From positions 1 through 32,686 of the forward strand of contig JAFVOP010000005.1 in assembly GCA_017505745.1 (NCBI GenBank): a DNA stretch of 32,686 bases, written 5' to 3'. The notes under the pieces were generated by a model, which saw nothing but the letters and a program-made list of their open reading frames with translations, did not search any database and was not told where the DNA came from. A program made the position numbers and the translations under genes. Each line of letters begins with the position of its first letter. The stretch's first letter is position 1. Origin of the DNA: Clostridia bacterium (GTDB lineage: Bacteria > Bacillota > Clostridia > Oscillospirales > CAG-272). Shown in pieces: positions 1 to 32,686 of the stretch.

Positions 1-752
1 AGCCCGAAGTTTGACATGCCGCTGAGCACCATGAATACGTTTTCGCATCCGGCGGCAAAGCGGACCGCCCAGGACGCCACCGACCGGTCGGGATTGATCG
101 AACGGAAAAGCTCCTCCACACGTTTCGGCACGTTGGCAAGAATCCCTCCCTTTACCGGCTCCATAACGATAATGGGCTTGTTGTGCTTCACACAAACCTC
201 ATGGCAGGCACGCGATTGCACGCGCTCGTTATCGAGATCAAGATAGTTGAGCTGGATCTGCACGAAATCGACCTCGGGATGCTCGCAAAGGATCCGATCC
301 AGCATTTCGGCGCTGTCATGGAAGGAAAAGCCCATCTTGCGAACCCTTCCCTCGGCTTTCAGGCGCGAAACAAAGGCAAAGCTGTCGAATTTTTGCGCGG
401 TGGGATAGTTGCCCGCATGCAAGCTGTGAAGCAGATAGTAATCAAAATACTCTACGCCGCATTTTTGAAGCTGCTCGGCAAAGATCCGCTCCTGGTCACC
501 CTCTTCCTTGAGGAAGGAGCAAGGCAGCTTGCTGGCAAGCAAAAAGCTCTCGCGTGGATGACGGTCCACCAACACCTCTTTTACGATATGCTCACTTTGG
601 TAATCGTGATACATATAGGCCGTATCAAAATAGGTAAACCCGCGCGCCAAAAAATCATCTACCATGCGGCAGACCTGTGCTTTATCCACCGAGCGAGGAT
701 CGTTTTTATCCAACAGGGGCAAGCGCATCATGCCCATACCGAGTTTTTTCAT
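1..752 (-). CDS. Aldo/keto reductase, partial (C-terminus outside window)
   Basis: The reading frame runs from ATG at 752 off the left edge, giving about 250 residues without the C-terminus. The start is set by AAGGAG about 12 bases upstream. The protein opens MKKLGMGMMRLPL and carries the aldo/keto reductase tetrad: Asp and Tyr in FDTAYMYHD, Lys in LLASKLP and His in YYLLHS. The family reduces carbonyls with NAD(P)H in the cytoplasm; the substrate cannot be read from the sequence. Relatives with this kind of N-terminus often carry a C-terminal ferredoxin-like cluster domain, which would lie outside the window. The gene appears to be transcribed on its own from a consensus promoter just upstream. 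Confidence 0.9.
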   Translation of the reverse strand, partial: MKKLGMGMMRLPLLDKNDPRSVDKAQVCRMVDDFLARGFTYFDTAYMYHDYQSEHIVKEVLVDRHPRESFLLASKLPCSFLKEEGDQERIFAEQLQKCGVEYFDYYLLHSLHAGNYPTAQKFDSFAFVSRLKAEGRVRKMGFSFHDSAEMLDRILCEHPEVDFVQIQLNYLDLDNERVQSRACHEVCVKHNKPIIVMEPVKGGILANVPKRVEELFRSINPDRSVASWAVRFAAGCENVFMVLSGMSNFG

Positions 753-792
753 ATCATCCGTCTCCTTCGTCCTGTTTTCTGCTTCTACCTCT

Positions 793-821
793 ATTATACA
801 CGATAAAAAAGCGATTGTCAA
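793..821 (-). promoter_or_regulatory. Sigma-A promoter of the aldo/keto reductase gene
   Basis: On the minus strand the -35 box TTGACA (816-821) and the -10 box TATAAT (793-798) are separated by exactly 17 bp. Both boxes are perfect consensus. The predicted transcript starts near 786, about 35 bases before the ATG at 752. Confidence 0.85.
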
Positions 822-913
822 GAAAAAAAGCAGCCGTCAAAAAAGCGTAATGTTTTTAGCGGAGAATTTATAAAACATCTTGCTTTATTTGAACCGTAGT
901 AAACAAAATAATG

Positions 914-944
914 AATGCCGACAGACTTAAAATCTGTCGGCATT
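914..944 (-). terminator. Hairpin terminator after the histidine phosphatase gene
   Basis: AATGCCGACAGA (914-925) and TCTGTCGGCATT (933-944) form a perfect 12 bp stem with a 7-base loop. Read on the minus strand it lies about 30 bases after the phosphatase stop codon and is followed by CATTATTTTGTTT, a moderately T-rich tail. No plus-strand gene ends here, so minus-strand termination is the natural reading. Confidence 0.7.
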
Positions 945-973
945 TGCTATTCAGTAAATTGGAATTTGGTAAA

Positions 974-1543
974 CTAACATTCAAACAAATTATACTTTCG
1001 GATATTAACGCACTTCATGTCTTCAAAAGTAAACTCTACAACCCAAGGCATTAATTGTCTAATCTTATCAAAATCAGAATAACCAAAAGTTTCGTCATAG
1101 TAATTAATAATTGTACTTAATGCCGTTCCATGACTACCAACAACGATATTTTTATTTCTGTACTGATTCAATACTCTACTTAAAGCAAGAATATTTCTTT
1201 TTTGCACTTCCCTTAAACATTCGCCATCCGATAATTTATAGCTAAAATCTTCCCACTGCTTTTGGGAGAATGCATTAAAATCCTCTATCCACCCACTATC
1301 TATTCGCCGTTCCTTGAACTCATCAATAATGGTAATACCTAAGTCTCTTAGTTCTGCAAACTCAGAAACCGTATCAATTGCTCTTTTATACGGACTTGAC
1401 AGCACAATATCAATTTGTTTATCTGCTAAAAAATCCGTAACAAGCCTTCTATCCTTTAATCCCTTATTCGTAAGTTCTCTTGACATATCATCATGATTAT
1501 TATAATTAGGTTCTGCGTGCCTAACAAAATATATTGTTGTCAC
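974..1543 (-). CDS. Histidine phosphatase family protein (phosphoglycerate mutase-like)
   Basis: This 189-residue protein has the histidine phosphatase fold signature. The N-terminal RHAEP (residues 8-12) supplies the phospho-accepting His, the ELTNKGL segment follows, and VGSHGTAL near residue 138 supplies the second His. Such enzymes dephosphorylate small metabolites or proteins in the cytoplasm; the substrate is not predictable here. The start codon is GTG at 1543, chosen because GAGGTG lies 7 bases upstream and the family motif begins immediately. The gene is clearly more AT-rich than the biosynthetic genes nearby and sits beside a repeat-bounded element, which suggests an accessory or transferred origin. 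It appears monocistronic, with a hairpin terminator downstream. Confidence 0.85.
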   Translation of the reverse strand: MTTIYFVRHAEPNYNNHDDMSRELTNKGLKDRRLVTDFLADKQIDIVLSSPYKRAIDTVSEFAELRDLGITIIDEFKERRIDSGWIEDFNAFSQKQWEDFSYKLSDGECLREVQKRNILALSRVLNQYRNKNIVVGSHGTALSTIINYYDETFGYSDFDKIRQLMPWVVEFTFEDMKCVNIRKYNLFEC

Positions 1544-1596
1544 TACTTATCACCTCGTCAAATTCTTATTTATCGTTTACCTTTATCGCCGGTTTC

Positions 1597-1615
1597 GCCT
1601 TTGTAATACAAAGGC
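1597..1615. repeat. Short palindrome upstream of the phosphatase gene
   Basis: GCCTTTGT (1597-1604) and ACAAAGGC (1608-1615) form an 8 bp stem with a 3-base loop. A second small stem, GGCTT...AAGCC, begins at its right edge. Together they fill the space between the phosphatase start and the left arm of the DUF559 element. They may be remnants of the same repeat family or part of the phosphatase 5' region. No function is assigned. Confidence 0.4.
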
Positions 1616-1657
1616 TTCTGGCAAAGCCCATACCCCTAAGGTGGTTGCGCATCCAAA

Positions 1658-1701
1658 GGCTCTCCCTTTGGGAGAGCTCCCGCCGCAGGCGGGTGAGAGG
1701 G
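1658..1701 (-). repeat. Left arm of the DUF559 element (double hairpin)
   Basis: Read on the minus strand from the gene outward, the arm is CCCTCTCA, then a 6 bp stem CCCGCC-TGC-GGCGGG, then an 8 bp stem GCTCTCCC-AAA-GGGAGAGC, ending in CTTT. The second stem plus the short T-run resembles an intrinsic terminator pointing out of the element, and it lies directly after the stop codon of the DUF559 gene. Confidence 0.8.
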
Positions 1702-1705
1702 CGTT

Positions 1706-2083
1706 TTACGGCAAGTTTTCAATTCTCTCATTGATCACTCTATCGATCATTCGGCAAACGCCGTCAAAATTTTCATCTATGTCTTTATTGGAAAAGCGCA
1801 AAACATAAATTCCATATTTTTCAAGAATCTCAGTTCTTTCCGCGTCATGTGCTTTGCCTTGATTTGTATAGTGCTTTGAACCGTCAAGCTCTATCACAAG
1901 ACGAGCAATATGGCAATAAAAGTCTGCAATAAAATTATCTATAATCCGTTGCTTGTATATCTTTACCGGATAATATCGCAAAAAATCATACCACAAATGC
2001 TTTTCATGCCGAGTCATATTACGGCGTAAAATTCTTGCGACATTCAACAACTCATTATTTTTCTTTAACGGTTCTTGCTCCAT
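1706..2083 (-). CDS. DUF559 family endonuclease-like protein
   Basis: The 125-residue protein matches the DUF559 pattern (Pfam PF04480, related to Vsr and the PD-(D/E)XK nuclease fold). It shows an N-terminal basic helix with MTRHEKHLWYDFLR, then IADFYC with Asp54, IELDGSKHY with Glu65 and Asp67, then Asp80, Arg83 and the YGIYVLRFSN strand. Length is usual for the family. It probably nicks or cuts DNA, but no function is established for most members. Start ATG 2083 is preceded at 4 bases by GGAGAGGG, which is the inner end of the right repeat arm, so the repeat itself provides the ribosome binding site. The stop codon is 4 bases from the left arm. A promoter lies just outside the right arm. 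Confidence 0.85.
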   Translation of the reverse strand: MEQEPLKKNNELLNVARILRRNMTRHEKHLWYDFLRYYPVKIYKQRIIDNFIADFYCHIARLVIELDGSKHYTNQGKAHDAERTEILEKYGIYVLRFSNKDIDENFDGVCRMIDRVINERIENLP

Positions 2084-2087
2084 TTTA

Positions 2088-2131
2088 CCCTCTCCGTCGG
2101 CTACGCCGCCACCTCTCCCAAAGGGCGAGGC
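2088..2131 (+). repeat. Right arm of the DUF559 element (double hairpin)
   Basis: Read on the plus strand from the gene outward, the arm is CCCTCTCC, a stem GTCGGC-TAC-GCCGCC (one mismatch), a stem CCTCTCCC-AAA-GGGCGAGG (one mismatch), then CTTTTT. It has the same layout and length as the left arm but is inverted. Three stem pairs have changed on both sides so that pairing is kept. The arm lies in the 5' untranslated region of the DUF559 gene and contributes its Shine-Dalgarno sequence. Confidence 0.8.
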
Positions 2132-2145
2132 TTTTTGTTCGTCCC

Positions 2146-2174
2146 ATTATAACACAAATCGGCAGAGAAAACAA
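2146..2174 (-). promoter_or_regulatory. Likely promoter of the DUF559 gene
   Basis: On the minus strand, TTGTTT (2169-2174) and TATAAT (2146-2151) are separated by 17 bp. The predicted transcript starts near 2139, runs through the right repeat arm and reaches the ATG at 2083. The promoter lies outside the element boundaries. Confidence 0.65.
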
Positions 2175-2193
2175 GTTTTCTACCGATTTGTGT
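2152..2193. repeat. Long inverted repeat overlapping the DUF559 promoter
   Basis: The outer arms ACACAAATCGG and CCGATTTGTGT (11 bp, about 2153-2193) enclose a second stem GAAAAC-AA-GTTTTC. The palindrome covers the -35 box and spacer and abuts the -10 box. It may be an operator, or a terminator remnant for the membrane protein gene upstream. Its T-tail on the minus strand is poor, so a terminator role is uncertain. A 7 bp stem, TTCTCCG...CGGAGAA (2203-2226), lies next to it. Confidence 0.6.
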
Positions 2194-2255
2194 ACCTGTA
2201 AATTCTCCGTTAAGAATCGCGGAGAAAAGCGACGGCGTTCTTTTTTTGAAATCGG

Positions 2256-2630
2256 TTATTTTTTGCGGTAAATACCAAGGCTTGCGCCTCGCACAAAAAG
2301 CAAAAACCCAATTACGGGCATTTGAATGCTACAAATAATTTGACGGTAGGGTTCCGCCGTATTGCACAGTTCCAAAATGACCGTAGCAATCACCAGTACG
2401 AAAAATAACGCGATATTGATAAAATAGGTTACGTATGCAATCTCTCTTTTTGGTATCACATCCCGAAAGCGCCGATAAGTGAACCAATCCCAAAAGGATT
2501 GCCCTTTTTTGCGATCTTCTCTATGGCGCCTGTTTTTTATGACTGTTGGAAGATAAATCGCCATTAACCCTCTGGTCAAAAAAAACAGAAGCAGGAACGA
2601 AAGTGTAACCACCAATAAAATGCTCCACAT
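2256..2630 (-). CDS. Small membrane protein of unknown function
   Basis: The 124-residue protein is not recognised. It has an N-terminal hydrophobic segment (about 3-22) and a basic loop (NRRHREDRKKG). Two further hydrophobic segments follow, around YFINIALFFVLVIATVIL and IICSIQMPVIGFLLFV, and the tail is RGASLGIYRKK. This predicts a three-helix membrane protein with a cationic cytoplasmic loop. Start ATG 2630 has AAGGAAA upstream. It lies 33 bases after the metA stop codon on the same strand, so it could be read from the end of the amino acid operon, although its AT-rich composition differs from that operon. Confidence 0.6.
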   Translation of the reverse strand: MWSILLVVTLSFLLLFFLTRGLMAIYLPTVIKNRRHREDRKKGQSFWDWFTYRRFRDVIPKREIAYVTYFINIALFFVLVIATVILELCNTAEPYRQIICSIQMPVIGFLLFVRGASLGIYRKK

Positions 2631-2663
2631 AGTGATATTTTCCTTTCCCGTTGTTGCGCTCGG

Positions 2664-3581
2664 TTATTTCAGATTTCCCAAATCAAACGGCGTGGTCTGG
2701 TACACGAAGTAATTGAGCCAGTTGGAATAGAGCAGGTTTGCCGACGAGCGCCAGGTGGCAGGCGGCGTCTTTTTGGGATTGTCGTTCGGGAAATAGTTTT
2801 TCGGGATCTCGATCGGCTTGCCCGCCGTCAGATCGCGCACGTATTCGCGATTGAGGGTGTCGGCATCGTATTCGGGATGTCCCGTGATGAAGATCTGTCG
2901 GCCGTTTCGGGTGGACAGCGCAAACACACCCGCCTCCTCGGAGGAAGCCAGAATTTTGAGCTTGGAGACCTTTTCCACGTCCTCACGGCGAATCGTTGTG
3001 TGGCGCGAATGCGGCACCATAAACACGTCGTCAAAGCCGCGGAACAGGATCGAGCGCTTATAGTCGGCCTTGTGCGGGAAAATTCCAAACAGCTTTTTGT
3101 CGAGCTGGTATTTTGGGATTCCAAAATGATGGTACAGTCCCGCCTGAGCGCCCCAGCAAATGTGAAAGGTGCTGTGTACGTGCGTAAGGCTCCAATCCAT
3201 GATCTCGCAAAGCTCGTCCCAGTATTCCACCTCCTCAAACGGCAGATGCTCCACGGGTGCCCCCGTGATGATCATTCCGTCAAAATTGCGGTGGCGTACC
3301 TCCTCAAAGGTCGAATAAAACGCGAGCAAATGCTCCTCGGAGGTGTTTTTGGACTGATGCGATGCGGTGTGCATCAGGGTAAGCTCCACCTGGAGCGGCG
3401 TGTTGCCCAAAAGACGCGAAAACTGCGTTTCGGTCACCACCTTGGTGGGCATGAGGTTGAGAAGCAGGATCTGTAACGGACGGATATCCTGTCCGGACGC
3501 GCGGGTTTCGGTCATGACGAAGATATTCTCTTCGGTGAGCGTGCGCGTTGCGGGCAGTTCATTGGGAATTTTGATCGGCAT
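2664..3581 (-). CDS. metA: Homoserine O-acetyltransferase (MetA family)
   Basis: The 305-residue, full-length MetA-family protein activates homoserine for methionine synthesis. The catalytic Cys is Cys142 (HICWGAQAG) and the His235/Glu237 pair lies in ITGHPEYD. Residue 111 is Glu in the [10 protein letters not shown] motif. In this family Glu111 favours acetyl-CoA and Gly111 favours succinyl-CoA, so the enzyme is predicted to make O-acetylhomoserine despite the usual succinyltransferase name. The adjacent metY, 18 bases upstream, encodes the matching sulfhydrylase. Start ATG gives [11 protein letters not shown], the normal family N-terminus, with GGGAGG just upstream. No SAM riboswitch or T-box was seen in front of the pair. 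Confidence 0.95.
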
Positions 3582-3599
3582 GACGTTTCCCTCCCCCCG

Positions 3600-4883
3600 T
3601 TATACCGTTTCCAGCGCTTGCGCGAGGTCGGCGATTAGATCGTCGGCGCTTTCCAGACCGCAGGACAGACGAACCAGATCTCCCGATACGCCTGCGGCGA
3701 TCAGCTCCTCGTCGTTCATCTGGCGGTGCGTGGCACTTGCGGGATGCAGGCAGCAGGTGCGCGCATCGGCCACGTGGGTCTCAATGGCTGCAAGCCTCAA
3801 GTGCTTCATAAACTGCTCCGCCGCTTTGCGGCCGCCCTTCACGCCAAAGCTTACTACACCGCAGGTTCCCTTGGGCATGTATTTTTGCGCCAGCGCATAG
3901 TAGGGGCTGGATTCCAGTCCCGCATAGGTGACCCAGGTGATCTTTTCATGTCCCTCCAGGAATTTCGCAACCGCCAAAGCATTGGCGCAATGACGCTCCA
4001 TGCGAACATGCAGGCTTTCCAGCCCGAGATTGAGCAAAAATGCGCTCTGCGGTGCGGGAGTAGATCCGAAGTCACGCATAAGCTGCGCGGTTGCCTTGTA
4101 GATAAATGCGCCCTCTTTGCCAAATTTCTCGGCGTACACGATCCCGTGGTAGCTATCGTCGGGCGTACAAAGTCCGGGGAATTTCTCAGCGTGCGCCATC
4201 CAGTCAAACTTACCCGAATCCACGATGCAGCCGCCAACCGCCGCGCCGTGCCCGTCCATGTATTTGGTAGTGGAGTGCGTCACGATATCGGCGCCCCACT
4301 CGAAGGGACGGCAGTTTACGGGAGTGGCAAAGGTGTTGTCGATGATCAGCGGAACACCGTGCGCGTGTGCTGCCGTGGCAAACTTTTCAATGTCCAGCAC
4401 GGTGAGTGCGGGATTGGCGATGGTCTCACCAAACACCGCCTTGGTGTTGGGACAAAATGCCGCTTCCAGTTCCTCCGCACTGCAATCGGGGGTAACGAAG
4501 GTAAACTCAATGCCCATCTTTTTCATGGTAACGGCGAAAAGGTTGAACGTCCCTCCGTAGATGGTGGACGAGCAGACCACGTGGTCACCGCAGTTGGCAA
4601 TGTTGAATACGGCGTAGAAGTTTGCCGCCTGTCCGGAGGAGGTCAGCATAGCCGCCGTTCCACCCTCCAATTCGCAGATCTTAGCCGCCACCGTGTCACA
4701 GGTGGGGTTTTGCAAGCGCGAATAGAAGTATCCCGATGCCTCCAGATCGAACAGCTTACCCATATCCTCGCTGGTCTCATAGCGGAAGGTGGTGCTTTGC
4801 ACGATCGGGATCTGACGGGGCTCTCCGTTTCCGGGGCGATAGCCGCCCTGTACACATTTGGTTTCAATTTTGTAGTTGCTCAT
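3600..4883 (-). CDS. metY: O-acetylhomoserine sulfhydrylase (PLP enzyme)
   Basis: The 427-residue protein of the Cys/Met metabolism PLP family makes homocysteine from O-acetylhomoserine and sulfide. YSRLQNPT (54-62), TSSGQAA (81-87), the Asp of IDNTFATP and Lys207 in HSTTKYMDGHG, which forms the Schiff base with PLP, are all present. Length fits MetY rather than the shorter cystathionine synthases. An in-frame ATG at 5048 lies inside the upstream DAHP synthase gene; the start at 4883 is preferred because AAGGAG lies 8 bases upstream and MSNYKIETKCVQGGY matches the family. It sits between the DAHP synthase and metA genes in the same operon. Confidence 0.95.
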   Translation of the reverse strand: MSNYKIETKCVQGGYRPGNGEPRQIPIVQSTTFRYETSEDMGKLFDLEASGYFYSRLQNPTCDTVAAKICELEGGTAAMLTSSGQAANFYAVFNIANCGDHVVCSSTIYGGTFNLFAVTMKKMGIEFTFVTPDCSAEELEAAFCPNTKAVFGETIANPALTVLDIEKFATAAHAHGVPLIIDNTFATPVNCRPFEWGADIVTHSTTKYMDGHGAAVGGCIVDSGKFDWMAHAEKFPGLCTPDDSYHGIVYAEKFGKEGAFIYKATAQLMRDFGSTPAPQSAFLLNLGLESLHVRMERHCANALAVAKFLEGHEKITWVTYAGLESSPYYALAQKYMPKGTCGVVSFGVKGGRKAAEQFMKHLRLAAIETHVADARTCCLHPASATHRQMNDEELIAAGVSGDLVRLSCGLESADDLIADLAQALETV

Positions 4884-4917
4884 ATGATTTCTCCTTTTTG
4901 GAAACTCAAAATTCAAA

Positions 4918-5949
4918 TTACAGAACGTCGGCAATATCGTAAATGAGGCGCTCGGTCTTTTCCCAACCGAGACAGGGATCGGTGATCGATTTTCCGTAAA
5001 CTTCTTCGGATCCGATCTTCTGACAACCGTCCTCAATATAGCTCTCAATCATCAGCCCCTTTACAATGCTCTTTACATCCTTGGAGTAGCGGCAGCTGTG
5101 CAGCACTTCTTTGGCAATGCGCACCTGCTCAAGGTACTGTTTGCCGGAATTGGCATGGTTGGTGTCCACGATCACGGCAGGATTTTGCAATCCGCTCTTC
5201 TGATAGGTCTCGTACAGACCAATCAGATCCTCATAGTGATAATTGGGGAGCGACTGTCCGTGCGCGTTGACGTATCCGCGCAAAATCGCGTGCGCATAGG
5301 GATTGCCCATGCTCTTGACCTCCCAACCGCGGTAAAGGAACATGTGTGAATGCTGTGCCGCGGTGATCGAGTTCATCATAACCGTTATATCTCCTCCCGT
5401 GGGATTCTTCATACCAACGGGAATATCCAGTCCGCTCGCGGTCAGGCGGTGCTGTTGATTCTCCACCGATCGCGCGCCGATGGCTACGTAGGTCAGGATA
5501 TCCGAGAGATAGCGGTGATTTTCGGGATAAAGCATCTCGTCGGCACATCCAAACTCGGTTTCGGAAAGCGCTCTCATATGCAGCTTACGGATCGCAATGA
5601 TGCCCTTGAGCAGATCGGGATCGGCATTGGGATCGGGTTGATGAAGCATGCCCTTGTATCCGTCGCCCGTGGTACGGGGCTTGTTGGTATAGATACGCGG
5701 AACGATCAGGATCTTGTCGGCCACCTTGTCCTGTACCTTGCGCAGGCGGTAAATATAATCAAGCACCGAATCCTCATGATCTGCGGAGCACGGCCCGATC
5801 ACGAGAATGAAACGGTCGGATTCTCCGGAGAAAACCTTTTTCAATTCGTCCACGCAATGCTTTCTGCGGGCTGCATTTTCTTCGGAGAGCGGGAATTGCT
5901 CCTTTACCTCCTGCGGAATCGGTAATTTGCGGTAAAAATTCATATTCAT
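4918..5949 (-). CDS. aroF: 3-deoxy-7-phosphoheptulonate (DAHP) synthase, class I
   Basis: The 343-residue enzyme commits phosphoenolpyruvate and erythrose 4-phosphate to the shikimate pathway. It is of the AroF/G/H (type I-alpha) kind: GPCSAD with the metal-binding Cys54, PRIYTNKPRTTGDGYKG, VGMKNPTGGD and VDTNHANSGK are present. Enzymes of this subclass are generally feedback-inhibited by aromatic amino acids through the core barrel and its N-terminal extension, so this is a likely control point. The effector cannot be read here. Start ATG 5949 is chosen over the ATG two codons later because GAGGAAG lies 9 bases upstream. The symbol is generic among aroF, aroG and aroH. Confidence 0.95.
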   Translation of the reverse strand: MNMNFYRKLPIPQEVKEQFPLSEENAARRKHCVDELKKVFSGESDRFILVIGPCSADHEDSVLDYIYRLRKVQDKVADKILIVPRIYTNKPRTTGDGYKGMLHQPDPNADPDLLKGIIAIRKLHMRALSETEFGCADEMLYPENHRYLSDILTYVAIGARSVENQQHRLTASGLDIPVGMKNPTGGDITVMMNSITAAQHSHMFLYRGWEVKSMGNPYAHAILRGYVNAHGQSLPNYHYEDLIGLYETYQKSGLQNPAVIVDTNHANSGKQYLEQVRIAKEVLHSCRYSKDVKSIVKGLMIESYIEDGCQKIGSEEVYGKSITDPCLGWEKTERLIYDIADVL

Positions 5950-5998
5950 AGCGATATACTTCCTCTTAAAATGGTTTCAGTGTTTCAAAGTTTCAAAT

Positions 5999-6862
5999 TC
6001 AATGTTTCGGCTTGTCAAAACGTCCGCGACGCGCGGTAGAAAGACGCATAGCCTCTCGCATGCCCTCGCGGTCACCCATGGCGAGCATGTAGCGGAAGCG
6101 CGAAAATTCAGCGGCAAAGCAATCCATCTGGCGGAGCAGCTCGTCGCGATTGAGCAAAAACAACTCCGACCACATCTCGTCATTGATCTTCGCGATACGC
6201 GTCAGATCGCGGAACGAGTCTCCGGTATATTCCTCCAGGGAGGGGCTGTCATTACAGGTCATCAACGTAACCGCGATGCAGTGAGTAAGCTGGGAAAGAA
6301 ACGCGATCATTTCATCGTGTTTTTGCGGAGTCAGCTCGGTAATCCGCGCAAAACCCAGCAGGCGCCCCAGCTCATAGCAGAGCGCGATCGCTTCGGGGGT
6401 ATTTTTCTCGGTGGGGGTGATGATAAAATTTGCGCCCTGAAATACGCTATCGTCGCTATATTCCACGCCGCTTCTTTCACGTCCCGCCATGGGGTGCGCC
6501 GCGATGAACTCCACGTCCTCGCGCAGAAGCGACTGCACGGTCTGTACAATGCTCCGTTTTACACCCGTTACATCGGTAATCAGTGTTCCCGAGCGGAAAA
6601 AATGCTGATAGTCTCTGAGCCAATCCACAAACACCTGCGGGTAAAGCGCGAACACGATCAGGTCGGCGTTTCCAATCAAAATGGGATCCACCTCGGTAGT
6701 TCCCGACTCGATCATACCGAGCGACAGCGCGTAATCAATATCCTTTTGTTCTTTGGTTATGCAACGAACGTGAAATCCCTGTTTGGTCAGTGCACGCGCA
6801 TAGCCGCCGCCGATCACACCGAGACCCACGATCAATATGTTGGTATCCTTGGTTAATTTCAT
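5999..6862 (-). CDS. tyrA: Prephenate dehydrogenase
   Basis: The 287-residue NAD(P)-dependent enzyme oxidises prephenate to 4-hydroxyphenylpyruvate, the tyrosine precursor. The dinucleotide-binding loop GLGVIGG is at residues 13-19. His122 in AAHPMAG and His193 in SQLTHCIA are the expected active-site region histidines. The protein ends at about the catalytic domain, so the C-terminal ACT domain found in many Bacillota TyrA proteins is absent. Tyrosine feedback would then have to act elsewhere, for example on the DAHP synthase. It follows aroA by 21 bases, within the operon. Confidence 0.95.
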   Translation of the reverse strand: MKLTKDTNILIVGLGVIGGGYARALTKQGFHVRCITKEQKDIDYALSLGMIESGTTEVDPILIGNADLIVFALYPQVFVDWLRDYQHFFRSGTLITDVTGVKRSIVQTVQSLLREDVEFIAAHPMAGRERSGVEYSDDSVFQGANFIITPTEKNTPEAIALCYELGRLLGFARITELTPQKHDEMIAFLSQLTHCIAVTLMTCNDSPSLEEYTGDSFRDLTRIAKINDEMWSELFLLNRDELLRQMDCFAAEFSRFRYMLAMGDREGMREAMRLSTARRGRFDKPKH

Positions 6863-6883
6863 AGAGAAATCTCTTTCTTTCGT

Positions 6884-8092
6884 TTATTCTTCTCGGATCC
6901 TGAGGCCAAGATCTCTCAATCGGTCAAAGAAATCCGGAAAGCTTTTTTTCACGGCTTCCGCTCCTTCGATCTCGCCGCCAACCAGCGTGAGCAGCACCGC
7001 CATCGACATCACGATACGGTGATCGTTATGTCCGTCGATCGGTTCGGTAGGCGCATGGAGCAACGCGGGCTCCACCGTCAATGTATCCTCATCTACACAA
7101 ACGGAGACTCCCAGCTTTTGGAGCTCGGAGGCCATTGCCGCCGCGCGATCACTTTCCTTGATGCGCAGGCGCTTGGTGCCTTGGAACACACCGCCGTGCC
7201 CGGCGGCCGCCATTGCAAACAGGATCGGCCCCAGATCGGGACAGTCCTCAATCGACAGCGCAGACCTTTTCTGCTTTAACTGTTCATAAAATGCTCGGTA
7301 CACACGGTCCCCCTGCAGGCTATCCCGGCGCAGTCCCAAGACCTCTACGTCGCCGCCCACCAGGGAAAGCGCATCCAGAAACGCGGCGTTGGAGTAATCT
7401 CCCTCCACGGTGGTTTCACAGGAGCGGTATCGTTGATTTCCGCGCGTGCGGATGGTATACTCATCGATCCAGGACACTTCCACGCCAAATTCACGAAGCG
7501 CCGCCACCGTAAGATTTAAATAGGAGCGGCTTTCCACCGGCGGCAGAATACGGATCACACTGTCTCCGTCTGCCAGTGGAAGCGCAAACAGAAGTCCGCT
7601 GATAAACTGACTGCTGATATTCCCGGGCACCGTGTATTCGCCCGCCGGGAGCCTGCCTTTGACATTGATTTCCTGTCCTTCTTTCGAAAAGAGCAACCCC
7701 TTTTCGGCAGCAATGCGCTCATACACGTTCATGGGGCGTTGCATGAGATAGTGCGCTCCAACCATCTTGGCTTCGTGTCCCGAAAGCCATGCAATCGGAA
7801 TCAGAAAACGAAGCGTGCTTCCGCTTTCGCGACAAGCAAGCGGCGCGTTTGGCACGGTTTGCCGAGGATCGATACCGGAAACGCGTACCGTATCCCCCGC
7901 ATATTCGACCCGAGCGCCGAGCGCGCGCAGGCAATCGATCGTTGCAAGCACGTCCTCACACGGCGCAACCCCGTGAACCGTGCTTTTGCCTTCACTGAAG
8001 GCAGCGCAGATCAATAAACGGTGAGCCATGCTTTTGGAAGGAGGAGCAAAAACGCTCCCTTTCGCCCTCCCTTGTTCAACAATTACTCGCAT
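6884..8092 (-). CDS. aroA: 3-phosphoshikimate 1-carboxyvinyltransferase (EPSP synthase)
   Basis: The 402-residue enzyme joins shikimate 3-phosphate and phosphoenolpyruvate. PPSKSMAHR (17-25), CRESGSTLRF, GDYSNAAF, KESDRAAA and GHNDHRIVM are all recognisable, covering both substrate sites. Length is slightly short of the common 420-440 residues but no motif is missing. The ATG at 8092 overlaps the last codons of aroQ by 10 bases, with AAAGGA 8-9 bases upstream, which suggests translational coupling. Confidence 0.96.
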   Translation of the reverse strand: MRVIVEQGRAKGSVFAPPSKSMAHRLLICAAFSEGKSTVHGVAPCEDVLATIDCLRALGARVEYAGDTVRVSGIDPRQTVPNAPLACRESGSTLRFLIPIAWLSGHEAKMVGAHYLMQRPMNVYERIAAEKGLLFSKEGQEINVKGRLPAGEYTVPGNISSQFISGLLFALPLADGDSVIRILPPVESRSYLNLTVAALREFGVEVSWIDEYTIRTRGNQRYRSCETTVEGDYSNAAFLDALSLVGGDVEVLGLRRDSLQGDRVYRAFYEQLKQKRSALSIEDCPDLGPILFAMAAAGHGGVFQGTKRLRIKESDRAAAMASELQKLGVSVCVDEDTLTVEPALLHAPTEPIDGHNDHRIVMSMAVLLTLVGGEIEGAEAVKKSFPDFFDRLRDLGLRIREE

Positions 8093-8535
8093 ACGAAAGA
8101 ATCCTTTCGAAGATCGGCAAGATAGTCGATGGCTTCCAAATAACCGCCGATCCCGTGACCGACGATCGTTTTCACACAGGCTACCCGCAAATAACTGATC
8201 TGCCGGAATGCCTCGCGCTCCGCGACGTTGGAGATATGCACCTCCACCGCGGGCAGATTCGTCGATTTCAGCGCATCCAGCAATGCAATACTGGTATGCG
8301 TATAGGCGCCCGGATTGATTACAATCCCATCCGCACCTTCAAAATAGGCCTCCTGGATCCAATCCACCAACTGTCCTTCGTGATTGCTTTGAAGGCAGAT
8401 AGCCTCAATTTCCTTTTGTTTGCAATGCGCCTCGATCATTTCGATCAGTGCCGCGTAGGTGGTATTGCCGTACAACGCCGGCTCTCGGATCCCCAGCATA
8501 TTGAGGTTGGGGCCATTCAATATATAAAGCTTCAT
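8083..8535 (-). CDS. aroQ: Type II 3-dehydroquinate dehydratase
   Basis: The 150-residue enzyme dehydrates 3-dehydroquinate to 3-dehydroshikimate. It begins MKLYILNGPNLNMLG and shows the flexible-lid segment REPALYG with the catalytic Tyr, QSNHEG, NPGAYTHTS and the catalytic His in VEVHISN. An ATG four codons earlier (8547) exists. The start at 8535 is preferred because it overlaps the aroE-aroK stop codon as ATGA and matches the family N-terminus. Its presence explains the absence of a type I aroD. Confidence 0.96.
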   Translation of the reverse strand: MKLYILNGPNLNMLGIREPALYGNTTYAALIEMIEAHCKQKEIEAICLQSNHEGQLVDWIQEAYFEGADGIVINPGAYTHTSIALLDALKSTNLPAVEVHISNVAEREAFRQISYLRVACVKTIVGHGIGGYLEAIDYLADLRKDSFVCE

Positions 8536-9776
8536 ACCTGTTTCCATTCCCTTTCGATATCCTCTGCCACATCGGCGGCATCGCCGTTTACCTCAATCCG
8601 ACAGTCGGCAACTGCGCAATAGCGACCGTAACGCTCCTCGTACCGCCGACGGATCGCCTCACGAGAGGAAGCCAGCGGGCGATCCTCGGTGGGAAGCAGC
8701 TCTTCAAGCGGGCGGTCAACAAAATAAAGCCTTCCGTTACGCTTCAATTCGTTGACGTTTTCATCACGCAGGATCGCGCCCCCTCCCGTGGAGATCAAGA
8801 GGCCGTTTCGGAGTGCCAGCTTTTCGGAAATCACACGGCTCTCCAGATCCCGAAAGCCCTGTTCTCCCACTTCCGCAAAGAGTTCGGGGATTGATTTTCC
8901 AGCTTCCTCAGCGATCATAGCGTCCATCTCGCAAAGGGTAAGCCCCAGCCGCTCGGCCAAGAGCGCTCCCACGGTGCTTTTTCCGCACCCCGGCATTCCG
9001 ATCAGAACCATATTTTCTTTCTGTCTCAACACGGCTTGGTAGACGCGACGTAACACCTCGTTTGGATAAGTCACGTCCAAAAAGATCTCCGAGGCGCGCA
9101 CCGCCTGCGCCACCAGCATAAAGAGCCCGCCCTCGGCAGGGATCCCCCGTGCCCTTGCATCGAGCACCAGTTGCGGCCGCAAGGGATTATAAACGGCGTC
9201 TACCACTCCCTCGAGATTTGGGAAATCCGCTATATTTACTGCCGTTGCGTGCGGATGCGGATACATGCCGCAGGGCGTAGTGTTGATCAAGACCTGAACA
9301 TCGGCGTGCTCGCGGGAAAGGGTTTCATAATCGATCGCGCCGTTTCTTGCACTGCGGCTCACCCGCAACACAGTGGAGGAGCCCAGGCTCTCAGCAACGG
9401 CACATGCAGTCCGTGAGGTGCCGCCGGTGCCAAGCACCGCTATCTTTTTTCCCGCAAGAGAGAGCCCCAGTCGCGCGATCAAGGCATTCATCCCGTAAAA
9501 GTCGGTGTTATAGCCGTAAAGCCTTCCGTTTCGGTTAACGATCGTATTGACCGCTCCAATTGCCTTGGCCTGCTCATCAATGTATGAAAGATACGGGATC
9601 ACGGTTTCCTTGTAAGGGATCGTAACGTTGATACCGCGAAAGTCGCCGGCCGTCAGAAATGCCCCTACCTCTTCGGGAGCAAGCTCTTGGAGCTCATAGC
9701 GGTAAGAGCCCAGCTCCCGGTGGATCTCCGCCGAAAAGCTGTGCTTTAAGTGCTCGCCTATGCAACCGTATTCCAT
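8532..9776 (-). CDS. aroE-aroK: Bifunctional shikimate dehydrogenase-shikimate kinase fusion
   Basis: One 414-residue protein covers two consecutive pathway steps. Residues 1 to about 255 are AroE: HSFSAEIH, Lys56 in VTIPYKE, Asp92 in GYNTDF, and the NADP loop GTGGTSRTA. Residues from about 255 are AroK: P-loop GMPGCGKST (260-268), EMDAMI where kinases usually have DxD, STGGGA (329-334) and the lid around EDRPLAS. The fusion would reduce 3-dehydroshikimate and then phosphorylate shikimate. The frame is continuous through the junction. The kinase residue usually Asp at the first DxD position is Glu, a conservative change. The 3' end overlaps aroQ by 4 bases. Confidence 0.94.
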   Translation of the reverse strand: MEYGCIGEHLKHSFSAEIHRELGSYRYELQELAPEEVGAFLTAGDFRGINVTIPYKETVIPYLSYIDEQAKAIGAVNTIVNRNGRLYGYNTDFYGMNALIARLGLSLAGKKIAVLGTGGTSRTACAVAESLGSSTVLRVSRSARNGAIDYETLSREHADVQVLINTTPCGMYPHPHATAVNIADFPNLEGVVDAVYNPLRPQLVLDARARGIPAEGGLFMLVAQAVRASEIFLDVTYPNEVLRRVYQAVLRQKENMVLIGMPGCGKSTVGALLAERLGLTLCEMDAMIAEEAGKSIPELFAEVGEQGFRDLESRVISEKLALRNGLLISTGGGAILRDENVNELKRNGRLYFVDRPLEELLPTEDRPLASSREAIRRRYEERYGRYCAVADCRIEVNGDAADVAEDIEREWKQV

Positions 9777-9800
9777 TTCCGTATCCTCCTTTTTATGTTT

Positions 9801-10565
9801 TTAATTTTTTTCTTTTAAAGCTCGATCGATCCGTTTGAATATTTTGCAAGTACAAACAAACAGACAAATAAAAGCAATCAACAATCCAAGCATTACGATA
9901 CAACAGAATGACATTCCAACGATTCCAAACAGATCGGGGGGAGAAAATTGCCCTACCAAGCACCAGAACATCAATGCGGTTAAGAGCAAGATGATTGTAA
10001 AAAACAGTGCGTATGAGGGAATGTGATACCAAGCAAACTCCCGTTGAAAAAAGCTACGACGATAACGGCAACATTTGCTTTCCTCAACCGCCGTTGCTTT
10101 TTGAATGAAAAGATCAGGTGGCACCAACACGCACGCATCTTTCTTGTATTGGGATTTTTGATACGAAATTAATATAGGTGTTTCAGTTGCCTTGATCCGA
10201 ACCGTCTTTGTCAACTCAAACGGATCTATTTCATAAAAAAATTTATGAACATTGATTCCATTATCATGATCAGCTAAAAAAGCAACAAAAGAAAGAATCA
10301 AAATGATTGGAAAAAGCAAAACCAGCAAAAAACAGGACAAGATCTTCAAAACGGGGTTCCGTATCTTTTGTCCCCGACCGATTATATCATCGCCTGTATG
10401 ATCATCAGTACAAAGACGATCGATGCGCACCAAATATTCGGGGGTATCCTCCACTTCAAATACAACGCTTCGGTTTTCTTTGTCCATTGTTTGCTTTTGC
10501 CCGTTCAAGGAAATCGAAAAAGCATCTTCAAAGTGATTGTTATGCAATTGGAAGGTCAATTTCAT
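9801..10565 (-). CDS. Membrane protein of unknown function inside the aro operon
   Basis: The 254-residue protein is not recognised. The first 80 residues are hydrophilic and look beta-rich. A hydrophobic segment follows at about 92-118 (CFLLVLLFPIILILSFVAFL), then a soluble region of about 80 residues. Two more hydrophobic segments (FFTIILLLTALMFWCLV and GMSFCCIVMLGLLIAFICLF) precede a basic tail. An in-frame ATG at 10640 lies inside aroC; the start at 10565 is chosen because AAGGAG lies just upstream. It is co-directional, 29 bases after aroC and 24 bases before aroE-aroK, so it is probably co-transcribed. It is more AT-rich than its neighbours, suggesting a later insertion. Confidence 0.65.
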   Translation of the reverse strand: MKLTFQLHNNHFEDAFSISLNGQKQTMDKENRSVVFEVEDTPEYLVRIDRLCTDDHTGDDIIGRGQKIRNPVLKILSCFLLVLLFPIILILSFVAFLADHDNGINVHKFFYEIDPFELTKTVRIKATETPILISYQKSQYKKDACVLVPPDLFIQKATAVEESKCCRYRRSFFQREFAWYHIPSYALFFTIILLLTALMFWCLVGQFSPPDLFGIVGMSFCCIVMLGLLIAFICLFVCTCKIFKRIDRALKEKN

Positions 10566-10594
10566 TTTGATCTCCTTTCTGTATCTGCAATCTT

Positions 10595-11677
10595 TTAATC
10601 CAAAAAATCCGTCCCGAAACGCTGTGCCAGCAGATCGCACAGAACCAACGCCGTAACGCTATCCACCACTACGCGTGCGCGGTGAATGATAGCGGGATCG
10701 TGTCTGCCCTTCAGGGAGAGGGTTGCGTTTTGCACGGTTGTCATGTCCACGCTATCCTGCTCACAAAAAATGGAAGGGGTCGGTTTTACAGCGCAACGAA
10801 AAACGACCGGCATTCCATTGGTAATACCGCCGTTGATCCCGCCGTTGTGATTGGTGGCGGTGACAATCCTTCCGTTTTCCACACGGAGCCCGTCATTGGC
10901 CTCACTTCCACGTAGGTTGGCAAAACCAAAGCCCGCTCCGAATTCCACTCCCTTAACGGCTGGGATCGAAAAGAGTGCATGCGCAAGAACTCCTTCTACC
11001 GTATCAAACCACGGCTCTCCCACACCGGCGGGAAGCCCCGAAACAGCCGTTTCCAGAATTCCGCCTACACTGTCCCCCACACTTGCCGCGCGTTCGATCT
11101 CTCCCCGCATCGCATCCGATGCCTGCGGATCGAGGGCTGGAAACAGCATCCCGTTCAATTGCTCCAAATCGGTATCCAAATCTCCAAACGAACGGTCGGG
11201 AACCCCTGCAAGCGAGGAAATATGCGTACCGATCCGAATCCCGTTTTGGCGCAACGCCGAAATCGCAATGGCGCCAACGGCCACGAGCGCTGCGGTAATT
11301 CTGCCCGAAAAATGTCCGCCGCCGCGATAGTCCTGGTATCCGTGATACTTGCACTCCGCAGTATAATCGGCGTGACCGGGGCGCGGCAATCCCTTTTCAT
11401 AATCTCCGCTTCGGGTATTGGTATTGGGGATCAGAATGCAAAGCGGAGTTCCCGTAGTCCGTCCCTCAAACACACCGCTGACAATGCGAAAGGGATCCGA
11501 CTCCACGCGGGAGGTAGAGATCTTTCCGTGCGGACGGCGCAAGGAAAGCTGATGTCGGATAAATTCCTCATCCACACACAATCCGGGTGCCAGCCCGTCG
11601 ATCACCGCGCCGATCTCGGCTCCGTGACTCTCTCCAAATAACGTGACACTCACGCTTTGACCGAATGTATTTTTCAT
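10595..11677 (-). CDS. aroC: Chorismate synthase
   Basis: The 360-residue FMN-dependent enzyme converts EPSP to chorismate, the branch point of aromatic synthesis. GESHG (15-19), RRPHGKISTSRVESD, TRSGDYE and GGHFSGRITA identify it, and length is normal. AAAGGA lies about 8 bases before ATG 11677. It begins 13 bases after aroB. Confidence 0.96.
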   Translation of the reverse strand: MKNTFGQSVSVTLFGESHGAEIGAVIDGLAPGLCVDEEFIRHQLSLRRPHGKISTSRVESDPFRIVSGVFEGRTTGTPLCILIPNTNTRSGDYEKGLPRPGHADYTAECKYHGYQDYRGGGHFSGRITAALVAVGAIAISALRQNGIRIGTHISSLAGVPDRSFGDLDTDLEQLNGMLFPALDPQASDAMRGEIERAASVGDSVGGILETAVSGLPAGVGEPWFDTVEGVLAHALFSIPAVKGVEFGAGFGFANLRGSEANDGLRVENGRIVTATNHNGGINGGITNGMPVVFRCAVKPTPSIFCEQDSVDMTTVQNATLSLKGRHDPAIIHRARVVVDSVTALVLCDLLAQRFGTDFLD

Positions 11678-11690
11678 CGTACCGATCCTT

Positions 11691-12707
11691 TCAAAGTGAA
11701 CTTAAGGACGTGCGGATCTGTTCTTTCCAAGTCTCCAAGGGTAGCTTTCGGATCTCGCAGGTACCCGGTGTTTCCACCCAAACCACGGAAATATCCTTTC
11801 CCGCGCATTTTTTATCGTGAGACGCATTTTCCAGCATGGCTTCCAGATCGCCGCGGATCTCGGTGGGAAGGCCTAAAAGCTTCAGTACACGGAGCAACCG
11901 CATCCGAACGCTCTCCGCACACATGGGAAGCATGCCGAGCGCCACACATTCGCCGTGATAATAGCCGTGTAAATGCTCTGCGGCTTCAATTCCGTGTCCA
12001 AGCGTATGCCCAAAGTTAAGAATGCGACGCAGTCCCATCTCCTTCTCATCCTGCTCCACCACGTATTTCTTGATGCGGAGCGAACGTTCGATTACCGTAT
12101 CGATCCTCTTTTCTGCCTCGCCGCTTTCAAAAAGCGAGAACAGCTCCGTATCGGAGGTCAGCGACATTTTCACAGCCTCGGCAAGTCCGTTTGCGATCTG
12201 GCGATGCGGGAGAGTGGACAGCACGTCGGGATCGATCAGAACCCGTTTTGGCTGATAGAACGCGCCCACGATGTTTTTTACGTCGTCCAGATCGATCGCC
12301 ACCTTACCGCCGATCGAAGAGTCGACCTGCGAAAGCACGGTGGTGGGAATGTTGTAAAAATCGATTCCGCGCATAAAGGATGCCGCGACAAAGCCGGCGA
12401 GATCCCCTACTACACCGCCCCCCACCGCAACCACGCAATCGGTGCGGGTGAAGTTGTGCGAAAGAAGCTTGCGGCAAAGCATCTCAAACATGGAAAAGCA
12501 CTTGCTGCCTTCCCCCTCGGGGACCGTAACCACCGTGGGCTCCTTGCATTGCTTTGCAACAGATTCCGCGTACTGCGCGGGAACGCCGCTATCCGTTACA
12601 ATCAGTACACGGCGATCCAGGTTCAGATACTCGCCTGCGCGGGAAATTGCCCCACGCTCCAAAATAATATCATAGCCGTTTTGCGGCAGATCCAAATGTA
12701 ATACCAT
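11691..12707 (-). CDS. aroB: 3-dehydroquinate synthase
   Basis: The 338-residue NAD- and metal-dependent enzyme cyclises DAHP to 3-dehydroquinate. GGGVVGD (96-102), GFVAASFMRGI, PTTVLSQVDSSIGGK and the metal-site HTLGHGIE are present. The open frame extends upstream into pheA, but ATG 12707 is preferred because GGAGGAG lies 4 bases before it and MVLHLDLPQNGYDI is a typical N-terminus. It lies 16 bases after the pheA stop. Confidence 0.95.
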   Translation of the reverse strand: MVLHLDLPQNGYDIILERGAISRAGEYLNLDRRVLIVTDSGVPAQYAESVAKQCKEPTVVTVPEGEGSKCFSMFEMLCRKLLSHNFTRTDCVVAVGGGVVGDLAGFVAASFMRGIDFYNIPTTVLSQVDSSIGGKVAIDLDDVKNIVGAFYQPKRVLIDPDVLSTLPHRQIANGLAEAVKMSLTSDTELFSLFESGEAEKRIDTVIERSLRIKKYVVEQDEKEMGLRRILNFGHTLGHGIEAAEHLHGYYHGECVALGMLPMCAESVRMRLLRVLKLLGLPTEIRGDLEAMLENASHDKKCAGKDISVVWVETPGTCEIRKLPLETWKEQIRTSLSSL

Positions 12708-12723
12708 GGTTCTCCTCCGAAGA

Positions 12724-13806
12724 TCAAACGCCGGCATAGGTTCCAACCAGCTTGAGGCGGTCGCAGAAATTCTCCAGCTCACACAGCATTGCTCTTCCGT
12801 CCTCCGTGTGCACGTTGCCCTCGGCCTCCACATAGAAATAATACTGCCACAAAAGCTCCTTCATCGGACGGCTCCGAAGCGTTCTCATGTTAAACCCGTG
12901 CTGACCGATCACGTTGATCGCACGCGCCAGAGAGCCCGCCTCGTGCTTTACGGTAAAGACCAGAACAAAGGTCTCTCCCTTTCGCGTGGGATTGGTGTCC
13001 TCCGAACGGGAGAAGACAGCAAACCGCGTGGTGTTGCTACGGCTGGCGTTGATATTCCGCTCCATCACTTCCAGCCCAAATACCCCCGCCGCATCCTCAC
13101 TGGCGATTGCCGCAACCGTGGGATCCCGCTTCTCTGCAACATACCTGGCGGCAAGCGCGGTGTTGGTATATTCCTGAGGAGTCCAGCCGTGCTTGCGAAT
13201 ATACTCGGCACACTGTCCAAGCGCCTGCGGATGACTCAGCACCGTTTTGATCTCTTCCCGCGCGGTTCCGGGAACCACCAGAAGATCGTGTGACACGGCA
13301 AGATCCATCATCGCATTCACGTAAAGGCTGCCGGAAAACATCAGATCGGTCACCTGCCCTACCTCGCCGTTGTAGCTGTTTTCCACAGGAAGCACGGCGG
13401 CGTCACAGTCACCATCCTCCACCGCGCGGTAGGCAGCGCCGAAGTCTCCGTAGGCTACCCGCTTGGCCGAAGGAAAGAGCTTTCCTGTTGCAATATGCGC
13501 AAACGCGCCCTCGGTTCCACAGTAGGCCACGCGCATGCCCTCCAGCAACCGGTGCTGATAGGCGCGCGAGATCGCCATGTTATTGCGAATAAAGTTGATG
13601 TAATAGGCGCGTAATGTCTCATCCTCTACACGCTCGGCGCCGCGACGAAGCACCTGTTCCTCTCTTGCCGCGTCAAGGATCGGGAGACCGTGCGCCTGCT
13701 TGTATTGCGCAACCATCTCGGCAGCTTCCATTCGGCGCACAAACAAACGCGCCATTTCATCGTCGACCTCATTGATGATCGATCTTGCTTGTTCCAGTAA
13801 ATCCAT
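12724..13806 (-). CDS. pheA: Chorismate mutase-prephenate dehydratase (P-protein)
   Basis: The 360-residue bifunctional enzyme converts chorismate to prephenate and on to phenylpyruvate. Residues 1-88 form an AroQ-class chorismate mutase (INEVDDEMARLFVRRM, then KQAHGLPILDAAREE). Residues 92 to about 270 form the prephenate dehydratase domain (AYCGTEGAFAH, PVENSYNGEV, and NTTRF for catalysis). A C-terminal ACT domain follows (VKHEAGSLARAI, LRSRPMKE), so phenylalanine feedback is likely. The common ESRP signature reads RSRP here. The start at 13806 is preferred over ATG 13815 because AAGGA is 8 bases upstream of 13806 and would abut 13815. Confidence 0.95.
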   Translation of the reverse strand: MDLLEQARSIINEVDDEMARLFVRRMEAAEMVAQYKQAHGLPILDAAREEQVLRRGAERVEDETLRAYYINFIRNNMAISRAYQHRLLEGMRVAYCGTEGAFAHIATGKLFPSAKRVAYGDFGAAYRAVEDGDCDAAVLPVENSYNGEVGQVTDLMFSGSLYVNAMMDLAVSHDLLVVPGTAREEIKTVLSHPQALGQCAEYIRKHGWTPQEYTNTALAARYVAEKRDPTVAAIASEDAAGVFGLEVMERNINASRSNTTRFAVFSRSEDTNPTRKGETFVLVFTVKHEAGSLARAINVIGQHGFNMRTLRSRPMKELLWQYYFYVEAEGNVHTEDGRAMLCELENFCDRLKLVGTYAGV

Positions 13807-13827
13807 AGGGTTCATCCTTCTTCAGGG

Positions 13828-15012
13828 TTAGATTTGATATGACTGTGCCAATGCATAGAAGGCAGGGAGTGAACGCTCGATCTGTTCGGTAGTTACGCAA
13901 TAAGAGATGCGCACATACCCCGGGTAACCGAAATCGTCGCTCGGCACAAGCAAGAGCTCAAACGATTTCGCGCGCTCGCAAAACGCATTGGCATCGGGCT
14001 CGAGAGCCTTTACAAACAGATAAAAAGCACCGTCGGGCCTGACCGGCGAATAGCCATATTCGGTCAGCTTTTCATAAAGCAACTTACGGTTGGTATCATA
14101 CACGGAAAGATCAGCTGTTTCCCCCAGCACCGCCGGGATCAGATACTGAAACAGGCTGGGAGAACAAACGAAGCCAAGGGCTCTTCCCGCGCCGCAAATC
14201 GCTTGATAAAGCGCTGTAAAATGCGCCGCCTTCGGGGATACCAGGATATATCCGATGCGTTCGCCCGGAAGCGAGAGCGACTTACTGAAGGAATAGCAAA
14301 CAAGCGTGTTGTCATAGTGATTCGGCAAATACGGAACCGTAATATCCTCGTAAACCAATTCGCGATACGGCTCGTCCGCAATCAGGTAGATCGGCTGTCC
14401 ATGCATTTCGGACACTCGCTTCAAAAGCGCACAAAGTGACTTGACGTTTTCCTCGGTGATCACAGTTCCCGTAGGATTGTTGGGAGAATTGAGGATCAAA
14501 GCACGGGTTTTGGGAGTAATGGCTCGCTCCAACGCCGCAAGGTCGGGTTGAAAATCCCCTTCCCTGCACTTCACCGCAATCACTCTCGCTCCGGTTCGTT
14601 CCACAAAAACGCGGTACTCGGGAAAGAAAGGTGCAAGTAAAATCACTTCATCCCCCGGATTTAGCACAGCCGTCAGTGAAACCGTGAGAGAAGCCGCCGC
14701 TCCGGCCGTAAGATAGAGGCAGTCGGCAGTAACATTGGTCCCGTGAGTGCGGTTGATATAGTCGGCAATTGCCGCACGCACACCTGCATCGCCCTGTGCC
14801 GAGGTATACCCGTGCAAAGCTACCGGATCATGCGTTAAGAGCTCCGTAAGCGTTTCTTCTACAAGTGTGGGAGAAGGCACACTGGGGTTTCCCAAACTGA
14901 AATCAAACACGTTCTCGGCTCCAATTTCGGCTTTACGCTTCTTTCCGTATTCAAAAAGCTCACGAATCACCGAGCGCTTCGCGCCCAACTCCCGCATCCT
15001 TTCGTTGATCAT
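13828..15012 (-). CDS. PLP-dependent class I/II aminotransferase, probably aromatic
   Basis: The 394-residue fold-type I aminotransferase is the first gene of the operon. NSPNNPTG (175-182), Asp213 in IADEPYRELVY, Lys244 in SFSKSLSLPGER for the PLP Schiff base, and a C-terminal Arg in YVRISYC are seen. Family members transfer amino groups to phenylpyruvate, hydroxyphenylpyruvate or oxaloacetate. Placement directly before pheA, with tyrA in the same operon, suggests it completes phenylalanine and tyrosine synthesis; this is inferred from context. GGAGG precedes ATG 15012. Confidence 0.88.
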   Translation of the reverse strand: MINERMRELGAKRSVIRELFEYGKKRKAEIGAENVFDFSLGNPSVPSPTLVEETLTELLTHDPVALHGYTSAQGDAGVRAAIADYINRTHGTNVTADCLYLTAGAAASLTVSLTAVLNPGDEVILLAPFFPEYRVFVERTGARVIAVKCREGDFQPDLAALERAITPKTRALILNSPNNPTGTVITEENVKSLCALLKRVSEMHGQPIYLIADEPYRELVYEDITVPYLPNHYDNTLVCYSFSKSLSLPGERIGYILVSPKAAHFTALYQAICGAGRALGFVCSPSLFQYLIPAVLGETADLSVYDTNRKLLYEKLTEYGYSPVRPDGAFYLFVKALEPDANAFCERAKSFELLLVPSDDFGYPGYVRISYCVTTEQIERSLPAFYALAQSYQI

Positions 15013-15053
15013 TCCATGCCTCCGTTTTCACAAACCAAAACAATATAAAATTT

Positions 15054-15082
15054 ATTATATTATACGGGGAAGGAATTGTCAA
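15054..15082 (-). promoter_or_regulatory. Consensus sigma-A promoter of the aromatic-methionine operon
   Basis: TTGACA (15077-15082), 17 bp, TATAAT (15054-15059) on the minus strand is a perfect consensus promoter. The transcript should start near 15047, leaving a leader of only about 35 bases. That is too short for a T-box or riboswitch and no leader peptide or attenuator was seen. It is the only clear promoter found for the genes from 15012 to 2664. Confidence 0.88.
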
Positions 15083-15149
15083 GCATCTACCCGCAAAAAA
15101 AGAAAGTTTTCCAAAAAAAATCGATTTTTTTGTACAAACGAAACAAAAG

Positions 15150-15189
15150 AAAACGGACAAATCCGCCCTGTGACAGATTTGTCCGTTTT
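15150..15189 (-). terminator. Strong terminator after uvrA
   Basis: A perfect 14 bp stem, AAAACGGACAAATC (15150-15163) with GATTTGTCCGTTTT (15176-15189), has a 12-base loop. It begins 5 bases after the uvrA stop and on the minus strand runs into TTTTCTTTTGTTT. It insulates the uvr operon from the downstream amino acid operon promoter. Confidence 0.9.
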
Positions 15190-15194
15190 CTTTT

Positions 15195-18020
15195 TTAACG
15201 TTTGAGCCATTTTTTGAGAAACTGTCCCGTGTAAGACGCTTCCACCTCAGCAATCGCTTCGGGGGTACCGCAAGCCAGCACCGTTCCGCCACCGTCTCCT
15301 CCCTCGGGGCCAAGGTCAATGATATGATCGGCGCATTTGATCACATCGAGATTATGCTCGATCACCAGCACCGAGTTACCTGCATCGCATAAACGCTGCA
15401 GCACCTCCAAAAGCTTGGCCACGTCATCGCTGTGAAGTCCCGTGGTTGGCTCATCCAGAATATAGATCGTCCGTCCCGTTGCGCGCTTTGCCAACTCGGT
15501 AGCCAGCTTAACGCGTTGCGCCTCTCCTCCCGAAAGCGTGGTGGAGGATTGGCCGATCTTGATATACCCAAGTCCCACGTCGTAAAGCGTCTGGAGCTTT
15601 CGCTGGATCGCAGGGAGTCCGTCAAAGAAATGAAGCCCCTCCTCTACGGTCATATCCAACACCTCAAAAATATTTTTGCCCTTGTAGTGCACGTCCAGCG
15701 TATCGCGGTTGTAGCGTTTTCCCTTGCAAACGTCGCAGGTGACGTACACATCGGGTAAAAAGTGCATTTCGATGCATTTCACACCGTCACCCTCGCAGGC
15801 CTCGCAGCGCCCCCCCTTGACGTTGAAGGAAAAACGTCCGGGCTTAAAGCCCTTCGCTTTGGCGTCCTTTGTTTGCGCAAACAGATCACGAATATCCCCG
15901 AAAAGTCCCGTATACGTGGCAGGATTGGAGCGCGGCGTGCGCCCAATGGGGCTTTGATCGATGCTGATGACCTTATCCAGATGTTCCATTCCCTCAATCG
16001 ATTGGTATTTTCCGGCATAAGTGATGGCACGGTTGAGCTTTTCCGCCAATACGGGATACAAAATACCGTTGACCAACGAGGATTTTCCCGATCCCGAAAC
16101 ACCGGTCACACAAACAAAGCATCCCAGCGGGATCGTAACGTCAATGTTCTTCAGATTGTTCTGACGAGCGCCAAGAATCTTGAGCACGTTGCCGTTTCCG
16201 GGGCGACGCACAGCGGGAACCGCAATCCGCTTTCTTCCCGAAAGATACGCGCCCGTGATCGAATTGGGATCCTCCATGATCTCACGCGGAGTTCCCGCCG
16301 CCACAATACGGCCGCCGTGAATGCCCGCTCCGGGGCCAATATCCAGAATATAGTCGGAATTCTCCATGGTTTCCTCGTCATGCTCCACCACAATCACGGT
16401 GTTTCCAAGATCACGCAAACGCTTGAGGGTCTGGATCAGCTTGCCGTTGTCACGCTGATGCAAACCAATGCTTGGCTCGTCCAGAATATACAGCACGCCA
16501 ACCAGGGAAGAGCCGATCTGGGTTGCCAATCGGATCCGTTGCGCTTCTCCGCCCGAAAGGGTCCCCGCTCTGCGGGAAAGTGTCAAATAATTCAATCCGA
16601 CACTCACAAGGAAGCCCAATCGCGCGCGCACCTCCTTGAGGATCTCTGCGGCAATCTCCTGCTCGGTAGCCGTTAAGGTCAGCGAATTGACAAAATCCAG
16701 CGCATGCTCCACCGAAAGCGCGCAGAATTCGTGAATGTTAAGACCTCCAACGGTCACCGCCAAAGGCCCGGGTGCCAAGCGTTGCCCTTTGCATTCGGGG
16801 CAATCGGTTTCTTCCACAAATTGCTCATAATACTCATTCCCCATCATCTGCATCCGATTTTGGATCATGGCAACGAGGCCTTCAAATTTTACCTTTTGAT
16901 GATGCTCTTCATGAGCATACCAGCGGTGGATGTCATAAATTTCATTGCCGGTTCCGTACATCAGCTTGTGATACTGATCCTCGGTAAACTCGGCGATCGG
17001 AGTACTCAGATCAAACCCAAAGCGTTCCCCCACAGCCGCAAACAAAGGGCCGTTCCAGCTTTCTTCTTCCAGGGTTTTGAAGCCGTTGACGTTGATCGCG
17101 CCCTCGCGAAGAGAAAGCATCCGATTTGGGATGAGCCGATCGGCGGCAATATGCTGGAGCGTACCGATCCCCACACAGTGTGGGCAAGCGCCGGCCGGGT
17201 TATTGAAGGAAAACATCCGAGGCTCCAGTTCCCCAAAGGAAACGTTGTGCTCCTCACAGGCATAATGCTGAGAAAACTCATATTCCTCTCCCTCGCCATC
17301 CCGCGGAACCGTGGCAATGATCAGATGTCCGTCGGCCGCTCCCAGAGCATTCTCCACCGAGTCGGAAAGGCGTGATTCAATTCCCTCACGCATAACCAGA
17401 CGGTCTACCACGATCTCAATGTTATGCTTCTTGTTTTTGTCAAGCTTGATCTCTTCGGAAAGATCGTACATGCTGCCGTCCACGCGAACACGGACGTAGC
17501 CGCTCCGTTTGGCATCGGCAAGCACTTTTTCATGCATGCCCTTCTGCGCGCGCACCACGGGAGCCAGCACCATAAAGCGCTCTCCCTCAGGGAACGCCAG
17601 AATGCGGTCGATGATCTGATCCACCGTTTGCTGGCGGATCTCCTTGCCGCACACGGGACAGTGCGGAATACCGATGCGCGCATAAAGCAAGCGCAGATAA
17701 TCGTAGATCTCGGTTACTGTTCCCACGGTGGAACGCGGATTTTTGGAGGTGGTCTTTTGTTCAATGGAAATCGCGGGAGAGAGCCCCTCGATCGAATCGA
17801 TCTCGGGCTTATCCAGCTGTCCCATAAACATCCGTGCGTAGGAGGAAAGCGACTCCACAAAGCGGCGGTGTCCCTCAGCGTAAATGGTATCAAATGCAAG
17901 GGATGATTTCCCCGATCCCGAAAGGCCGGTGAGGATCACCAGCTTGTCCCTGGGAATGTCAACGTCAATATTTTTCAGATTGTGGACCCGCACACCGCGG
18001 ATCGAAATTTGGTTGGGCAT
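15195..18020 (-). CDS. uvrA: Excinuclease ABC subunit A
   Basis: The 941-residue ATPase recognises DNA damage with UvrB in nucleotide excision repair. Two ABC modules are present: Walker A GLSGSGKS (32-39) and GVSGSGKSS, with signatures [11 protein letters not shown] and [11 protein letters not shown] and Walker [10 protein letters not shown] and LDEPTTGLH. Zinc-binding cysteine pairs are seen at CPVC, CPHC, CEAC and CDVC. Length is standard. It follows uvrB by 31 bases and has a terminator directly after it. Confidence 0.98.
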
Positions 18021-18051
18021 GTGTAACTCCTGTTTTTATAAAACTCTTTTT

Positions 18052-20067
18052 TCAGCGTCTCGTCCGTTTTTGCAGCGTCTCCCCACTTTCGCGAAGCTTC
18101 TTGATCTGGTCGCGCAGGAACGCGGCCTGCTCAAACTCCAATTTTTGTGCCGCGCGTTTCATCTCCGCGGTCAGCTCGGCAATCAGCTTTTCCTTCTCGG
18201 TCTTGCTCAGCTTGCGATCGGTAAGGGCTCCTTTTTTGCCGCGTTTGGCAGATTTTTCGTCGTCCGTAGCGATCTCGATCACGTCGCGGATCCCCTTGAC
18301 GATGGTTTTGGGAACGATGCCGTTGGCGCGGTTGTAGTCGCTTTGGATCGTGCGGCGACGGTTGGTCTCGGTAATCGCGCCGCGCATGGAGGCCGTGATC
18401 TGATCGGCATACATAATGACCTTTCCCTCGGCATTTCGCGCCGCACGGCCCACGGTCTGGATCAGGGAGCGTTCCGCACGAAGGAAGCCTTCTTTGTCGG
18501 CGTCCAGGATCGCCACGAGCGACACCTCGGGAATATCCAATCCCTCACGGAGCAGATTGATTCCCACCAGAACGTCGAATACGCCGAGACGCAGATCGCG
18601 AATGATCTCCATACGCTCCATCGTTTCCACGTTGTGGTGAATATATCGCACGCGAATATCGTTATTTTCAAAATATTCAGTCAGATCCTCGGCCATCTTT
18701 TTGGTTAGCGTAGTCACCAAAACACGCTCGTTTTTTGCGGCACGTAAGCGGATTTCCCCCATCAGATCGTCCACCTGCCCTTCGATCGGGCGCACCTCGA
18801 TCTCGGGATCGAGCAGTCCCGTAGGACGAATGATCTGCTCCACTACGCGCTCGGAATGCTCTTCCTCGTAGTCGCCCGGAGTGGCGCTGACAAACACCAC
18901 CTGGTGGATGCTTTCCTCAAATTCGGGGAAATAGAGCGGGCGGTTATCGTAGGCAGACGGCAGACGGAAGCCATAGTCCACCAAATTCTTCTTTCGAGCC
19001 GTGTCTCCGCCGCTCATGCCGCGCACCTGCGGCACCGTGACATGCGATTCGTCCACAAACATGATAAAATCTTCGGGAAAGTAGTCAAGTAAGGTAAACG
19101 GTGTGGAGCCTGCAGGGCGACCCGACAAAACGCGGGAATAGTTCTCTACCCCCGAACAGAATCCGATCTCGCGGAGCATTTCGAGATCGTATTTGACGCG
19201 TTCGCGAATGCGTTGCGCCTCGATCAGCTTACCCTCGGACTCGAAAAACAACGCACGCTCTACCATTTCGCGCTCGATCTCGGCAAGTGCTTGCTCACGC
19301 TTTTCATCCGACACGGCATAGTGCGTGGCCGGATAGATCGCCGCATAGGAAAGCAGACGCTTGAGCTCTCCCGTAACGATGTTGATCTCGGAAATACGGT
19401 CGATCTCGTCCCCGAAAAACTCCACACGCAATGCGCTGTCGTTCATATTGGCAGGAATGATCTCCACGGTGTCGCCGTTGACACGGAAGCTATCGCGCAC
19501 CAATGACATATCGTTGCGGCTATAGCTGTTTGCCACCAGCTTGCGAATAAAAATATCGCGGCTCATCTGCGAGCCGGGGCGGATGGCAAGCACCAAGCCC
19601 TGATATTCGCTCGGGTCGCCCAACGAATAAATGCAGGAGACCGATGCCACAATGATGACGTCCCGCCGCTCAAACAACGCGCTTGTGGCGCTGTGGCGCA
19701 AGCGGTCGATCTCATCGTTAACGAGAGCATCCTTTTCGATATACATGTCCTTGCCCGGGATATAGGCTTCGGGCTGGTAATAATCGTAGTACGAAACGAA
19801 ATATTCCACGGCGGCGTCCGGGAAAAATTCGCGCATCTCGGTACATACCTGTGCCGCCAGCGTTTTGTTGGGCTCCAGGATCAAGGTGGGGCGGTTGACA
19901 CGCTCGATGACGTTTGCCATCGTAAAGGTCTTGCCCGAGCCGGTAACGCCAAGTAACGTTTGTGCGCGCTCCCCGGCATTGAGTCCCGCAACCAGCTCCT
20001 CAATCGCCTGCGGTTGATCGCCCGTCGGCTTGTATTCACTTTTCAGCACAAAAGGATTTGATTGCAT
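18052..20067 (-). CDS. uvrB: Excinuclease ABC subunit B
   Basis: The 671-residue DNA helicase-like subunit verifies damage and loads UvrC. Visible features are Walker A GVTGSGKT (40-47), the beta-hairpin [21 protein letters not shown] region, the motif [11 protein letters not shown], helicase motifs [16 protein letters not shown] and QTVGRAARN, and a C-terminal UVR domain (about 625-660) that contacts UvrC. Start ATG 20067 has GGAGG 4-5 bases upstream. It is the first gene of a uvrB-uvrA operon. Confidence 0.98.
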
Positions 20068-20081
20068 AGGACCTCCGCATT

Positions 20082-20097
20082 GTTCTCTATTTGGAAC
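20082..20097. promoter_or_regulatory. Inverted repeat at the uvrB transcription start (candidate operator)
   Basis: GTTC (20082-20085) and GAAC (20094-20097), 8 bp apart, lie immediately after the -10 box, where the transcript should start. The half-sites are those of the Bacillota LexA box but in the opposite order (the standard box is GAAC-N4-GTTC). SOS control of uvrBA is common, so a repressor site is expected here, but this is not a canonical one. Confidence 0.35.
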
Positions 20098-20098
20098 T

Positions 20099-20127
20099 AT
20101 TATACCACATTTTTTTCGCTTTGTAAA
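20099..20127 (-). promoter_or_regulatory. Sigma-A promoter of uvrB-uvrA
   Basis: TTTACA (20122-20127) and TATAAT (20099-20104) on the minus strand are separated by 17 bp. The leader to ATG 20067 is about 25 bases. Confidence 0.82.
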
Positions 20128-20145
20128 GAAGTTTTTAAAACATAT

Positions 20146-20161
20146 ATTCCGATTTTGGAAT
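20146..20161 (-). terminator. Weak hairpin after the tandem membrane protein genes
   Basis: ATTCC (20146-20150) and GGAAT (20157-20161) form a 5 bp stem directly after the stop codon at 20163, followed on the minus strand by ATATATGTTTT. The stem is short, so this is only a possible terminator. Confidence 0.3.
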
Positions 20162-20162
20162 T

Positions 20163-20735
20163 TTATCTACATTCTCCAGTAGCATCCAAAAGCTGTCTCA
20201 ACAAATTTTTGCGCATCCTGCGATCTGCCAAAGCACGAATCCCCTTGCATGCCCAAAAAAACGTAATATAGAGAAAAGCTCGGATTACTTGCTCCCACCA
20301 AACACCATCCTGGCAAAGCACAAACAAAAGCACGGTTCCTACCAAAACAGAGACAAAAACATCGATCCAAAGCCCTTTGATTCGATTCTTTTTTTCGTAC
20401 GGTAATTCGTGAAATCTTGGATTTTCCAGCTTTTTGCGGAACAGCTCCGTTGTGCTGTCATCCGAAAGCGAGTATCCGTTTTGATAGCACCAAACCTCAT
20501 ACGTCTCGCAAAAAACAACCTCTTTTATCACGATCAAAAAACGATCTTCCCCGTTGGAAAAGCCGTATATCCAATCGGTTGGCTGAAACCAGACCTCCTC
20601 CAATCCCATACACGCACCGTCAAAGCAGATCTCCGCCGTTAATTTCATACCGACAAGCTCCATGGAAACCGTAACAGGCTTCTGTTCGTTTCGGGATTCA
20701 AAGGAGAACTCCCATTTTTTTATCTTTTTCTTCAT
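20163..20735 (-). CDS. Unknown membrane protein, second of a tandem related pair
   Basis: The 190-residue protein is not recognised. An N-terminal soluble half (about 1-110), rich in predicted beta strands, includes [42 protein letters not shown] basic stretch, then two hydrophobic segments (about 125-145 and 150-168), and a basic C-terminus ending near [14 protein letters not shown] follow. It shares this layout and several motifs with the gene just upstream, whose stop codon overlaps its start as ATGA. AAGGAG lies 8 bases before the ATG. The composition is AT-rich. A membrane-anchored sensor or an envelope-stress or toxin-immunity protein are possibilities that the sequence does not settle. 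Confidence 0.65.
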
Positions 20736-21334
20736 AGCTTTCTCTCCTTGTCCTCACGTGCTCCAAGCAACTTCAAAAGTGTTTTGCGATGGCAGATGTA
20801 ATTAGCAAAATCCCACATAAATGAAAACAGAAAATACAGGAACACCAGAAAAACCAAGTCGGCATTCCCTTTGATAAAGGCTTCCCAAACATTTCCGGTC
20901 TCTGCCCATTTGAACAAAAAATTTAACAGAAAAAAGCCAATAAAGCCAAGCAAAAGGCCAAAAGGATCACGCAAAGCAATTTTCATCGATCGGAGCAACG
21001 AAAACTTCACCAACTTGCGACGAAAGCTCTCTAACGTAGTTTTTCCGTCCGAGACAGAAATACCGTCTGCAAAGCAATCGATTTGATAACGTAGCGAAAA
21101 AACACCTTCTCTTTGAACTACGATTAAAAATTGATGGCCGTCAACCTCCAACGTTTCTACAAAATAATTCCACGTCCAGCAAAGTGATCCGCTTTTCACA
21201 GAGCTTTGATTGAGCATGATCTCATAATGGCAAGTTTGTTTGTTGATCATTACAGAAATGTCATAGCTTTCACCGTCGTATGCAATGTGAAAATCCATCC
21301 CCTCTCGCGCATTTCCAAAATCTTTTTCCAGCAT
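20732..21334 (-). CDS. Unknown membrane protein, first of a tandem related pair
   Basis: The 200-residue protein is not recognised but is similar to its downstream neighbour. It has a soluble beta-rich half with GHQFLIVVQREGVFSLRYQIDCFADGISVSDGKTTLESFRRKL, then two hydrophobic segments (about 120-138 and 153-172) and a terminal [20 protein letters not shown]. Motifs shared with the neighbour include FLIVV or FLIVI, G-S-SD-TT-FR-KL, and a C-terminal K-LL-LLGA or LLDA end. An in-frame ATG at 21358 exists; 21334 is preferred because GGAGGT lies 9 bases before it. It follows the phosphodiesterase gene by 61 bases on the same strand. Confidence 0.65.
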   Translation of the reverse strand: MLEKDFGNAREGMDFHIAYDGESYDISVMINKQTCHYEIMLNQSSVKSGSLCWTWNYFVETLEVDGHQFLIVVQREGVFSLRYQIDCFADGISVSDGKTTLESFRRKLVKFSLLRSMKIALRDPFGLLLGFIGFFLLNFLFKWAETGNVWEAFIKGNADLVFLVFLYFLFSFMWDFANYICHRKTLLKLLGAREDKERKL

Positions 21335-21395
21335 ATTCAAAGCACCTCCAAAACACACATAGAAAAGCCGGTTAAATATTTGATTTTACAAGCAT

Positions 21396-22124
21396 TTATC
21401 GCGGCAACGTGCGATTGGTAGGAATGTAGTCGAGTCCCATTTCGATCATACGCGCAAGCGTTTCCTCGCTGTCGCCGGCGCGCAGGCAGACCTTTACACC
21501 CATGGCGTGCGTTTGCTCGATCAAGCCGCTTGGCACCTCGTCGAGATTGGGATAGTTATACGAAAGCCCACCGTTTCCCATTTCGGCGATCCGTTGCATT
21601 TTTTCTACGTTCGAAAAAATGTGATGGACGAAAACATTGCTCAACCGTCTTGCTTCTTCAATATGCACAAATTTCGTGGAGGAAAGCACCGAGGTATCGG
21701 TCAAGCCCCTTTTCTCCACCGTGTGCAAAACCGACTCCACCACGTCACCCTTGGTTTCGATAAAGGGAACGCATCCGTGGGAAGCACAAATATCGAGATA
21801 CTCTTCAAATAACGGAAGGCGCAGCTCGTCGGCAGAAAAATTCTCCAAACCGTTTCCGCGGCATACGCGAAAGTCCTTCAGCTCGGCGTACGTTGCTTCC
21901 TCGATCACCGCGGGGGATCCGTACATCTTTTGCAGGGAGTAATCGTGGCAACATACCAGCACGCCGTCCAGCGTGCGATGAACGTCGGTCTCGATTGCCC
22001 AATATCCCAGCTTTGCCGCAGCCAAAAAGGAAGGAAGCGAATTTTCAGGAGCAATTGGAGTGTAGCCGCGATGTGCAATCAGTAGCGGCCGTTTGTCGCA
22101 AAACAACGTATTTTCCCGATTCAC
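21396..22124 (-). CDS. Glycerophosphodiester phosphodiesterase
   Basis: The 242-residue GDPD-family enzyme hydrolyses glycerophosphodiesters to glycerol 3-phosphate and an alcohol. His18-Arg19 (AHRGYTPIAPENS), Glu45 and Asp47 (AIETDVHRT) and His60 (CCHDYSL) form the metal and catalytic site. FIETKG supplies the later Glu-Lys region. No signal peptide is seen, so it is probably cytoplasmic. The start is GTG at 22124, with AGGAAAGG upstream; a longer frame beginning at ATG 22190 is excluded because it overlaps the -35 and -10 boxes of the promoter. Confidence 0.9.
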   Translation of the reverse strand: MNRENTLFCDKRPLLIAHRGYTPIAPENSLPSFLAAAKLGYWAIETDVHRTLDGVLVCCHDYSLQKMYGSPAVIEEATYAELKDFRVCRGNGLENFSADELRLPLFEEYLDICASHGCVPFIETKGDVVESVLHTVEKRGLTDTSVLSSTKFVHIEEARRLSNVFVHHIFSNVEKMQRIAEMGNGGLSYNYPNLDEVPSGLIEQTHAMGVKVCLRAGDSEETLARMIEMGLDYIPTNRTLPR

Positions 22125-22161
22125 CGTGTTTTTTCCCTTTCCTAAAAAATTACTTGCATAA

Positions 22162-22190
22162 AGTATACCACAAAAACGTTTTTTTTGCAA
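22162..22190 (-). promoter_or_regulatory. Sigma-A promoter of the phosphodiesterase gene
   Basis: TTGCAA (22185-22190), 17 bp, TATACT (22162-22167) on the minus strand. The transcript should start near 22155, about 30 bases before the GTG. It is divergent from the lon promoter. Confidence 0.75.
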
Positions 22191-22209
22191 CTTTTTTTCG
22201 AAAACCTAT

Positions 22210-22238
22210 GGAAATCTATTTTAAAGTATGGTATAATA
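22210..22238 (+). promoter_or_regulatory. Probable promoter of lon and downstream genes
   Basis: TATAAT (22233-22238) is preceded at 17 bp by TGGAAA (22210-22215), a weak -35. The predicted start near 22245 gives a leader of about 45 bases. No CIRCE or CtsR heat-shock operator was recognised. Confidence 0.6.
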
Positions 22239-22289
22239 AGATAATAATGGAATATTATCAATCTCGATTTCCCCTGAAAGGATTTAGCA

Positions 22290-24713
22290 ATGCCCTCTTA
22301 TATCGAAAAAGCCGAAGAAATCACGCTTCCCGTCATCGCTCTGCGCGGAACGGTTGCATTCCCGTCTGCCACGGTCAACTTTGAGGCCACCGACGGCGAT
22401 GCCGCTCACGCCGCAAAAACAGCAAGCGCCGGAAACGCGTTTCTCTTTTTAACATCTTACGACGAGGTCCCGAACGACGATGCCGAATTTCCCTACTACA
22501 CCGTGGGAACCGTGGCAAAGATCAAGCAAATGATCCGCACCCCCGAGGGACAGACCCGCATCATTGCCGAAGGGTTTCTGCGCGCAAACGTCATCCGGTA
22601 CCGCAAGGTTGGAAAGCACACCGAGGCAGACCTTGTTTGCAAGCATATTCTCCTGCATGAAAACGGCGGTGTACGCGGTGAAGCAGCCATTCACGAAATG
22701 CTCCGCGCTTTGGAGAAAAACGCCGCGTTCCTCCCCGCCAGCACCGAGGAGATTATGCACGCCGCGCGGATGTTTGACGATCCCGGCAGACTTGCCGACT
22801 TTATTGCTGCCAACGTGCTGATCCGCAACGTGGATAAGCAGGCGGTGCTGGAATGCTTTGATCCCCTGCGCCGCGCAGATACGCTCCTGGAAATTTTGGC
22901 AGAAGAAGCGGTGGTCCTGGAAGAAGAGGCTATCATTCGCCGCCGCGTGAGCGAGCGCATGAACCAGAACCAGCGCGACTATTATCTGCGGGAACAGATC
23001 AAGGTCATTCAGGAGGAGCTGGGCGAAGGCAATGACGTAGAAGAATTTGCCGCGCGGATCGAGGCCGCACAGCTTCCCGAAGAGGTAAAAGCCAAGCTCA
23101 CCAAAGAAAACGACCGCTTGGCAAAGGTTCCCTACGGCTCGGCAGAGGCCACCGTGCTCGCCAACTATCTCGACACTTGCCTGGATATTCCGTGGAATCC
23201 GTCTACCAAAGACCGCGTTCGCTTTACCACGGTGCAAAAGGTGCTCGACGCCGACCATAACGGACTGGAAAAAGTAAAAGAACGAATCGTTGAATACATC
23301 GCCGCCAAGCAGCTCAACCCCGAGCTGCGCAATCAGATCCTTTGCTTGGTCGGCCCTCCCGGTGTGGGTAAGACCTCGATCGCCGCATCGATCGCACGCG
23401 CGATGAACCGCAAGTATGTGCGCATCTCGCTGGGAGGCGTGCGTGACGAGGCCGATATCCGCGGCCACCGCAAAACCTATATCGGCGCCATGCCCGGGCG
23501 CATCATCAACGCTCTGATCCAGGCAAAAGTCAAAAACCCTTTGATTCTGCTGGATGAGATCGATAAGCTCACGCGCGATACGCACGGAGATCCCACCTCC
23601 GCGCTTCTGGAGGTATTGGACGGAGAGCAGAATAAGACCTTCCGCGATCACTTCGTGGAGCTTCCCTTCGATCTTTCCGACTGTATGTTTATCGCAACCG
23701 CAAACTCATTGGAAAGCATCCCACGGCCTCTGATCGACCGTATGGAAATCATTGAGCTTGGCATTTACACCAAGCGCGAAAAGCTTGCCATCGCCAAGGA
23801 TCACCTGATCCCCAAGCAGATGGCACGGCACGGACTTACCAAAAAGACGCTCCGCATCACCGACGAGGCCATTTTGGAGATCATCGATTTTTATACGCGG
23901 GAAGCAGGCGTGCGCAATCTGGAACGTACGATCGCAAGCCTGTGCCGCAAGGCGGGCAAGAAAATCCTTGCCGAAGAACAACAAAAGATTACCATCCGAG
24001 CCACCGACCTTCCCGCTTATCTTGGAGCCAAAAAGCTACTCCCCGAAACCGTGAGCGAAGAAAACGAGGTAGGCGTTGTAAACGGACTGGCCTACACCGA
24101 GCTTGGCGGAAGCCTGCTCAAGGTGGAGGTTGCCGTTCTTGAGGGCACGGGCAAGATCGAAACCACCGGCTCTCTTGGGGATGTGATGAAGGAATCTGCC
24201 AAGATCGCAGTCAGCGTAGTACGTTCTCTTGCATCCGAATACGACATTCCCACCGACTTTTACAAAACCAAGGATATTCATATCCATTTCCCCGAGGGCG
24301 CTGTCCCCAAGGACGGTCCCTCCGCGGGTGTTACCATGGTAACGGCCCTCGTGAGCGCGCTCACCGAAAGAGCGGTGCGACGCGACGTTGCCATGACGGG
24401 CGAGATCAGTCTGCGCGGAAATGTGCTTGCCATCGGCGGTCTGAAGGAAAAAACCATGGCTGCATACAACGCAGGAGTGAAAAGCGTTTTGATTCCTGTC
24501 GATAACCAACGCGATATCGAGGAGTTGGATCCATTAGCGCGTGACAATCTCACCTTCATACCTTGCAAAAAAATTACCGAGGTGTTGGATGCGGCACTGC
24601 TGGAGCCTTACAAAAAAGGGTTGGAAGCAGCAGCAAAAAAAGAACCCGTGGCATCCCCCTACATCCCGCTCAGCGCACCAACCGTGGGGCAGGTCCGCCT
24701 TACCGAAAAATGA
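22290..24713 (+). CDS. lon: ATP-dependent protease Lon
   Basis: The 807-residue AAA+ serine protease degrades damaged and regulatory proteins in the cytoplasm. It has an N-terminal LON substrate-binding domain (LPVIALRGTVAFPSA), Walker A GPPGVGKTS, Walker B LILLDEIDK and the C-terminal protease domain with Ser678 in PKDGPSAGV and Lys721 in GGLKEKTMA. Their 43-residue spacing matches E. coli Lon (679/722). AAAGGA lies 7 bases before ATG 22290. The following engB gene is the same neighbour as in Bacillus. Confidence 0.98.
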   Translation: MPSYIEKAEEITLPVIALRGTVAFPSATVNFEATDGDAAHAAKTASAGNAFLFLTSYDEVPNDDAEFPYYTVGTVAKIKQMIRTPEGQTRIIAEGFLRANVIRYRKVGKHTEADLVCKHILLHENGGVRGEAAIHEMLRALEKNAAFLPASTEEIMHAARMFDDPGRLADFIAANVLIRNVDKQAVLECFDPLRRADTLLEILAEEAVVLEEEAIIRRRVSERMNQNQRDYYLREQIKVIQEELGEGNDVEEFAARIEAAQLPEEVKAKLTKENDRLAKVPYGSAEATVLANYLDTCLDIPWNPSTKDRVRFTTVQKVLDADHNGLEKVKERIVEYIAAKQLNPELRNQILCLVGPPGVGKTSIAASIARAMNRKYVRISLGGVRDEADIRGHRKTYIGAMPGRIINALIQAKVKNPLILLDEIDKLTRDTHGDPTSALLEVLDGEQNKTFRDHFVELPFDLSDCMFIATANSLESIPRPLIDRMEIIELGIYTKREKLAIAKDHLIPKQMARHGLTKKTLRITDEAILEIIDFYTREAGVRNLERTIASLCRKAGKKILAEEQQKITIRATDLPAYLGAKKLLPETVSEENEVGVVNGLAYTELGGSLLKVEVAVLEGTGKIETTGSLGDVMKESAKIAVSVVRSLASEYDIPTDFYKTKDIHIHFPEGAVPKDGPSAGVTMVTALVSALTERAVRRDVAMTGEISLRGNVLAIGGLKEKTMAAYNAGVKSVLIPVDNQRDIEELDPLARDNLTFIPCKKITEVLDAALLEPYKKGLEAAAKKEPVASPYIPLSAPTVGQVRLTEK

Positions 24714-24735
24714 AACCGAAAGGAGCATCCCTCCG

Positions 24736-25338
24736 ATGGCTCTCAATCTCAACAACGTAAACCTACGCATCAGCGCGGGACTGCCCCGGCAGTTTCCCAC
24801 CGATCCCATGGTCCAGATTGCCTTTTCCGGGCGCTCCAACGTTGGAAAAAGCTCTTTGATCAACTCGCTTTTGGGGCGCAAATCGCTGGCGCGCGTCAGC
24901 TCCTCCCCCGGCAAGACCATCACGATCAATTTTTATGACGTCGACAAAAAGCTTTTTCTGGTCGACCTCCCCGGCTACGGCTTTGCAAAAAGACGTCCCG
25001 AGGACAAGGCACAGTGGTCGGCTCTCACCGATGGATATTTTACCAAAAATCCAAACCTTGACCTTTTGCGCCTCGTGGTACAATTGGTCGATAGCCGCAT
25101 CGGTCCCACCGCGGACGACGAAATGATGCTGCAATTTCTGCGCGAGGCGGATCTTCCCTTTGTGATCGTGGCTACCAAGAGCGATAAGCTCAACGCCACG
25201 GAACGAAAAAAATCCGAAGCTCTTCTGCGCAGTCACCCCGACATCCCTGCCGACACGCCGATCTTCTTCTGCTCGGCGCTCAAAGGCGAAGGCAAAAATG
25301 ACCTTTGGAAATATATTCTCGAAACCTCAAACCTGTAA
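24736..25338 (+). CDS. engB: Ribosome biogenesis GTPase EngB/YsxC
   Basis: The 200-residue small GTPase is needed for late assembly of the large ribosomal subunit. It shows G1 GRSNVGKSS (32-40), a switch region with SSPGKTITINFY, G3 DLPGYGFAKR and G4 TKSDK. The open frame extends upstream into lon; the start at 24736 is chosen from AAAGGAG upstream and the family N-terminus ending at GLPRQFP. It lies 22 bases after lon. Confidence 0.96.
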   Translation: MALNLNNVNLRISAGLPRQFPTDPMVQIAFSGRSNVGKSSLINSLLGRKSLARVSSSPGKTITINFYDVDKKLFLVDLPGYGFAKRRPEDKAQWSALTDGYFTKNPNLDLLRLVVQLVDSRIGPTADDEMMLQFLREADLPFVIVATKSDKLNATERKKSEALLRSHPDIPADTPIFFCSALKGEGKNDLWKYILETSNL

Positions 25339-25362
25339 AGGTTACAGAAAGGATCTCTCCAA

Positions 25363-26106
25363 ATGCTATTTTCCCTGTTGGCCACCGGTAATATCCAACA
25401 GATCGTTACCGAGCTGCTTTTAACTCTGCCTGTGATCGTGCTGGCACTCTCGATCCATGAGGCCGCGCACGGCTACGTAGCCTACAAATGCGGTGACCCC
25501 ACCGCGTATCACATGGGACGCTTGACGCTCAACCCCCTCAAGCACCTGGATCTCTTCGGATTTCTTTCCATGCTGATCTTTGGATTCGGTTGGGCAAAGC
25601 CGGTTCCGATCAATACCCGAAATTTCCGCAATCCCAAACGCGGCATGGCTCTTTCCGCCGCCGCAGGACCTGCAGCCAATCTGTTGCTCGGCGTGATCAG
25701 CGCATTCCTGTTAGGATTTTTTGCCGCGCTCTCCAACTACGTCGCTTTGGAGCTCGGTCAGGGATTTCTTTTCACGGCACTGAAATACGTTTGTACCCTA
25801 TGCTCTTTGGGTACCATTTACAATTTTCTCTTGATGGCATTCAACCTCATTCCCATCCCGCCGTTTGACGGCTCCCGTATCGCATTCGTTTTCCTGCCGC
25901 AAAAATATTATTTCGGCATCATGCGCTACGAGCGTCAGATCATGTTCGGCCTTCTGATCGCGCTTCTTGTGATTGACCGATTCACCAATTTCTCTCCGTT
26001 CGTATGGATCGCGCAGCAGCTGGCCAATCTGGTCTATATCCCCTCCTACGATCTTTTTAACAAGCTTTTGCTTCCCAAAGAGATCTATCAGCTCTTTTTC
26101 TCCTGA
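25363..26106 (+). CDS. Site-2 protease family membrane metalloprotease
   Basis: The 247-residue integral membrane protein of peptidase family M50 has the zinc-binding HEAAH (His32, Glu33, His36) in the first hydrophobic segments, then GRLTLNPLKHLD, AAGPAANLLLG, and the third metal ligand in NLIPIPPFDGSR. Short members like this lack PDZ domains. Substrates are unknown. It is located between engB and scpA, with AGAAAGGA before the ATG. Confidence 0.9.
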   Translation: MLFSLLATGNIQQIVTELLLTLPVIVLALSIHEAAHGYVAYKCGDPTAYHMGRLTLNPLKHLDLFGFLSMLIFGFGWAKPVPINTRNFRNPKRGMALSAAAGPAANLLLGVISAFLLGFFAALSNYVALELGQGFLFTALKYVCTLCSLGTIYNFLLMAFNLIPIPPFDGSRIAFVFLPQKYYFGIMRYERQIMFGLLIALLVIDRFTNFSPFVWIAQQLANLVYIPSYDLFNKLLLPKEIYQLFFS

Positions 26107-26144
26107 ACCCGAAAAACCCACGGAAGGACACACGCTCTACAACT

Positions 26145-27290
26145 ATGGAAGCAATCACCTATCGGATCGAGCAATTTGAAGGTCCTCTCGACCTCCTTTT
26201 GACGCTGATCCAAAAAAACAAAGTGAATATTGAGGACATTCCGATCTCATTGATCTGCGATCAGTATTTGGAATATATTCAGGCAGCGCAAAGCATGGAT
26301 ATGGAGCTTGCGGGCGAATTTATCGTGATGGCAAGCGAGCTGATGCGTATTAAAAGCAGCATGCTTCTCCCCCGTATTCAACCTGACGAAAAGGATCCGC
26401 GCGCTGAACTGGCAGATGCCTTGCTCCGCTATCAGCAAGCCAAGCAAGCGGCCATCAAAATGGCGCCGCTCTATCAGCTGTACAGCGGCCGCATGGTAAA
26501 GGATACCGATGAGATCACCGTGGACGTGACCTATGTAGCCGATCAGGACATCACCTCGCTATGCACAGCGGTCCGCCGCATCATTGCCGCCAACGAAAGC
26601 AGACCAAAGGCCGAAAAACAGGTTTTTGCGCCCATGATCGCCAAGCCGATCGTCCCCGTTGACGTCAAGATCGTAGGCATTTTGCATCACATGACCAAGC
26701 GTAAGCGAAATCCCTCGATGAAGGAACTTTTATCGGATGCCACCTCGCTCCCCGATCTGATCGCCATCTTTTTGGGCATCCTCGAGCTGATCAAGATCCG
26801 CAAAATCCTGATTGAGGAGGATCCCGATTCCTATACTGTGATCCACGGAAGCAGCACACGCTTTGTAGTCAACGACAATCCTCCCGAGGAAACCGAATCG
26901 GGTGAGCACCAGCGAACGTATGATGAAAACGAGCCGATCCCGCTTTCCTCCAAGGCCGAAATGCACCGCGAACAACGTCGGATCATCCGTGAGCGCAAGC
27001 TGGAAGAGAAAAAGCGATTGCGAGCCGAGGAACGCGCGCGCCGTGCCGAAGAGCGCAGACGTGCCAAGGACGCCGCTTTGCTTGGAGAGCAGCTACAAGT
27101 ACCCGCGGAGGAGCTCCCCGCGGACGACAGTGACCTCGAGGAGGAGGCACGCGTTGCCGCAATGCTCGACAATCAGCTTTCCGAGGACGACGAGGATCTG
27201 CTCGACGATATCGGTTTGGATATGAACGAGATCGTAAAAACCATGGCAAAGCAAGCAAAAGAGCTTTCTCCCGAACATGATGAAACTTAA
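26145..27290 (+). CDS. scpA: Segregation and condensation protein A with long charged C-terminal tail
   Basis: The 381-residue kleisin subunit bridges SMC heads in chromosome condensation. Residues 1 to about 240 are a normal ScpA: the N-terminal FEGPLDLLLTLIQKNKVNIEDI, the ASELMRIKSSMLLP segment, and the winged helix around LPDLIAIFLGILELIKIRKI that docks on SMC. Usual length is near 250 residues, so about 135 residues are extra. These comprise a strongly basic, probably helical stretch (REQRRIIRERKLEEKKRLRA and following repeats), then an acidic segment (DDSDLEEEAR, SEDDEDLLDD). The ATG at 26145 is taken from the family N-terminus. Confidence 0.94.
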   Translation: MEAITYRIEQFEGPLDLLLTLIQKNKVNIEDIPISLICDQYLEYIQAAQSMDMELAGEFIVMASELMRIKSSMLLPRIQPDEKDPRAELADALLRYQQAKQAAIKMAPLYQLYSGRMVKDTDEITVDVTYVADQDITSLCTAVRRIIAANESRPKAEKQVFAPMIAKPIVPVDVKIVGILHHMTKRKRNPSMKELLSDATSLPDLIAIFLGILELIKIRKILIEEDPDSYTVIHGSSTRFVVNDNPPEETESGEHQRTYDENEPIPLSSKAEMHREQRRIIRERKLEEKKRLRAEERARRAEERRRAKDAALLGEQLQVPAEELPADDSDLEEEARVAAMLDNQLSEDDEDLLDDIGLDMNEIVKTMAKQAKELSPEHDET

Positions 27291-27314
27291 GCAGAAAGGA
27301 CCCTGAACCTGATC

Positions 27315-28088
27315 ATGGAAGAAAAGAAACCGTCCGCTCCTCTCCTGGAGCCGCTCTCCTCGGCGCAGCAGCTTGAGCAAGCAATCGAAGCCATTCTGTT
27401 TGCCGCAGGATATCCGATGCGCTACGATAAGCTCGGTGAGGTATTGGGACTTAGCACAAAAGACGTCAAAACGATGGTTCGGCAAATGTCGGAGCGCTTT
27501 GAAGAGGAGGATACTCATCACGGCATCCTGCTGTTGATGTACCCCACTACCTGTCAGCTGACCACCAAAGAGCAATATGCCCCCTATATCCGTGAGGCGC
27601 TTGGGATCCGCCGTGGCGGCAACCTCTCCGCATCCTCTATGGAAGTTTTGGCAGTGGTTGCATACAATCAGCCTGTTACCCGTTCGTTTATCGATCTGGT
27701 ACGCGGTGTGGATAGCTCTTACGCGGTCAATTCCCTGCTTGATAAGGGACTCATCGAAGCCGCCGGAAGACTGGATGCCCCCGGACGCCCGATGCTTTAC
27801 GTCACAACCGATAAATTCCTGCGCGTGTTCGGCATCCGCTCTTTGGATGAGCTTCCCGAAACCGAGGCGCTCAGCGTAGCAGCTGCACAGGCAGAGCAAG
27901 CCGAAAATGCCGATCAACTCACCATGGAAGAGCAAGAATTGGCAGAAGCGGAATCCGCAACGCCACGCGACTATGAGGCTCCCGTGGACGCTGAGGAAAC
28001 CAACGTCATTTTCGAAAACGGCATACACCCCGCCGAAGAATCCGAATCGACCGACACATTCTCCAACGAACCCGAAAAGGAGGAATAA
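27315..28088 (+). CDS. scpB: Segregation and condensation protein B
   Basis: The 257-residue ScpB works with ScpA and SMC. Two winged-helix domains span roughly residues 15-185 (AIEAILFAAGYPMRYDKL, then SASSMEVLAVVAYNQPVTRSFI, then GRPMLYVTTDKFLRVFGIRSLDELP). An acidic, low-complexity tail of about 65 residues follows. The AGAAAGGA sequence precedes the ATG, and the gene lies 24 bases after scpA. Confidence 0.95.
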   Translation: MEEKKPSAPLLEPLSSAQQLEQAIEAILFAAGYPMRYDKLGEVLGLSTKDVKTMVRQMSERFEEEDTHHGILLLMYPTTCQLTTKEQYAPYIREALGIRRGGNLSASSMEVLAVVAYNQPVTRSFIDLVRGVDSSYAVNSLLDKGLIEAAGRLDAPGRPMLYVTTDKFLRVFGIRSLDELPETEALSVAAAQAEQAENADQLTMEEQELAEAESATPRDYEAPVDAEETNVIFENGIHPAEESESTDTFSNEPEKEE

Positions 28089-28089
28089 T

Positions 28090-28884
28090 ATGACCGCCTT
28101 ATGGATCACGCTGGCAGCGATCGGCGTGTTACTCCTCTTGCTTCTGCTTCTCTTACTCGTGGGAAATGCCAAGCTTCGCATCACCTGCAACCAAAAGGTA
28201 ACGGTGGCGATTTCAGTGTTCGGATTTTCGTTCCGACTCTTCCCTCGAAAACAAGAACAAGAAGAGGCAGCAAGCCGCAATCTCGCGCGTTGTCGCAATC
28301 CTGAACGGGTATTGCGGAAGGAATTGAGACGTCAACGCCGAGAGATTGCAAAAGCGCGCAAAAAAAAGCAAAAAGCCGCAAAAAAAGCAGCCCGCAAGCA
28401 AGCAAAAAAAGAGCAAAAAAAGGCCCTTGCATCCACCCAGCCAAAGCCCAATCTCATCGACAACCTTTCAATGATCTCCGCGCTTGTCCAAAAGCTCTAT
28501 GAAATGACACGCGGAAAGCTTAAGGTTCGCGTGCGGAAAATGCATATTTCGGTAGCCACCGGGGATGCCGCAAAAACTGCGATCCTGTACGGCGCGGTTT
28601 TGCAAAGTGCATCCTATCTGCTCCAGCTAATTCAAACGCATTTTATCGAGATCGAACGAAAGCCCGGAGCCATGGAAATCTTTGCCGATTATCTATCGGA
28701 CCGTTCTCACGTGGATATTGATCTGGTATTCCGGATCCGACTGATCCGCGCCACCCGCATCGCAATTGGCATGCTACGCGCATACGACTGCGAAAAAGAT
28801 CTCGCATTGGCAAAGGCCAAGCAACGCGAGGAACTCAAAAAAGCCGAAGCTGAGGCAAAGCAACGTAAGAAAAAAGAAAAATAA
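28090..28884 (+). CDS. DUF2953 domain protein (YtfI-like)
   Basis: The 264-residue protein has an N-terminal membrane segment (about 3-24, mostly Leu). A short domain follows (KLRITCNQKVTVAISVFGFSF), then a very basic Lys/Ala/Arg-rich stretch (about 75-120), then the conserved C-terminal DUF2953 region (RVRKMHISVATGDAAKTAILYGAV). The C-terminus is a second Lys/Glu-rich helix. ATG 28090 is 1 base after the scpB stop, with AAGGAGG inside the end of scpB, so translation is coupled. In Bacillus the homologous ytfI precedes ytfJ, as here. Its function is unknown, with a sporulation association. Confidence 0.85.
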   Translation: MTALWITLAAIGVLLLLLLLLLLVGNAKLRITCNQKVTVAISVFGFSFRLFPRKQEQEEAASRNLARCRNPERVLRKELRRQRREIAKARKKKQKAAKKAARKQAKKEQKKALASTQPKPNLIDNLSMISALVQKLYEMTRGKLKVRVRKMHISVATGDAAKTAILYGAVLQSASYLLQLIQTHFIEIERKPGAMEIFADYLSDRSHVDIDLVFRIRLIRATRIAIGMLRAYDCEKDLALAKAKQREELKKAEAEAKQRKKKEK

Positions 28885-28915
28885 TATATCAATCCAAACG
28901 AAAGGTAGAACAATC

Positions 28916-29455
28916 ATGGAAAGAGAATCTTCTATCAAGCAACTGATCAACAGCTCTTTGGAGCAAGTACGCAGCATCATCGACGCCGATACCGTTGTTG
29001 GTAAACAAATGGTCACCCCCAGCGGTACCGTGATCATTCCAATCTCCAAGATCGCAATGGGCTTTGCCTCCGGCGGTCTGGATCTTCCCTCTGACGAGGA
29101 GGAAGAGGTAAAAAATTTCGGTGGTGGCGGCGGAACCGGAGTTACTGTAACTCCGATCGGCTTTTTGACCGTTTATGCGGACGGCAGAGTGGAAATGCTC
29201 CCCATTACCCACGATAAGGCCACAACCATTGAGCAGGTTGCCAACCTGTTGGACCAGGCGCCCTCGATCATCAACCGTATCAAGGATGCTATTTCGGGCG
29301 TTCTTCCTGCCTCCGAGGAGGATGCCGCCGAAAAAGAGGCCGAATATGAGAGAAAGCTCGCGGAGGATCTCGCAAACGAAGAGGTTCTTTCCGCAAGAGA
29401 ACTCAGGAAGCGTCGCCGTTTGGAAGAAAAAGCAGCAAAAAAAGCGGCAAAATAA
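28916..29455 (+). CDS. ytfJ: Spore protein YtfJ/GerW family
   Basis: The 179-residue GerW-family protein is made in the developing spore and needed for efficient germination in Bacillus. It shows IKQLINSSLEQVRSIIDADTVVGK, GTVIIPISKIAMGFASGG, the Gly-rich NFGGGGGTGVTVTPIGFLTV and a Lys/Ala-rich C-terminus. It starts at ATG 28916 after CGAAAGG, 31 bases after the DUF2953 gene. Forespore sigma-factor control is usual for the family; no clear sigma-F or sigma-G promoter was identified here. Confidence 0.92.
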   Translation: MERESSIKQLINSSLEQVRSIIDADTVVGKQMVTPSGTVIIPISKIAMGFASGGLDLPSDEEEEVKNFGGGGGTGVTVTPIGFLTVYADGRVEMLPITHDKATTIEQVANLLDQAPSIINRIKDAISGVLPASEEDAAEKEAEYERKLAEDLANEEVLSARELRKRRRLEEKAAKKAAK

Positions 29456-29502
29456 TTCGCACTTTCAAAATCAACCATTACAATGAAATGACATAAAAGA
29501 GA

Positions 29503-29544
29503 CTCCGGAAAAATATACATGAAGCAGAACTTGTTTTTCCGGAG
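29503..29544 (+). promoter_or_regulatory. Hairpin covering the dacF ribosome binding site
   Basis: CTCCGGAAAAA (29503-29513) pairs perfectly with TTTTTCCGGAG (29534-29544) across a 20-base loop. The right arm contains most of the GGAGG (29541-29545) that serves ATG 29554. In mRNA coming from ytfJ the site would be hidden. There is no T-run after the stem, so it is not an intrinsic terminator. Confidence 0.6.
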
Positions 29545-29553
29545 GATCTTGTT

Positions 29554-30723
29554 ATGTCAAAGCTCAAAGCCATTGGGTGTATCTGCCTCACCGTTTGTTT
29601 GCTGGTTGCATGCTTTCCCTTTACGGTCTCTGCCTCACCGATCGAGGCGGAGCCTTCAGTCTCTGCGCAAAGCGCGATTCTGATCGAAGCCGCAAGCGGA
29701 GAAACGGTAATGGCTAAAAATGCCGATTTCCCACTCCCCATGGCCAGCACCACAAAAATTATGACGGCCTTGGTGGCGCTTGAGTTGGCATCTCCCGAAA
29801 CCGAGATCACGGTGGATCCCGCAGCGGTTGGCATTGAAGGCTCTTCCGTCTATCTGACGGAAAACGAGGTTCTGACCCTGGAGCAATTGCTCTATGCCCT
29901 GCTCCTGGAATCCGCCAACGATGCAGCTACCGCAATTGCGATCGGTCTTTCGGGAAGTGTGGAGGCGTTTGCCGATGAAATGAACCGAGCTGCCGGCCGA
30001 ATGGGGCTCTGTCAAACCCATTTCACCAACCCCCACGGGTTGGATGACGCGGAGCATTTCACCACTGCAAAGGAGCTGGCGCAGATTGCGCGTGAGGCAT
30101 TGCAACACGAGTTGCTCCGCACAATCGTTTCCACGCGAAAGATCACCGTCCCGCGCGGCGACGGAAGCAACGGCGTTCGCCTGCTGATCAATCACAACAA
30201 GCTTTTGCGCCTGTATGACGGTTGTATCGGCATGAAAACCGGTTTTACCAAAAAAAGCGGTCGATGCCTGGTCTCGGCGGCGGAACGCGACGGTGTGCTT
30301 TTGATTGCCGTCACCCTCCACGCGCCCAACGATTGGGACGATCACACGCGGATGCTGGATTATGGATTCTCGCGCTACACCTCGGTGCTGCTTTGCCAAA
30401 GTGAGGAACTGTTACTCCCGATCTCGGTAGTAGGCGGAACCGATTCCTACGTCATGGTCTCCAACCCCTCCGCATTGCGCCTAACCTTACCAGCCGAACA
30501 CGGTACGATCTCTAAAACGCTGGAGCTTCCTCGGTTCGTTTATGCAACGGTTCGAAACGGAGAGATTCTTGGAAAGGCCGTTTACCGATGTGACACCAAC
30601 GGAGACGGAACCCGGGAGATCATTGGCGAGGTATCCTTGATCGCCTGTTATTCGGTAAAGCAAAATCATCCCAAAAAGAGCTTTTGGCAGTGGCTTTGGG
30701 GATTTTTTCAACGATTCAAATAA
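29554..30723 (+). CDS. dacF: D-alanyl-D-alanine carboxypeptidase, DacF-type (PBP, family S11)
   Basis: The 389-residue penicillin-binding protein trims the terminal D-Ala from peptidoglycan side chains outside the membrane. A signal peptide covers about residues 1-28 (cleavage near VSASP). The active site is complete: SxxK at Ser65-Lys68 (MASTTKIM), SxN at Ser120-Asn122 (LESANDAA) and KTG at 228-230 (GMKTGFTKKSG). A beta-rich C-terminal domain precedes an amphipathic Trp/Phe/Lys tail (FWQWLWGFFQRFK), which probably anchors it to the membrane. The position after ytfJ suggests the sporulation-specific type. Confidence 0.93.
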   Translation: MSKLKAIGCICLTVCLLVACFPFTVSASPIEAEPSVSAQSAILIEAASGETVMAKNADFPLPMASTTKIMTALVALELASPETEITVDPAAVGIEGSSVYLTENEVLTLEQLLYALLLESANDAATAIAIGLSGSVEAFADEMNRAAGRMGLCQTHFTNPHGLDDAEHFTTAKELAQIAREALQHELLRTIVSTRKITVPRGDGSNGVRLLINHNKLLRLYDGCIGMKTGFTKKSGRCLVSAAERDGVLLIAVTLHAPNDWDDHTRMLDYGFSRYTSVLLCQSEELLLPISVVGGTDSYVMVSNPSALRLTLPAEHGTISKTLELPRFVYATVRNGEILGKAVYRCDTNGDGTREIIGEVSLIACYSVKQNHPKKSFWQWLWGFFQRFK

Positions 30724-30739
30724 TCATTTGGAGGAAGTC

Positions 30740-31456
30740 ATGTCGGAACCGATCCGTTTGCAAAAATATTTCACCGATTGCGGCGTGCTTTCCCGGCGCG
30801 CCGCAGAGGCCGCGATCGTTGCAGGAGAGGTTACGGTCAACGGCATCCAAGCAAACCTTGGAGATAAGATCGATCCCTTGCAAGACCGCGTAGAATATCG
30901 CGGCAAGCCCCTTGTTCTGCAAGCGGACAAGCCACACGTCTACTTGATGCTCAACAAGCCGCGCGGCTACGTCACAACCCTCAAGGATGAAAAGGGACGA
31001 AAAAACGTGACCTCTCTTTTGCGCGGGATCCATACGCGCGTTTACCCGATCGGACGGCTCGATATGGATTCGGAGGGGCTTTTGCTCCTCACCGACGACG
31101 GCAACCTCACCAACCGTCTCACGCACCCGCGGCATGAGATCCCAAAAATCTATCACGTCTCCGTTTCCTCCTCCCCTTCCCCCGCGCAACTGCAAGCCCT
31201 CGCCTCTCCGATGGAAATCGACGGTTACCGCTTGCGCCCCATCGAGGTTTCGGTTTTGGGTCCCAATCAATTGGAGCTCACTCTGTTTGAAGGACGCAAT
31301 CGACAGATCCGCAAAATGTGTGCTGCCGTGGGACTCAAGGTAACGCAACTGCGTCGTGTAGCGATCGGAGAATTAAAGCTGGATGATCTGGAGCTTGGAA
31401 AATGGCGTGCGCTCACCGAAGAAGAAGTGGCGTACCTTTCGGGCTCTCGTAAATAA
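30740..31456 (+). CDS. rluB: rRNA pseudouridine synthase, RsuA/RluB family
   Basis: The 238-residue enzyme isomerises a uridine in ribosomal RNA. It has an N-terminal S4 RNA-binding domain (RLQKYFTDCGVLSRRAAEAAI, VTVNG) and a catalytic domain with Asp108 in GRLDMDSEGLLLLT and a late FEGRNRQIRKMCAAVG motif. Start ATG 30740 follows GGAGG by 5 bases. The earlier in-frame ATG at 30728 overlaps that site and is rejected. Close relatives in Bacillota are called RluB; the target base is inferred by family. Confidence 0.94.
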   Translation: MSEPIRLQKYFTDCGVLSRRAAEAAIVAGEVTVNGIQANLGDKIDPLQDRVEYRGKPLVLQADKPHVYLMLNKPRGYVTTLKDEKGRKNVTSLLRGIHTRVYPIGRLDMDSEGLLLLTDDGNLTNRLTHPRHEIPKIYHVSVSSSPSPAQLQALASPMEIDGYRLRPIEVSVLGPNQLELTLFEGRNRQIRKMCAAVGLKVTQLRRVAIGELKLDDLELGKWRALTEEEVAYLSGSRK

Positions 31457-31474
31457 TAAGGAAAGGAAATCACC

Positions 31475-31867
31475 ATGTTAGAAGTATTACCCATTCAAGA
31501 AAAGCAGGAGCAGGAGGCGCTTTGCGCCCGTTGTGGCGTTCCGTTTGATCCTGCGCTGTTGGCATATAAAACGCTGGTAGACGGTGAATTGCGCGGGGTC
31601 TGCCAATTTACCATGGACGCAAACGGCGGAAGGATCCTCCATTTTGCATCCGCTCCCGATCTCTACGAGTTTGAACCAATGTTCGTCATGGGTCGAGCAA
31701 CGCTGAACTTTATCGACCTGTGTGGTGTTCACCGCGCCTATTTTGATGCGGATTGCGAAAACGAAACGCTCATCAAAGCCATCGGTTTTTCGCGCAACTC
31801 CGACGGCAGATACGAAATGGATCTGACAGATTTCTTCAAAGAGCCCTGTAAACACTCCAAAAACTGA
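31475..31867 (+). CDS. Small conserved-looking protein, possibly GNAT-like
   Basis: The 130-residue protein has no confident family. It has a CARC pair (Cys17, Cys20), then strands around ELRGVCQFTMDANGGRILHFASAP, a helix MFVMGRATLNFIDLCGV, and HRAYFDADCENETLIKAIGFSRNSDGRYEMDLTDFF. The last part resembles the final strand-helix-strand of GNAT acetyltransferases (a later helix followed by a GF motif and a closing strand). No clear acetyl-CoA loop (QxxGxG/A) is present. AAGGAAAGG lies upstream of ATG 31475. It sits between rluB and spo0A. Confidence 0.7.
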   Translation: MLEVLPIQEKQEQEALCARCGVPFDPALLAYKTLVDGELRGVCQFTMDANGGRILHFASAPDLYEFEPMFVMGRATLNFIDLCGVHRAYFDADCENETLIKAIGFSRNSDGRYEMDLTDFFKEPCKHSKN

Positions 31868-31902
31868 TTTTGTCGCCATTTTGGTAAATATTACCAGTAT
31901 TT

Positions 31903-31920
31903 CTCCTAAATTTTTGGGAG
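31903..31920 (+). terminator. Candidate terminator after the small unknown gene
   Basis: CTCC at 31903 and GGAG ending at 31920 start a stem that continues through a T-G and A-T pairs (about 7 bp). TTATTTTCC follows. Another small palindrome, TGGTAA-ATA-TTACCA (31882-31896), lies before it. Termination would be weak to moderate. Confidence 0.45.
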
Positions 31921-31940
31921 TTATTTTCCAAAATTATGTC

Positions 31941-31969
31941 TTGCATTATTTCCTAATATATGGTAAAAT
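31941..31969 (+). promoter_or_regulatory. Sigma-A-type promoter of spo0A
   Basis: TTGCAT (31941-31946), 17 bp, TAAAAT (31964-31969). The transcript should start near 31976. No convincing sigma-H promoter or 0A box was found in this 148 bp region, although such elements are common upstream of spo0A in Bacillus. Confidence 0.7.
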
Positions 31970-31999
31970 ATTCCTGTAAGAATTTTACAGGAATATTTT
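31965..31999 (+). terminator. Palindrome with T-run overlapping the spo0A promoter
   Basis: A 15 bp perfect stem, AAAATATTCCTGTAA (31965-31979) with TTACAGGAATATTTT (31985-31999), has a 5-base loop. A T-run (31996-32001) overlaps its end. For transcripts arriving from rluB it has the form of an intrinsic terminator. For transcripts from the spo0A promoter, starting inside the left arm, it cannot fold completely. It could also be a protein-binding operator. Confidence 0.65.
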
Positions 32000-32015
32000 T
32001 TATTTGGAGGATAGA

Positions 32016-32686
32016 ATGATGGAATACACCACCAAGATTTTAATCGCGGATGAGGACGCTACGGTTCGTACCGCTCTTCGCGACGGACTCATGCGCGCAG
32101 GATACCGAAATGTAGAGGAAGCAAGCAATGGAGAGGATACCGTTCAAAAAATGATGCGATCTCACCCTGACGTTGTTTTGATGGACATTTGGCTTTCCAA
32201 GCTGGACGGCATTGGCGTATTACGGAACAGTAAAAACATGGATTTCGGAAAAGATAAAGCCCCCTCCTTTGTAATTCTTTCGTCGGTTTCCAACCAAAAC
32301 ATTTTCATTCAGGCAACCGATGCCGGCGCAGAGCTATGTTTACTCAAGCCGGTGAATGTCAGCAGTGTCTGCGAGCATATTGAAAGCATTGTGTCCCGAC
32401 GCCGTCGGGACATTCCTGCCGTTGCAATGCAAACCGAGGTCAAAGGCTCGGACATCGAAACGCAAGTCACGCAGATCATTCACCAGATCGGTGTTCCGGC
32501 GCATATCAAGGGCTACCAATATCTGCGCACGGCGATCCTGCTTACCGTAAAGGACAGCGACATCATCAACTCGGTCACCAAGGTGCTCTACCCTTCCGTA
32601 GCGAAGAAATACGCCACCACAACCAGCCGTGTGGAGCGCGCGATCCGTCACGCCATTGAGGTCGCGTGGGACCGCGGCGACGTAGA
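32016..32686 (+). CDS. spo0A: Sporulation master regulator Spo0A, partial (C-terminus outside window)
   Basis: The first 223 residues of the response regulator that commits cells to sporulation are present. The receiver domain has the acidic pocket (ADEDATV, residues 11-17), phospho-acceptor Asp57 in [13 protein letters not shown] and Lys in LLKPVN. The DNA-binding domain carries the near-invariant Spo0A segments [28 protein letters not shown] and [18 protein letters not shown]. The last few dozen residues are missing. GGAGG lies 5 bases before ATG 32016 and 8 before ATG 32019; either could be the start. A sigma-A promoter and a palindrome lie upstream. Confidence 0.97.

Follow-up and report, generated by a model that had tools for sequence, protein, structure and literature searches.

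The question raised by this locus is whether a very small nuclease gene, packed between two inverted hairpin arms, belongs to a system that spreads itself or its repeats. Bacterial genomes commonly contain short palindromic repeats, and the first-pass annotation likened the arrangement to the RAYT/REP systems, in which a single small enzyme gene is accompanied by palindromic repeats, with an enzyme of another family in place of the usual one. The window, i.e., the whole stretch of DNA that was analysed, is 32,686 nucleotides long and comes from a genome of 2.34 Mb.

The nuclease gene and its arms

The unit consists of three features:

1658 to 1701, minus strand: 3' arm, a CCCTCTCACCC hairpin followed by a CTCTCCCAAAGGGAGAG hairpin
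1706 to 2083, minus strand: DUF559 nuclease gene, 125 amino acids, with a predicted Vsr/EDxHD-like fold
2088 to 2131, minus strand: 5' arm, upstream of the gene, a GCCTC..GGGAGAGG hairpin, TGGC, a second short hairpin, and a GACGGAGAGGG tail

Each 44-nucleotide arm is separated from the gene by exactly 4 bp (1702-1705 and 2084-2087), and the arms, inverted to each other, are identical at 33 of 44 positions; coordinates and shuffling both confirm the geometry described at first pass. Shuffling the flanks 1000 times by mononucleotide gave at most 25/44, and comparing equally spaced segments at 484 other positions of the window gave at most 26/44; a chance repeat as the source of the arms is ruled out by these values. 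The inverted repeat can be extended to 47 nucleotides at 77% complementarity and was the longest inverted pair that a repeat search found between positions 1000 and 3000. No Rfam family exceeded its gathering score over positions 780 to 2300.

Both arms had been described as double hairpins. Folded as single-stranded DNA, the left arm (1658-1701) forms two hairpins, with z-scores relative to shuffles of -4.7 and -3.4 on its two strands, and the right arm (2088-2131) folds more weakly (-1.6 and -1.9), so the description is strong for the left arm and modest for the right. Over 23 distinct 3' arm sequences, both stems keep pairing in 95.5% of cells versus 84.8% after shuffling, and both sides of a stem had changed in 47 cells versus 18.8 in shuffles; the number of stem pairs with a double change was six, not above the 5.2 of the shuffles. 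The GACGGAGAGGG tail of the 5' arm doubles as a putative ribosome-binding site, GGAGAGGG being situated 4 nucleotides upstream of the ATG in the window and 3-7 nucleotides upstream in the copies compared. Judged from the sequence, this ribosome-binding site would likewise call for a gap of 4 bp ahead of the start.

The protein matches PF04480 (DUF559) with an E-value of 1.4e-27 and 96.1 bits, against a gathering cut-off of 20.6, and its only other Pfam matches are to related nuclease models. The closest named relatives are from Oscillospiraceae and Clostridia MAGs, at no more than 94% identity, and computation indicated purifying selection acting on the gene. A model of the protein resembles the homing endonuclease I-Bth0305I and Vsr, so the fold of a DNA-cutting enzyme proposed at the outset is supported at the level of the model, and cutting itself is a prediction. 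The matches that PADLOC returned were to parts of nucleases, none of them stronger than E 6e-6.

The surrounding phosphatase cassette

On both sides of the unit are modules that also occur elsewhere, together making up what is apparently a larger element:

845 to 870, plus strand: probable far end of the cassette, a GCGGAGAATT motif inverted relative to the copy near 2200 (read directly)
914 to 944, minus strand: terminator-like hairpin after the cargo gene
974 to 1543, minus strand: cargo gene, histidine phosphatase (branch 1), PF00300 at E 8.4e-24
1579 to 1650, minus strand: leader module, two further hairpins, preceding the cargo gene
2143 to 2236, minus strand: promoter-like module with a palindrome (2152-2193), TATAAT resembling a -10 element (2146-2151), and a TTAACGGAGAATT motif towards 2215

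The module at 2143-2236 recurs in the same genome and in relatives, its palindrome is also found as an inverted repeat, and it probably functions as a promoter; a consensus promoter scan did not pick it up. The leader module is likewise repeated, in the same genome and in relatives, before different cargo genes, others of which were read as acetyltransferase (GNAT)-, NUDIX-, and HAD-like. In the same genome and the genus, the slot between the modules holds arms only, DUF559, or a RAYT-like gene. Because the modules recur with varied slot and cargo, the arm-bounded unit is nested in a second, apparently mobile, cassette. Members of the cassette family were recognized at window positions 845-2236 and at L046, L050, L051, L055, L058, and L091-L094; their layout is a conserved promoter-like module, a variable slot, a conserved double-hairpin leader with a ribosome-binding region, and a diverse cargo. 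The RAYT-like genes in the slot are those of L056 and L058 (G000 C1 and C67) and L055 (C24); the protein encoded at L058 has a Y1_Tnp match at E 2.3e-6, and the leader module is directly 3' of the RAYT-like gene in L055 and L058.

The end motif was present in 16 of 27 promoter modules, and an A-tract of at least five residues was ahead of it in 12 of those 16, versus 612 of 4000 random 60-mers. AAAAGCG, at about 838-844 and again at 2230-2236, may be a target duplication of the window cassette. The ends of this cassette split a terminator-like GCCGTC/GACGGC hairpin, and cassettes may therefore insert into terminators.

A DNA-level search of the genus gave no further copy of the window phosphatase gene. 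In one relative, G005, metA is only 26 bp from an aldo/keto reductase gene and the whole 1.9-kb insert is absent, the sole such case among the matches listed; the 124 amino acid gene at 2256-2630 is likewise absent, so the exact ends of the cassette are not fixed by G005. The annotation had suggested looking for an empty site in close strains, and one exists, but it belongs to the larger insert and not to the arm-bounded unit. Nor does the window support the supposition that the arms are the ends of a moving unit: the pair is inside the 5' leader of the larger cassette, arm-only pairs fill the same slot elsewhere, and inspection by eye shows no target-site duplication beyond the arms.

Distribution of the gene and the arms

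Relatives were the best 80 of 94 from one scan of genome contigs, all of them Bacillota/Clostridia loci. An arm was found no more than 60 bp from a gene end in 66 of the 80 DUF559 loci (14 had none within that distance), versus 3 of 175 ORFs located in these loci at a distance of over 300 bp, the locus counts being inflated by relatedness among the loci. Over the 422,667 bp scanned in these loci, 139 of 179 arm matches were within 220 bp of the DUF559 gene. Of 21 window-like relatives, 16 have a 5' arm whose end is 3-7 bp upstream of the start codon, and 15 have a 3' arm that starts 1-5 bp past the stop codon; among the remainder, several are broken, cut by contig ends, or have another start. 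The outer flanks of these copies, counted from about 330 bp upstream of the gene and 250 bp downstream of it, are unrelated to one another, a match of at least 100 bp occurring in 1 of 190 pairwise comparisons on the upstream side and in 1 of 171 on the downstream side; nearer in, cassette modules are common to many copies. Full copies with different flanks had been proposed as a check, and gene and arms do recur together amid unrelated outer flanks. One relative (L105) has three tandem 3' arms downstream of the gene, and in L107 and L110 a flanking stretch of about 40-50 bp can be seen by eye on both sides of the unit.

Not all genes share this anatomy. In type B genes (MSLDYN..) both arms are downstream and none is upstream, and the first codes for the C-terminus of the protein; in many of them (L127-L155) it is translated as ..ASLREGGGPR. 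A third class of arm, in the MQRKHNKD.. lineage, brackets the gene in the window-like manner (L277 and L286). On a tree of 76 proteins, from which 5 of the 80 loci were omitted, class A arms required 2 changes versus a shuffled mean of 17.1, and class B arms 6 versus 22.9; none of 500 shuffles was as low in either case. Only two inner branches of this tree are starred and its finer branching order is therefore unsure. As far as these sequences go, arm class tracks nuclease clade.

The placement of GGAGAGGG before the ATG, in the window as in the copies, and the coding use of a type B arm are both what would be expected if the arms were simply structured 5' and 3' untranslated regions concerned with ribosome binding, processing, or termination and had no role in mobility. 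We consider this very unlikely, as the arms are inverted copies that are also paired without the gene, and inverted repeats bracket the gene inside operons in Deinococcus and Sphingomonas.

A sequence-independent test for double hairpins was positive in 43 of the 63 loci scored among the 80 from Clostridia, versus 36 of 257 controls, and in 15 of the 19 scored among 27 loci of the genus, versus 14 of 50. A first flank test, confined to inverted matches outside the ORF, was positive for 10/17 window-like loci (controls 1/55) and 6/55 other Clostridia loci (controls 2/109), and, with a fixed cut-off and almost no controls, for 4/12 non-Clostridial and 1/6 sample loci; its weaker outcome is ascribed to arms that often overlap the gene ends and to the one-sided type B arms. 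A second flank test, in which the flanks were widened into the gene and both orientations were allowed, gave 22/72 in Clostridia versus 2/164 controls. In the genus, a consensus-arm test was positive at 9 of the 17 loci scored, 10 of 27 being unscored because the motif missed the gene; inspection by eye, not blind, placed hairpin repeats beside the gene in 13 of 15 loci (none at L287, doubtful at L284).

Arms also occur on their own, as an earlier proposal to search for them elsewhere had anticipated. In the source genome, the core palindrome has 16 matches at no more than two mismatches, the two window arms included, and its reversed control has none; BLAST located arm pairs with no DUF559 between them, and gene-less arms are often inverted pairs. 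The opposite outcome, arms absent elsewhere and DUF559 in the same place without arms, had been named as fatal to the idea; that refutation fails. With a 106-nucleotide class A arm pair of a relative as query, arms were detected in 21 of 35 genomes of the genus, at 1 to 29 matches each, these counts being lower bounds because candidates were only partly scored in two genomes; DUF559 was detected in 17 of the 35 at E 1e-10, in 1 to 4 copies each. The mean number of arm matches was 9.4 in the 17 DUF559 genomes versus 1.9 in the 18 without (Mann-Whitney p 0.003), which is support and not proof since the genomes are mostly incomplete and related; scored simply as presence or absence, the association has p 0.055 only. 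Arms are also present in 8 of the 18 genomes with no detected DUF559, e.g., G007 (95% complete, eight matches), and 4 of the 17 DUF559 genomes have no arm of the queried class.

Certain elements in the source genome (L007, L009, L010, L011, and L013) are MITE-like, with CAATGTCATTCAGT inverted ends and an arm pair inside; about 10-bp direct duplications were seen by eye, and some have 240-340 bp extra between the arms. Arm pairs inside such elements could mean that the arms are ends or relics moved by another enzyme, whether RAYT/IS200-like or an IS that makes MITEs, and that DUF559 merely rides along; the RAYT-like genes in the same cassette slot and the arms of G007, which has no detected DUF559, also fit. 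We judge this unlikely. Y1_Tnp was not found in G001, G009, G013, or G020, which have 23, 11, 29, and 7 arm matches, respectively, although the RAYT-like cassette genes of G000 escaped the same search, whose sensitivity is therefore limited. In the sequence shown, no such arms flank the RAYT-like gene of L058, and a passenger would not predict class-for-class matching of arm and enzyme, or an association in several phyla.

A host function has also to be weighed. Caulobacter VsrA is proposed, in the available text of PMC12907096, to be a Vsr-like host nuclease for mismatch or hairpin repair, and DUF559 could be another such enzyme, found near repeats because such spots tolerate insertions. The sporadic occurrence within the genus (17 of 35 genomes, in varying copy number), the window-like copies in unrelated places, and the matching of arm class to enzyme make this distinctly improbable.

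Outside Clostridia, tblastn of plasmid records detected DUF559 in 34 records with the window protein as query and in 45 with a Sphingomonas query. A set of 20 loci (19 places picked for genus spread and one further) was compared with control ORFs from 16 stretches of 20 kb in eight of the same records. Matching flank repeats were present at 13 of the 20 versus 3 of 245 controls: Sinorhizobium (two), Neisseria, Deinococcus (four), Picosynechococcus, Sphingomonadales (three), and Azospirillum (two). The seven loci with no matching flanks were from E. coli, Photobacterium, Shinella, Synechocystis, A. brasilense, one Sinorhizobium, and Novosphingobium. The double-hairpin anatomy was seen in none of the six loci scored (14 unscored; controls 0/14 and 13/259), and is thus not shared there. 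DUF559 with inverted arms is located between sufB and sufC (L250), within hpa operons (L178, L248, and L249), and between paaD and paaZ (L186); in Deinococcus QL22, paaD and paaZ are 83 bp apart with neither gene nor arms, the spacers being too divergent for the junction to be read. With an S. meliloti locus as query, 475 matching places were obtained from 150 plasmid records, rhizobial for the most part, and the IS adjoining the gene contributes to this total; many of the matches are 40-50 bp, arms alone, and these repeats look RIME-like.

In a sample across phyla, 84 of 299 genomes had a DUF559 match, many of them large proteins with a DUF559-like end and few of them strong stand-alone genes, and the claim is therefore not extended to every DUF559 match. 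Of four stand-alone genes inspected by eye, two had hairpin repeats nearby (L205 and L206) and two had none (L207 and L208). In E. coli, ycjD is a DUF559 gene between sapF and fabI (L183), and a sapF-ycjD-fabI query was at least 80% covered in 3362 of 5426 complete genomes; the three strains without ycjD that were compared have an efflux operon after sapF, so they offer no clean empty site. A GGGGAGAGGGTTAGGGTGAGGGG repeat adjoins ycjD. A pattern-limited scan of viral contigs yielded no DUF559 relative. Overall, on these comparisons, the association between DUF559 and the arms is real and broad, though not universal.

A nuclease with proposed cognate repeats and its known counterparts

The reading that we somewhat favour is that of a self-spreading DUF559 nuclease with its own cognate REP-like repeats, working by RAYT/REP logic with an unrelated enzyme. 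Of the original proposal to this effect, the gene with cognate repeats and a non-RAYT enzyme stands, in several phyla; spread itself we infer. The enzyme would recognize hairpins of the arms, or the point at which two facing arms join, and would cut or nick at arms or similar palindromes. Its fold provides for cleavage and not for rejoining, so host repair would have to finish: host recombination would repair the break by copying an arm-bounded segment. Copying with the gene would amount to homing, and copying without it to the spread of solo arm pairs. The window unit would have entered, or been retained within, the 5' leader of the apparently mobile phosphatase cassette, where its arms may serve also as leader structure and ribosome-binding site.

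More tentatively, and with doubt outweighing belief, DUF559 proteins across phyla might serve as dedicated enzymes for dispersed palindromic repeats of a large class, with both gene and repeats spread through cutting at hairpins and host repair, not through transposase chemistry; the class would comprise the CGTC-type REPs, the rhizobial repeats that resemble RIME, and the CCTCTCCC/GGGAGAGG type. A tiny nuclease with class-matched hairpin repeats in several phyla is a directly testable candidate. If the reading is correct, an enzyme that is not a transposase can sustain a repeat family, and a function is suggested for a domain of unknown function, including that of E. coli ycjD.

The likeness to RAYT/REP (the REPtron, with GTAG REPs) lies in one small enzyme gene with short palindromic repeats on either side of it, in repeats that are also present without the gene, often as inverted pairs, and in a repeat class that matches the enzyme class. 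As in a REPtron, the enzyme gene here is flanked by repeats that also stand alone in several copies. The difference lies in the enzyme, a predicted PD-(D/E)XK/Vsr-fold nuclease that could not rejoin DNA, versus an HUH tyrosine transposase. No HUH tyrosine transposase was found between the window repeats (in Pfam, DUF559 and related nuclease models only, with a Vsr-like fold), and the window arms have no terminal unpaired GTAG; that motif occurs inside the loop of one arm only and is not conserved in relatives.

With the EDxHD homing endonucleases, as characterized in the available text of PMC3943268, DUF559 has in common, on the model, a Vsr-like catalytic fold, but it consists here of the catalytic domain alone, whereas the I-Bth0305I type has an extra DNA-binding region, and no intron was recognized around DUF559. 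The very-short-patch repair endonuclease Vsr and Caulobacter VsrA differ in that the DUF559 gene is repeat-bounded and scattered.

A search of the literature, mostly openly readable papers, found no report linking DUF559 to palindromic or REP-like repeats. CGTC-tagged REPs were reported in 2013 (Di Nocera, PMC3733652), in the text available to us, without a dedicated transposase and are defined there by a CGTC or TGTC head, an 8-9 bp stem, a 4-5 nucleotide loop, and a CCA tail; the words Firmicutes, Clostridi-, and DUF are absent from the main text of that paper. The repeats described here resemble them in that one arm of a pair often has CGTC, a stem-loop, and a GCCA tail, and in the pairing of arms in opposite orientation. 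They differ in the stem of the window arm, which is 3-4 bp versus 8-9 bp, in the other window arm, which has no CGTC, and in the presence of an extra outer hairpin. The 5' arm of the window reads CGTC..GCCA with a short stem, and a strict search (stem of at least 4) finds none in the window. Among the non-Clostridial loci, only 1 of 20, that of Novosphingobium, has such hairpins, three of them around the gene. In the Clostridia loci, the strict search found 20 CGTC/TGTC-GCCA hairpins near DUF559, in 12 of 80 loci, the window not among them; their density is 0.60 per kb near DUF559 versus 0.011 per kb elsewhere in the same loci, about 50-fold. DUF559 is put forward as a candidate to fill part of the transposase gap of the CGTC REPs.
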